Assembly (NCBI GenBank): GCA_017887325.1
Contig: JAGHIE010000007.1
Span: forward strand, 1 to 64,000
Source of the DNA: Oscillospiraceae bacterium
GTDB taxonomy: Bacteria; Bacillota; Clostridia; Oscillospirales; Ruminococcaceae
Length of the DNA stretch: 64,000 nt
Direction: 5' to 3'
Numbering within the stretch: the stretch's first letter is position 1; the number at the start of each line of letters is the position of its first letter. The position numbers and the translations under genes were made by a program. Shown here in pieces: positions 1 through 64,000 of this stretch. The notes under the pieces are model-generated. The model was given only the letters and a program-made list of their open reading frames with translations, ran no database searches and had not been told where the DNA came from.

Positions 1-6
1 AGAATA

Positions 7-122
7 GGCGGTGATGATGGCAAAGAGGATCCACCTGTACCCATATCGAACACAGAAGTTAAGCTCTTTCACGTCGAAAATACTTGTCTGGAGACGGACT
101 GGGAAGATAGATAGTTGCCGCC
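7..122 (+). rRNA. rrf: 5S ribosomal RNA
   Basis: Conserved 5S core (CCACCTGTACCCATATCGAACACAGAAGTTAAGCTC) with complementary GGCGG/CCGCC ends. Confidence 0.93.
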
Positions 123-158
123 ACTAAAAACGTCTTGAAAGAGGCGTTTTTATCATAT

Positions 159-234
159 TCCTCCTTAGCTCAGTTGGTAGAGCATGCGGCTGTTAACCGC
201 AGGGTCGTTGGTTCGAGTCCAACAGGGGGAGCCA
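159..234 (+). tRNA. tRNA-Asn (anticodon GTT) with encoded CCA
   Basis: Cloverleaf readable: acceptor TCCTCCT/AGGGGGA, anticodon loop CTGTTAA, T-arm GTTGGTTCGAGTCCAAC, 3' GCCA. Confidence 0.95.
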
Positions 235-240
235 AAGTTA

Positions 241-271
241 AAGCTGTAAGATAAATCTTACAGCTTTTTTG
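241..271 (+). terminator. intrinsic terminator after tRNA-Asn
   Basis: AAGCTGTAAG-ataaat-CTTACAGCTTTTTT. Confidence 0.85.
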
Positions 272-393
272 TTTTTATATCTAAAATAGGTTAAAAATGT
301 GGAATTTTATGATAAAATATAAATGTTATTGTAAATAAATTATTTGAGTAAAACCTATTTTAGCAATTAAACTAAAAGAGAGTGATTATAAGT

Positions 394-1113
394 ATGTTAA
401 GGATTGCTGTTTGTGATGATTGTAGTAATGACAGAAAAGATATTATAAATAAATTAAATAAAATAGAGGAAAGCTGGGGAAGAGAATTAGTTGTTACAAG
501 TTTCGAAAATGGAATAGATTTATGTAATTCTTTGAAAAGTAATGTATTTGATGTTATTTTGCTAGATATTATAATGGATAATAGCATAGATGGAATAGAT
601 GTAGCAAAAATAATAAGATCTAGAGGTGAAAATGTCAAAATAATATTTATATCAAGCTACGATGAAAGAATAAGAGATCTGTTTAGATTGGATACAATAG
701 CTTTTATTGATAAGCCTGTTGATATAGATTTGCTTGAAGATGCCTTAAAATATGCATATGAAAAAATTAAATTAGATGATAAAAATTTCTTTACTTATAA
801 AAAAAGAAGAAATGAATTATTTATTCCAATGAATGATATATTGTATTTTGAAAGTAATAAATATCAAATATTAATTCATACAAAAAAAGATATAATAGTA
901 TACAATGATAGTTTAAAAAATGTTTGGAATTCTGTATGTAATACTTTAGAATTTGTTATGCCACATAAAGCATATATTGTTAATTTAAAGTATGCTACAA
1001 TAAAAAATTCAACAACAATATCTGTAAAAGATAAATTATCCATTACTATAGGTAGAGTATATAAGGAGGATACTATCAAAAGATATATGTTATATTTAAG
1101 GAGGAAGATATAG
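394..1113 (+). CDS. LytTR-family response regulator (AgrA-like)
   Basis: N-terminal receiver (IAVCDDCSND, VILLDIIMD) and C-terminal LytTR-like domain (ILYFESNKYQILIHT). Confidence 0.85.
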   Translation: MLRIAVCDDCSNDRKDIINKLNKIEESWGRELVVTSFENGIDLCNSLKSNVFDVILLDIIMDNSIDGIDVAKIIRSRGENVKIIFISSYDERIRDLFRLDTIAFIDKPVDIDLLEDALKYAYEKIKLDDKNFFTYKKRRNELFIPMNDILYFESNKYQILIHTKKDIIVYNDSLKNVWNSVCNTLEFVMPHKAYIVNLKYATIKNSTTISVKDKLSITIGRVYKEDTIKRYMLYLRRKI

Positions 1114-2441
1114 TGAGTGATGTTATATTTTCTCAGAACTCTATATTTTATGCAATAATAAATTTAATAACACTATATGTTTATAAAAGTTATTATGATA
1201 CTATCTTTATTCCTAAAAATAAAATTATTAAACAGATTATAATTTTAGTATATAGTTTATGTTTTTTGATATTTCAAATTTCTTTTTTAATAATAACAGA
1301 GCCATTATTAAATTTATTTTTATCATTATCTTTAAATTTGCTATTAACTTGTTTATATAAAGGAAAATTATTGTATAAAATATTTTCTTCATTAATTATT
1401 GTAATTACTATGGTTGGAATAGAGATATTTACACCATTTACATATAGTTTAATAACAAACATTGATGTAAATTATGTTTTATCAAATGATAACTATATTT
1501 TATTTATGACGGCAGTTTCTAGATTAATTCCTTTAATACTTGTAAAGATTTTTCAGTATTTTAGAAAAAATAATAAAATAAATGAGAATATAAATATATC
1601 TATTTCATATTGGATAAGATTAATTATTATTCCTATTTTTAGTATCTTTATTATGCATACATTATTTGTTAATAGTAAAGGATCAAATTGGTATATTGTA
1701 ATTTCAGTATTATTAGTATTAATAATTAATGCTTTATTTTATTATCTGTATGAAAAAATATTAGAACAATCTAAAGCAGAATTAGAAAATATTTTACTAA
1801 ATAAACAAATTGAATACTATTCAAGTCAATATATGAAAATTGAAGAAAATTGGAATAGTATAAGAGTTTTAAAACATAATTTAAAACACAGATTAATCGC
1901 TATTCAATCTAAAATTATAGAATGTGATAAGATTGATATTGATGATATAAAACAAGAAGTTATTCAAATTATCAATGAAATGGATTTTCATAATATGCAG
2001 ATATATACTGATAATATTCCAATAAATACTATATTGAATTATGAAATAGATATTGCTAAACAAAATGATATAAATGTAGATTTAAATGTTTCTGTTAGAG
2101 ATAATATAAAAATAGATGGTAAGTTGTTATGCGTAATATTAGGAAATATTTTAGATAATGCTATTGAAGCAACTATAAAGCTAAATCAAGATAAAGATAT
2201 ATGTATTGATATTCTAGAAGAAAAAGGAAATTTATACATAAATGTAACAAATATGTATAAAGGAGAAATTTATTTTGAAAATGACTTACCTAAAAGTAAT
2301 AAAAAAGATAAATTAAACCATGGTATAGGTTTAATAAGTGTTAAAAAAATAATAGACGAACTTGATGGTTATATGCAGATTACTACAGATGATAATGTAT
2401 TTTCAGTTGAGATAATTATTTTTAATGCAACAATTGATTAA
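1113..2441 (+). CDS. sensor histidine kinase, multi-TM with GHKL ATPase domain (AgrC-like)
   Basis: Hydrophobic N-terminal half, H-box LKHNLKHRL, N-box ILGNILDNAIEA, G-box HGIGLISV. Confidence 0.85.
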   Translation: MSDVIFSQNSIFYAIINLITLYVYKSYYDTIFIPKNKIIKQIIILVYSLCFLIFQISFLIITEPLLNLFLSLSLNLLLTCLYKGKLLYKIFSSLIIVITMVGIEIFTPFTYSLITNIDVNYVLSNDNYILFMTAVSRLIPLILVKIFQYFRKNNKINENINISISYWIRLIIIPIFSIFIMHTLFVNSKGSNWYIVISVLLVLIINALFYYLYEKILEQSKAELENILLNKQIEYYSSQYMKIEENWNSIRVLKHNLKHRLIAIQSKIIECDKIDIDDIKQEVIQIINEMDFHNMQIYTDNIPINTILNYEIDIAKQNDINVDLNVSVRDNIKIDGKLLCVILGNILDNAIEATIKLNQDKDICIDILEEKGNLYINVTNMYKGEIYFENDLPKSNKKDKLNHGIGLISVKKIIDELDGYMQITTDDNVFSVEIIIFNATID

Positions 2442-2469
2442 AGGATTCTTTTTATAAGAATCCTTTTTT
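2441..2469 (+). terminator. intrinsic terminator
   Basis: AAGGATTCTT-tttat-AAGAATCCTTTTTT. Confidence 0.8.
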
Positions 2470-2578
2470 ATTTTGTAAAATTATACTTGACTTTTTATTT
2501 TATTATATGTATAATCAAAGTGTAAGATAGTTAGTTACTCAACTAACAAACTATAAAACTTATAGTAAGGAGATAGTT

Positions 2579-2959
2579 ATGAATATAAGTTCTAACACAG
2601 AAAAACCTATATTCATTCAAATAGCAGAACAAATAGAGGATAATATTTTTACTGGTGTATTTAAAGAAGAAGAAAAAATCCCTTCAACAAATGAGATCTC
2701 GACACTATTAAATATTAATCCACATACCGTTTTAAAAGGAATGAATATTTTAGTAGAAGAAAATATTATATACAAAAGGAGGGGACTAGGAATGTTTGTG
2801 AAAGAAGGTGCAGTTGAACAGATAAGACAGAAAAGAAAAAGTATGTTTTACGAAAACTACATTCAAACTCTTATAAAAGAAGCTGATAAATTAAATATGT
2901 CAAAAGAACAAATAGTTAGTTTAATTGAAAAAGGTATAGATGAATTAAGAAAAGAGTAA
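2579..2959 (+). CDS. GntR-family transcriptional regulator (YtrA type)
   Basis: KPIFIQIAEQIEDNIFTGVFKEEEKIPSTNEISTLLNINPHTVLKGMNIL winged-helix pattern; 126 aa; followed by ABC genes. Confidence 0.9.
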   Translation: MNISSNTEKPIFIQIAEQIEDNIFTGVFKEEEKIPSTNEISTLLNINPHTVLKGMNILVEENIIYKRRGLGMFVKEGAVEQIRQKRKSMFYENYIQTLIKEADKLNMSKEQIVSLIEKGIDELRKE

Positions 2960-3011
2960 CAATTGTTTAAATTGATGCTTATTTTAAAAATTAAAAAAAG
3001 GGGTTATAGTT

Positions 3012-3869
3012 ATGAATTCAATTAGTGTAAAAAATGTATCTAAACGATTTAAAAATACGCTGGCATTAGATAACATATCTTTTAATATTGAACATGGAAA
3101 AATTCATGGTTTGCTTGGAAGAAATGGGGCAGGAAAATCCACTCTTATAAATATCATTTCGAACAGAATATTTGCAGATTCTGGTGATATAACCATTGAT
3201 GATGAAACAGTAGTAGAAAATAATAAAATGCATGATAAAATTTATTGTATGAGTGAAAGTAATTATTATCCTAATTATAAAGTTATAAATATTTTTAAAT
3301 GGACAAATGAGTTTTATGACTGCTTTGATTTTGATAAAGCTTTAAATATTTCAAAACAATTTGGGTTAAATGTAAATAAAAAATTAAAGAATTTATCAAC
3401 AGGATATAATTCAATTTTTAAATTAGTAATAGCTTTATCTTTAAATACTCCATATGTTATTTTTGATGAACCTGTTTTAGGATTAGATGCTAATCACAGA
3501 GAATTATTTTATAAGTTATTAATTGAGGATTATGAAAAAAATGGAAGAACTGTCATTATAGCTACTCATTTGATTGAAGAAGTAGCAAATTTAATAGAAG
3601 ATGTTATTATTATTGATAAAGGTAAATTATTGTTACAAAGTTCTATTGAAGATTTAATGATGGAAGGTTATACAGTTTCCGGCACTAAACAAGATGTAGA
3701 AAAATATTGTATAGATGAAAATGTTATAGGTTATGATGAGATTGCTGGAATGAAAATTGCATATGTTATGGGCTATATAAAAGATGATAAATTAAATGAT
3801 AGACTACATATATCATCTATAAATCTTCAAAAATTATTTGTAAAATTGACTGATAATGGTGGTGTTTAA
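3012..3869 (+). CDS. ABC transporter ATP-binding protein
   Basis: Walker A GRNGAGKST, signature-like LSTGYNS, Walker B YVIFDEPVLGLDA. Confidence 0.93.
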   Translation: MNSISVKNVSKRFKNTLALDNISFNIEHGKIHGLLGRNGAGKSTLINIISNRIFADSGDITIDDETVVENNKMHDKIYCMSESNYYPNYKVINIFKWTNEFYDCFDFDKALNISKQFGLNVNKKLKNLSTGYNSIFKLVIALSLNTPYVIFDEPVLGLDANHRELFYKLLIEDYEKNGRTVIIATHLIEEVANLIEDVIIIDKGKLLLQSSIEDLMMEGYTVSGTKQDVEKYCIDENVIGYDEIAGMKIAYVMGYIKDDKLNDRLHISSINLQKLFVKLTDNGGV

Positions 3870-3870
3870 T

Positions 3871-4614
3871 ATGAAATTAGGAAAAATGATTAAATATAGT
3901 TGTTTGAGCGTTTTAAAGCCTTTAGCAATTTTTTATATTATTATGTATGGGATAATGACAATCATTTATCTTATGCCTTTAGATGGGGATAGTGGTTCTT
4001 ATTTTGGTGGAATGGAGTTTTCTTGTTTTATATATTTAGCAATAGTAGGAACATTAGGTTTTACAGAAGATTTTTATATGTTCATTCAAAATGGATTTAC
4101 AAGAAAGAAAATATTTTTAGCAAATACAGTTATGTTTTTATTCGTAAGTTTAATAATGTCAATTATAGATATTACAATTTCACATATATTTAATATTTGG
4201 AAAGGGTATAACTCTATTTTTAATACTGCTTATAATAGTAATTTTTTAGGGAAAATAGTTAGTAGTGATGTGAATATTATTACAAAAATATTGTGGTATG
4301 TTTCAATATATTTTATGATTTGTTGCATATCTTATTGTTGTAGTTTGATTATAAATAGAATTGGTAAAAAAATATTTTGGATATCATTTGCTATAATCAT
4401 CTTATTGATATTTATGATTATACCGGTATTAGTTAATTTTGTATTTGATAAATCTTTTTTAGATAATATAATGAGTTTTATTAGAAATATTTTTGGATTG
4501 GGATATAAAGGAAAAATAAAAACTATAATTCCTATCTTGTCTTTTACTACATTGTCTTTATGTTTTAGTGGAATATCATTTTTATTAATAAGAAGAGCTA
4601 GATGTAACAGATAG
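3871..4614 (+). CDS. ABC transporter permease-like membrane protein
   Basis: Multiple hydrophobic segments; immediately follows the ATPase gene. Confidence 0.7.
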   Translation: MKLGKMIKYSCLSVLKPLAIFYIIMYGIMTIIYLMPLDGDSGSYFGGMEFSCFIYLAIVGTLGFTEDFYMFIQNGFTRKKIFLANTVMFLFVSLIMSIIDITISHIFNIWKGYNSIFNTAYNSNFLGKIVSSDVNIITKILWYVSIYFMICCISYCCSLIINRIGKKIFWISFAIIILLIFMIIPVLVNFVFDKSFLDNIMSFIRNIFGLGYKGKIKTIIPILSFTTLSLCFSGISFLLIRRARCNR

Positions 4615-4618
4615 AAAT

Positions 4619-4653
4619 AAAGGTAGCAATTTATTTTGCTACCTTTATTTTTT
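4619..4653 (+). terminator. intrinsic terminator
   Basis: AAAGGTAGCAA-tttatt-TTGCTACCTTT. Confidence 0.8.
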
Positions 4654-4726
4654 ATAACCAAAATTATAACAATTTCATATATTAAATAATAGGAATATTA
4701 ATTGTAAATATTTTTTTAATATTCTA

Positions 4727-4812
4727 AAAAAGTTGCATCTTTATATGCAACTTTTTACCATTTTTTAGTTATTTATGGAGAGAGTTTTCTCCGAAAATAA
4801 AATAAATGGAGG
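4727..4812 (+). promoter_or_regulatory. palindromic leader element, copy 1 (upstream of amidase)
   Basis: Perfect 12-bp inverted repeat AAAAAGTTGCAT-ctttat-ATGCAACTTTTT, then hairpin GGAGA/TCTCC and CCATTT/AAATGG pairing overlapping the SD; 32-nt core repeated with 1 mismatch at 8095. Confidence 0.75.
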
Positions 4813-4818
4813 TTATAT

Positions 4819-5664
4819 ATGAAAATTTTAATTACAATTGGGCATGGTACAATAGAAGGTGGAGGATATAATCCTGGTGCTGTGGCTAATGGCTATGAAG
4901 AATTTAAAGTAGCAAGAGAAATTGGTAAGTATTGTGGTGCTTATCTAAATAATAACTTTGATGTTGAGTGTGATTTATGGAATTATAATGGCGACTTAAA
5001 TTTAACTCAAAGAATTAGCATGTTGCAAGATAACAAGTATGATTATGTTGCTGAAATGCATTTAAATGCTGGTGGTGGTGCTGGTAGTGAAGTTTATGCT
5101 TATAGTTCAACTGATAGAGGTTTTGTAGTTGCTCAAGAAATTTGTAAAGAATTATGTTCAGCTTTTGGTTGGAGAAATAGAGGTGCAAAAATATCTGGTG
5201 GTAATTATGGAATTATTGATAGAACTAAGCCAACTGCAAATTTAGTAGAAATTTGTTTTATTGATAGTTTAGATGATATAAAAAAAGTAGCAGATAGTAA
5301 AGGTCAATTGAAAGCTGGAGAAAAAATTGCAGAAGGTATTGCTAAAGGATTAGGATTAAAAAGAAAAAATCAGAGTCCTAGTAATCCTACACAACCAAGT
5401 ATACCAAATAATAAACCACAACATTTAAAAGGTACTGTTATATGTTCTGCTTTAAATATGAGAACTAAGCCTGTTACAGGTTCTGTAATTAGAGTGTTGA
5501 AAAATGGTGAATATTTTACTGTTTTATCAGCAAAAGATGGTTGGTTTTATATTGACTTTGCAGGAATTAGAGGTTATGTTGCAGTAGACGATAATTATGT
5601 TAGAGTAGAAGATTTGAACAATAAAAATAAAATTATTAAATATGGAACTCCTATTACAGGATAG
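4819..5664 (+). CDS. N-acetylmuramoyl-L-alanine amidase (Amidase_3) with C-terminal SH3 domain, endolysin-like
   Basis: ITIGHGTIEGGGYNPGAVANGYEE, EMHLNAGGGAGSEVY, VEICFID; C-terminal LNMRTKPVTGSVIRVLKNGEYFTVLSAKDGWFYIDFAGIRGYV; no signal peptide. Confidence 0.9.
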   Translation: MKILITIGHGTIEGGGYNPGAVANGYEEFKVAREIGKYCGAYLNNNFDVECDLWNYNGDLNLTQRISMLQDNKYDYVAEMHLNAGGGAGSEVYAYSSTDRGFVVAQEICKELCSAFGWRNRGAKISGGNYGIIDRTKPTANLVEICFIDSLDDIKKVADSKGQLKAGEKIAEGIAKGLGLKRKNQSPSNPTQPSIPNNKPQHLKGTVICSALNMRTKPVTGSVIRVLKNGEYFTVLSAKDGWFYIDFAGIRGYVAVDDNYVRVEDLNNKNKIIKYGTPITG

Positions 5665-5667
5665 TAG

Positions 5668-5697
5668 AAACTACTGAGATTTTCTCAGTAGTTTTTT
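5668..5697 (+). terminator. intrinsic terminator after amidase
   Basis: AAACTACTGAG-atttt-CTCAGTAGTTTTTT. Confidence 0.85.
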
Positions 5698-5763
5698 ATT
5701 TACAGCTTTCTTTTTTATGATATAATTATCTTGTAATATTTAAGTGTTTGGGAGTGGTATTTA

Positions 5764-7416
5764 ATGAAAAGTGTTACATCTGCTCAAATGAAATCTATAG
5801 AAAAAAAAGCAGTTGAAGAAATGGGAATGACCTATTATGAATTAATGCAAAATGCTGGAGTAGGAAGTTCTAGAAAAATTATAGAAAAATTTTATGTTGT
5901 AAATAAAAATATTGTAGTTTTATGTGGTAGCGGTAATAATGGTGGAGATGGTTTTGTTATTGCTAAAAACCTTTATATTAGAGGCGCTAATGTAACAGTT
6001 GTTTTATGTAAAGGACAACCTAAAACAGATGAGGCTACTAAAGCTTTTAATGAGCTAAAATCAGAAAATCTAGAAATTATAAATACTGAGGAAGATTTGC
6101 AATTAATTGTATCTAGATTAAAAGATGCCGATTTTATTGTAGATTGTATTTTTGGTACTGGATTTAGTGGTGTAATTGCTTCTAATACAAGACAGATTGT
6201 CGATAGGGCTAATGCTTCTAATGCAATTAAAATTGCAATAGATTTACCTAGTGGTGTTAATGCTGATACTGGTGAGTATCAAGGTATTTATTTTAAAGCA
6301 GACTATACTATTGTACTCGGATTGAAAAAGCGTGCACATGAATTAAATATATCTAAAGAAATTTGTGGGGAACAAATTTTAGTTGATATTGGTTTACCTT
6401 TAGATATAATAGACGATGTAGACTTGGAATATACTGAAATTACATATGATATGGTTGTTTCTATGTTGCCAGAAAGAGCAAAAAATTCTCATAAAGGTGA
6501 TTATGGTAAACTTTTAAATATTGCTGGTAGCGTTGGAATGGGTGGTGCTAGTATGATGTCTACAAAATCTGCATTAAGATGTGGTTGTGGACTTACTACT
6601 TTAGCTACTCCTAAAAGTGTTGCTTTTATGGTTTTTCCACATATTATGGAAGCTATGACAATTCCTTTGAAAGAAACTGATGTAGGATCTATTTCAAGTG
6701 ATAATTTAATTCCACTAAAAAAATTACAAGAAAATTGTGATGTTATTACTATTGGCTGTGGAATATCAAGAAACGAAGAAACTCAAAGTTTAGTTAAAGA
6801 TTTTATAGAAATTGCTAACAAACCTATGGTAATTGATGCTGATGGTCTAAATGCTATAGCTGATAGCATAGATATATTAAAGACAATTAGAAATACTGTT
6901 ATTATTACTCCACATAGTGCAGAAATGGCTAGACTTACTAATTTATCAGTAAAAGAAATTGAAGCTAAAAGAGAAAGAGTAGCTTATGAATTTGCTAAAA
7001 AATATAATGTTATTGTTGTATTAAAAGGCGCTAATACAGTTGTTGCTTTACCTGAAGGTGATATTTTTATTAATACAACTGGTACACCTGCTTTAGCTAA
7101 AGGTGGTAGTGGTGATGTTTTAACTGGTATGATAGGCTCTTTCTTAGCTCAAGGTTTATCTGCTAAAGATGCTGTTTTAATCTCTGTTTTTATCCATGGT
7201 TTAGCAGGTCAAAAATGTGAAGAAAAACTATCTGTTTATAGTGTAGTTGCTACAGATGTAATTGAACAAATTCCTATAATATTAAGAGAAATGCAAAATC
7301 AAGTAAAAAAATTACATCAAGACAAAGAAAAGGAAAAAGTTATAATTGATGATGAATATAGTAAACGCTCTCTAGTTGACGATGTAAATGCAATATTTGG
7401 TAACCTTAAATTTTAA
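5764..7416 (+). CDS. nnr: bifunctional ADP-dependent NAD(P)H-hydrate dehydratase / NAD(P)H-hydrate epimerase
   Basis: N-terminal YjeF epimerase (VLCGSGNNGGDGFVIAKNL) and C-terminal kinase-fold dehydratase (ITPHSAEMARL, GTPALAKGGSGDVLTGMI). Confidence 0.93.
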   Translation: MKSVTSAQMKSIEKKAVEEMGMTYYELMQNAGVGSSRKIIEKFYVVNKNIVVLCGSGNNGGDGFVIAKNLYIRGANVTVVLCKGQPKTDEATKAFNELKSENLEIINTEEDLQLIVSRLKDADFIVDCIFGTGFSGVIASNTRQIVDRANASNAIKIAIDLPSGVNADTGEYQGIYFKADYTIVLGLKKRAHELNISKEICGEQILVDIGLPLDIIDDVDLEYTEITYDMVVSMLPERAKNSHKGDYGKLLNIAGSVGMGGASMMSTKSALRCGCGLTTLATPKSVAFMVFPHIMEAMTIPLKETDVGSISSDNLIPLKKLQENCDVITIGCGISRNEETQSLVKDFIEIANKPMVIDADGLNAIADSIDILKTIRNTVIITPHSAEMARLTNLSVKEIEAKRERVAYEFAKKYNVIVVLKGANTVVALPEGDIFINTTGTPALAKGGSGDVLTGMIGSFLAQGLSAKDAVLISVFIHGLAGQKCEEKLSVYSVVATDVIEQIPIILREMQNQVKKLHQDKEKEKVIIDDEYSKRSLVDDVNAIFGNLKF

Positions 7417-7447
7417 TTGTTAAAATTTTACTTTGAGGTGTTCTTTG

Positions 7448-7972
7448 ATGAAAAAAAATATCTACTTGGTCTATAAGTTACCTATTTGGGTTTGTGTTTT
7501 TACTGCTATAACACTTATTACTTTGATAAGCTGTCACAATGCTACTGCAAATCCTCCATCAATAGAGTTAATAAGAAATAATTTAAAAAATAACTTTGAT
7601 TGTTCTTTTAATCTTAATGATGTATTTTTAGGTAAAATATCAAAAGGAGATAATTCCATTACTTTAAATATTGAAGAACCTAAAAACATAAGTCAATTAA
7701 ACTTTATTTTAGATGATACAGGGTTAAATTGTTCTTTTGATGATTTAACAATTGATGTTAGTAATCTGGATTTGGTAAAAGATAATAAACTTTATTTAAT
7801 TTCAGAAGCTTTAAATTCTGTTTATTTAGATAATGAAGCTCAAGTATCTAGATGGAATGATGTTGTAAAAATTAAAACTAGTTATAAAGGTAAAGAATAT
7901 AAAATATATTTGGATAAGAATTTGAATATAACTAATATAAAGTCAGAAAATTTAGATTTTTCTATTATATAA
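7448..7972 (+). CDS. small putative lipoprotein of unknown function
   Basis: N-terminal hydrophobic segment with lipobox-like LISC; good RBS before ATG 7448 (ORF track extends upstream to a TTG). Confidence 0.65.
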   Translation: MKKNIYLVYKLPIWVCVFTAITLITLISCHNATANPPSIELIRNNLKNNFDCSFNLNDVFLGKISKGDNSITLNIEEPKNISQLNFILDDTGLNCSFDDLTIDVSNLDLVKDNKLYLISEALNSVYLDNEAQVSRWNDVVKIKTSYKGKEYKIYLDKNLNITNIKSENLDFSII

Positions 7973-7974
7973 GA

Positions 7975-8007
7975 AAGAAGTGAGAATTTTTTCTCACTTC
8001 TTTTTTT
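7975..8007 (+). terminator. intrinsic terminator
   Basis: AGAAGTGAGAA-tttt-TTCTCACTTCTTTTTTT. Confidence 0.85.
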
Positions 8008-8094
8008 GTGAAATTATTTGTTTGTTTTGATTATATTAATAACAACAAATTTGTTTAAACTTACAAATATATTTTTTTGAAAAAATTTTTTAGT

Positions 8095-8186
8095 AAAAAG
8101 TTGCATATTTATATGCAACTTTTTACTGCTTTTACATGTATAGTGAAAGGGTTTTTAAATCTTTTCAAATATTTGATTGCAGGAGG
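8095..8186 (+). promoter_or_regulatory. palindromic leader element, copy 2 (upstream of phage-like structural operon)
   Basis: AAAAAGTTGCAT-atttat-ATGCAACTTTTT (extendable to 15 bp, AGT/ACT), then hairpin TGAAAGG/CTTTTCA and CTGC/GCAG pairing abutting SD GGAGG. Confidence 0.75.
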
Positions 8187-8196
8187 ATAGTTTGAT

Positions 8197-8694
8197 TTGA
8201 ACAAAAAAGAAAGATTGTTTTGTTATCATTACTACACGCTTAGAAATCTAAAAGAAGCGTCAATTAAAGCAGGATATAATCCTAAGATAGCTGAAAATAC
8301 AGCAATTAGATTGATACAGCGTGAAGATATTAGACAGTTGATATTAAGTTTTGATTTGGAAAAAGAAAAGAAACAACTTGAAAAAGATGTTATTGCTATT
8401 CTTAAAAGAATTGCTTTTAATCCTTTACAAGATAGTATTAATTTACTTTTTCTAAATGAAGATGATGCAAAAGAAAAAATTAGCGAGTTGGATTTATTTT
8501 GTGTCAGTGAAATTAAAAAACCAAAAGATGGTTCTTTGGAAATTAAATTTATGGACAGATATAGAGCTTTAGAAAAATTATTGGAAATTTCTAATTCTGA
8601 TAATGGTGCTCAGACTTTACAAAGTTTATATAAAGCTTTAAATAATTCAACTCAAAATACAAGTGCTGAAGGTGCTTTAGATTATGATGTTTAA
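8197..8694 (+). CDS. phage terminase small subunit (XtmA-like)
   Basis: MNKKERLFCYHYYTLRNLKEASIKAGYNPKIAENTAIRLIQREDIRQLI pattern; directly precedes the large subunit; TTG start. Confidence 0.85.
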   Translation: MNKKERLFCYHYYTLRNLKEASIKAGYNPKIAENTAIRLIQREDIRQLILSFDLEKEKKQLEKDVIAILKRIAFNPLQDSINLLFLNEDDAKEKISELDLFCVSEIKKPKDGSLEIKFMDRYRALEKLLEISNSDNGAQTLQSLYKALNNSTQNTSAEGALDYDV

Positions 8695-9931
8695 TTCTTT
8701 TTCACCCAAACAAAAATTGGTTTTAAATTGGTGGTGTAAAGACAGTCCATATAATTTATATGATGCTATTATTTGTGATGGTGCTGTTAGAAGTGGAAAG
8801 ACTTTGTGTATGTCTTTATCATTTTGTCTTTGGGCTAGTGCTAATTTTCAGAATAGTTCATTTGCTCTTTGTGGAAAAACGATAACTTCTTTGAGAAGAA
8901 ATTTAGTTACTCCTATGCTCAATTTGCTAAGAAATTTAGGATATAGTTGTGAAGAAAAAATTTCAAGAGGTTATATTGATATTTCTTATTTGGATATTAC
9001 AAATAGATTCTATCTGTTTGGAGGAAATGATGAATCTTCTGCTTCTAAAATTCAAGGGGTTACTTTAGCAGGTGTTTTATTTGATGAAGTTGCTTTGATG
9101 CCTAGAAGCTTTGTAGAACAAGCATTAGCTAGATGTTCTGTAAATGGTTCTAAATTTTGGTTTAACTGTAATCCTGAAAATCCTTATCATTGGTTTTATC
9201 TTGAATGGATAAAAAAGTCAAAACAAAAAAATGCTCTATATTTACATTTTTTAATGAAGGATAATCCATCTTTATCTAAAAAAATTATAAAAAGATATGA
9301 GAATATGTATTCCGGTGCTTTTTATGACAGATTTATTTTAGGAAAATGGGTTAGACCAACTGGTCTTGTTTATCCTATGTTTGATTATGATAAACATACA
9401 TTTGATAAAGATTTAGGTTTTTCTAATTATTATGTTTCGTGCGATTATGGAACTGTTAATCCTACTTCCATGGGACTTTGGGGTTTTAATAATAATATTT
9501 GGTATAGAATTAAAGAGTTTTATTATAACTCAAGGGTTGAAGGTTCTCAAAAAACTGATGAAGAATATTATCAATGTTTGGAAGATTTGGTAGGTGACTT
9601 GGATATTAACGCTGTGATTGTTGATCCATCTGCTGCTAGTTTTATTGAGTGTATTAGAAGACACAATAAATTTACTGTTATTCCAGCTCAGAATGATGTT
9701 ATTGGGGGAATAAGAAAAGTAAGTGAAAAATTGAAAAGTAATCAGATCAAGATTAATAAGTCTTGTAAAGATTCTATCAGAGAGTTCGGTATTTATGCTT
9801 GGGAAGATAATACAGGAAAAGATATTCCTAAAAAAGAAAATGACCATGCCATGGACGATATTAGGTATTTTATAAGTACGGTTGTATTTGATAATAGTTG
9901 TGACTTTTTTGTTCTAAATGTGGATAGGTAA
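8684..9931 (+). CDS. phage terminase large subunit (XtmB-like)
   Basis: Walker A GAVRSGKT, Walker B-like GVLFDEVAL, nuclease motifs SCDYGTVNPT, VDPSAASF, NDHAMDDIRY intact. Confidence 0.95.
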   Translation: MMFNSFSPKQKLVLNWWCKDSPYNLYDAIICDGAVRSGKTLCMSLSFCLWASANFQNSSFALCGKTITSLRRNLVTPMLNLLRNLGYSCEEKISRGYIDISYLDITNRFYLFGGNDESSASKIQGVTLAGVLFDEVALMPRSFVEQALARCSVNGSKFWFNCNPENPYHWFYLEWIKKSKQKNALYLHFLMKDNPSLSKKIIKRYENMYSGAFYDRFILGKWVRPTGLVYPMFDYDKHTFDKDLGFSNYYVSCDYGTVNPTSMGLWGFNNNIWYRIKEFYYNSRVEGSQKTDEEYYQCLEDLVGDLDINAVIVDPSAASFIECIRRHNKFTVIPAQNDVIGGIRKVSEKLKSNQIKINKSCKDSIREFGIYAWEDNTGKDIPKKENDHAMDDIRYFISTVVFDNSCDFFVLNVDR

Positions 9932-9956
9932 AAAAAGTTTATTGGAGGTGTGAACA

Positions 9957-11099
9957 CTGGCTTTATTCAAAAGAAAAAAACAATCAAATAATAATATTAT
10001 TCAACTGGATAGAAGTTCTAAAAATATTTTTTCTAATCTGAATAATTATATTCCTCTATCAAAACCTGAATATTCTTTATATGAAAGTATTAGAGAGGGA
10101 GTTCCTATTGTAGATTCTGCAATACTTAAAATTGTAAGATTAGTTGGTGGTTTTGAAGTTGATGTAAAAAATAAAAAAGCTAAAACAGAACTTGATTTCT
10201 TTATGAAAAATGTAAATGTAGGTGGGATTAATAGAGGAATAGAGTGTTTTATTGCTAATTATTTAGATGATTTATTGATGTATGGGAATGCCATTGGAGA
10301 AATTGTTTTAGAAAAAGGAAATAATATTGTTGGATTATTTAATGCAGATGTAAAAAATATTAGTGTTAAACCAACAGAGAAAAATCCTTTGGAAGTAGAT
10401 TTTTTTATTAATTCGAATGGGGTAATAAATAGCAAAGTAAAGAATAAAAACTTAATATTATTTACTGCTTTAAATCCTAAGTCATCTGAATATACTGGGG
10501 TATCTATTTTAAATAGTTTACCTTTTGTTAGTAAAATTTTGCTTCAAATTTATAATTCTATAGGAACTAATTTTGAGCGAATAGGGAATGTTAGATATGC
10601 AGTTACATATAAACCATCTAATGATGCTATGGATAAGGTTTATGCAAAAGAAAGAGCTTCTCTTATTGCTAAAGAATGGTCTGATGGAATGAAAGCTTTA
10701 TCTCAAGGTTGTGTTAAGGACTTTGTTACTGTTGGAGATGTCGATATAAAGGTAATTGGTGCTGATAATCAAATTATTGATACACAAGTTCCTGTTAGAC
10801 AAATGTTAGAGCAAATTGTTGCCAAAATTGGTATTCCACCTTTTTTATTGGGGTTATCTTGGTCAACAACCGAAAGAATGAGTAAACAACAAGCAGACTT
10901 ATTGACTACTGAATTGGAATTTTATAGAAGAATTATTTCTCCAGTTATTTTAAAGGTTGCTAGGACTTTTTTAAGACTTAATGGTTATAGTGATGAACCT
11001 ATTATAAAATGGAATACCATCAATTTAAAAGACGAAGTAGAACAAGCAACAGCTTTATTTTATAATGCTAAAGCTGAAAGTTTAAAAAAACAAAATTAG
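9957..11099 (+). CDS. phage portal protein (XkdE-like), predicted CTG start
   Basis: Reading frame extends upstream of the ATG at 10203 (LALFKRKKQSNNNIIQLDRSSKNIFSNLNNYIPLSKPEYSLYESIREGVPIVDSAILKIVRLVGGFEV); in-frame TGA at 9951; SD GGAGGTG 9944-9950; C-terminal portal motifs (KIGIPPFLLGLSWSTTERMSKQQADLL). Confidence 0.88.
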   Translation: MALFKRKKQSNNNIIQLDRSSKNIFSNLNNYIPLSKPEYSLYESIREGVPIVDSAILKIVRLVGGFEVDVKNKKAKTELDFFMKNVNVGGINRGIECFIANYLDDLLMYGNAIGEIVLEKGNNIVGLFNADVKNISVKPTEKNPLEVDFFINSNGVINSKVKNKNLILFTALNPKSSEYTGVSILNSLPFVSKILLQIYNSIGTNFERIGNVRYAVTYKPSNDAMDKVYAKERASLIAKEWSDGMKALSQGCVKDFVTVGDVDIKVIGADNQIIDTQVPVRQMLEQIVAKIGIPPFLLGLSWSTTERMSKQQADLLTTELEFYRRIISPVILKVARTFLRLNGYSDEPIIKWNTINLKDEVEQATALFYNAKAESLKKQN

Positions 11100-11111
11100 A
11101 AAGGAGTATTG

Positions 11112-12056
11112 ATGTTGAATAATATTGATAACGATTTATTAGATGATTTAAAACTTATAAATCAATACACTCGCAGAGAATTATCTTTAGACGAGGTTTA
11201 TATTTTTAATGTTATTTTATGTGATAACGAAGTAGATAGAGATTATGAAGCTTTTTCGCTAAATTCTTTAAACAAATTAGCAGAGTTGTTTTTAGGAAAA
11301 ACAGGTATATTTGATCATAATCCTAAAGGAAGTAATCAAACAGCTAGAATTTTTGATACTCAAGTTATTACAGATAATTCTAAAGTTACAAAATATGGAC
11401 AAGCTTATTCATACATAAAAGCTAAAGCATATATGATTAAATCCGATAAAAACAAAGATTTAATTTTAGACATTGATGCAGGAATTAAAAAAGAAGTTAG
11501 TGTTGGTTGTAGCGTAAAAGATAAAATTTGTTCTATTTGTGGTACTAATTTAAAAAATGATTTTTGCGAACATAATTTAGGTGAGTATTATGACGGTAAA
11601 CTATGCTTTGTAATTTTAGATAATCCTACTGATGCTTATGAATGGTCATTTGTAGCTGTTCCTGCTCAAATTAATGCTGGAGTTACAAAATCTTTTAGCA
11701 ATGATTTTTCTGATATAGATACTATTTTAAAAACTAGTAAAAATTCTATAACTCTATCACGAAAAGAAATAGATATTGTTGTAAATAAATTAAATGAATA
11801 TAAAAAATTAGCTTTAAATGGTGAAATTTATAAAAATGAAATTAAAAAAGATATTATATCTTCACTTTATTTAAGTGATATGAATTTAGATAGTAAAATT
11901 TTTAGTAATATTTGTGACAAGCTATCTATTGATGAATTAAAAGAACTGAAAAAATTTTTTGAAAAACAAGTTGTAGAAAAAAATTTAATTAGTAATTCTC
12001 AGCTAGTTAATAAAAAAGAAAGTAATAATAATAAAAATTTTGATTTTAAAATTTAA
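11112..12056 (+). CDS. prohead protease/scaffold-like protein (XkdF-like)
   Basis: LGKTGIFDHNP and KKEVSVGCSV (His/Ser motifs), CxxC/CxH cluster CSICGTNLKNDFCEH, WSFVAVPAQ; position between portal and capsid; helical lysine-rich C-terminus. Confidence 0.8.
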   Translation: MLNNIDNDLLDDLKLINQYTRRELSLDEVYIFNVILCDNEVDRDYEAFSLNSLNKLAELFLGKTGIFDHNPKGSNQTARIFDTQVITDNSKVTKYGQAYSYIKAKAYMIKSDKNKDLILDIDAGIKKEVSVGCSVKDKICSICGTNLKNDFCEHNLGEYYDGKLCFVILDNPTDAYEWSFVAVPAQINAGVTKSFSNDFSDIDTILKTSKNSITLSRKEIDIVVNKLNEYKKLALNGEIYKNEIKKDIISSLYLSDMNLDSKIFSNICDKLSIDELKELKKFFEKQVVEKNLISNSQLVNKKESNNNKNFDFKI

Positions 12057-12073
12057 GAAAGGTTTGGTGTTTT

Positions 12074-12415
12074 ATGAGTATATGTGTTAATTCTATTGGG
12101 GAAGTTACTATATCTTTAAAAAAAGAGGGAAATGTTAACGTTGGCGATTTAGTTATGATGAGTTCATCAAATCAAACTGCAAAAGTTGCTGATAATGATG
12201 TTGATCCTATTGGTGTTTGTGTTTCTAAAAATGGAGATTACATTGGAGTAATGATTAGTGGTGGTGTCACTTTAAATTGTGATGGTGGACTAACAACAGG
12301 GTTTCACCCTATAAAAGTTCAAACAGGCAATAAAATTACTGCGGGTGAAAGTGGTAAAACTAGATTAATTATTGATGTTAATACAACTGCAAAAACTGCA
12401 CAAGTTATTCTTTAA
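12074..12415 (+). CDS. capsid decoration-like protein (DUF2190-like)
   Basis: 113-aa beta-rich protein (VNVGDLVMMSSSNQTAKVADNDVDPIGVCVS) directly upstream of the capsid gene. Confidence 0.6.
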   Translation: MSICVNSIGEVTISLKKEGNVNVGDLVMMSSSNQTAKVADNDVDPIGVCVSKNGDYIGVMISGGVTLNCDGGLTTGFHPIKVQTGNKITAGESGKTRLIIDVNTTAKTAQVIL

Positions 12416-12438
12416 TTTGAAAAGGAGATGTTTATAAT

Positions 12439-13449
12439 ATGAGATTTGATAATTTAAATTTAGAAAAAGGTATGTATTCTATTAGTGGGAAAGCTTTTAC
12501 TTCTGTTTTAGAAGAATTAGACCCTACAGAAAATTATATTGGTACTAAATTAGAAGGTTTAGATGCTTTTGAAAGACAATTAAAAAGATTTGACATTAAA
12601 GTTTCTGGAAGTAAATCAGACTGTGTAGAAAAATTCTTTAGTACTTCTACTTCTGCAACTTTATTTCCAGAATATGTAAGACGAGCTGTTATTAGTGGTA
12701 TTGGCGAAAGTGAAATTTTAAATAACATTATTGCTAGTAAAACTTACATAAATTCATTAGATTACCGTTCTATTACTTCTAATCCTTCTGAAGATGATAA
12801 GTCTTTAAAAGTTGTAAACGAGGGTGCTGGAATTCCTACTACTACTATTAAAACTCAAGAAAATTTAGTTAAGCTAAATAAAAGGGGCCGTATGTTAGTG
12901 GCTTCATATGAAGCTATTAAATTTCAACGTTTAGATTTATTTACTGTTGCTTTAAAACAAATTGGTGCGACTATTGCTAAACAACAATTACAAGATGCTA
13001 TTAATGTGTTGATTAATGGTGATAGTAATAATAATAAAGCTGAAGAAATTGAGTTAGGTGGAGAAGGTTTTCAATATTCAGATTTAGTTAATCTTTGGAG
13101 TAAATTTGAAGATTTTGAGTTAAATACTTTACTTGCTAATAATGACACTATTGTAAAAATGTTGTCTTTAACAGAATTTAAAGATCCTGTTACAGGACTT
13201 AATTTCCAAAACACAGGTAAGTTAGCTACTCCAATTGGTGCTAATTTATTTAAAACTAATGCTGTGCCTAAAGATAGAATTATTGCTTTGGATAAAAATT
13301 GTGCTTTAGAAATGGTTTGTGCAGGTGATGTGAGCATTGAGTATGATAAATTAATTGATAGACAATTAGAGCGAGCTGCTATTACTTCTACTGCAGGTTT
13401 TGCAAAAATATTTAATGATGCAACAAAAGTTTTAAAAACAGCAGAATAA
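12439..13449 (+). CDS. phage major capsid protein (XkdG-like)
   Basis: 336 aa; FSTSTSATLFPEYVRRAVISGI, LVKLNKRGRMLVASYEAIKFQRLDLF; location after protease/decoration. Confidence 0.85.
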   Translation: MRFDNLNLEKGMYSISGKAFTSVLEELDPTENYIGTKLEGLDAFERQLKRFDIKVSGSKSDCVEKFFSTSTSATLFPEYVRRAVISGIGESEILNNIIASKTYINSLDYRSITSNPSEDDKSLKVVNEGAGIPTTTIKTQENLVKLNKRGRMLVASYEAIKFQRLDLFTVALKQIGATIAKQQLQDAINVLINGDSNNNKAEEIELGGEGFQYSDLVNLWSKFEDFELNTLLANNDTIVKMLSLTEFKDPVTGLNFQNTGKLATPIGANLFKTNAVPKDRIIALDKNCALEMVCAGDVSIEYDKLIDRQLERAAITSTAGFAKIFNDATKVLKTAE

Positions 13450-13501
13450 TATTACCTACTTCTTAAAAAGAAGTAGGTAAATAAACTTAGAAAGGACAAA
13501 T

Positions 13502-13858
13502 ATGGATATTTTTAAAATACAATCTGCTTTTATGGAAATAAGTGGATTAAGTGAACAAGAGTGTGCTAATTATTTAAATCTTTTTAAAACAGCTGACATT
13601 CAGATAAGTAAAAAAATTAAAAAAGGTATTGATATTAATCAAAATGAACCTTTATTAGTAGAGGTAGCAGGTGCTATTGCGTATTATATGTATTGTTTAA
13701 TGCAAAGTAAAAAAATGGCGAATGTAAGTGTTTTAGATGTGAAAATAGAACTCGATAAAAATATTTCTTTAAATAGTGCTAAAAAATATCGTGATGAATT
13801 ATTACTATTAGCTAGTGATATTTTAGTTGATGAAAATTTTGATTTTATTTCAACTTAA
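13502..13858 (+). CDS. putative head-tail connector protein
   Basis: 118 aa, position equivalent to xkdH region; no clear motif. Confidence 0.45.
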   Translation: MDIFKIQSAFMEISGLSEQECANYLNLFKTADIQISKKIKKGIDINQNEPLLVEVAGAIAYYMYCLMQSKKMANVSVLDVKIELDKNISLNSAKKYRDELLLLASDILVDENFDFIST

Positions 13859-13869
13859 AGGAGTTTGAT

Positions 13870-14196
13870 ATGAAATATAATGAGATTTTAAATTGTTTTT
13901 TTGAAAATTACGGATCTAATGTAGTTGATTATAAAACAAATAAATGTATTAAAGGGGTTATTGCACCTGTAAAAGATTTAAGTTTAAAATATAATGATTT
14001 ATCATTTAATGATTTAGGATTTATGCCTAAGACTGAGTGGATTTTGATTAGTCAGTTAGATGATGAAATTATAAAAGTTGATAACTGTGTAATTATTGAT
14101 AATAAACTTATGAAAATTATTAATTGTGATAATTATTTATTGGCTGACAAACCTTTTTATAAAAGAGCTTTTTTATATCAGATAAGGGAGTTGTAA
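13870..14196 (+). CDS. putative head-completion/connector protein
   Basis: 108 aa, position only. Confidence 0.4.
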   Translation: MKYNEILNCFFENYGSNVVDYKTNKCIKGVIAPVKDLSLKYNDLSFNDLGFMPKTEWILISQLDDEIIKVDNCVIIDNKLMKIINCDNYLLADKPFYKRAFLYQIREL

Positions 14197-14199
14197 AAT

Positions 14200-14694
14200 T
14201 TGATAAATTGCATGAGTGTTTCTGAGATAAAAAAAGAGATTTATGATTTGATGAAGTCTAAATTTTCTGAATTTATTATAATTGATGAATTTAATAAAAA
14301 TCAATTTTTTGGAATATGTAAAAATAATTATATTTGTATTAAATTAAAAGAAATTAAAACTGATAATATTTGTTTTCAAGATTATTTAGATAAAGGAGTT
14401 TTAAAAGAAAACTCTTCTCAGATTTTTGGACAAAAGGCAAATATAAAATTTGAATTTTTAATATATAACAAATTAAGTGATGATATAAATTTATCAGATT
14501 TATTTTTAGAAATTTATAATGTTTTATCAAGTTATGATGATGTTTCTTTTAATCACTTTTCTTTTTCTAAGACAGAATATATAGAAAATATTCAAGGCTT
14601 TTGTACTAGTCTTTTTGTTGATTGTGAAACCATTATTACTGCTGTTAATCAAAGTGAAAATATTTCTGATATCGTTGTGTCATATAAAAAGTAA
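14200..14694 (+). CDS. putative tail terminator/completion protein (XkdJ position)
   Basis: 164 aa, directly precedes sheath; position-based. Confidence 0.45.
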   Translation: MINCMSVSEIKKEIYDLMKSKFSEFIIIDEFNKNQFFGICKNNYICIKLKEIKTDNICFQDYLDKGVLKENSSQIFGQKANIKFEFLIYNKLSDDINLSDLFLEIYNVLSSYDDVSFNHFSFSKTEYIENIQGFCTSLFVDCETIITAVNQSENISDIVVSYKK

Positions 14695-14705
14695 GGGGTG
14701 ATTAT

Positions 14706-15743
14706 ATGGATAATTTTAGGTCTGGGGTTTATACATCGTTTAATATAAATCAAATTTATTCTGATTATAAAAACAGAGAAATTGGACTTATTGCTGTTTG
14801 CAATAAACAAGATTTGATTAATAATCACATTGTTGTAAATTCGTTAGCAAAGGCAAAAGAAGTTTTTGGAGAGGCAAGTGATGAAAACGAAGTAATGTGT
14901 TTATTAACAGCTATTTTTATGAATGTAAATACTGTGGTAAATGTTGTACCTATAGCTAGTTCTGATACACAAAACTATAAAAATGCGTTAGATATAATTC
15001 TTCAAAAAGATTCATATATTTTATGTTTTGGTAGTATTAATAACGATTTTTTAGAATATTTAAAATTAAAATTAAATGAATATGAAAAAATTGGGAAAGA
15101 AAAAATTGCAATAGTTTCCTCAAGTGAGGTTGAAGATGCTAAAGCTAAAGCTAAAATAAATGATAAAAGAATTTTAGTATCTTTTCCAAAAATTACTTTA
15201 AAAGATAGCAATATAAATTTATCAGGTGCTATTTTATCTAGTTTAATTAGTAAAGTCAAAAACATAACTTTAAATTTAAGCAATTGTGATATTTTACCAG
15301 ATTTTAGATTAACTCAAAATACTGATGATAATCAAATAAGTGAGTTATTAAAATCAGGTGTTTGTGTTTTTGAAAATCAAACTAATATTATTAAATTAAT
15401 TAGAGCAATTACTACTAGTACTTTAGACGAAGAAGATAATGAAGATTTTACATATAGAAATTTATCAACAGTTTTAATTATTGATACTGTAATTCCAGCT
15501 ATAAGAGAAATTTTAAAAAATAAATTATTAAATGCTAACAATAATTCAATTACAATAAATTCGGTTATGGCTTTGATTATTTCTAAATTAGATTATTTTG
15601 TTGATATTAATTATATTTCTTCATATAAAAAGCCTAATATATATGTTGGTGAAGATGATCAGAGTGTTTGTTTTGTTGAGTTAAGTTTTACTATAGTTCA
15701 AGGAGTTTATCAAGTGTATTTGAATGTGGAAGTAAATGTTTAG
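14706..15743 (+). CDS. contractile tail sheath protein (XkdK-like)
   Basis: FRSGVYTSFNI...REIGLIAVCNK N-terminal sheath pattern; YVGEDDQSVCFVELSFTIVQGVYQVYLNVEVNV C-terminal beta handshake-like end. Confidence 0.85.
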   Translation: MDNFRSGVYTSFNINQIYSDYKNREIGLIAVCNKQDLINNHIVVNSLAKAKEVFGEASDENEVMCLLTAIFMNVNTVVNVVPIASSDTQNYKNALDIILQKDSYILCFGSINNDFLEYLKLKLNEYEKIGKEKIAIVSSSEVEDAKAKAKINDKRILVSFPKITLKDSNINLSGAILSSLISKVKNITLNLSNCDILPDFRLTQNTDDNQISELLKSGVCVFENQTNIIKLIRAITTSTLDEEDNEDFTYRNLSTVLIIDTVIPAIREILKNKLLNANNNSITINSVMALIISKLDYFVDINYISSYKKPNIYVGEDDQSVCFVELSFTIVQGVYQVYLNVEVNV

Positions 15744-15751
15744 AAGGAGGT

Positions 15752-16138
15752 ATGTTTTTGTTTAAGATACCAACGGGAAAAGATATATATATAGAAGTTG
15801 ATGGTAATAGAGTTGCAGTTGTACAAAGCTATGTTTGTAAGACTAAAAAAGAGAACACGCATATAAGAGCTTTTGGTTATATTAATAATGTTGCATGTAT
15901 ACCATCTGGAGTGACATATAAAATAGAATTATCAAAAATTATTCCAATTGGAATAAATGAAAATCAAGTTATAGATTTTTATGATTTAAGCAATTTTTCA
16001 TTAGTGATTATTAAACCTGATTGCCAAATAATTTATTCAGGTTGTGAATGGGAAGATATCAGTGAAATATCAGATATTAATTCTCCTTGTATTGAAAAAA
16101 TTACTCTTGTTGCCAACAAAAGATTGGTTGTAAAGTAG
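15752..16138 (+). CDS. tail tube protein (XkdM-like)
   Basis: 128 aa beta-rich protein directly after sheath (syntenic with xkdM). Confidence 0.7.
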   Translation: MFLFKIPTGKDIYIEVDGNRVAVVQSYVCKTKKENTHIRAFGYINNVACIPSGVTYKIELSKIIPIGINENQVIDFYDLSNFSLVIIKPDCQIIYSGCEWEDISEISDINSPCIEKITLVANKRLVVK

Positions 16139-16146
16139 GAGGGGAC

Positions 16147-16455
16147 ATGAAGCTATTAGAAAAACAAGTTGAAATTAAAGAATTATCTGCTTTAGAAGTA
16201 TTAGAATGCTCTAAAATGGCAGATAGTTTGAAATTAGAGCTAAAAAAAGAAGATTTTAATGAAGAATTGACTGATATATTATGTGAAAATGGAGCTTTAG
16301 CATTTATGTGTGTTTACCATGAAAATAATAGATTATTTTTGTCACCTAAAGATGCTTTAGAAAAATTAAAATTGAGTCAATTAGTTGAAATATATGATTA
16401 TTATCAGGCTGTTTTTATAGATAAGGTGGAGTGTTGTTTGAATGAAAATTTTTAA
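16147..16455 (+). CDS. tail assembly chaperone-like protein (XkdN-like)
   Basis: 102 aa, helical, position after tube; overlaps the next ORF by 14 nt. Confidence 0.6.
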   Translation: MKLLEKQVEIKELSALEVLECSKMADSLKLELKKEDFNEELTDILCENGALAFMCVYHENNRLFLSPKDALEKLKLSQLVEIYDYYQAVFIDKVECCLNENF

Positions 16456-16672
16456 AGATTATCTATTAAAAAATAATAGTAGTAGATTGGATAACAATAT
16501 AAAGTTTGATTTTAATAAAAATTCAAATGATATTTTATCTGTAAAAGTAACAGATGAGTTTCAACAGGTTGAGTCAGTAAATATAAATAATTTTAATAAA
16601 GATAATTTAGAAGAATATGAACGCTTAGAAGAATATGAGAGAAGAAGATCTATTTTATCTTTAGAGTTATAA
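16442..16672 (+). CDS. 76-aa protein of unknown function at the tape-measure position
   Basis: Small charged ORF between chaperone-like and LysM genes; translationally coupled overlap with upstream gene. Confidence 0.6.
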   Translation: MKIFKDYLLKNNSSRLDNNIKFDFNKNSNDILSVKVTDEFQQVESVNINNFNKDNLEEYERLEEYERRRSILSLEL

Positions 16673-16686
16673 AAAGGAGGAATTTT

Positions 16687-17205
16687 TTGTTTTCTATTTT
16701 AAAATTTAAAGACTATCAATTTAAATTTAATCCTGAAAAATTTTCTATTTCTCAAAAAAGACAATTAAAATTATTTGCTTGTCCTAATTTTGACGTACAA
16801 ATTCAAGATTTAGGATTTATGCCAAGAGTTATTACTGGAGAAGGAATTCTTGTTGGTGATGACTTGATGAAAGAATTTGAGAAAATTTCTAATTTACATA
16901 ATCAAGAGAATAGTGGATTACTGTATTTACCTAATTTATCTCCTTTTTATTGCTATTTTAATGATTTACAAATTATAGGACAAGCTGGTGAAATGGTATT
17001 GAGATATAAATTTGAATTTATAGAAGATGCTCCTAAAAATAGTAGAAATATAAAATCTGTAAAATCATACTATATTGTTAGAAAAGGCGAAACATTGGTA
17101 GAAATTGCAAGTAAAAATAATATTGCTTTGGACAAATTAAAGCAATTAAATCCATCATATAATAATCTAACTTTAAAAGAAGGGGATATTATATGGTTAA
17201 GTTAG
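16687..17205 (+). CDS. LysM-domain baseplate protein (XkdP-like)
   Basis: C-terminal LysM YYIVRKGETLVEIASKNNIALDKLKQLNPSYNNLTLKEGDIIWLS. Confidence 0.88.
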   Translation: MFSILKFKDYQFKFNPEKFSISQKRQLKLFACPNFDVQIQDLGFMPRVITGEGILVGDDLMKEFEKISNLHNQENSGLLYLPNLSPFYCYFNDLQIIGQAGEMVLRYKFEFIEDAPKNSRNIKSVKSYYIVRKGETLVEIASKNNIALDKLKQLNPSYNNLTLKEGDIIWLS

Positions 17206-18152
17206 ATATTGAGGCTTTATCTAATAAAAATGAAAAAATATCTTTAGACAAAGTTGTGGATTTCTCTTTTCAAAGTGACAGATTTTCTCCAGCAGATACA
17301 GTTAATTTAACTGTTTTGGACAATATAAAAAATAAAAAAATAACAAAAATATCAATAGGATTAAATAATATTATGATTTTTGATGGGATAGTCGATGTGC
17401 AAAAATCAACAATGAATAAAGATGGAATTTTTTCTATATTTATTTGCAGATCTCGTCCATGTTTGATGTTAGACAATGAAATAAAGCCTACTGTTTATAA
17501 TAATTTATCTGCTGTAGATATGTTAAAAGAAAACGCACTATCTTTTGGTGTTAGTGCTTACAAAATACCCTATAATTGTACGCTCAATAGGATTATAGCA
17601 AAAAAGGGGATTTCTAGGTGGGAGTTTATAAATTTATTTTGTAAAAAAGCTTTTGGAAAAACACCATTTATAGCTAGAGATTACACTTTATCACTTGAAC
17701 CAACAAGTAATGTTAATCATTATTTTTCTAATAATAACGGAATTTCTTTTTTTGAGGCTTCTGTTTTAGAAGATAGATATACAATGATTTCTAAATTGTA
17801 TGTAAAAACTGGTGAAAATGATTTTGGTGCAGAATATAACGGAATTATTAATAATAATATTGCTAAAGATTTGGGCATAAAAAGAGAAAGATATTATAAT
17901 CCAACTACTGAGTGGTTAGATGATATAAAGCTTAGTGCGAAAAATGTTATGAGAGAACACCAGATTAATTATAGAGAGATAGAAATCAAGGTATTAGGTA
18001 TAAATGATTTTAAAGTTGGTGATTTAGCTCGAATTGATAGTGATATAGGTACTTATCAAAATTTATATATATCTCAAGTTAAAATTATGTGTAATGACAA
18101 TGGATATTATACTAGATTGAGGTTATGGGATAGAGGTGTAGTTGTTGAATAA
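17193..18152 (+). CDS. baseplate hub protein (XkdQ / late control D-like)
   Basis: 319 aa; position after LysM protein; GISRWEFINLFCKKAFG hub-like segment. Confidence 0.75.
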   Translation: MVKLDIEALSNKNEKISLDKVVDFSFQSDRFSPADTVNLTVLDNIKNKKITKISIGLNNIMIFDGIVDVQKSTMNKDGIFSIFICRSRPCLMLDNEIKPTVYNNLSAVDMLKENALSFGVSAYKIPYNCTLNRIIAKKGISRWEFINLFCKKAFGKTPFIARDYTLSLEPTSNVNHYFSNNNGISFFEASVLEDRYTMISKLYVKTGENDFGAEYNGIINNNIAKDLGIKRERYYNPTTEWLDDIKLSAKNVMREHQINYREIEIKVLGINDFKVGDLARIDSDIGTYQNLYISQVKIMCNDNGYYTRLRLWDRGVVVE

Positions 18153-18492
18153 TAAATATTTTAAGAATAATAGTGTAGATATGCCTATTAATTCGATAGT
18201 TACTTCTATAAACAAAAATGTTTTACAAACAAGTGGAGATATAAACTTAAATAATGTAAAAATATTATCATTAAATGGATTTATAACAAAACCAGATTTG
18301 AATGATGAAGTAGTTTTATTACCTTTAAAAAATGGTGATTACATATCTTTAGGAAATGTTTTAAAAGATAATCTTGATGAAGACTGTGAAATGATAATTA
18401 AATCAAAATCGGGTGGATTTTTAAAGTTTTTTAAAGACGGAAGTGTAAGTATGAATGGATTTAGAATAAGCAAAGATGGAGACATTATGTAG
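18142..18492 (+). CDS. baseplate spike-like protein (XkdR/gpV-like)
   Basis: 116 aa with OB-like N-terminus (PDLNDEVVLLPLKNGDYISLGNVL) and C-terminal beta-helix-like SKSGGFLKFFKDGSVSMNGFRISKDGDI. Confidence 0.65.
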   Translation: MLNNKYFKNNSVDMPINSIVTSINKNVLQTSGDINLNNVKILSLNGFITKPDLNDEVVLLPLKNGDYISLGNVLKDNLDEDCEMIIKSKSGGFLKFFKDGSVSMNGFRISKDGDIM

Positions 18493-18508
18493 TTTAAGGA
18501 GTGTATAG

Positions 18509-28581: not shown

Positions 28582-29082
28582 TTAGTTTAATTCTTGTTGT
28601 AACTTTTCATCTTTAGCAACAACTTCTGCAGTCATATCAGCTTTCATTTTTGCTAATTTATCTTGTAAATCTTTATTATAAATAGCCATCATTTGTACAG
28701 CTAAATAGCCTGCATTTTCAGCACCATCAATTGCAACAGTAGCAACTGGAATACCTTTTGGCATTTGAACTGTTGATAATAAAGCATCTAAACCATCTAA
28801 AGTAGAAGCTTTAATAGGGATACCTATTACTGGAAGAGTAGTGTGAGCAGCAAGCACACCAGCTAAATGAGCAGCTTTACCAGCAGCAGCGATAATAACA
28901 CCAAATCCATTTTCTCTAGCTTCACTTGCAAATTTACAAGCTTGTTCTGGAGTACGATGAGCAGACATAATGTGAGTTTCAACATTAATATCAAAAGATT
29001 TTAAAACATCGATAGTTTTTCTTAAAACTGGCAAATCGCTATCGCTACCCATAATAACGGCAACTTTTTTTGTTTCTGTCAT
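28582..29082 (-). CDS. purE: N5-carboxyaminoimidazole ribonucleotide mutase
   Basis: VAVIMGSDSDLPV, SAHRTPEQA, AAAGKAAHLAGVLAAHTTLPVIG. Confidence 0.98.
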   Translation of the reverse strand: MTETKKVAVIMGSDSDLPVLRKTIDVLKSFDINVETHIMSAHRTPEQACKFASEARENGFGVIIAAAGKAAHLAGVLAAHTTLPVIGIPIKASTLDGLDALLSTVQMPKGIPVATVAIDGAENAGYLAVQMMAIYNKDLQDKLAKMKADMTAEVVAKDEKLQQELN

Positions 29083-29110
29083 AAATACAACACCCTTTCA
29101 AAAAACAAAT

Positions 29111-29138
29111 AAAGCTACGACAAAATAGTCGTAGCTTT
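29111..29138 (-). terminator. terminator/attenuator-like hairpin between small ORF and purE
   Basis: 11-bp perfect stem AAAGCTACGAC-tatttt-GTCGTAGCTTT followed by U-rich run on minus strand. Confidence 0.75.
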
Positions 29139-29146
29139 AGATATAC

Positions 29147-29365
29147 TTATACAATTATACAGTGGTACCCTTTAGATACACTTACACCTATAAAATTAGT
29201 TGCAACAATTTTGTATGCACTTGTCCCAGTATGTGAGTTTTGGCACACATTACCATAATACATTGCACCTATAGACTTATTTTTATTTGCAAGTATACAG
29301 AGAAGTTTTTGTAAAAAATAATTTACATATGAAAATGATTTATCATTGGAAATAGATAATTTCAT
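29147..29365 (-). CDS. small protein of unknown function (72 aa) in the purE leader region
   Basis: ATG preceded by AAAGGAGGAG SD; MKLSISNDKSFSYVNYFLQKLLCILANKNKSIGAMYYGNVCQNSHTGTSAYKIVATNFIGVSVSKGYHCIIV. Confidence 0.6.
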   Translation of the reverse strand: MKLSISNDKSFSYVNYFLQKLLCILANKNKSIGAMYYGNVCQNSHTGTSAYKIVATNFIGVSVSKGYHCIIV

Positions 29366-29407
29366 ATTTACTCCTCCTTTTAATACAAGCACTAAAAATA
29401 CAATCTA

Positions 29408-29436
29408 ATTTTACAATAAAAATGCAAATAAATCAA
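29408..29436 (-). promoter_or_regulatory. predicted sigma-A-type promoter upstream of small ORF/purE
   Basis: Minus strand TTGATT-N17-TAAAAT. Confidence 0.5.
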
Positions 29437-29500
29437 TATAATTAAATGTTAAAAAAATAATAAAAAATATGCTCTTTATGTTGAATTTACACAATTAATG

Positions 29501-29529
29501 TTGACTAAAATAGTATAAAGATATATACT
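29501..29529 (+). promoter_or_regulatory. predicted sigma-A-type promoter of GNAT gene
   Basis: TTGACT-N17-TATACT. Confidence 0.65.
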
Positions 29530-29563
29530 AATGAGAAAAAATATAATTTATGGGTGAATTAAA

Positions 29564-30013
29564 ATGAAAGATTTTGAGATTAAATTAATGAATAAAAATA
29601 TGCTAGATGAGTGTATAGATTTATTTATGGACACTTTTTCAAAAGAACCATGGAATGATGAGTATGAGTCAAGAAATCAAGTTGAAACATTTTTTAAAAA
29701 TTCTTTTGAAAATAATTATTTTTTAGGATATGTTTTAATTATAGATGAAAAAATAAAAGGAATAAGTATGGGATTTAAAAAAGCTTGGCTTAAAGGAATG
29801 GAGTATTACATAGATACATTTTGTATAGACTATGATTTACAGGGAAAAGGTTGGGGAAGTTTATTTATAAAACAAGTAGAAGAAACTATTAGTAAAGATG
29901 GATTAAATGCAATAATTTTAAATACAAGTATAGATTATCCGGCTTTCGATTTCTATAATAAGAATAGTTATAAGTGTATAGATGATTTAAGAATATTGGC
30001 TAAAGATTTATAA
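29564..30013 (+). CDS. GNAT-family N-acetyltransferase
   Basis: DTFCIDYDLQGKGWGSLFIKQVEE acetyl-CoA loop pattern, FYNKNSYK. Confidence 0.85.
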   Translation: MKDFEIKLMNKNMLDECIDLFMDTFSKEPWNDEYESRNQVETFFKNSFENNYFLGYVLIIDEKIKGISMGFKKAWLKGMEYYIDTFCIDYDLQGKGWGSLFIKQVEETISKDGLNAIILNTSIDYPAFDFYNKNSYKCIDDLRILAKDL

Positions 30014-30047
30014 AAAAAGCAATAGGTGTGAAACCTATTGCTTTTTT
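30013..30047. terminator. bidirectional terminator
   Basis: AAAAAAGCAATAGG-tgtgaaa-CCTATTGCTTTTTT. Confidence 0.85.
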
Positions 30048-30054
30048 AAATATA

Positions 30055-31026
30055 TTATTTATCAGAATTTTTAAATAATTCACTAGCACTTGTTGCAAGA
30101 CCAGCAAAACTTTGAATATCACTAGGAACAATAATTTTTGTTGCTTGACCGTCAGCAGCTTTGCCAAATGCTTCTAAGCTCTTTAATGCTAATACTTTAT
30201 CAGAAGGGTTAGCTTGATTTAACATTTCAATACTTTGAGCCAATGCTTTTTGTACCATTTCAATAGCTTCAGCTTCACCTTGAGCTTCTCTGATTTTTTG
30301 TTCTTTTACAGCTTCAGCGTGTAAGATAGTAGCTTGTTTTTCAGCTTCAGCTTTTAAGATTTCACTTTCTTTTCTAGCTTCAGCTTCAAGAATTTGAGCT
30401 TGTTTTTTACCTTCTGCAACTAAGATAGAAGATTTCTTTTCACCTTCAGCTCTTAACATTGTTTCTCTACGTTCACGTTCTGCTTTCATTTGTTTTTCCA
30501 TAGAATCTTGGATTTCAGCAGGTGGAATAATGTTTTTAAGTTCAACACGATTTACTTTGATACCCCAACGGTCTGTTGCTTGGTCTAAAGTAGATGTGAT
30601 TTGAGTATTAATATAGTCACGAGAAGTTAAAGTATGGTCTAATTCTAGTTCACCAATAATGTTACGTAATGTTGTAGCAGTTAAATTTTCTATTGCTGAA
30701 ATAGGACGTTCAACACCATATGTGTATAATTTTGCATCTGTTACTTGATAGAATACAACTGTATCAATTTGCATTGTAACATTATCTTTTGTAATAACAG
30801 GTTGAGGTTTAAAATCAACAACATGTTCTTTTAAAGAAACTTTTTTTGCAATTCTGTCTAAGAAAGGAACAAGGAAGTGAACACCTGTAGACCATGTTGT
30901 ATGGTAAGAACCAAGTCTTTCTACTACAAATTCTTGAGCTTGTGGAACAATTTTTATTCTAGTTACTATGAATAATACAATAAATAGAATAACAGCTAAT
31001 ACAATTAAAAATGTGATGTTTGGCAT
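30055..31026 (-). CDS. SPFH/band 7 membrane protein (stomatin/QmcA-like)
   Basis: RIKIVPQAQEFVVERLGSYHTTWSTGVHFLVPFLDRI; long Ala/Glu coiled coil. Confidence 0.92.
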   Translation of the reverse strand: MPNITFLIVLAVILFIVLFIVTRIKIVPQAQEFVVERLGSYHTTWSTGVHFLVPFLDRIAKKVSLKEHVVDFKPQPVITKDNVTMQIDTVVFYQVTDAKLYTYGVERPISAIENLTATTLRNIIGELELDHTLTSRDYINTQITSTLDQATDRWGIKVNRVELKNIIPPAEIQDSMEKQMKAERERRETMLRAEGEKKSSILVAEGKKQAQILEAEARKESEILKAEAEKQATILHAEAVKEQKIREAQGEAEAIEMVQKALAQSIEMLNQANPSDKVLALKSLEAFGKAADGQATKIIVPSDIQSFAGLATSASELFKNSDK

Positions 31027-31046
31027 AATAAAAACTCCTTTACATA

Positions 31047-31478
31047 TTAAATTTTTTCAACAAAGGCTGTAACACCTTTAATTTCTCTTATAACGACAAC
31101 ACTATTTGCTGGGATAATTACCTTGTCATCAATACTTCTAGCATTCCATGTTAAACCAGAAACAGATAACCTTCCAGTTCCTTTGATATTATCAACTTCT
31201 TCTGTTAAAATACCTTCTTTACCAACAAAGCTATCAGTATTAGTTTTTTCATGTTTAAATTTGATGAACTTTTTAAATACAGGTCTAGTTAGTAAAAGTG
31301 ATATTATTGAAACAGCTAAAAATACAATAATTTGTATTAAGATAGAATCAGTAAAGCAGGAAACAATTAAAGAAACTAAAGCCCCTAATGCAAACCAAAT
31401 TGATACAATTTGTGCTGTAACTGTTTCAACAATTACAAAAATAATAAATAAAATAGCCCACACAATTATTTCGGTCAT
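31047..31478 (-). CDS. NfeD-like membrane protein
   Basis: TM segments plus C-terminal OB domain (GKEGILTEEVDNIKGTGRLSVSGLTWNARS); adjacent to SPFH gene. Confidence 0.85.
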   Translation of the reverse strand: MTEIIVWAILFIIFVIVETVTAQIVSIWFALGALVSLIVSCFTDSILIQIIVFLAVSIISLLLTRPVFKKFIKFKHEKTNTDSFVGKEGILTEEVDNIKGTGRLSVSGLTWNARSIDDKVIIPANSVVVIREIKGVTAFVEKI

Positions 31479-31762
31479 AATATCCCTCCTCAATATAATA
31501 TTATTATAAATTATATTAACATAATAATATCAGATTTGTTGAAAATTTACAATATATAATATTTAATTAAATATAAAATACAAAAATTTTTGTATGTGAT
31601 AAGTATATCATTAAGGGTATATTTAATCAAAGTTAAAAAAACATCAAAAATGACTAAAAAAGCTTAAAAACAGTCAAATTTTACAAGCAAATATCTCCCG
31701 TATACTCTAGATAACTCTAATATACTCTAAAATGCTTTTAAATATGATTTTGAGATAAAAAC

Positions 31763-31795
31763 AAAAAGCATATCGGATTTTCCGATATGCTTTTT
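31763..31795 (-). terminator. intrinsic terminator of murC
   Basis: AAAAAGCATATCGGA-TTCCGATATGCTTTTT palindrome. Confidence 0.85.
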
Positions 31796-31796
31796 A

Positions 31797-33170
31797 CTAT
31801 TTTTCAAGTTTATCAATAATCATATGTGCACATTTATTTACATCACCACAACCTAAAGTAATAATCAAATCTCCAGGTTGAGCAATTGAAACAACATAAT
31901 CAGAAATTTCATCAAATTCAGGATACCATACACAGTTTGGTATTTTTTCAGCCAAATCCTTTGTGTAAATACCAATAGTATTTTTTTCTCGTGACCCCAT
32001 GATTTCTGATAATACAACAATATCAGCTATTTGTAAAACTTTAGCAAAATCATCTAAAAGTCTTGCTGTTCTTGAGTATGTGAATGGTTGGTGTACAGCA
32101 ATAACTCTTTTAAAATTCATAGATTTACCAGCTTCTAGTGTAACTTTTATTTCAGCTGGGTGATGAGCATAATCATCAACAACAGTTATATCATTTTTGT
32201 GATATAACACTTCAAATCTTCTTCCAGCACCTTTAAAGTTTTTCATACCAATATTTAATTTATCTGCACTAACTCCGGATATATAAGCACAAGCACATGC
32301 AGAAACAGCATTTAAAATGTTGTGTGTACCTGGAACAAATAAATCAATAGAAGTTAAAAATTGTCCTTTATGCATCAAATCAAAAGTTGTATGAACGCCT
32401 TGTTGTTTTACTATATTTGTAGGGTAAAAATCATTTGTATCAGAAAAACCAAATGTATATTTAGTTTTATCTATACCATCAACTGCTTTATGAGAATTTT
32501 CATCATCACCATTAAAAACGATACATTTTGTAGCAGAAGAAGCAAATTTATTAAATGAAGCTATTAAATTATCCATATTTTTGAAATAATCCATGTGGTC
32601 TTCATCAATGTTCAAAATAAGAGCTATATCAGGTGATAATTTTAAGAATGTATCAACAAATTCACAAGCTTCACATACCATATGTTCGCTTTTACCTATT
32701 CTACCAGAACCATCAATAGATTTTAACTTTCCACCAATAACAACAGTTGGGTCAGTATCAGCGTCCATCATAATTTGAGTAAGCATTGCTGAGGTTGTAG
32801 TTTTTCCGTGAGTACCACTTACACAGATAGCATTTTTAAAATAAGTAGATAAAATACCTAATAACTCACTTCTTTCTAAAACAGGAACACCACTAGCTTT
32901 AGCAGCAATAAGCTCAGGATTATCAGACATAATAGCTGCAGTGTGAACGATTAAGTCTGCACCTTCTATATTTTCACTTCTTTGTCCTAAAAATACTGGA
33001 ATACCCATTTCTTTTACTTTTTCTAATGTATCAGTAGGGTTATTGTCAGAACCTGTAAGATAATAACCTTGTGCATGTAAAATTTGAGCTAAAGGATACA
33101 TTCCAGATCCACCAATACCTATAAAGTGTATATGTTTCTTTCCATCAAGAATGCTATTTTCTAAATTCAT
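31797..33170 (-). CDS. murC: UDP-N-acetylmuramate--L-alanine ligase
   Basis: HFIGIGGSGMYPLAQIL, VSGTHGKTTTSAM, DDYAHHPAEI. Confidence 0.98.
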   Translation of the reverse strand: MNLENSILDGKKHIHFIGIGGSGMYPLAQILHAQGYYLTGSDNNPTDTLEKVKEMGIPVFLGQRSENIEGADLIVHTAAIMSDNPELIAAKASGVPVLERSELLGILSTYFKNAICVSGTHGKTTTSAMLTQIMMDADTDPTVVIGGKLKSIDGSGRIGKSEHMVCEACEFVDTFLKLSPDIALILNIDEDHMDYFKNMDNLIASFNKFASSATKCIVFNGDDENSHKAVDGIDKTKYTFGFSDTNDFYPTNIVKQQGVHTTFDLMHKGQFLTSIDLFVPGTHNILNAVSACACAYISGVSADKLNIGMKNFKGAGRRFEVLYHKNDITVVDDYAHHPAEIKVTLEAGKSMNFKRVIAVHQPFTYSRTARLLDDFAKVLQIADIVVLSEIMGSREKNTIGIYTKDLAEKIPNCVWYPEFDEISDYVVSIAQPGDLIITLGCGDVNKCAHMIIDKLEK

Positions 33171-33356
33171 TATTATTCCTCCAAATTTATGTACTAATAT
33201 ATTTTAATCTAATCTTAGATAGAATATGATAAATACTTAATAATAGTATTATATCACAATTATATATAAAATAATAGTTAAAATTGGGACTTTCACAAAA
33301 ATAGTATTGTAAGAATAAACTAAGAATATATGATAACAAAAATGGAGGTTATGACT

Positions 33357-34256
33357 ATGCAAATAAAAGATGTGTTAGTTGTTGGTGGAGATTTAAGACA
33401 GATATATCTTGCAAATAGACTGTCCCAAATAAATAAAAATGACGTGCAGTATAGAGTATATGCTTACGCTTTGGAAAAAAATGCAGATAGTTTAGAGAAT
33501 GTAACAGTAGTAGATAAAATAGAGCAAATTAAAAAAAATATAGATATTGTAATATTACCAATGCCAGTACTAGATATAAAAGAAAATATAAATACACCAT
33601 TATCAGATTTGGTTGTTAAAACAAAGAATATTATTCAAATAGTTGAGGATAATTGTATAGTATTTGGAGGAAAAATACCAAAAGATTTAATTAAAAGCTT
33701 TGATGATAAAAATATAAGATGTTTTGATTATTTACAAAGAGAAGAACTAGCAGTACATAATGCCATACCAACTGCAGAGGGAACATTGCAGATTATTATG
33801 GAGGAAACAGCCAAAACAATATTTGGAAGCAATATATTAATAGTAGGTGCAGGAAGAATATCAAAAATATTGAGAAAGTATTTAGTTGGACTTGGTGCAA
33901 ATGTAATTGTAAGTGCAAGAAAAGCAGAAGATTATGCTTGGATAGAAACAGATAGATGCAAATTTATAAATAATAAAAATATAAAAAACGTTGTAAAAGA
34001 TGTTGATGTAATTATAAATACTGTTCCAGTAAAAATATTGGATAAAGATATTTTAACACAGATAAATAACGAGACATTGATAATTGATTTAGCGTCAAAA
34101 CCAGGTGGGGTTGATTTTGAAACAGCAAAGCGATTGGGAAAGAAAACAATATGGGCGTTATCTTTACCAGGTAAAGTAGCCCCTATTACAGCTGGTCACA
34201 TTATTTTAAATACAATATTAAACATATTAGAAGAGTTGGAGGAAAAACATGAATAA
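33357..34256 (+). CDS. spoVFA: dipicolinate synthase subunit A
   Basis: VLVVGGDLRQIYLANRL, NAIPTAEGTLQIIMEET, LIVGAGRISKIL, ALSLPGKVAPITAG. Confidence 0.92.
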   Translation: MQIKDVLVVGGDLRQIYLANRLSQINKNDVQYRVYAYALEKNADSLENVTVVDKIEQIKKNIDIVILPMPVLDIKENINTPLSDLVVKTKNIIQIVEDNCIVFGGKIPKDLIKSFDDKNIRCFDYLQREELAVHNAIPTAEGTLQIIMEETAKTIFGSNILIVGAGRISKILRKYLVGLGANVIVSARKAEDYAWIETDRCKFINNKNIKNVVKDVDVIINTVPVKILDKDILTQINNETLIIDLASKPGGVDFETAKRLGKKTIWALSLPGKVAPITAGHIILNTILNILEELEEKHE

Positions 34257-34839
34257 AGTGAGAGTAGGATTTGCTTTAACTGGTTCATTCTGTACATTTG
34301 CAGAAGTAATAAAGCAAATTGAGTTGTTAGCAAAAGATTATGATATTATTCCTATTATGTCATTTAATGCTTCAAATTTAGATACAAGATTTGGAAAAGC
34401 TAGTGAGCATATAGATAAAATAGAAAAAATTACAGGGAAAAAGGTTATAAAAACTATAGAAGAAGCAGAACCAATAGGCCCTAAAAATATGACAGATATT
34501 ATGGTGGTTGCTCCTTGTACTGGCAATACTTTAGCAAAATTGAGTTGGTCTATAACAGATACACCAGTAACAATGGCAGTAAAATCTCATTTGAGAAATA
34601 ATAGGCCTGTAATTATTGCTGTTTCTACAAATGATGCTTTAAGTGGAAGCGCAAAGAATATTGGTGCATTACAAAATACTAAAAATTATTACTTTGTGCC
34701 TTACAGACAGGATAATTATAAAGTTAAACCAACATCTATTGTGGCTGATTTTTGTAAAATATCAGATACAATAGAATATGTGTTGCAAAATAACAAACAA
34801 ATACAACCAATTATTGATAACATAAGTCATAGTAAATGA
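34249..34839 (+). CDS. spoVFB: dipicolinate synthase subunit B
   Basis: VGFALTGSFCTFAEVI, VVAPCTGNTLAKLSWSITDTPVTMAVKSHLRN flavoprotein. Confidence 0.93.
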   Translation: MNKVRVGFALTGSFCTFAEVIKQIELLAKDYDIIPIMSFNASNLDTRFGKASEHIDKIEKITGKKVIKTIEEAEPIGPKNMTDIMVVAPCTGNTLAKLSWSITDTPVTMAVKSHLRNNRPVIIAVSTNDALSGSAKNIGALQNTKNYYFVPYRQDNYKVKPTSIVADFCKISDTIEYVLQNNKQIQPIIDNISHSK

Positions 34840-34845
34840 TACATA

Positions 34846-34877
34846 AAAAGCATATAGATATATTCTATATGCTTTTT
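34846..34877 (+). terminator. intrinsic terminator of spoVFAB
   Basis: AAAAAGCATATAGA-tatat-TCTATATGCTTTTT. Confidence 0.85.
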
Positions 34878-35038
34878 GTTAAAATTGACAAAAATATTTT
34901 AATAAAATCGTGCTCGTGAACGTAAAACGGCTTTTTTAAACCTTGTTTTAAACGGAAATATCATATAATTTTGTATAGAATACACAAAATTAATATTTGT
35001 AAAGTAGCGTTAAAAGGAAAAAGTGTTCAAAAAAACAG

Positions 35039-35067
35039 TTGACGAAATATTATTATAGTTATATAAT
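35039..35067 (+). promoter_or_regulatory. predicted sigma-A-type promoter
   Basis: TTGACG-N17-TATAAT. Confidence 0.75.
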
Positions 35068-35112
35068 CAAGAAAAAAGGTGATTAAAGTGAAAAAAGTAA
35101 GGGGTTTTAAAA

Positions 35113-35766
35113 ATGAGATTTTTTATTGATACTGCTAATATAGAAGATATCAAAAAAGCTAATGATATGGGAGTTATTTGTGGCGTTACAACAAATCCAT
35201 CATTGATAGCAAAAGAGGGTAGAGATTTTAATGAAGCTATAAAAGAGATAGCAAGTATTGTTGATGGCCCTATTAGTGGTGAAGTTAAGCCTACTACATT
35301 AGATGCAGAAAAGATGATAGAAGAAGGTAGAGAAATAGCAAAAATACATAAAAATATGGTTGTAAAAATTCCTATGACAACAGAAGGTTTAAAAGCAATA
35401 AAAGTTTTAAACAAAGAAGGAATAAAAACAAATGCAACACTTATTTTTACAGCTAATCAAGCTTTATTAGCTGCAAGAGCAGGGGCAACATATGTATCTC
35501 CTTTCTTAGGAAGACTAGATGATATATCTACTTGTGGAACTGATTTAATAAAGACAATATCAAAAATATTTAAAGAACATAATATAGATTGTCAAATTAT
35601 ATCAGCAAGTGTGAGAAATCCTATGCACGTAATGGATTGTGCTTTAGCAGGTGCAGATATCGCAACAGTGCCTTATAGTGTTATAGAGCAAATGACAAAA
35701 CATCCTTTAACAGATGAAGGAATAAAGAAATTCCAAAAAGACTATTTATCAGTTTTTAAAGACTAA
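35113..35766 (+). CDS. fructose-6-phosphate aldolase / transaldolase-like
   Basis: [71 protein letters not shown]. Confidence 0.95.
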
Positions 35767-35807
35767 TAAAAAAATCCTACTTTTAATAAGTAGGATTTTT
35801 TATTTAT

Positions 35808-36965
35808 TTATATTTCAACATCTGCTTGATAATCAACACCGTCTAATTCAAAACCAAACATTTGATAGAAATCTTTCCAGTAACCGTCAATATCAGCACA
35901 GTCGTTTAAGTTTTCGTCAGAAATAACATTCCAAATTTCTGAAACTTTTGATTGTACATCTTCACGCATTTCCCAGTCATCTAGTCTGAATTGACCTTTA
36001 TCATCTACAACAGGGTTTTCAACATATAGTTTTTGATTAAATAGTCTATACATTTGTTCAATACAGCCTTCGTGTAAGTTCATTTCCTTCATAACTTTAT
36101 ATAAGATAGAAATGTATAAAGGTACAATAGGAATTGCAGCACTTGATTGAGTAACTAAAGCTTTATTAACTGCAATATATGAATGTAAATTTTTATCTGC
36201 AAAGTCTTTGTTTAGTTTTACAGATGTATCATATAAGTGCTTTTTAGCCATACCAATAGAGCCATTTAGATACATTGGGTGAGTTAAAACAGGACCAATA
36301 TAAGAGTAAGCCATTGTAACAGCATTATCAGCTAAAACACCTGCTTCGCTTAAAGCAACTATCCAGTCATTCCAGTCTTCTCCACCCATAACTTTTATTG
36401 TGTTTTCAATTTCTTCATCAGTAGCTGGGTCAATAGTAATTTCAGATACTTTTCTAGCCATTAAATCAATTGTTTTATTTGTGTAGCTATCACCAGTAGT
36501 TTTTAAAACAGAACTATATGTTTTATCTAAAACTGTACGGCGAGGTGCAGCAAGGCTATAAACTACCATGTCAACTTTTCCTAAAGTTTCTTTTATAAGT
36601 TCAATAGTTTGATCTTTAACTTCTTTTGAAAAAGCATCGCCATTAATAGTTTTAGCGATTAAACCTTCAGCAGTAGCAAATTCTTCGAATGCTTTATTGT
36701 TATAATATCCAGCACTACCAGTTCTTTTTCCTGAGCCTTCTTTTTCAAAAGAAACACCGATTGTGTCAGCACCACAAGAAAAAGCAGCAGTTATTCTAGA
36801 AGCTAGTCCATATCCAGTAGAACAGCCAATAACTAAAACTTTTTTTGCACCATTTGTTTTAGGTTGTGATTTTACATAATTAATTTGATTTTCTACATTT
36901 TTTCTACATCCTATTGGGTGAGATGTAGTACAAATAAATCCTCTTATTTTTGGTTGAATAATCAT
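35808..36965 (-). CDS. fabV: trans-2-enoyl-CoA/ACP reductase (FabV family)
   Basis: MIIQPKIRGFICTTSHPIGC, VIGCSTGYGLASRI, GAGYYN-like GSAGYYNNKAFE. Confidence 0.95.
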   Translation of the reverse strand: MIIQPKIRGFICTTSHPIGCRKNVENQINYVKSQPKTNGAKKVLVIGCSTGYGLASRITAAFSCGADTIGVSFEKEGSGKRTGSAGYYNNKAFEEFATAEGLIAKTINGDAFSKEVKDQTIELIKETLGKVDMVVYSLAAPRRTVLDKTYSSVLKTTGDSYTNKTIDLMARKVSEITIDPATDEEIENTIKVMGGEDWNDWIVALSEAGVLADNAVTMAYSYIGPVLTHPMYLNGSIGMAKKHLYDTSVKLNKDFADKNLHSYIAVNKALVTQSSAAIPIVPLYISILYKVMKEMNLHEGCIEQMYRLFNQKLYVENPVVDDKGQFRLDDWEMREDVQSKVSEIWNVISDENLNDCADIDGYWKDFYQMFGFELDGVDYQADVEI

Positions 36966-36988
36966 TTGTAATACTCCTTTGCTTTATG

Positions 36989-37738
36989 TTAGAAAAGATT
37001 AAAATCTTCTATATTTGATACTTTACCATCAGTAAAAGTAACTTCTATATATGAGTTTTCTATATTATATTCAGATGGCCATGTGACAATTACCGTATTA
37101 TCTTGAGTTGATGTGATAATTCCATCGCCACCTATTATATAGCTTACTTGTGAATAGTCCATGCCAATGGATAATTTTTTAAATTCTTCTATTGATACCC
37201 CGTTAGGATAGACACTTGTATAATCTTTTTCCTCTGGAACATTAAATTCGGGTGGAATATAATCATCATATTCTGGAAATGTGAAATTAGATGAATATGA
37301 TACTGTATTTTTATTAATTATATTAAATACTGAATAAAAAGTAGAGATAAATGAAAAAATAGTCATTATACATGCCAAGATAATAAGAATACAAGGTACT
37401 AATAATTTTCTTTTATTATCATTATTTTTATTGTTTTGGTAATTATAAGTTACTTGGTTAAAATCATTATTTGCTGTATTGTTAGAATTATAAAAATTAT
37501 TATATTGGTTATTTTTATAATTATTATCATCAAAAGGTTTTAAATTTTTACCACAATATGGGCAAAATTTACTATCTTGATTTAATTTATGTCCGCAATA
37601 ACCACAATAATTAACTTTTTCATTATTACTATCTTCTTTTAAAAAATCATTATTATAGTTATTTGAATTGCTATGGTCATAATCACAGTTTGGACATTTA
37701 TATCCAATATGTTCTTTTCCACAATTTGGGCACAACAT
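36989..37738 (-). CDS. zinc-ribbon membrane protein of unknown function
   Basis: Two CxxC zinc ribbons (MLCPNCGKEHIGYKCPNC; NYCGYCGHKLNQDSKFCPYCG), Asn-rich linker, one TM, C-terminal SmpA/OmlA-like segment. Confidence 0.75.
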   Translation of the reverse strand: MLCPNCGKEHIGYKCPNCDYDHSNSNNYNNDFLKEDSNNEKVNYCGYCGHKLNQDSKFCPYCGKNLKPFDDNNYKNNQYNNFYNSNNTANNDFNQVTYNYQNNKNNDNKRKLLVPCILIILACIMTIFSFISTFYSVFNIINKNTVSYSSNFTFPEYDDYIPPEFNVPEEKDYTSVYPNGVSIEEFKKLSIGMDYSQVSYIIGGDGIITSTQDNTVIVTWPSEYNIENSYIEVTFTDGKVSNIEDFNLF

Positions 37739-37911
37739 GGCTAAACACTCCTTATTTGAGTATAGTACTAAAACATTATATCAAAAATACAAAAAAATGT
37801 AAAACAAATATTCTTATATTTATAAAAATAAATATATATACTTTTTTACAAAAATAGTATATTATATAAATGTGAAAAATACATGTAAAATAAATAGAAA
37901 AGAGGTATATT

Positions 37912-38817
37912 ATGATAGATGTTGTAATTATTGGAGCAGGGACAGCTGGTTTAACAGCTGCATTATATGCAAATAGAGCAGGACTTAAAGTTTTGGTTAT
38001 AGAAAAATTGATGTTTGGTGGACAAATTACAAATACACCAGTAATTGAAAATTACCCAGCAATACCAAATGTTTCTGGGTTTGATTTTGTTCAAACACTA
38101 TATAAACAAGCTATAACAGACTTTAAAACACCTATTGTATATGAAGAAATAAAAGAATGTGATTTTGATTCAGATATAAAAAAAATAACAACAAATAAAA
38201 ATGTATACGAAGCTAAAACTGTGATAATAGCAGCAGGTGCAGAGCACAGAATGTTAGGTTGTACAGGGGAAAAAGAATATAAAGGAATGGGCGTTAGCTA
38301 CTGTGCAACTTGCGATGGTGCATTTTTTAGAGGCAAGAGTGTTTGTGTAGTTGGTGGTGGTAATACAGCATTACAAGATGCTAAATATTTATCTAACCAC
38401 TGTGAAAAAGTTTATTTAATTCACAGGAGAGATACTTTCAGAGCTACAAAAATAGAAGTTGAAAGTGCGTTAAAAAAAGAAAACATAATACCTGTATATG
38501 ATAGTGTAGTTGAGGAAATATACGGAGAAAAAGGTCAAGTACATGGAGTAAAAGTAAAAAATACAAAAACATCTGATGTTCAAGATATAAAAGTAGATGG
38601 TGTATTTGTAGCAGTAGGATTAGCTCCAAGTAGCGACAAATTTGATGTATTATGTGATGATAGTGGATATATAGTAGCAGGTGAAGATTGTAAAACAAAT
38701 AAAAAAGGTGTATTTGTTGCAGGTGACATAAGAACTAAGAAGGTTAGACAATTAGTTACTGCAGCAGCAGATGGTGCAGTAAGTGCTGAAAATGCTTTGG
38801 AATACATTAATAAATAA
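37912..38817 (+). CDS. trxB: thioredoxin-disulfide reductase
   Basis: IIGAGTAGLTAALYANRAGL, CATCDGAFF redox motif, VFVAGDIR. Confidence 0.95.
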   Translation: MIDVVIIGAGTAGLTAALYANRAGLKVLVIEKLMFGGQITNTPVIENYPAIPNVSGFDFVQTLYKQAITDFKTPIVYEEIKECDFDSDIKKITTNKNVYEAKTVIIAAGAEHRMLGCTGEKEYKGMGVSYCATCDGAFFRGKSVCVVGGGNTALQDAKYLSNHCEKVYLIHRRDTFRATKIEVESALKKENIIPVYDSVVEEIYGEKGQVHGVKVKNTKTSDVQDIKVDGVFVAVGLAPSSDKFDVLCDDSGYIVAGEDCKTNKKGVFVAGDIRTKKVRQLVTAAADGAVSAENALEYINK

Positions 38818-39003
38818 ATGTATATAGAGGTAGAGTTATTTGAACTCTACCTCTATTTTTGTAATATTTTGTAGAAAATTGTAAAATAAACAATTTTATT
38901 GATTTTTACACAAATATTAACAATAAAAAAAGTAATATTTCACAAATTTTTTTACCGTGTAGTATTGCAAAAACTTTACAATATGTATATAATAAAATAA
39001 ACA

Positions 39004-39033
39004 GTGGGTAAAAGTGTGTAAAAATGGAGTAAA
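39004..39033 (+). promoter_or_regulatory. phased direct repeats upstream of mraZ (putative MraZ-binding boxes)
   Basis: GTGGGTAAAA GTGTGTAAAA ATGGAGTAAA in perfect 10-nt register. Confidence 0.6.
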
Positions 39034-39061
39034 TTCCCTATATGTAAAAGGTGGTGGGAAA

Positions 39062-39484
39062 ATGTTAATCGGAGAATATAGTTATAATATAGACTTAAAA
39101 GGAAGATTAAATTTTCCTGCAAAACTTAGAGAAGATTTAGGGGACAAATTTATTTTATCAAAAAGTTTAACAGATATATGCTTAAATGTATACTCTTATG
39201 AACAATGGCAAAAACTCGTTGATAAAATAGAATCACTACCTATGTCAAAAAGTAGAAATATTAAAAGAAAGCTCTTTGCTAGTGCTTGTGAAGTACAGGT
39301 GGACAAGCAAGGAAGGGTATTGATTGCACAAAATTTAAGAGAATATGCAAACTTAACAAAAGAAGTAATGATAATAGGTGTTTCAAATAACTGTGAAATT
39401 TGGGACAAAGCTCGCTGGGAAGAAGAATGCAATAAAATTGATACTGAATCTTTATCAGAAACTTTAGAAGAACTAGGTATATAA
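39062..39484 (+). CDS. mraZ: transcriptional regulator MraZ
   Basis: MLIGEYSYNIDLKGRLNFPAKLREDLG; SD AAAGGTGG supports start at 39062, not 39014. Confidence 0.95.
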   Translation: MLIGEYSYNIDLKGRLNFPAKLREDLGDKFILSKSLTDICLNVYSYEQWQKLVDKIESLPMSKSRNIKRKLFASACEVQVDKQGRVLIAQNLREYANLTKEVMIIGVSNNCEIWDKARWEEECNKIDTESLSETLEELGI

Positions 39485-39545
39485 ATTATATTGTATTTGA
39501 TATTAATCAATAGGAAAGTAAAAATGTCAAGGAGGAAAGCTTATC

Positions 39546-40469
39546 GTGGATTTTCAACATATATCTGTTATGCTTAATGAATGTATAGAAGGATTAAATA
39601 TAAAGCCTGATGGTATCTATGTTGATGGTACTGCTGGTGGAGCAGGTCATTCTAAAGAGATAGCAAAAAGAGTAAAAAATGGAAAATTATATTCTTTAGA
39701 CCAAGACCCAGACGCAGTACAAATAGCGACTGAAAGATTAAGCGAGTACGATTGTGCGACAGTAATACAAACTAATTTTTGTTATATGAAGGAAGTTTTA
39801 TCTGCGCAAGGCGTTGACGGTGTAGATGGAATATTATTAGATTTAGGAGTTTCATCACATCAACTTGATAAAGCTGAGAGAGGATTTAGTTATAATGCTG
39901 ATGCATTGCTTGATATGAGAATGAGTCAAAGTGGTTTAAGTGCTAAAGATGTTGTTAACACATATAGCGTTGACCAGTTGACAAAAATAATAAGGGATTA
40001 TGGAGAAGAAAAGTTTGCAAAAAAAATTGCATTAAATATTGAAAAAGCAAGAAACATAAAAGAAATTCAAACTACTTTTGAATTAGCTGATATTGTAAAA
40101 CAAAGTGTTCCTGCAGCTTCAAGGCGAGAAAAAAATCCATGCAAGAGAACTTTCCAAGCAATAAGAATAGAAGTTAATGGAGAATTAGATGTTTTAAAAC
40201 AAGCATTAGATTCAGCTTTTGAAATGTTAAATCCAGGTGGAAGATTAGTTATTTTAACATTCCATTCTTTAGAGGACAGAATAGTAAAACAAAAATTTGC
40301 TTCATTATGTAAAGGTTGTACATGTCCACCAGATTTTCCACAATGTGTGTGTGGTAATAAACCAAAAGCTAAATTGGTAAACAGAAAACCTATAACAGCT
40401 TCAGAAGAAGAACTTGAATTAAATAGTAGAAGTAGAAGTGCTAAATTAAGAATTTTAGAAAAAATTTAA
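39546..40469 (+). CDS. rsmH: 16S rRNA (cytosine(1402)-N(4))-methyltransferase
   Basis: HISVMLNECIEGL, YVDGTAGGAGHS, LDLGVSSHQLD. Confidence 0.97.
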   Translation: MDFQHISVMLNECIEGLNIKPDGIYVDGTAGGAGHSKEIAKRVKNGKLYSLDQDPDAVQIATERLSEYDCATVIQTNFCYMKEVLSAQGVDGVDGILLDLGVSSHQLDKAERGFSYNADALLDMRMSQSGLSAKDVVNTYSVDQLTKIIRDYGEEKFAKKIALNIEKARNIKEIQTTFELADIVKQSVPAASRREKNPCKRTFQAIRIEVNGELDVLKQALDSAFEMLNPGGRLVILTFHSLEDRIVKQKFASLCKGCTCPPDFPQCVCGNKPKAKLVNRKPITASEEELELNSRSRSAKLRILEKI

Positions 40470-40592
40470 GAATGTGCATTTAAAATATTAAAGAATGTAT
40501 AGTAAAATAACAAAATCACGATACTTAAAAGTTGAGTTGATTTTTAAGGGGGAAGAACATAAGATAGTATAATATCTTTTTGTTTGAAATTA

Positions 40593-41051
40593 ATGAAGTC
40601 TAATTTAAGTTATAATTATCAAAATAATACTAGTGTAGAAGAAAAACCAGTAATAAAAAAATATGTTGCATCAAAAGCTAAAATTAGAAGAAGAAAAAAA
40701 GTAAAAAGCGTTCTATTGTTAGCTTATATTACAATAATAGCAACATCATTAATATATGGTAAAGTGAAATTAGCTGAAGTTAATTCAGATTTAGATAAAG
40801 CAAGAGACACATATGATGAAATGATGTATGAATATGAAGATTTACAAATGAAAGCTAGTGATATCATATCAATTAAAAATATTGAAGATCAAGCTGTAAA
40901 TCAATATGGTATGACAGAAGTAAAACCAAATCAAATTGTGAATATAGTTGTTTCTGAAGAAAACGAAGTAGAAGTAGAAAATAAAGACAACACTATATTT
41001 GATAAGATTTCTGATTGGTTTTTGCAATTAAAGGAATACATTTTAGGATAA
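40593..41051 (+). CDS. FtsL-like cell division protein
   Basis: Small single-TM coiled-coil protein between rsmH and PBP gene. Confidence 0.75.
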   Translation: MKSNLSYNYQNNTSVEEKPVIKKYVASKAKIRRRKKVKSVLLLAYITIIATSLIYGKVKLAEVNSDLDKARDTYDEMMYEYEDLQMKASDIISIKNIEDQAVNQYGMTEVKPNQIVNIVVSEENEVEVENKDNTIFDKISDWFLQLKEYILG

Positions 41052-41156
41052 GAAAATATAATATAGTGAATGAAAAAGGGTTTGGAAGTATAAAGTACTC
41101 TAAGCCCTTGTTTTAGGTTATATTATTGTTATTAAAGAGGAAAGGAAATATTTATT

Positions 41157-43484
41157 ATGGCTAATAACAGAAAAAATATGATAAATACACCTATGGATAA
41201 AAATATGAAAAAAAGACTCAATATAACAATATCTATATTTTTGTTAGCTATTATGGTATATATAATAATTAACCTATTTGTGTCATCTGTAGTAAATGCA
41301 GAAAAATATAAATCAAAAGCTGCTAGTCAGCAAGTTAAAACATTAGAAATAGAACCAAATAGAGGATATATATATGACAAAAACATGGAAGTTTTAGCAA
41401 GTAGTTATACTGTTTGGGATGTTGTTGTTTCTCCATCAACTATATATGACGCAGAAAAGAAAGGTGATACAGACAGGACAATAGTAGCAGAAAAACTAGC
41501 TAAAGTTTTGGAAATGCCTTATGAAGATGTTTTAAAAATAATTAACAAAACAGATAGCTCTTATCAGTATGTTAAGAAAAAAGTAGATAAAGAAATGGCT
41601 GATAAAGTAAGAAATCTGATTACTGATGATAAAGATATAGGTGGAGGATTTATAACTTTAGAAGAAAATACTAAGAGAAATTATCCTAACAATTCTCTTG
41701 CTTCTCAAGTTATAGGGTTTACAAATGCAGATAATGAAGGTGCATATGGAATAGAAGCATACTATAATGATGTATTAAGTGGAACACCTGGAAAAGTTTT
41801 AACTGCTACAGATGTAAATGGAAATCCGATTCCTACAAGTTATGAAAAACAGTATGATTCTATAAATGGTCAAAGTGTTGTTTTAACTTTAGATACAACT
41901 ATACAAAACTATGTAGAGCAAGCTATAAATGATATAGTTGCAAAACATGACCCAAAAGGTGTAAGTGCTATAGTTATGGATGTAAAAACAGGTGGGATAC
42001 TTGCTATGGCAAACTATCCAACTTTTGACTTAAATAATCCATATGAAATAATGAGTAAAACTTTACAAGAAAAATATGATAATCCAACAGAGTGGAAATA
42101 TTATGGTGATTCTGGTAAACCAGGAGCATCTAGCATAAAGGGCGAATATGTAACAAAAACTTTTGATAATGAAGAAGAAAAGAAAAAATATCAAAATGAA
42201 GTAGTATATAGCCAATGGAAAAACGACTCTATTTCTAGTACATATATGCCAGGGTCTGTATTTAAAATAGTTACAGGTTCTGCTGCATTAGAAGAAGGTA
42301 AATTTGATTATAACAATGAAGTTTTTAATTGTACAGGTAGTTATAAAGTTATTGATACTACATTTAATTGTCATAAGAGAGAAGGTCATGGTCCTTTAAA
42401 CTTTACAGAAATCGTTGCAAATTCTTGCAACCCAGCATTTATAGAAATGGGTCAAAGATTAGGAGTAGATAAATTTAACTCCTATTTAGGTTCTTTTGGA
42501 ATTAAAGATAAAACAGGAATAGATTTAGGTGGAGAAATCTCTGGTATATCATATGGTAATGATATGTCTTTAGTAGACTTAGCCAGTGAATCTTTCGGTC
42601 AAGCGTTAACTGTAACACCTATACAAATGATAACAGCAGTATCAGCAGCTGTTAATGGTGGATATTTAATGCAACCATATCTAGTAGATTCTGTTTTAGA
42701 CAACGAAGGAAATGTTATAGAAAAAACAACTCCTAATGTAAAAAGACAAGTAATTTCTGAAGAAGTTTCAGAAGAAATTAGAGTTTCTATGGAAGAAATG
42801 ATAAACAAAAGTAGTGTTGGTAAAGTTGATGGATATAGAATAGGTGGTAAATCTGGTACATCACAAATAAACAATGAAAGTGGGACAGGAAGATATGTAG
42901 GTTCTTTTATTAGTGTTGCACCAGCTAATGATCCAGAAGTAGCAGTTTTAGTAGTTGTAAATGAACCAAAAATTGGTGGTGCTTACTATGGTGCTCAAGT
43001 AGCAGGTCCAGCAGTTGAAACAATCATGACAAATATCTTACCTTATTTAGGAATAGAAAAAGATACAACATCAAGCGAAAGTCAAGAACCAACAGTTCCA
43101 ACTGTTATAAACAAAAATATTGAAGAAGCAAAAACTACTTTAGCAGGTCAAGGATTCCAAGTTGAAGTAATTGGTGGAGGAACTAATGTAATAGATCAAG
43201 TTCCAAAAGGTGGTTTAAATACAGCTGAAGGAAGTAAAGTTATTTTATATACAGATTCATCACAAGTACAAAAAGGTGTAGTTCCTAATGTTGTTGGCAT
43301 GAGTGTGTATGAGGCTAAAATAACATTAACATCTGCTGGATTTAATGTTTCAACAGAAAATAATGTATCAAGTAATGCTAAAGTTGTTTCACAAAATATA
43401 CAAGCAGGAACAGAACAAGATTTAGGTACTGTAATTTCTTTAAAAGGAGATTCAGATGTTAGTATAATAGACGGTATTATGTAA
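41157..43484 (+). CDS. class B penicillin-binding protein with two PASTA domains (FtsI/SpoVD-like)
   Basis: STYMPGSVFKIVTGSAALE (SxxK), GKSGTSQI (KSGT), two PASTA repeats at C-terminus. Confidence 0.95.
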   Translation: MANNRKNMINTPMDKNMKKRLNITISIFLLAIMVYIIINLFVSSVVNAEKYKSKAASQQVKTLEIEPNRGYIYDKNMEVLASSYTVWDVVVSPSTIYDAEKKGDTDRTIVAEKLAKVLEMPYEDVLKIINKTDSSYQYVKKKVDKEMADKVRNLITDDKDIGGGFITLEENTKRNYPNNSLASQVIGFTNADNEGAYGIEAYYNDVLSGTPGKVLTATDVNGNPIPTSYEKQYDSINGQSVVLTLDTTIQNYVEQAINDIVAKHDPKGVSAIVMDVKTGGILAMANYPTFDLNNPYEIMSKTLQEKYDNPTEWKYYGDSGKPGASSIKGEYVTKTFDNEEEKKKYQNEVVYSQWKNDSISSTYMPGSVFKIVTGSAALEEGKFDYNNEVFNCTGSYKVIDTTFNCHKREGHGPLNFTEIVANSCNPAFIEMGQRLGVDKFNSYLGSFGIKDKTGIDLGGEISGISYGNDMSLVDLASESFGQALTVTPIQMITAVSAAVNGGYLMQPYLVDSVLDNEGNVIEKTTPNVKRQVISEEVSEEIRVSMEEMINKSSVGKVDGYRIGGKSGTSQINNESGTGRYVGSFISVAPANDPEVAVLVVVNEPKIGGAYYGAQVAGPAVETIMTNILPYLGIEKDTTSSESQEPTVPTVINKNIEEAKTTLAGQGFQVEVIGGGTNVIDQVPKGGLNTAEGSKVILYTDSSQVQKGVVPNVVGMSVYEAKITLTSAGFNVSTENNVSSNAKVVSQNIQAGTEQDLGTVISLKGDSDVSIIDGIM

Positions 43485-43496
43485 AAGAGGTGTTGT

Positions 43497-44933
43497 ATGA
43501 TGAAATTATCCGAACTTTTAAAAGGAATAAAAGTTTTATCAAACATAAATGGAGATATAGAAATAAAAGATATGACAAACAACTCCAGAGTTGTTGAAAA
43601 AGGATTTGTATATGTAGCTATAAAGGGAAGTGCAGTTGATGGGCACAAGTTTGTAGATAGTGCTATTAGTCAAGGTGCAGTTGCTGTTGTAGTAGAAAAA
43701 GATATGGGAATAGAAAATCAAGTTATTGTAGAAGATACAAGAAAAGCTTATGCTATAATGGCTTCTAACTACTTTAAAAATCCTTGTGAAAAATTAAAGT
43801 TAATAGGTGTAACTGGTACTAATGGAAAAACTTCTGTTACAACTATTGTAAAACATATTTTAGAATATGTTGGTTTAAAAACAGGTTTAATAGGTACTAT
43901 ACAAATAGAATATGGAGATGTTGTTTTAGAAAATAAAAACACAACACCAGACGCATATATTTTTCATAAAACATTATCCCAAATGGAACAAGCAGGTTGC
44001 GAATATGTAGTGAGTGAAGTATCTTCTCATGCTTTAGACCAAGATAGATTATATGGTTGCAAATTTGAAATAGGTGCTTTTACTAATCTAACACAAGACC
44101 ATTTAGATTATCATAAAGATATGGAAGAATACTTTAATGCAAAGAAAAAACTTTTTTCAATGTGTGAAAAATCTGTAATAAATATAAATGATGATTATGG
44201 TTATAAATTAGCAAAAGAAATTGAAAAAAATGTAGATACAGTTAGCTTTAAATATCAAAATTCAACATTCTATGCTGATAATATTGAATGTAAAGCAGAT
44301 GGAGTAAATTTTGAAATAAAATATAACGATGTTATAAGTAAAGTTTCTTTTGCTATCCCAGGATTATATTCTGTAGAAAATGCTTTAGTAGCAATAGGAA
44401 TAGTAACTAATTTGGGAGTTTCTTTAAATAAAGCTATAACAGCATTATCATTAATAAATGGTATCAAAGGAAGATGTGAAATAGTATATAGTGATGATAA
44501 AATGAGTGTTATTTGCGACTATGCACATACACCAGATGGAATAGAAAATATTTTATCTAGCTTAAAAGAAAGTGTTAGTGGCAGATTAGTAGCTTTATTT
44601 GGTTGTGGCGGAGATAGAGATAAAACAAAGCGTCCATTAATGGCAAAAGCGACTGAAAAATATGCTGACTTTATAATTGTTACATCTGATAATCCAAGAA
44701 GTGAAGATCCTGAAATGATAATAGAAGATGTTATTGTAGGATTAAGTGATAAAGCAAATTTTGTTAAGATAGTTGACAGAAGAGAAGCTATTGAATACGC
44801 TATGAAAAATGCTTTAGATGGAGATACTATTGTATTGTTAGGAAAAGGACATGAAGATTATCAAGTACTAAAAGATGAAACAATACATTTCGATGAAAGA
44901 GAAGTTGTAGCTGAAATAGCACAAACTTTATAA
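43497..44933 (+). CDS. murE: UDP-N-acetylmuramyl-tripeptide synthetase
   Basis: GVTGTNGKTSVTTIVKHIL, CDYAHTPDGIENIL, TSDNPRSEDP. Confidence 0.97.
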   Translation: MMKLSELLKGIKVLSNINGDIEIKDMTNNSRVVEKGFVYVAIKGSAVDGHKFVDSAISQGAVAVVVEKDMGIENQVIVEDTRKAYAIMASNYFKNPCEKLKLIGVTGTNGKTSVTTIVKHILEYVGLKTGLIGTIQIEYGDVVLENKNTTPDAYIFHKTLSQMEQAGCEYVVSEVSSHALDQDRLYGCKFEIGAFTNLTQDHLDYHKDMEEYFNAKKKLFSMCEKSVININDDYGYKLAKEIEKNVDTVSFKYQNSTFYADNIECKADGVNFEIKYNDVISKVSFAIPGLYSVENALVAIGIVTNLGVSLNKAITALSLINGIKGRCEIVYSDDKMSVICDYAHTPDGIENILSSLKESVSGRLVALFGCGGDRDKTKRPLMAKATEKYADFIIVTSDNPRSEDPEMIIEDVIVGLSDKANFVKIVDRREAIEYAMKNALDGDTIVLLGKGHEDYQVLKDETIHFDEREVVAEIAQTL

Positions 44934-44955
44934 TAAATTTAAGGTGGTTTTATAA

Positions 44956-46317
44956 TTGCGAAGTTTATCATTAGTAGAGATAGCACAAGCTGTTGATGGA
45001 AAATTGAATATTGATACAAATGAAACTGTTGACAATGTGTGTATAGATACAAGAAAAATTACAAAAGGCTGTTTATATGTAGCTATAAAAGGCGAGAAAT
45101 TTGATGGACATGATTTTATAGAAAAAGCCTTTCAATTAGGTGCGAAAGCAGTTATAAGTCATAAAGAAATAAAAACAGATAAGCCTGTCGTGTATGTTAA
45201 AGATACACGATTGGCTTTTGGTGCGTTATCTGCATATTACAGAAGTCTGTTTTCAGTATTTTTGGTTGGTGTTACTGGAAGTGTAGGAAAGACATCAACT
45301 AAAGAAATGATATATACAGTAATGAAAAATCATTATAGTGTATTGAAAACACAAGGTAATTTAAATAATGATATTGGATTGCCTAGAACTTTATTACAAT
45401 TATCTGATGAGTACCAAGGTGCTGTGATTGAAATGGGAATGTCAAATTTAGGAGAAATATCATATCTTTCTAAATTGGCAAAACCAGATATGGCAGTAAT
45501 AACTAATATAGGTGTATCACATTTAGAAAATCTAAAAACAAGAGAAAATATATTAAAAGCTAAATTAGAAATACTAGATGGCATGAAAAAAGGTTCAAAA
45601 ATCATTTTGAATGCTGACAATGATATGTTATTAACAGTAAAAGGTAAAATAGAAAACGCAGTATATATTGGTATAGATAATACCGAAGATAGTGATATAA
45701 TTGCAAAAGATATAGAACAAAAAGGTGATGATACACTTTTTACAATTGTTTATGGCGGTAAAGAGTATAATGCACAAATACCTACAATAGGTAAACATAA
45801 TGTTTATAATGCTTTAGTTGCATTTTTAGTAGGTATTGAAATAGGTATGGACGAAGAAAAAATAATAGAAGCTTTATTACAATACGAAAATTCTGGAATG
45901 CGACAACAAATAAGCATAAAAAATGATATAAAAGTAATTGCAGACTGTTATAATGCAAGTCCTGACTCTATGGTATCTGCACTTAGCGTAATTAAAGCTG
46001 TTGAATGTAAAGGCAGAAGAATTGCTGTTTTAGGAGATATGTTAGAGTTAGGAAAAACATCAGATGATTTACATAGACAAGTAGGTAGACTTGTTAAAGA
46101 TTATGATATAGATATTTTATATTGCTATGGTAAAGAAGCTTTCTATATAAAAGAAGGGGCTAAAGAAGCGGGAGTATCTAATGTCATATACACAGATAAT
46201 AAAGATGAATTAGCTACACTTTTAAAAAGAGATTTAGTTAAAGGTGATGCAGTAATATTTAAAGCAAGTAGAGGAATGAAACTAGAAGAAGTAATTGAAA
46301 AGGTATTTGGTGAATAA
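44956..46317 (+). CDS. murF: UDP-N-acetylmuramoyl-tripeptide--D-alanyl-D-alanine ligase
   Basis: GVTGSVGKTSTKEMI, QGNLNNDIGLPRTLL, DCYNASPDSM. Confidence 0.97.
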   Translation: MRSLSLVEIAQAVDGKLNIDTNETVDNVCIDTRKITKGCLYVAIKGEKFDGHDFIEKAFQLGAKAVISHKEIKTDKPVVYVKDTRLAFGALSAYYRSLFSVFLVGVTGSVGKTSTKEMIYTVMKNHYSVLKTQGNLNNDIGLPRTLLQLSDEYQGAVIEMGMSNLGEISYLSKLAKPDMAVITNIGVSHLENLKTRENILKAKLEILDGMKKGSKIILNADNDMLLTVKGKIENAVYIGIDNTEDSDIIAKDIEQKGDDTLFTIVYGGKEYNAQIPTIGKHNVYNALVAFLVGIEIGMDEEKIIEALLQYENSGMRQQISIKNDIKVIADCYNASPDSMVSALSVIKAVECKGRRIAVLGDMLELGKTSDDLHRQVGRLVKDYDIDILYCYGKEAFYIKEGAKEAGVSNVIYTDNKDELATLLKRDLVKGDAVIFKASRGMKLEEVIEKVFGE

Positions 46318-46356
46318 ACATTATATAAATACTAGCCACGAAAGGATTTATGAGAT

Positions 46357-47361
46357 ATGCAAACATTGGTTATTACAGTAACAGCGATAGTAGCATTTGC
46401 TCTAACAGCAGGAAGTGGAATAATTTTAGTACCTTTTTTAAGAAAATTAAAATATGGTCAGACAATAAAAGAGATAGGTCCAACTTGGCATAAGAAAAAA
46501 CAAGGAACTCCTACTATGGGAGGTATAATGATTATTATAGGTGTAATATGTGCATCTATATTAGGATTTTTTGTAAGTTTAATAGGTAATAAAAATGGTG
46601 TAGATGGTTATTCTGCAGTAAAATTATTTTGTGGAATAGCTATGGCTTTAGGATATGGACTTATGGGATATGTTGATGACTATATAAAAGTAGTTAAAAA
46701 AAGAAATTTAGGATTAAAAGCTTCTCAAAAGTTAATTATTCAAGTAATAATAGCCATACTATATTTAGGTGTATTAACATTTAGTGGTTGTATATCTACT
46801 ATTGTTACGATTCCATTCTTAGGTCAATTAGATTTTGGATTTTTCTATTATCCAGCTATGTTATTTATAATTATAGGTACAGTAAATGCTGTGAATTTAA
46901 CAGATGGAATAGACGGCTTGGCAACTTCAGTTACTTTTATAGCATCTTTAGGATTTATGATTTTTGCAAGCACTTTAAACCAAACCTATATGAATATTTT
47001 AAGTGTTGCATTGGCAGGAGCATGTTTAGGATTTTTAGTGTGGAATATATATCCTGCTAAAGTGTTCATGGGTGATACAGGTTCTATGTTTTTAGGTGGA
47101 GTAGTTTTAGCAATTGCTTTTGGTATAGATAACCCTATAATATTAGTGTTAGTAGGATTTATATATTTTATAGAAGCGCTATCAGTTATAATACAAGTTA
47201 TTAGTTTTAAAACTACCGGAAAAAGAGTATTTAAGATGAGTCCTATACACCATCATTTTGAGATGTGTGGTTGGAGTGAAATGAAAATAGTTGGTGTATT
47301 TTCATTTGTAACAGGAGTTATGTGTTTAATATCTTCTTTTGCAATAGCTATGCTAAGATAA
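46357..47361 (+). CDS. mraY: phospho-N-acetylmuramoyl-pentapeptide-transferase
   Basis: GPTWHKKKQGTPTMGGIM, NLTDGIDGLA, FMGDTGSMFLGG, SPIHHHFE. Confidence 0.98.
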   Translation: MQTLVITVTAIVAFALTAGSGIILVPFLRKLKYGQTIKEIGPTWHKKKQGTPTMGGIMIIIGVICASILGFFVSLIGNKNGVDGYSAVKLFCGIAMALGYGLMGYVDDYIKVVKKRNLGLKASQKLIIQVIIAILYLGVLTFSGCISTIVTIPFLGQLDFGFFYYPAMLFIIIGTVNAVNLTDGIDGLATSVTFIASLGFMIFASTLNQTYMNILSVALAGACLGFLVWNIYPAKVFMGDTGSMFLGGVVLAIAFGIDNPIILVLVGFIYFIEALSVIIQVISFKTTGKRVFKMSPIHHHFEMCGWSEMKIVGVFSFVTGVMCLISSFAIAMLR

Positions 47362-47392
47362 AAGAATAGAAAATAAAGAAAGGAGAGTTTAA

Positions 47393-48598
47393 ATGGCAGT
47401 AAATAAAGTTGGTTCTAGTGCTGATAATGTACGAAAAACAAAAGTTCAAAAAGATGCAGAAAGAAAGCCTAGAAGCAATATAAAATTTAAAAAGAAGAAA
47501 AAACAGGGAAGTTTAGACTTAGCTTTTTTGCTTATAGTATCAATATTAGTAATATTTGGTTTAGTAATGGTTTTTTCAGCAAGCCATGTAGCTGCATTTA
47601 GTGAAGAAGGGGATAGTTTATACTATATAAAGAAACAGTTCATTTTTGCAGTAGTAGGATTTGTTTTGATGCTTTTAATATCTAAAATACCATATGGTTT
47701 GTATAAAAAACATTCAGCTTTGATATACGGTGTCGCGATATTTTTTATGGCTTTAGTTGTAATAATGAATAAAGGTAAGGCTGGTAGATGGTTGAATTTA
47801 GGAATTCTTTCTTTTCAGCCTTCAGAAATAATGAAGATAGCCTTGATTATAGTTACAGCAACAATAATAACTAATAATCAAAATAAAATGCATACTTTTA
47901 AGTATGGGATAATGGCTCCTTTAATGCCACTAGTTCCGGTAATATTAATATTGATGGTGTTCCAACACCACTTGTCAGCGACAATTATTATGATTTCAAT
48001 TGTTGTTATAATGATATTTATAGCAGGTGCTAAAATAAAATATTTCTTATTCACAATACCGGTAGGATTGTTGGGAATAGTTGGTATCATTATGTTAAAA
48101 GGTATTGGATATATGGGTGAGAGGTTTCAAATTTGGTTTGACCCGTTTTCTGATCCTACAGGGAGCACATATCAAACAGTTCAATCATTGTTAGCTATAG
48201 GTTCTGGTGGAATTATGGGATTAGGACTTGGAAATTCAAGACAAAAATATTTATATTTACCAGAGCCACATAATGACTTTATATTTGCAATAGTTTGTGA
48301 AGAATTAGGTTTAATAGGTGCATTATTAGTAATGTTATTATTTGTATTTTTTGTATACAGAGGATTTGTAATAGCAAATAAAGCTCCTAATAAATTTGCT
48401 TCAATGTTAGTAATAGGTATAACTGTACAAATCGCATTACAAGCACTTATGAATATAGCCGTTGTAACTAATAGTATGCCTAATACTGGTATTAGTTTAC
48501 CATTCTTTAGTTATGGTGGTACAGCGCTAGTATTACAGTTGGCAGAAATGGGAATTATTTTGAATATATCAAGATATTCGAGTGAAGAAAAACCATAG
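47393..48598 (+). CDS. ftsW: SEDS-family glycosyltransferase FtsW
   Basis: Multi-TM; FQPSEIMKIALI, YLPEPHNDFIFAIVCEELG, PFFSYGGTAL. Confidence 0.93.
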   Translation: MAVNKVGSSADNVRKTKVQKDAERKPRSNIKFKKKKKQGSLDLAFLLIVSILVIFGLVMVFSASHVAAFSEEGDSLYYIKKQFIFAVVGFVLMLLISKIPYGLYKKHSALIYGVAIFFMALVVIMNKGKAGRWLNLGILSFQPSEIMKIALIIVTATIITNNQNKMHTFKYGIMAPLMPLVPVILILMVFQHHLSATIIMISIVVIMIFIAGAKIKYFLFTIPVGLLGIVGIIMLKGIGYMGERFQIWFDPFSDPTGSTYQTVQSLLAIGSGGIMGLGLGNSRQKYLYLPEPHNDFIFAIVCEELGLIGALLVMLLFVFFVYRGFVIANKAPNKFASMLVIGITVQIALQALMNIAVVTNSMPNTGISLPFFSYGGTALVLQLAEMGIILNISRYSSEEKP

Positions 48599-48631
48599 AT
48601 AATAAATTATTAAAGAAAATGAAAGAGTGAG

Positions 48632-49759
48632 ATGAATATGAAAATACTTTTAGCAGGTGGAGGAACAGCAGGTCACATTAACCCTGCAATTGCTATAGCA
48701 GGATATTTCAAACAAAAACATAAAGATGTGGAAATATTATTTGCAGGAACTCCTAACGGAATGGAAGTTGAACTAGTAAAAAAAGCAGGATTTAAAATTA
48801 CACCTATAAAAGTTTCTGGATTTAGAAGAAGTTTATCAGCTGAAAATATTGCTCATAATTTAAAATCTTTATATTATTTATTTACATCTAATTCTGTAGC
48901 AAAAAAAATAGTAAAAGATTTTAATCCAGATTTGGTAATAGGTACAGGTGGTTATGTAAGTGGACCTATAGTTTTAGCAGCTAGTAAATTAGGCTATAAG
49001 ACAGCTATACATGAACAAAACGCTTTTCCAGGAGTAACAAATAAATTACTTGCAAAAAGAGTAGACAGAGTATTTTTAGCTGTTGCAGAAGCAGAAAAAC
49101 TATTAGATTGTAAAAATAAACCAATTGTTGTGGGTAATCCTATAAGACAAAGTGTTATTTTTAAAACAAAAGAATCAGCTAAAAAAGAATTAGGTTTAGA
49201 TGATAAAATGTGTATTTTATCATTTGGTGGAAGCTTAGGTGCTGATATAATAAATAAAATGGCAAGTGACTTAATAGAATGGAACAAAGATGGCAAAGTA
49301 AATCATATTCATGGATATGGTAGATTGGGAAAAGAGTTATTCCCAAGATTAATGGCTGAGAAAAATATTGATTTGTCAAAAATGCCATTTGAAAATGTAA
49401 GAGAATATATAGATAATATGGATACTTGTTTGGCAGCAGCAGATTTAGTAATTTGTAGAAGTGGTGCAATGACACTAAGTGAATTACAAGCTACTGGAAA
49501 ACCATCAATATTAGTTCCATCTCCATATGTTGCAGAAAATCATCAATATCATAATGCTATGGTATTAGTTAATAATAATGCAGCAAAATTAATAGAAGAA
49601 AAAACATATGATAAAGATGTATTTATAAATATGCTAAACGAGTTTTATAACGATAGGGATAAGCTAAAAGCATACAGTAAAAATGCTTCAAAACTGGCAA
49701 TACTTGATACTGCTGAAAGAATATATAATGAATTAATGACTATTTTAGATGAAAAATAA
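48632..49759 (+). CDS. murG: MurG glycosyltransferase
   Basis: LLAGGGTAGHINPAIAIA, IHEQNAFPGVTN, CRSGAMTLSEL. Confidence 0.98.
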   Translation: MNMKILLAGGGTAGHINPAIAIAGYFKQKHKDVEILFAGTPNGMEVELVKKAGFKITPIKVSGFRRSLSAENIAHNLKSLYYLFTSNSVAKKIVKDFNPDLVIGTGGYVSGPIVLAASKLGYKTAIHEQNAFPGVTNKLLAKRVDRVFLAVAEAEKLLDCKNKPIVVGNPIRQSVIFKTKESAKKELGLDDKMCILSFGGSLGADIINKMASDLIEWNKDGKVNHIHGYGRLGKELFPRLMAEKNIDLSKMPFENVREYIDNMDTCLAAADLVICRSGAMTLSELQATGKPSILVPSPYVAENHQYHNAMVLVNNNAAKLIEEKTYDKDVFINMLNEFYNDRDKLKAYSKNASKLAILDTAERIYNELMTILDEK

Positions 49760-49840
49760 TAACAAACACTTCAAATTTCACAATAATTGGATTAAATGCA
49801 TAGAATATATTAATTCGATTATTGTGAAAGGGTGTATACT

Positions 49841-51100
49841 ATGAGTTGTATATATGTTGAAGGAGGTCATAAATTAAACGGTGAAATAGATTTGCAAGGA
49901 GCAAAAAATAGTTGTTTACCGATACTAGCAGGAACATTAGTTGGAAAAGGAATAAGTGTTATACATAATTGTCCTAGATTAACAGATGTTGAGGCTGCTA
50001 TAAAAATATTAAATTCCTTAGGTTGTAAAACTTATTGGAAAGGTAGAGATTTAATTGTAGATGCTAATGATGTAAACTGCGATACAATATCAGAAACATT
50101 AATGCGAGAAATGCGTTCATCAATAGTATTTTTAGGAGCAATTATTGCACGAATGGGAACAGCCGAGCTTTCATCTCCTGGTGGTTGTGAGTTAGGACCA
50201 AGACCAATAGATTTACATATATATGGACTAAAAAAATTAGGAGTTGATATAAAGGAAGAACGAGGATTTATAAAATGTAAAGTAAATAATAAATTAAGAG
50301 GAACGAAGATTGTACTTCCATTTCCTAGTGTGGGAGCAACAGAAAACATAATGATAGCGTCTGTTGTAGCACAAGGAGAAACTATAATACATAATGCAGC
50401 ACAAGAACCAGAAATTGTTGATTTGGCAAACTACTTAAATAGTAGGGGAGCAAATATAAAAGGTGCTGGAGATAGTTGTATTGTTATTAATGGGGTAAAA
50501 AAATTAGGCAATACAGAACACACAGTTATACCAGATAGAATAGTTGCAACTACATATTTAAGTGCAGTAGCAATGACAACTGGAGATGTTTTATTAAATA
50601 AAGCAAATCCACAAGATTTGGATAGTATAATACCAGTTATTGAGGAAATGGGAAGTAGAATTTTTGTTGAAAAAGATAAGATTAGGATTGTGTCAAAGGA
50701 TAGAGTTAAAGCTATAAAAACTATTCGAACAATGCCTTATCCTGGTTTTCCAACAGATGCCCAAGCTCCTATTATGGCTTTAGCATCTATTGCAAAAGGT
50801 ACAAGTGTTTTTGTAGAAAATATTTTTGAAAATAGATATAAACATGCAATAGAACTAAATAGAATGGGTGCCGATATAAAGATAGAGGGAAAAGTTGCAG
50901 TAGTAAAAGGTGTTGACAAACTTTTTGGAACAACAGTTAAATCACATGATTTAAGAGGTGGAGCATCTTTAGTATTGGCAGGTTTGGTAGCAGATGGAGT
51001 AACAAAAATTGAAGATATTCATCATATAGAAAGAGGATATCAAGATATTGATAAAGTATTTAAAGATTTAGGTGCAAAAATTTCAAGAAGTGATGTATAA
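49841..51100 (+). CDS. murA: UDP-N-acetylglucosamine 1-carboxyvinyltransferase
   Basis: GEIDLQGAKNSCLPILAGTLV, MRSSIVFLGAI, PGFPTDAQAPIMALA. Confidence 0.97.
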   Translation: MSCIYVEGGHKLNGEIDLQGAKNSCLPILAGTLVGKGISVIHNCPRLTDVEAAIKILNSLGCKTYWKGRDLIVDANDVNCDTISETLMREMRSSIVFLGAIIARMGTAELSSPGGCELGPRPIDLHIYGLKKLGVDIKEERGFIKCKVNNKLRGTKIVLPFPSVGATENIMIASVVAQGETIIHNAAQEPEIVDLANYLNSRGANIKGAGDSCIVINGVKKLGNTEHTVIPDRIVATTYLSAVAMTTGDVLLNKANPQDLDSIIPVIEEMGSRIFVEKDKIRIVSKDRVKAIKTIRTMPYPGFPTDAQAPIMALASIAKGTSVFVENIFENRYKHAIELNRMGADIKIEGKVAVVKGVDKLFGTTVKSHDLRGGASLVLAGLVADGVTKIEDIHHIERGYQDIDKVFKDLGAKISRSDV

Positions 51101-51139
51101 TGAATAATAAATGATGTAACAAAATATAGGGGATTGGCT

Positions 51140-51988
51140 ATGAATAAATTTAGAGAGCGAAGAATTGATAACAGACAAAGAGAATATGCTCAAAGGGTAA
51201 ATCAAGAGCGAAGAAGAAAAAGAAGAAAGAAAAATTATTTGATACATTATATATTAATTTTTATATTAGTTACTGTAATAGGTGTTATATTATCATTAAC
51301 AGTGTTCTTTAATATAAATAAAATAGTTATAAATGGAAATTCAACTTTAGTAACCAATGATCAAATAATTGGTTTTAGTAAAGTAAATGAAGGACAGAAT
51401 TTATTTAGAATTGATTTAGAAAAAATAGAAAATAGAATTATTGAGAACACAACTGATATAGATTCTGTGAATGTAAGAAGAGGATTGCCTGATAAACTTA
51501 TAATAGATTTGGAACCTTCTCAAGCAAAACTTGCTTACTATAATAATGGAAAGTATTATTTAATAAGTCAGGGTAATAGAGTTATCAATGTTGTAGACTC
51601 ACTTGATAATTATCCAGATATAATAAAATTTTCTTCAGCAGATTTAAAAGATATTAAAGTTGGAGATTTTTTAACTGATAATGAAGCTTATAAAGACATA
51701 AACAAATTAATAAGTCATATAAATAAAGTTGGATTAAACGGAATAAAAGCTATAGAGATAAAATCACATGGTGAAATAAAATTAGATTATGAAAACAGAA
51801 TAACTATTGAGCTTGGAAATATGGTTGAAATAGATTATAAACTAAAAACGGTTAATAAAGTATTGACAGAATATGTTGAAGCAAATTCATATGGTGTTAT
51901 TGATGCTAAAACAGAAACTGTAGCATATTTCAGACCTATGTCCAGAGAAAAACAAATAGAATCTGGAAAGGTAGTGAAAGTAGAATAA
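51140..51988 (+). CDS. FtsQ/DivIB-like POTRA protein
   Basis: Basic N-terminus, one TM, POTRA-like INKIVINGNSTLVTNDQIIGFSKVNEGQNLFRIDL. Confidence 0.85.
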   Translation: MNKFRERRIDNRQREYAQRVNQERRRKRRKKNYLIHYILIFILVTVIGVILSLTVFFNINKIVINGNSTLVTNDQIIGFSKVNEGQNLFRIDLEKIENRIIENTTDIDSVNVRRGLPDKLIIDLEPSQAKLAYYNNGKYYLISQGNRVINVVDSLDNYPDIIKFSSADLKDIKVGDFLTDNEAYKDINKLISHINKVGLNGIKAIEIKSHGEIKLDYENRITIELGNMVEIDYKLKTVNKVLTEYVEANSYGVIDAKTETVAYFRPMSREKQIESGKVVKVE

Positions 51989-52163
51989 TTCTATAATATA
52001 TGGTATTATTTATCAGTATTATTCAAAAATATTGATAAAAATTGTTACAAATTGTAACTAAAAAAAGACTAGATTTTTTTGAAAAAAAATAGTATAATGT
52101 AATCTATGAAAGAGTATTTATACAGTTAAGAGCAGAGTTTTATTAATTAGGAGGAAAAATACA

Positions 52164-53240
52164 GTGGAATATTCATTAGATATGATGACAAATGATAATG
52201 TAAATATAAAAGTAATAGGTGTAGGCGGTGGCGGTGGTAACGCCGTAAATAGAATGGTTGAATGTGGTGTAAAAAATGTTGAGTTCGTTGCTATCAACAC
52301 AGATAAAGCTGTTCTTGCTATATCTAAAGCTGATCACAAAGTTGAAATCGGTGAAAAATTAACAAAAGGTAGAGGTGCTGGTGGTAACCCTGAAATCGGT
52401 GCTGAATCTGCTAGAGAAAATAAAGAAGAAATCGAAGCTGTTTTAAAAGATACACAAATGGTATTTATCACAGCTGGTATGGGCGGTGGAACAGGTACAG
52501 GTGCTGCTCCAGTAGTTGCTCAAATTGCTAAAGATATGGGTATATTAACAGTAGGTGTTGTTACAAGACCATTTAGCTTTGAAGGAAGACAAAGAAAAAT
52601 CAATTCTGAAAGAGGTCTTGCAGAACTTGCTAAAGCAGTTGACTCTTTAATTATTATCCCTAACGATAAATTAGGTTCTATAACAGATAAATTTAAATCA
52701 TTAAAAGAAGTTTTCTATGCAGCTGACGATACATTAAGACAAGGTGTTCAAAGCATTTGTGACTTAATTAAAGTTCCAGGTTTAATCAACTTAGACTTTG
52801 CTGATATCAGTGCTGTTATGAAAAATGCTGGTTTAGCTCATATGGGTGTTGGTTCTGCTACAGGTAAAGACAGAGCAAGAGAAGCTGCACACAATGCTAT
52901 TACTAGCCCATTATTAGAAACAACAATTGATGGTGCTAAAGGTGTTATTATCAACATTACAGCTCCAGAAGATTTAGGTTTTGATGAAACAACAATCGCT
53001 TCTACATATATTTCTGAAGCTGCACACCCAGATGCAAGTATTTACTTAGGTGTATCATACAATGACCAATTACAAGATGAAGTTATCGTTTCTGTAATCG
53101 CAACTGGTTTTGATGACGGCAAAGAAGAAGAAGAAAAAAAACAACAAGTAGAACAAAATAAAAAATTAGACCAAGTTTTATCATCTGATCCAAATGCAGA
53201 TTTAGACTTAGGTGAATTAATGGGATTCTTTAGAAAATAA
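52164..53240 (+). CDS. ftsZ: cell division protein FtsZ
   Basis: [32 protein letters not shown]-type tubulin signature. Confidence 0.99.
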
Positions 53241-53242
53241 TA

Positions 53243-53274
53243 AAAAAAGCTGGAATGTTAAGTTCCAGCTTTTT
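53243..53274. terminator. bidirectional terminator
   Basis: AAAAAGCTGGAA-tgttaag-TTCCAGCTTTTT. Confidence 0.85.
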
Positions 53275-54280
53275 ATTTTAGTTTTGAAAACTTATAACCA
53301 TCATTTCTTAAAGTATCAATAAAATCACCTAATATTTCTGTATTTGTTTTAGATACAGCGTGTAATAAATAAATTGCTCCATTATGAGCAGAGTCTACAA
53401 GTGTATTTAAAGAGGTTGTGGTATCAGGTTGATTATCTGTTTCCCAATCTTTATAAGCAAAACTCCAAAAAACAGATTTGTATCCCAAATTTTGAGTTAA
53501 AGCTAAACTTTGTTCACTAAATTCACCCATAGGTGGTCTAAACAAAGTCATTTCATAGTTAAAGTTTTCTTTTATATATTCGTGAAGTTCGTTTATTTCG
53601 TTTGTAGCTTTTTCAATACTGATTTCTGCCATTGAAGGGTGGTTTACAGTATGGTTTCCAACAATATGTCCTTCTGCAATCATTCTTTTTATAATGTCAG
53701 GGTTTTCCTTTACATATGGCATGGTAACAAAAAATACAGCAGGACAATTTTTTTCTTTTAATACATCTAAAATTTTTTCAGTATATCCATTTTCATATCC
53801 TTCATCAAATGTTAAGTAAATCTCTTTACAATTATCTTTGATGAAATATGCATCTAAATTACCATATTTTTCTTGAAATTGGGTACAGGAAACAGGAATT
53901 TTATTTTCATCAACATTTTTTCCTTGTCCCCAACAATGTTTTTCTCTAGAAAAAGTATCAATGTTAGCAATAGTAGGAAAGTCCAAAGAACCTTCGTCTT
54001 TGGACCTTTCTGAAGAATTGTTCATCATTTTATCAGATTCGCTTTGAACTTTGCTTTCTGCGTCATTAATAGCATCACTTATATTATCCTTAGCATTATT
54101 CAAATCATCTTCTACATTGTCTTTAGCGTTATTTAAGTCATCTTGCATATCACTAACGGCACTGCTTTCATTAGTTGATGAGTTTTGATTGTTTTGATTA
54201 TCTTCATTATTGCAGGATACAAGACATGTAATAGCTAAACTACACGCTAAAAATGATGCTAAAATTTTTTTTGCTATCAT
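53273..54280 (-). CDS. lipoprotein with polysaccharide deacetylase (NodB) domain, PdaA-like
   Basis: Lipobox LVSC; EIYLTFDEGYENGYTEKIL, GHIVGNHTVNHPSM, LFRPPMGEFS. Confidence 0.92.
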   Translation of the reverse strand: MIAKKILASFLACSLAITCLVSCNNEDNQNNQNSSTNESSAVSDMQDDLNNAKDNVEDDLNNAKDNISDAINDAESKVQSESDKMMNNSSERSKDEGSLDFPTIANIDTFSREKHCWGQGKNVDENKIPVSCTQFQEKYGNLDAYFIKDNCKEIYLTFDEGYENGYTEKILDVLKEKNCPAVFFVTMPYVKENPDIIKRMIAEGHIVGNHTVNHPSMAEISIEKATNEINELHEYIKENFNYEMTLFRPPMGEFSEQSLALTQNLGYKSVFWSFAYKDWETDNQPDTTTSLNTLVDSAHNGAIYLLHAVSKTNTEILGDFIDTLRNDGYKFSKLK

Positions 54281-54398
54281 AAATAATCCTCCATAGTGGA
54301 TAAATTTATCATTAATAAATGATACAATTTTATTATTTACAACGCAATCAAAAATATACAAACAAAAATTGCTTAAAATTTATAAATTTTAAGCAATT

Positions 54399-55067
54399 TT
54401 ATTTTTTTATTTTATTTTCAGTGGACTTTATTAAATTAAATAAAGAAGATGAAGAATTTGGATAATCGTGTTCAATAGTTGTTGATGATATAGCCATTTT
54501 ATCAATATTAATATCATTATCTTTTTTATCAAGAATAGATGAGATATTAGCTTGACACTCTAACATTTTAGCAGTTGATATAGTTGAAAAAATGTTTTTA
54601 TTAATGGTAAATAAAGTAGATTCATTTTTAGGGTTAATATTATATATTGTTCTAAAAATGTTATATACACCAAGCATAATATAATCAGTAGCTTCTTTAA
54701 TTAATTGTTTATTTTTAGTTTTACATAATAAATCAAAAACTATATTTAAAGAATTAGAGATAATTCTTTTATTAAGCATATTTACATTATCATTTTCGTA
54801 ATTTCCAATAGAAGTATCATCTTCTGGTATATTGGTTACAGATAAAGTTGCTCCTGTTTTTTCAGGGGAACGACCTAAAAGATAATCACAAGAAACATTA
54901 TAGAAATTTGCAGTTTTAACAACAAAATCTAATCCACATTCACGAATACCTTTTTCGTAGTGAGAAAGAAGGGCTTGTGATATATTTAGTTCGCTGGCTG
55001 CTTGTTTTTGACTTATACCACGCTCTTTTCTTAAAAGAGTAAGAATTCGTGGAAAATCACTATTCAT
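54399..55067 (-). CDS. XRE-family HTH transcriptional regulator
   Basis: LRKERGISQKQAASELNISQALLSHYEKGIRECG N-terminal HTH; C-terminus of unknown function. Confidence 0.9.
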   Translation of the reverse strand: MNSDFPRILTLLRKERGISQKQAASELNISQALLSHYEKGIRECGLDFVVKTANFYNVSCDYLLGRSPEKTGATLSVTNIPEDDTSIGNYENDNVNMLNKRIISNSLNIVFDLLCKTKNKQLIKEATDYIMLGVYNIFRTIYNINPKNESTLFTINKNIFSTISTAKMLECQANISSILDKKDNDINIDKMAISSTTIEHDYPNSSSSLFNLIKSTENKIKK

Positions 55068-55366
55068 TCGTCAGTCCACCTTTACTAGAAGTTTTAACGT
55101 ATAGTAAATTATATTATATTTGATACAATTTGTAAAGACATTTTTAAAAAATAAGCAATAAATTGTAGATTTATGGTAAAAAATGGAAGCAGATATTTGT
55201 AATAATTACATAAGTTTTTTAAAAAACAGTAAGATAAAAATAAAAAAAGTCGAATTTTACACAAAATAATAATAAAATATCAATTGATATTTTATCTAGA
55301 ATAATATAAAATAGTACTAAATATAATTTTAATTCGATAATAATATATGATACAGTTGGAGGATTT

Positions 55367-56062
55367 ATGCGAAGTTATAGAATTTATTTGTATAGACATG
55401 GGAAAATAGATGAAAATTATGAAGGAAAATACATAGGTAAAACAGATGTTGATTTATCTTTAAAAGGAATTACAGAGCTTAAAAAATTAACAGAAGATTA
55501 TGAATATCCAAATGTTGGTAAAGTTTATTCTAGTCCATTAAAAAGATGCTTACAAACTTGTGGAATGATATATCCTCAAATGCAAATTAATACAGTTAAA
55601 GATATAAGTGAATATGATTTTGGAGATTATGAAAACAAATCTATCTCAGAATTAAAAGATGACGAGTATTTTTTAAAATGGTGTGAAGGTAAAAACGATG
55701 GAAGTCAAGCGAATGTAGAAAATGGTGCTGATTTTTCTAAAAGAATAAGAGAAGGATTCGATTTGATAATCAAAGATATGATGAAAAATAAAATATCTTC
55801 AGCAGCAGTTGTAACACATGGTGGAGTTATAATGTCAATCCTTGCTATGTGTGGATTACCTAGAATGAATCCGTCTAATTGGGCTGTTGATAATGGGAAA
55901 GGTTATAGCATTTTAGTTAATGCATCTCTTTGGGGTAATACATCATCATTCGAAATTTGTGATAAAATACCGTATAATCCAAACGAAGAATATGAATTAA
56001 AAAATTATGAGTTTTTAGATGTAGATGACTTAAAAAAACAAGCAAAAAATGAAATGAATTAG
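55367..56062 (+). CDS. histidine phosphatase family protein
   Basis: YLYRHGKIDENYEGKYIGKTDVDLSLKG, SSPLKRCLQT, VTHGGVI. Confidence 0.92.
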   Translation: MRSYRIYLYRHGKIDENYEGKYIGKTDVDLSLKGITELKKLTEDYEYPNVGKVYSSPLKRCLQTCGMIYPQMQINTVKDISEYDFGDYENKSISELKDDEYFLKWCEGKNDGSQANVENGADFSKRIREGFDLIIKDMMKNKISSAAVVTHGGVIMSILAMCGLPRMNPSNWAVDNGKGYSILVNASLWGNTSSFEICDKIPYNPNEEYELKNYEFLDVDDLKKQAKNEMN

Positions 56063-56070
56063 GTGGTTTT

Positions 56071-56880
56071 ATGGATAGTATAGATCCAAAAAAATTAGAA
56101 GGCTATGAAAAAAGTTTAAGAATAATGAAAAATAATGTTAGTAGAGTAATAGCAGTAACATTATTTTCTATATCATGCTTAATATTTTTAGTGATATTAT
56201 GGCTATTAGTAGACAGTATTTTTATAACATTTTTTAGTTCATTGAATATTAGCGAAAATACATTTAGTATTGTGAATACAGTTATAAAATCTTTATTTAC
56301 TGTTATACCGATGATATTCATATATTTGCCTATAGAGTTGGGAATTGGAAAATGGTTTTATGAAATAAGTAATAGTAAAGGGAAAAATGTTAGTTTAACA
56401 ACATTGTTTTATTATTTTAATAATAAAAGTCTATACTTTAAGTCACTTAATTTACAATTAGATTTACTTGTACGAAAAGCTATTATTTTTGCAGTTTGTT
56501 TAATACCTGCATTTGTATATGAAATTTGGTATAGTAGCTTTCAGTTTAATTTGTTTTTTTTAGGAATTAATGTTTTGAGATTGTTAGATTTTATTTTAAT
56601 AGTTGCAGGGTTAGTTTTTGCCTTTGTATATAATTTAAAATATTTTATGGTGAAGTATTTATTTTTTAATAAAGAAGAATCTAATAAAGAGCTATTTTTT
56701 AAATCTGATTGTATAATGAGGATAAGAAAAAAAGAAGTAGTAGAAATGTATTTATCTTTTTTTCCTTTTTACATATTAAGTGTTCTTATTGTACCGATAT
56801 TTTTTATGGTACCGTATATGGTCTTATATTTTATTTGTATGGCAAAAGAGTTTATGGGAAAATCAATGAAATGTAATTAA
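56071..56880 (+). CDS. integral membrane protein (DUF975-like)
   Basis: Multiple TM segments; IELGIGKWFYEIS-type motif. Confidence 0.55.
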   Translation: MDSIDPKKLEGYEKSLRIMKNNVSRVIAVTLFSISCLIFLVILWLLVDSIFITFFSSLNISENTFSIVNTVIKSLFTVIPMIFIYLPIELGIGKWFYEISNSKGKNVSLTTLFYYFNNKSLYFKSLNLQLDLLVRKAIIFAVCLIPAFVYEIWYSSFQFNLFFLGINVLRLLDFILIVAGLVFAFVYNLKYFMVKYLFFNKEESNKELFFKSDCIMRIRKKEVVEMYLSFFPFYILSVLIVPIFFMVPYMVLYFICMAKEFMGKSMKCN

Positions 56881-56903
56881 ATTGCTTATTAGAAGGTGTA
56901 AAA

Positions 56904-57701
56904 ATGACAGCATTATTGAACGCAAAAAGAGTAGTTGTAAAGGTAGGAACATCAACTTTAACACATAGCACAGGTTTGTTAAATATTAGAAGAGTAGAGC
57001 AATTAGTAAAGATTTTATCAGATTTAAAAAATGCTGGTAAAGATATAATACTAGTTAGTTCTGGAGCTGTTGGAGTAGGAGTAGGAGAATTGGGTTTGAA
57101 AGAAAAACCAAAAGATATTCCTACAAAACAGGCATGTGCAGCTATAGGTCAATGTGAGCTTATGTATATTTATGATAAATTATTTTCAGAATATAATCAT
57201 AAAGTAGCGCAAGTATTATTAACAAGAGATAATATAGATGTTGAAAATAGAAAAATAAATGTACAAAATACATTTAACAGATTGCTTGATTTGAATGTAA
57301 TACCAGTAGTTAACGAGAATGATACAGTATCAATAGAAGAATTAGAATTTGGTGACAATGATACATTAGCTGCTATTGTTGGTAAGTTAGTAGATACAGA
57401 TTTATTAATTATTCTTAGTGATATAGACGGATTATATGATAAAAATCCTAAAGTATATCAAGATGCTAAAAAAATTGATAAAGTTACAAAAATAGACGAT
57501 GAAATTAGAAGTTTAGCTGGAGGAAAAGGATCAGAATTAGGAACTGGTGGTATGATTACAAAATTAAATGCTGCAGAAATAGCTTTGCAATCAGGATTTT
57601 CTATGATTTTAGCAAATGGTCAATCTCCAGAAGTTTTATATGATTTATTAGATGGAAAAAATGTTGGAACAATATTTTGTGCAGGAAATTTAGTTGAATA
57701 G
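56904..57701 (+). CDS. proB: glutamate 5-kinase (no PUA domain)
   Basis: VVVKVGTSTLTHSTGLLN, LVSSGAVGVGVGEL, NENDTVSIEELEFGDNDTLAAIV; 265 aa. Confidence 0.97.
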   Translation: MTALLNAKRVVVKVGTSTLTHSTGLLNIRRVEQLVKILSDLKNAGKDIILVSSGAVGVGVGELGLKEKPKDIPTKQACAAIGQCELMYIYDKLFSEYNHKVAQVLLTRDNIDVENRKINVQNTFNRLLDLNVIPVVNENDTVSIEELEFGDNDTLAAIVGKLVDTDLLIILSDIDGLYDKNPKVYQDAKKIDKVTKIDDEIRSLAGGKGSELGTGGMITKLNAAEIALQSGFSMILANGQSPEVLYDLLDGKNVGTIFCAGNLVE

Positions 57702-57718
57702 AATACAGGAGGTGTGAT

Positions 57719-58966
57719 ATGAACTCAATGCAACAATTAGGGCAAAGAGCTAAAAAAGCAAGTTTTGAAATAAGTTCATTAACTACACAGCAAAAAAATG
57801 ATGTTTTAAAAGAAATATCTAATATTTTGATAGAAGATACAGATGAGATATTAAAACAAAATGAAATAGATATACAAAATGCTAAAAGCAATGGTATATC
57901 TGATGTTATGGTAGACAGACTTTTGTTAACAGAAGAAAGAATAAAATCTATATCTAAAGCAATAGATAAAGTTATACAATTAGAAGACCCAGTAGGTGTA
58001 GTATTAGGTGGAGGAAAACAACCAAATGGATTAAACATAACTAAAGTTAGTGTTCCGCTAGGTGTAATTGGAATAATATTCGAATCAAGACCAAATGTTA
58101 CAGTAGATGCAGCTGTTTTATGTATTAAATCTGGTAATGTTACTATATTACGAGGTGGAAAAGAAGCTATTAATACAAATAAAGCTTTAGTAAAATCAAT
58201 GAGAAAAGCTTTGAAAAATAAATCATTGCCAGAAGATATGGTTTTATTAGTAGAAGATACATCAAGAGATAGTGCTGTTGAAATGATGAAATTGAATGGC
58301 TTTATTGATGTTTTGATACCAAGAGGTGGAGCAGGTCTTATAAAAACTGTTGTTGAAAATTCAACTGTACCAGTTATTGAAACAGGCACTGGAAATTGTC
58401 ATATATATGTAGATGAGAGTGCAACATTAGATATGGCAGTAAATGTAGTAAACAACGCAAAAACAAGTAGACCAAGTGTTTGTAATGCTTGTGAGAGTTT
58501 GTTAGTACATAAAAATATTGCTAATGAATTTTTAAGAAAAATATCTGAAAAATTTAAAGAGCATGATGTACAAATATTAGGGTGTGAAGAAACAAAAGAA
58601 ATATTAAAAGATATAACACTTGCAACACAAGATGATTACATGACAGAATTTTTAGACTATAAAATTTCAGTGAAAGTTGTAAACGATATAGATGAAGCCA
58701 TTGCTCATATAAATAAATACACTACAAAACATTCTGAATGTATAATAACTAATGATTTAAATTCTTCTATAAAATTTACAACATTAGTAGATGCAGCTGC
58801 TGTATATGTTAATGCTTCTACTAGATTTACTGATGGTGGAGAGTTTGGGTTAGGTGCAGAAATAGGAATATCAACACAAAAACTACACGCAAGAGGACCT
58901 ATGGGATTACAACAATTGACAACATCTAAATATATTATTCAAGGTAATGGTCAAATAAGGGTATAA
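57719..58966 (+). CDS. proA: glutamate-5-semialdehyde dehydrogenase
   Basis: VPLGVIGIIFESRPNVTVDAA, GNCHIYVDE, RFTDGGEFGLGAEIGIST. Confidence 0.98.
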   Translation: MNSMQQLGQRAKKASFEISSLTTQQKNDVLKEISNILIEDTDEILKQNEIDIQNAKSNGISDVMVDRLLLTEERIKSISKAIDKVIQLEDPVGVVLGGGKQPNGLNITKVSVPLGVIGIIFESRPNVTVDAAVLCIKSGNVTILRGGKEAINTNKALVKSMRKALKNKSLPEDMVLLVEDTSRDSAVEMMKLNGFIDVLIPRGGAGLIKTVVENSTVPVIETGTGNCHIYVDESATLDMAVNVVNNAKTSRPSVCNACESLLVHKNIANEFLRKISEKFKEHDVQILGCEETKEILKDITLATQDDYMTEFLDYKISVKVVNDIDEAIAHINKYTTKHSECIITNDLNSSIKFTTLVDAAAVYVNASTRFTDGGEFGLGAEIGISTQKLHARGPMGLQQLTTSKYIIQGNGQIRV

Positions 58967-59171
58967 AAACAATTATTTGGTATATGTGTATATTATGTAT
59001 GTGTTTATATCTTTTAAATTTAGATTAAAAGTAAATTGACTAAAATACTTAAAAGGAATATACTTTTTAAGACATACTTTACATTATAAATAACAATTGT
59101 TTACACTGACTTTACATTTATAATTATAATATTATAGATAGATGATGTGATTGATAGGAGGAGTGCGTTAA

Positions 59172-60920
59172 ATGAGTGATAAAACTAATAGTTTTAAACA
59201 AAAAGTAAGTTTATTAAGAGAAAAAAATCTAAATAGTAAATTAGGTTTAATTCTTACAATATTAGCACCATTATGGATAGTTTTAGTAACAGAAATAAAC
59301 CAAAAAGGTAATTTATCATCATTTTTGACAATCGTTAAAACACCAAGTATATTGTTATTTGACTTTTTATTTGTCTTTGCAATATATGGATTTATATTAT
59401 TACTAGTAAAGCGTTCTTGGATTTCAGCAACAATAACAGGCGTAGCAATGTACATATTGTCATGCGTAGAGTTTTACAGATACAGAGCTAGTGGAGCTCA
59501 CTTTACTATGGGTGACTTCTCATTGTTTACTAATGTTGGAGATGCTGCTAAGTTTGCAAAAATCCAAATATATCCTTCTTTAGTTATAATGTTGTTATTA
59601 TTATTAGCTTATTTATCAGCTATGTTTATGTATACAACAAAAATAAATTTCAATTGGAAACATATGGTTCCTGGGTGTTCAGCAATAGCAATTTCTATGG
59701 TAGCATTTTTTATGGTACCAACAATATCAACACCTATATTCCAAGCATTTAATATAAATCATGGTAGTAGTGCAAACAACTTTATTTTAGAAGAAAAATT
59801 CCAAGATAACGGAATGATATCATTTTTAGTTGAAAATGTTACAGATACAATAAAAACAGTTAACATAAAAGCTCCTAAAAATTATTCTGAACAAACAGTT
59901 AAAGATTTAGCAGTTGAAGTTCAAGCAATTCAACCTAAAGTAAAACCAAATGTAATAATGATTATGAGTGAATCTTATACAGATTTTAGAAAATTTGAAG
60001 AATTAAATGTTAGTGATGATTATTATACAAATTTTGATATAATGTCAAATGAAGGATTTAAAGGTACAGCATTTGTTCCAACTTTTGGTGGATATACTGT
60101 TAAATCTGAATTTGAATTATTATTTGGTTTACCAATAAAAAGTTTAAATGGTACACAAGCACCACAATCATTAATAAATGACGAAGAACAACTTACAATT
60201 GCAAATTACTATAAAACACAAGGATATCATACAGCTTATATGCATCCTTATACAAGAGAGTTCTATGATAGAGGCGAGTTATTACCTAGATATTCTTTTG
60301 ACAATTTGTATTTCCAAGAAGAAATCCCTGGAGAAAACTTTAGAAGATATAGAGACGATAAAGCAAACTTTGATATGGCTGTAAAAGAAATTAAAGATAA
60401 CGAAGACCCTACATACATTCATATAACAACTATGCAAAATCACATGCCTTACAATTTAAAAGAAGGTCAAACAGAATTTGATTATTATATGGAAGGTATA
60501 AAAAATACTGATAAACGTTTAGGTGAATTAATGGAAGAACTAAAAAACATTGATGAACCAACAGTTGTTATGATGGTAGGTGACCACTTCCCATTCTTTA
60601 CAGAAGAGAACAGTGCATATGACAAATTAGGAGTAACAAGTGAAAACTGTCAAGAACTATATGAACAACCATATGTTGTATGGGCAAACTATGATCAAGA
60701 TTTCTCTAGTATGCCAACAGAAGTTGTATCATTATTCTATCTACCACATATCTTAATAGACTCTTTAGGTTTAGAAAAATCTGAACTTGGAGCTATAATG
60801 GATAAACAAATTGAAGTTTCACCAATATATACTTTAGAGTATGATGAAAATACAAAAAATGAAGTTTTAGATACAATTACTTATGATATTATCTTAGGTG
60901 ATGGATACGCAAAAAAATAA
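59172..60920 (+). CDS. LTA synthase family sulfatase-fold membrane protein
   Basis: N-terminal TM bundle; NVIMIMSESYTDF, FVPTFGGYTVKSEFELLFGL, MHPYTREFYDRG, VMMVGDHFPFF. Confidence 0.93.
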   Translation: MSDKTNSFKQKVSLLREKNLNSKLGLILTILAPLWIVLVTEINQKGNLSSFLTIVKTPSILLFDFLFVFAIYGFILLLVKRSWISATITGVAMYILSCVEFYRYRASGAHFTMGDFSLFTNVGDAAKFAKIQIYPSLVIMLLLLLAYLSAMFMYTTKINFNWKHMVPGCSAIAISMVAFFMVPTISTPIFQAFNINHGSSANNFILEEKFQDNGMISFLVENVTDTIKTVNIKAPKNYSEQTVKDLAVEVQAIQPKVKPNVIMIMSESYTDFRKFEELNVSDDYYTNFDIMSNEGFKGTAFVPTFGGYTVKSEFELLFGLPIKSLNGTQAPQSLINDEEQLTIANYYKTQGYHTAYMHPYTREFYDRGELLPRYSFDNLYFQEEIPGENFRRYRDDKANFDMAVKEIKDNEDPTYIHITTMQNHMPYNLKEGQTEFDYYMEGIKNTDKRLGELMEELKNIDEPTVVMMVGDHFPFFTEENSAYDKLGVTSENCQELYEQPYVVWANYDQDFSSMPTEVVSLFYLPHILIDSLGLEKSELGAIMDKQIEVSPIYTLEYDENTKNEVLDTITYDIILGDGYAKK

Positions 60921-60936
60921 GTAATATTTAACATAA

Positions 60937-60974
60937 TAAAAAGGTGTTGATTTGTGAAAAATCAACACCTTTTT
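60937..60974 (+). terminator. intrinsic terminator
   Basis: AAAAAGGTGTTGAT-tttgtgaaaa-ATCAACACCTTTTT. Confidence 0.85.
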
Positions 60975-61103
60975 ATGTATAATGTGTGTAAAATTTTAAT
61001 GTAATTTTAAGAAAAAAAGCTTTTAAAATATACTAAAAAGTGATATACTTTTAAAGTAAAATGGTTTACAGATAGAGAGCAGAATTCGGGGGATAAAAAA
61101 GCT

Positions 61104-64000: not shown

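What the first reader, a model, noticed from the sequence alone, without database searches (positions are those of the whole stretch)
4727..8126. Nearly identical 32-nt palindromic leader shared by the amidase gene and the structural operon 3.4 kb away
Seen: 4727-4758 and 8095-8126 both read AAAAAGTTGCAT[C/A]TTTATATGCAACTTTTTAC (31/32 identical) with perfect 12-bp arms and a 6-nt loop. Each follows a separate terminator and ends about 60-75 nt before the start codon. I found no further copy in this window. Inference: a dedicated regulon linking lysis enzyme and particle genes, either as an operator for a dimeric regulator or as an RNA hairpin (antitermination/attenuation). It does not resemble a Bacillus-type LexA box.
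Basis: seen in the sequence. Interest (0 to 1): 0.82.

Follow-up and report, generated by a model that had tools for sequence, protein, structure and literature searches.

The report
Shared switch for a phage-like particle
The two matching DNA palindromes are the control sites of one promoter type that, across many gut bacteria of the order that includes Ruminococcus, switches on a scattered set of former virus genes together (capsid, tail fibre, cell lysis, DNA replication starters); they probably belong to a gene-transfer-agent-like particle whose control had not been described.

Summary
The 2.28 Mb genome holds only five perfect copies, against none for the reversed pattern. The dyad is part of a promoter. 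A -10-like box and [A/G]TGAAAGG follow at a fixed 23 nt, so its centre sits near -41.5, the classic site for an activator overlapping -35. The same geometry precedes terS in many relatives, including Ruminococcus flavefaciens, while the arm sequences change together (GTTGCAY, TTCAAYG, TGTGTAY). A test anchored on the downstream box alone found 31 such dyads, against 0-5 at shifted registers. The promoter drives a dispersed regulon: terS-terL structural operon, amidases/lysozymes/holins, tail-fibre genes, DnaD-like, DUF6291 and other replication starters, and toxin-immunity pairs. Genes on the other side of the sites are ordinary housekeeping genes. TerL follows the host genera and the structural operon has no integrase or replication genes, so this looks like a domesticated, GTA-like particle. 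The dedicated-regulon idea is upheld; the RNA-hairpin alternative is disfavoured; activator binding is inferred. The regulator is unidentified: ArpU was not found in the own genome and CRP is unlikely. Host-DNA packaging is untested. A 2026 paper shows a related GTA in Faecalibacterium; no regulator turned up in the passages I searched.

The parts
4727..4758 (+). Dyad A (core GTTGCAT-N6-ATGCAAC at 4732-4751) upstream of the amidase gene
4770..4782 (+). -10-like box TATTTA (4770-4775) and start-site element ATGGAGAG (4775-4782), exactly 23 nt after the dyad core; degenerate copy of [A/G]TGAAAGG
   Evidence: register defined
4777..4792 (+). Second inverted repeat GGAGA-N6-TCTCC over the inferred start site
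4819..5664 (+). N-acetylmuramoyl-L-alanine amidase (Amidase_3 + SH3_3), phage endolysin type; single-gene unit
8092..8127 (+). Dyad B (core 8100-8119) upstream of the structural operon; arms 16 bp
8139..8150 (+). -10-like box TATAGT (8139-8144) and conserved GTGAAAGG (8143-8150), 23 nt after the dyad core
8144..8167 (+). Second inverted repeat TGAAAG...CTTTTCA over the inferred start site
8197..8694 (+). Small terminase subunit (Terminase_2)
8684..9931 (+). Large terminase subunit; relatives in 184 of 299 family genomes
9957..11099 (+). Portal protein; homology starts about 9957 behind GGAGG, probably at a CTG start
11109..13449 (+). phrog_16951 protein (11109-12056), small virion protein (12074-12415), major head protein (12439-13449)
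13502..20431 (+). Head-tail and contractile-tail/baseplate genes (sheath 14706-15743, LysM 16687-17205, wedge subunit 18509-18871, Baseplate J 18872-19939, tail protein 19943-20431); no tape-measure-sized gene

Best explanation
Each palindrome is the binding site of an unidentified dimeric transcription factor. It is centred about 41 bp upstream of the transcription start of a shared promoter type that has a -10-like box but no proper -35 box. Bound there, the factor most likely contacts the sigma subunit and recruits RNA polymerase (class II activation). One activator thereby switches on, from scattered sites, everything needed for a domesticated phage-like particle, probably a gene transfer agent: terminase/capsid/tail operon, host-recognition fibres, holin and cell-wall hydrolases, and genes that start or prime DNA replication. 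Shown here: exact sites, fixed spacing, conservation, co-varying arms, coherent regulon. Inferred: protein binding, activation rather than repression, GTA function.
For: Spacing: three of the five own copies carry AGTGAAAGGG at an identical distance with 0 mismatches, and the amidase copy has ATGGAGAG in the same register. Family search: 70 of 299 genomes and well over 100 hits, against 1 for the reversed pattern. Anchored test without using palindromy: 15 of 39 perfect anchors have at least 6 of 7 arm pairs, always on one dyad axis; with relaxed anchors 31 of 145, against 0-5 at shifted registers, with compensatory arm changes. A second arm class (TTCAAYG) has 17 sites and 0 in the control, before terS, Phage_rep_O, DUF6291, primase-like CHC2 and holin-M23 genes. 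Downstream proteins are DUF6291 x8, GH25, BppU, holins, CHAP, M23, Amidase_3, replisome organiser, barnase-barstar; upstream neighbours are housekeeping. TerL tree follows genera: 7 changes, the minimum, against 13.5 shuffled.
Against: No regulator gene was found and no binding or transcription data exist. About 20 of 69 examined sites have no gene starting within 320 nt, many of them in one genome with about 12 copies (G071). The own amidase and methyltransferase sites have degenerate start-site elements. Many TerL-bearing relatives show no recognisable dyad with these arms, so other arm classes or other control must exist. The second inverted repeat at the start site (10 of 31 against 0.8 expected) points to an additional, unexplained control.
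Confidence: 0.76

Rival explanations
1. The palindromes are operators of a repressor overlapping the -35 region; the regulon is on by default and silenced by a dimer.
For: A dyad over -35 also suits repression; the second inverted repeat on the start site in 10 of 31 promoters is a typical repressor position.
Against: The promoters lack a -35 box that would work unaided, and the dyad is held at one spacing from -10 across very different arms, as expected for an activator touching sigma; a repressor site could drift.
Confidence: 0.15
2. They are intrinsic terminators or transcribed RNA hairpins (attenuator or antiterminator).
For: Alone they look like terminators: stem plus T-run, flagged by the scan, and they fold strongly as RNA (z -5.8 and -7.2).
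Against: Separate terminators already precede each site; only 3-4 G-C pairs; in Ruminococcus the arms become TTCAACG...CGTTGAA without a T-run while the distance to the -10 box stays 23 nt; genes start downstream on the same strand in recurrent clusters. No Rfam match.
Confidence: 0.05
3. The element is an ordinary, perhaps decaying, prophage and the site is the late promoter of a phage activator of the RinA/Ltr kind; copies elsewhere belong to other prophages.
For: One own copy precedes the last gene of an intact siphovirus prophage (C12); some regulon genes sit in phage-like replication modules (L276).
Against: No integrase, repressor or replication genes next to the structural operon in the window or recurrently in 80 relatives; TerL follows host genera; copies drive lone genes between housekeeping genes; ArpU not found in the own genome.
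Confidence: 0.15
4. The copies are a dispersing repeat (MITE-like) that lands by chance before phage genes.
For: G071 has about 12 near-identical copies, several before housekeeping genes at 250-500 nt.
Against: Most genomes hold 1-5 copies with divergent spacers and loops; the same gene classes recur under unrelated arm sequences.
Confidence: 0.03

Closest known systems
FpGTA of Faecalibacterium (PMC12946183)
   Same: Oscillospirales gut bacteria; TerS-TerL-portal-capsid operon plus a separate operon with fibre, holin and endolysin elsewhere; no tape-measure-sized gene in our operon, as fits a very short tail
   Different: Packaging shown there, not here; the window's operon has contractile-tail/baseplate genes; homology to FpGTA proteins not tested; the passages I searched name no promoter or regulator
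Caulobacter GTA control by GafY/GafZ/IHF (PMC11150451)
   Same: One activator reads the main GTA operon and about 18 accessory promoters elsewhere, contacting sigma-70
   Different: Here a perfect dyad near -41.5 replaces the far-upstream GafY site; GafZ uses a palindrome between -10 and -35; no GafY/Z relative was searched for
RinA/ArpU/Ltr late activators of Gram-positive phages (PMC13123087)
   Same: Activation of one promoter just before terS
   Different: Phi13 Ltr is thought to use direct repeats at -107 to -42; those regulators lie next to terS; ArpU not found in the own genome; here the regulon is dispersed
PBSX of Bacillus subtilis
   Same: Domesticated contractile particle; the sheath, LysM, baseplate J and tail gene set resembles PBSX (gene-by-gene likeness from own knowledge)
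   Different: PBSX is one contiguous prophage-like element; no dispersed dyad regulon known
CRP/FNR class II activation
   Same: Dyad with N6 spacer centred at -41.5
   Different: CRP-type HTH above cut-off is missing in three strong-site genomes

Membership tests
Gene transfer agent | No integration or replication genes in the structural locus | tested here: met
   Window 8197-20431 holds only packaging and structural genes; flanks are chromosomal, no recurrent integrase in 80 loci
Gene transfer agent | Vertical inheritance with the host | tested here: met
   TerL tree of 30 genomes: 8 genera need 7 changes, the minimum; shuffled 13.5
Gene transfer agent | Particle genes spread over several loci and co-regulated by the host | tested here: met
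   Shared promoter at terS, lysis, fibre and replication loci; co-expression itself not measured
Gene transfer agent | Packages random host DNA | not testable with these tools
   Shown for Faecalibacterium and inferred for R. callidus in PMC12946183, not for this genome
RinA/ArpU/Ltr late-activator system | A regulator gene of that family in the genome, beside terS | tested here: not met
   TIGR01637: no match in the own genome, none above cut-off in 15 genomes; no regulator recurs upstream of terS. RinA and Ltr models were not searched
CRP/FNR class II activator | Every genome with strong sites encodes a CRP-type HTH | tested here: not met
   G140, G219 and G194 have no PF13545 match above cut-off
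CRP/FNR class II activator | Dyad with N6 spacer centred near -41.5 | tested here: met
   assumes the -10 assignment
LexA (Bacillus type) regulon | GAAC-N4-GTTC box | tested here: not met
   Neither arm class fits; the second repeat TGAACG-N7-CGTTCA in Ruminococcus has the wrong spacing
Intrinsic terminator | G-C-rich stem plus T-run at the end of a transcript, free to move relative to the next promoter | tested here: not met
   Flagged as terminator-like but fixed spacing to -10 and arm classes without a T-run

The most novel reading that the evidence does not exclude
The activator couples particle production to extra DNA replication: the same co-evolving promoter controls capsid and lysis genes together with replication starters (DnaD-like, DUF6291, phage replisome organiser, Phage_rep_O, CHC2 primase, in two genera also sitting upstream of dnaA). 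Host chromosome regions would then be amplified to feed packaging, as phage-derived run-off replication does for the Bartonella GTA (own knowledge), and toxin-immunity pairs under the promoter would be loaded into or released with the particles.
Probability: 0.35. Interest if true: 0.9.

Novelty: new variant of a known kind. Interest (0 to 1): 0.8.

Why it matters
Gene-transfer-agent-like packaging was recently shown to be common in human gut Oscillospirales, but I found no account of how these bacteria control it. This finding gives a cis-element that can be searched in any genome. It predicts which scattered genes belong to the particle (fibres, lysis, replication, toxins), shows that the control is old and has co-evolved across at least two families, and turns the hunt for the regulator into a pull-down with a 50-bp probe.

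Tried and rejected
First promoter pattern had the wrong spacing, corrected. ArpU late regulators and CRP-type HTH tested as regulator. A small XRE protein near some sites lies 2-2.6 kb upstream of TerL in a handful of Ruminococcus loci where the recurrent neighbours are azlCD-like transport genes, and is not a consistent partner. The reduced 0.7 Mb genome G095 was considered for listing its few regulators, but its particle operon looks decayed. Zur boxes of Desulfovibrio (ATGCAAC-N3-GTTGCAT) have inverted arm order and another spacer. Rfam gave nothing. Sites at C6 and C22 with two mismatches (GTTGTAT...ATACAAC) lie inside coding DNA and were dismissed. The portal gene looked truncated but is intact from a non-standard start. 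Searches showed that searching for one arm sequence misses most lineages, which led to the anchored test.

Full report
Observation. The two 32-mers are exactly as described; they are the only copies in the window with up to 3 mismatches and none is expected by chance. In the 2.28 Mb draft genome the core GTTGCAT-N6-ATGCAAC occurs five times and the reversed control never. Besides the two in the window: C4:38840, before a lone gene for a DnaD-like/replication-initiation protein between a polysaccharide exporter and a redoxin gene; C12:38018, before a D12 DNA adenine methyltransferase that ends an apparently intact siphovirus prophage; and C17:18437, with no gene on its strand.

The genes. The 8197-20431 operon encodes TerS, TerL, portal, major head protein, sheath, LysM, baseplate and tail proteins. 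Nothing longer than about 345 aa lies between the head and baseplate genes, so a normal tape-measure protein is missing, also in most relatives. The amidase at 4819 is a phage-type endolysin. Between the two units lie an NAD(P)H-hydrate repair gene (5764-7416) and a small unknown gene, so the palindromes bracket unrelated chromosomal genes. There is no integrase, repressor or replication gene beside the operon in the window.

It is a promoter. Three of the five own copies have AGTGAAAGGG at an identical 23-nt distance, found with 0 mismatches when the spacing was fixed, preceded by TATAGT, TATTAG or TATAGT. If the T before GAAAGG is position -7, the dyad centre is at -41.5. The amidase copy has TATTTATGGAGAG in the same register. 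Across 299 family genomes the composite pattern has well over 100 hits in 70 genomes, against 1 for the reversed control. A non-redundant set of 64 sites shows the dyad, a T-run, a second T-rich patch about 10 nt on, then TATwAgTGAAAGG.

Unbiased test. To avoid selecting palindromes, I anchored on [A/G]TGAA[A/C/G]GG upstream of TerL in 100 distinct relatives and asked where arms pair. Of all spacer and offset combinations, the best is N6 at 23 nt; the runners-up are the same axis with other spacers. With one mismatch allowed in the anchor, 31 of 145 anchors have at least 6 of 7 pairs in that register, against 0-5 when slid by 3-9 nt. The arms fall into several classes: GTTGCAY, TTCAAYG, TGTGTAY and others. 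Most arm positions change through matched changes on both sides. This is what a dimeric DNA-binding protein with evolving specificity predicts. A transcribed hairpin would also give matched arms, but not a fixed distance to a -10 box lying downstream of it.

The regulon. I fetched about 60 further sites. Downstream on the same strand, usually 60-120 nt away, come recurrent gene classes. Pfam on 59 such proteins: DUF6291 (8), GH25 lysozyme (3), BppU fibre (3), DUF4417 (3), Mu-F-like head domain (3), holins, Amidase_3, M23, CHAP, tail collar, phage replisome organiser, RepA_N, VapE, DnaG zinc ribbon, D12 methyltransferase, barnase with barstar, TNT toxin with Imm63. The nearest upstream neighbours of the sites, a matched control, give 51 families; the 25 listed are each seen once and almost all are housekeeping. 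In Ruminococcus, where the arms read TTCAAYG, an independent search found 17 sites and 0 in the control. Besides terS these precede Phage_rep_O (R. flavefaciens FD-1), DUF6291, a CHC2 primase-like gene, holin plus M23 peptidase, and fibre-like genes. Two different recognition sequences thus govern the same functional set. In two further genera a dyad promoter points at dnaA, where dnaA keeps its own promoter. A smaller order-wide sample finds multi-site genomes in a second family (G543).

Domestication. Strong TerL matches (about 48-66% identity) dominate among 184 of 299 family genomes, usually one copy. The TerL tree groups rows by host genus as well as it possibly could. Flanking genes differ between lineages and are chromosomal. 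A 2026 study shows GTA-like packaging in Faecalibacterium, Ruminococcus callidus and relatives and describes two unlinked FpGTA operons, one structural, one with fibre and lysis genes; no regulator or promoter is named in the text I searched. The layout here, structural operon plus separate lysis and fibre units, matches that description, but I could not compare protein sequences.

Mechanism. Most likely an unknown dimeric activator binds at about -41.5 and recruits sigma-A polymerase to promoters that lack a -35 box. The analogy is GafY of Caulobacter, which binds the GTA promoter and about 18 accessory ones and contacts RpoD. A second inverted repeat sits on the start site in 10 of 31 terS promoters, 0.8 expected, and in both window promoters a hairpin folds there; it may be a repressor site or an mRNA 5' stem. 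The regulator is not ArpU-type and probably not CRP-type.

Limits. Some hits with 3 mismatches are chance hits in coding DNA. About 20 of 69 sites have no gene within 320 nt, many in G071 with about 12 copies. Nearly all relatives are draft genomes. No expression, binding or packaging data were available. The host family is only known by code; named relatives are Ruminococcus, Oscillospiraceae and Anaerotruncus records.

Noticed in passing
L239, L240 and L007 (own contig C12, 1-39123): Apparently intact siphovirus prophage (integrase, 1440-aa tape measure, holin, amidase, AAA ATPase plus subtilase pair); its last gene, a D12 methyltransferase, has the host regulon dyad 83 nt upstream.
   Followed up: partly
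L005 8438-8550 (own contig C17): Perfect regulon promoter with no ORF behind it; a transcript would end after about 110 nt at a terminator-like hairpin: possible small RNA or a lost gene.
   Followed up: no
L169, L171, L170 (genome G158): Mu-F-like head domain fused to a barnase-type RNase, followed by barstar; elsewhere in the set a TNT toxin and Imm63: toxin-immunity cargo under the particle promoter.
   Followed up: partly
L274 and L281: Regulon dyad promoter pointing at dnaA in two different genera, in tandem with dnaA's own promoter.
   Followed up: partly
window 4777-4792 and 8144-8167; relatives: A second, sequence-variable inverted repeat over the inferred transcription start.
   Followed up: partly
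window 9931-10203: Portal homology begins about 80 codons before the first common start codon, behind GGAGG; probably a CTG start.
   Followed up: yes
L177 (G095, 0.7 Mb genome): Reduced genome keeps TerL and part of the operon with a dyad between TerL and later genes; the portal and capsid region seems decayed.
   Followed up: no
L157-L166 (genome G071): About 12 near-identical copies of the promoter, several 250-500 nt before housekeeping genes (tgt, MATE exporter).
   Followed up: no

Follow-up and report, generated by a model that had tools for sequence, protein, structure and literature searches.

A candidate GTA-like particle operon of Oscillospirales with a 76-residue protein in the tape-measure slot

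We describe a gene cluster of an Oscillospiraceae bacterium that is probably a vertically inherited particle operon of the gene transfer agent (GTA) type. The particle, which is known from its genes alone, would have a very short contractile tail, and the 76-amino-acid (aa) product of a small ORF (orf76) would be its shrunken tape measure. We hold this reading with moderate confidence.

Organization of the gene cluster

The window, the whole stretch of 64,000 nucleotides that was analysed, contains a complete head-plus-contractile-tail cluster of 12.2 kb (8197-20431, + strand), organized as a single operon-like unit. Genes for TerS, TerL, portal, protease-like protein, decoration-like protein and capsid are followed by three connector genes, sheath and tube; after the tube come the chaperone-like gene, orf76, and the LysM/XkdP, hub, XkdR-, gp25-, J- and XkdU-like genes.

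8091..8128, +, terminator-like hairpin 5′ of the cluster (sequence analysis)
8197..8694, +, terminase small subunit (Pfam Terminase_2, 1.3e-16)
8684..9931, +, terminase large subunit (Terminase_6N, 4.6e-13; 55-64% identity in relatives)
9955..11099, +, portal (Phage_portal, 5.8e-9; listed ORF from 10203, frame open upstream to about 9955)
11109..12056, +, prohead protease/scaffold-like protein (position; kept in nearly all relatives; no Pfam match)
12074..12415, +, decoration-like protein (position and conservation)
12439..13449, +, major capsid protein, MCP (Phage_capsid_4, 2.2e-12; 52-70% identity in relatives)
13502-13858, 13870-14196 and 14200-14694, +, three head-tail connector genes (position; order conserved)
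14706..15743, +, short tail sheath, 345 aa (PHROG 279, 3e-15; Phage_sheath_1C, 4.8e-5)
15752..16138, +, tail tube, 128 aa (AlphaFold pLDDT 81; Foldseek matches)
16147..16455, +, tail assembly chaperone-like protein, 102 aa (iterated HMM; slippery heptamer analysis)
16442..16672, +, orf76, tape-measure slot, 76 aa, degenerate C-terminal RR motif (position, congener alignment)
16687..17205, +, LysM/XkdP-like hub-associated protein, 172 aa, TTG start (LysM, 5.7e-8; weak DNA_circ_N, 0.003)
17193..18152, +, baseplate hub, XkdQ position (position; conserved, retained in reduced type D too)
18142..18492, +, baseplate protein, XkdR position (position, conservation)
18509..18871, +, sheath initiator, gp25-like (Pfam Sheath_initiator, 4.7e-5; PHROG 120)
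18872..19939, +, baseplate J/gp47-like wedge (Baseplate_J, 7e-41)
19943..20431, +, last tail/baseplate gene, XkdU position (PHROG 521, 9e-5)
20433..20468, -, terminator-like hairpin at the 3′ end of the cluster (sequence analysis)

The AlphaFold model of the tube resembles the tail tubes of phage 812, diffocin and phiCD508 (Foldseek E 4e-5 to 6e-4). The portal was listed as a protein of only 298 aa (10203-11099), and a probable CTG start lies at about 9955 after GGAGGTG. ORF callers based on ATG, GTG and TTG trim the portal by about 80 aa (window 9931-10203). If the CTG start is allowed the portal is full length, and therefore nothing in the cluster looks broken. The earlier note on this DNA had described the genes around orf76 as full length and in frame, with no obvious decay, which agrees with our identification of sheath, tube, LysM, sheath initiator and Baseplate J genes, none of them visibly broken.

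Pfam and PHROG searches of the cluster from TerS to XkdU detected no integrase or replication genes. No lysis or fibre genes adjoin the cluster, and within it fibre and toxin genes are absent. A set of phage-like genes for structure and packaging that lacks replication and integration genes is a hallmark of GTAs, and the cluster, flanked by housekeeping genes, has this make-up. The left flank presumably consists of an NAD(P)H-hydrate repair-like gene and a short ORF, and the right flank of an M23-type peptidase gene and purine genes.

orf76 occupies the tape-measure slot

According to the earlier note, the gap between the chaperone-like and LysM genes holds a single 76-aa ORF and no tape-measure gene. 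The first statement is correct: orf76 lies at 16442-16672 and no longer frame exists there. It overlaps the chaperone-like ORF by 14 nt, and the tube stop and the LysM start are 548 bp apart. As for the second, a long tape-measure gene is indeed absent, but the slot is occupied, because orf76 encodes a short, conserved protein where a tape measure is expected, with the tail chaperone gene ahead of it and the hub genes behind. No tape-measure family of Pfam or PHROG matched orf76, and at 76 aa it does not have the length of a tape measure. Its Pfam matches to LolA and DUF3461 (E about 0.02) were taken as chance.

orf76 aligns with its counterparts in congeners at both ends (E 9e-5), and F4, R68 and R69 are invariant across seven family members. 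When compared with the C-terminal motif of the wider set of relatives, orf76 ranked second of 190 with a smoothed PSSM, and it was missed by a strict motif HMM, for which reason the rank was not counted as proof. In the window's family, L180 encodes a 77-aa slot form with a strong motif (2.8e-8). As orf76 is matched weakly to the wider motif, its membership rests on the congeners, its position and the L180 bridge, and by this evidence orf76 is a short form of the family slot protein. A chaperone-orf76 fusion by frameshifting in the window was rejected, since the sole in-frame heptamer would add 7 residues and no such heptamer occurs in the congeners.

Related loci and their tail types

Relatives were collected with HMMs iterated from the window; most loci come from metagenome assemblies, ORFs were called mechanically and host families are given as codes. 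No match was obtained when genome contigs were scanned with the sheath as a single sequence, and a profile of the capsid alignment was used instead. This profile retrieved at least 532 relatives from the contigs of GTDB and at least 314 from IMG/VR. Sheath homologues are present in all three congeners and in five other genomes of the family, with the same compact locus order. No tape measure was found in related loci, and the distance from tube to LysM is at most 1811 bp in the approximately 110 loci with both genes, with additional loci in agreement. Relatives, which the earlier note had proposed to check, thus also lack a long tape measure at the locus, so that the absence is family-wide and not a recent deletion, the case in which close relatives would have kept a long one.

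Loci with sheath, tube, chaperone, slot ORF and full baseplate were classed as type A, and those with tube and baseplate and no sheath as type B. Type C comprises head and connectors, sometimes with tube, and type D has the hub only, sometimes with LysM. Among 66 loci, the window's host family (f1) has 15 of type A and 7 of type D, f14 has 14 of type A, 3 of type C and 1 of type B, f24 has 16 of type B and 9 of type C, and f7 has 1 of type A; loci of types B, C and D branch from within type A. Culturable hosts of type A are Flintibacter muris DSM 110149, Pseudoflavonifractor phocaeensis An507 and P. capillosus. The tubes of type A (window) and type B are both predicted to fold as tail tubes, with a mean column identity of 66% in type A versus 31% in type B. 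Conservation is highest for terminase, portal and capsid, which are retained where the tail is lost. In type C loci (L034, L046, L048, L072 and others), head and connectors are conserved and tail genes are missing at the locus. Baseplate_J was not found in eight type C genomes, and it was absent genome-wide in fourteen genomes of types C and D. Type C is possibly a tailless DNA-packaging head.

Three genomes of 0.7-0.9 Mb carry the protease-like and capsid genes alone (L302, 12745-14798; L303, 4718-7060; L304, 12856-15017). That these tiny genomes keep only a capsid shell was rejected, as TerL was found elsewhere on their chromosomes; the element is split and is kept even in strongly reduced genomes. 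Many relatives, but not the window, encode a protein of about 150 aa (MPSTNKTxNLxLNxW...) 3′ of the baseplate genes, for example in the type B loci L030 (14539-14979) and L055 (16331-16792). This protein may be a fibre or may bind receptors.

The slot protein in sheathed and sheathless loci

In sheathed relatives the slot protein has 72-298 aa and a conserved C-terminal RR motif. A helix-like N-terminal start (MxDYLxxLL) is followed by a variable low-complexity linker and the C-terminus xRDARRYDGGFxLY. The pattern RDARRYDGG occurs in 37 stretches in all of IMG/VR, from which 36 ORFs were recovered. In every one of these the motif forms the extreme C-terminus and the ORF precedes the LysM gene of this element; they encode 107-298 aa, apart from one that is truncated at the end of its contig. 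Sheathless (type B) loci have a translationally coupled micro-ORF of 30-61 aa that retains the motif and little else (ISEIFEQDSRRYSRAL; 29 loci), and longer slot forms occur only alongside a sheath. Apparent slot-chaperone fusions are found in L186 and L031. The slot is seldom vacant; in one lineage, L027 (13207-14127), L291 and L288, sheath and tube are present and neither chaperone nor slot ORF, with a gap of 27 bp in L027. The dN/dS of the slot ORF is 0.27-0.67 versus 0.02-0.17 for the tube, indicating fast evolution that is still constrained.

In the Oscillospiraceae-type clade, the chaperone gene contains an in-frame slippery A AAA AAA/C (34 loci), and in the same 34 loci the -1 frame adds a conserved stretch of about 100 aa, located immediately before the slot ORF. 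We consider a programmed -1 frameshift in this tail chaperone gene probable. The extension is zinc-ribbon-like (CPxCR; for example in L037, L045 and L074). The frameshift pair is limited to this clade; the extension is absent in the window's genus, including the chaperone-like gene of the window. In the established phage gene order (lambda G/GT type), the tape measure follows the frameshifting chaperone pair. The slot ORF, which stands directly after this pair, therefore lies in the canonical tape-measure slot.

These data also bear on a different role of orf76. It is possible, if not the likelier case, that orf76 acts as a small peptide of the hub or of the tube end (plug or chaperone) and that tail length is set by direct contact between baseplate, tube and terminator with no ruler. 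Sheathless relatives, in which only the C-terminal motif is left, still have a tube that folds as such, and by its position orf76 can be compared to the small protein encoded ahead of LysM in extracellular contractile injection systems. Slot length can change freely in the linker and differs between close relatives (265 aa in L131 and 164 aa in L136, with MCPs 97% identical), and no step near one ring was seen in the slot lengths. A strict ruler would be expected to be helical and constant in length. Rapid length change and a low-complexity linker speak against a strict ruler, which makes a plug or hub peptide a serious rival, and the empty slot beside sheath and tube in L027, L291 and L288 argues in the same direction. 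Assembly without a ruler, as the earlier note had suggested, is plausible in view of these loci and of the quick length change. It is disfavoured by the frameshifting chaperone pair before the slot, which elsewhere serves tape measures, and the restriction of longer slot forms to sheathed loci is a further point against the peptide role.

Inheritance and selection

The capsid is present in 102 of 397 Oscillospirales genomes (54 of 173 genera), nearly always as a single copy and without stops, and in the window's family it was found in 177 of 398 genomes. When a tree was built on TerL, portal, protease and capsid for 66 loci, host family had to change three times, the minimum possible, compared to a mean of 31.6 after shuffling. 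The element tree thus matches host family exactly, which indicates vertical inheritance as in a GTA. MCP, tube and sheath have dN/dS values of 0.01-0.22; together with the host-congruent tree and the single copy, this points to vertical inheritance under purifying selection. The left flank is common to the window and the congener G002, and both flanks are common to G001 and G003. No named phage has a close capsid, the best having about 31% identity over 43% of the query; closer capsid matches were unannotated faecal contigs. This vertical pattern is in keeping with domestication as a GTA-like element.

A decaying prophage remnant or a recent deletion would account for the lack of integrase, replication, lysis and fibre genes beside the cluster and for the reduced tails of many relatives. 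Such decay is very unlikely, since the capsid gene remains open in about 100 distant genomes, MCP, tube and sheath are constrained and the tree follows the hosts. The PBSX-like gene order would also suit a tailocin-like killing particle, which, as PBSX, kills without transferring DNA. We consider this unlikely, because terminase, portal and capsid are the genes that stay after tail loss and the cluster has neither a fibre nor a toxin gene.

Search for a tape measure in trans

The earlier note had also considered a tape measure supplied in trans. When tape measures were sought by family (PF10145, TIGR01760 and PF20155), this genome was found to encode one, of 1440 aa (G000 C12:21655-25977). It is housed in a complete, separate siphophage-type prophage (G000 C12:8081-38847; L209, L210) with its own tube and tip genes. 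None of the three families was detected in the congeners G001 and G002, yet the same short-slot cluster is present there. Supply of a tape measure by another prophage is therefore extremely improbable.

A model for the particle and comparison with known systems

In the reading that we prefer, the head, built from terminase, portal and capsid, would pack DNA, and the contractile tail would be a minimal one of sheath, tube and baseplate. As the gene of the tape-measure slot, orf76 would have been reduced to two conserved ends with a short, variable stretch in between. Its C-terminal RR helix may anchor it to the LysM/hub complex by binding the hub, and the remainder would lie in the lumen of the first tube rings, where it sets or tolerates no more than a few rings. 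Textbooks attribute the control of tail length to the length of the tape measure. With 0.15 nm per residue, orf76 would span about 11 nm, presumably two to three rings, until the terminator closes off the tube. Within the family this shrinkage would have gone further, leaving a 30-61 aa peptide where the sheath is gone and nothing where the tail is gone. The very short contractile tail with a 76-aa ruler is, of the three options in the earlier note, the best supported, by the position, the congener-conserved ends and the family length series, with the ruler role itself putative. Judging from its genes, the particle may transfer DNA; as a GTA it would carry random pieces of host DNA, and not its own genes, to recipient cells.

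The tail gene order (XkdG...XkdU) is like that of PBSX and the skin element of Bacillus subtilis. PBSX carries a large XkdO tape measure and lysis genes, whereas in the window the slot between the XkdN and XkdP positions holds 76 aa, unlike XkdO. Extracellular contractile injection systems (Afp/PVC) share a small ORF before the LysM protein as well as sheath, tube, gp25 and J baseplate. Afp/PVC are without capsid, terminase and portal and keep a large tape measure elsewhere.

The nearest described system is FpGTA I/II of Faecalibacterium, a podovirus-like element of 10.5 kb with ten ORFs, 40-nm heads, no visible tails and a second locus for other parts (PMC12946183). Its capsid and portal proteins are represented by RCH50849.1 and RCH50851.1 of F. 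prausnitzii. It shares with our cluster a phage-derived terminase-portal-capsid operon and the bacterial order; the window cluster adds sheath, tube and J baseplate, FpGTA being compared by description only. GTA-like packaging has been reported in Oscillospiraceae and Ruminococcaceae, including Ruminococcus callidus, also where no operon was found (PMC12946183). Our family is a candidate for such packaging without a known operon in Oscillospiraceae and Ruminococcus. We found no description of this element family in the open-licence literature.

RcGTA is a phage-derived GTA particle with a short tail, as the window particle would be. RcGTA has no sheath, and its tape measure is a long helix, a stretch that orf76 does not have: g11 has about 216 residues, 113 of them in a helix, and is accompanied by five tube discs (PMC7296036). 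On this scale, 76 residues would allow two or three rings.

Implications

Taken over the whole family, we tentatively propose one ancient, vertical GTA-like element of Oscillospirales whose tail was dismantled stepwise, from contractile to sheathless, hub only and none, and whose tape measure, once about 300 residues long, dwindled to a hub-binding peptide of 30 residues. If so, a vestigial ruler, or no ruler at all, would be enough for building a contractile tail. For the lower limit of tail length and the role of the ruler ends the family gives a natural series of about 300 to about 30 residues, tied to sheath presence or loss in otherwise related particles. The cluster thus offers a natural test of how tail length is set and of the change from a phage to a host-owned particle, and the family illustrates, in an order of bacteria abundant in the gut, a possible stepwise route from a phage to a head-only device that belongs to the host.
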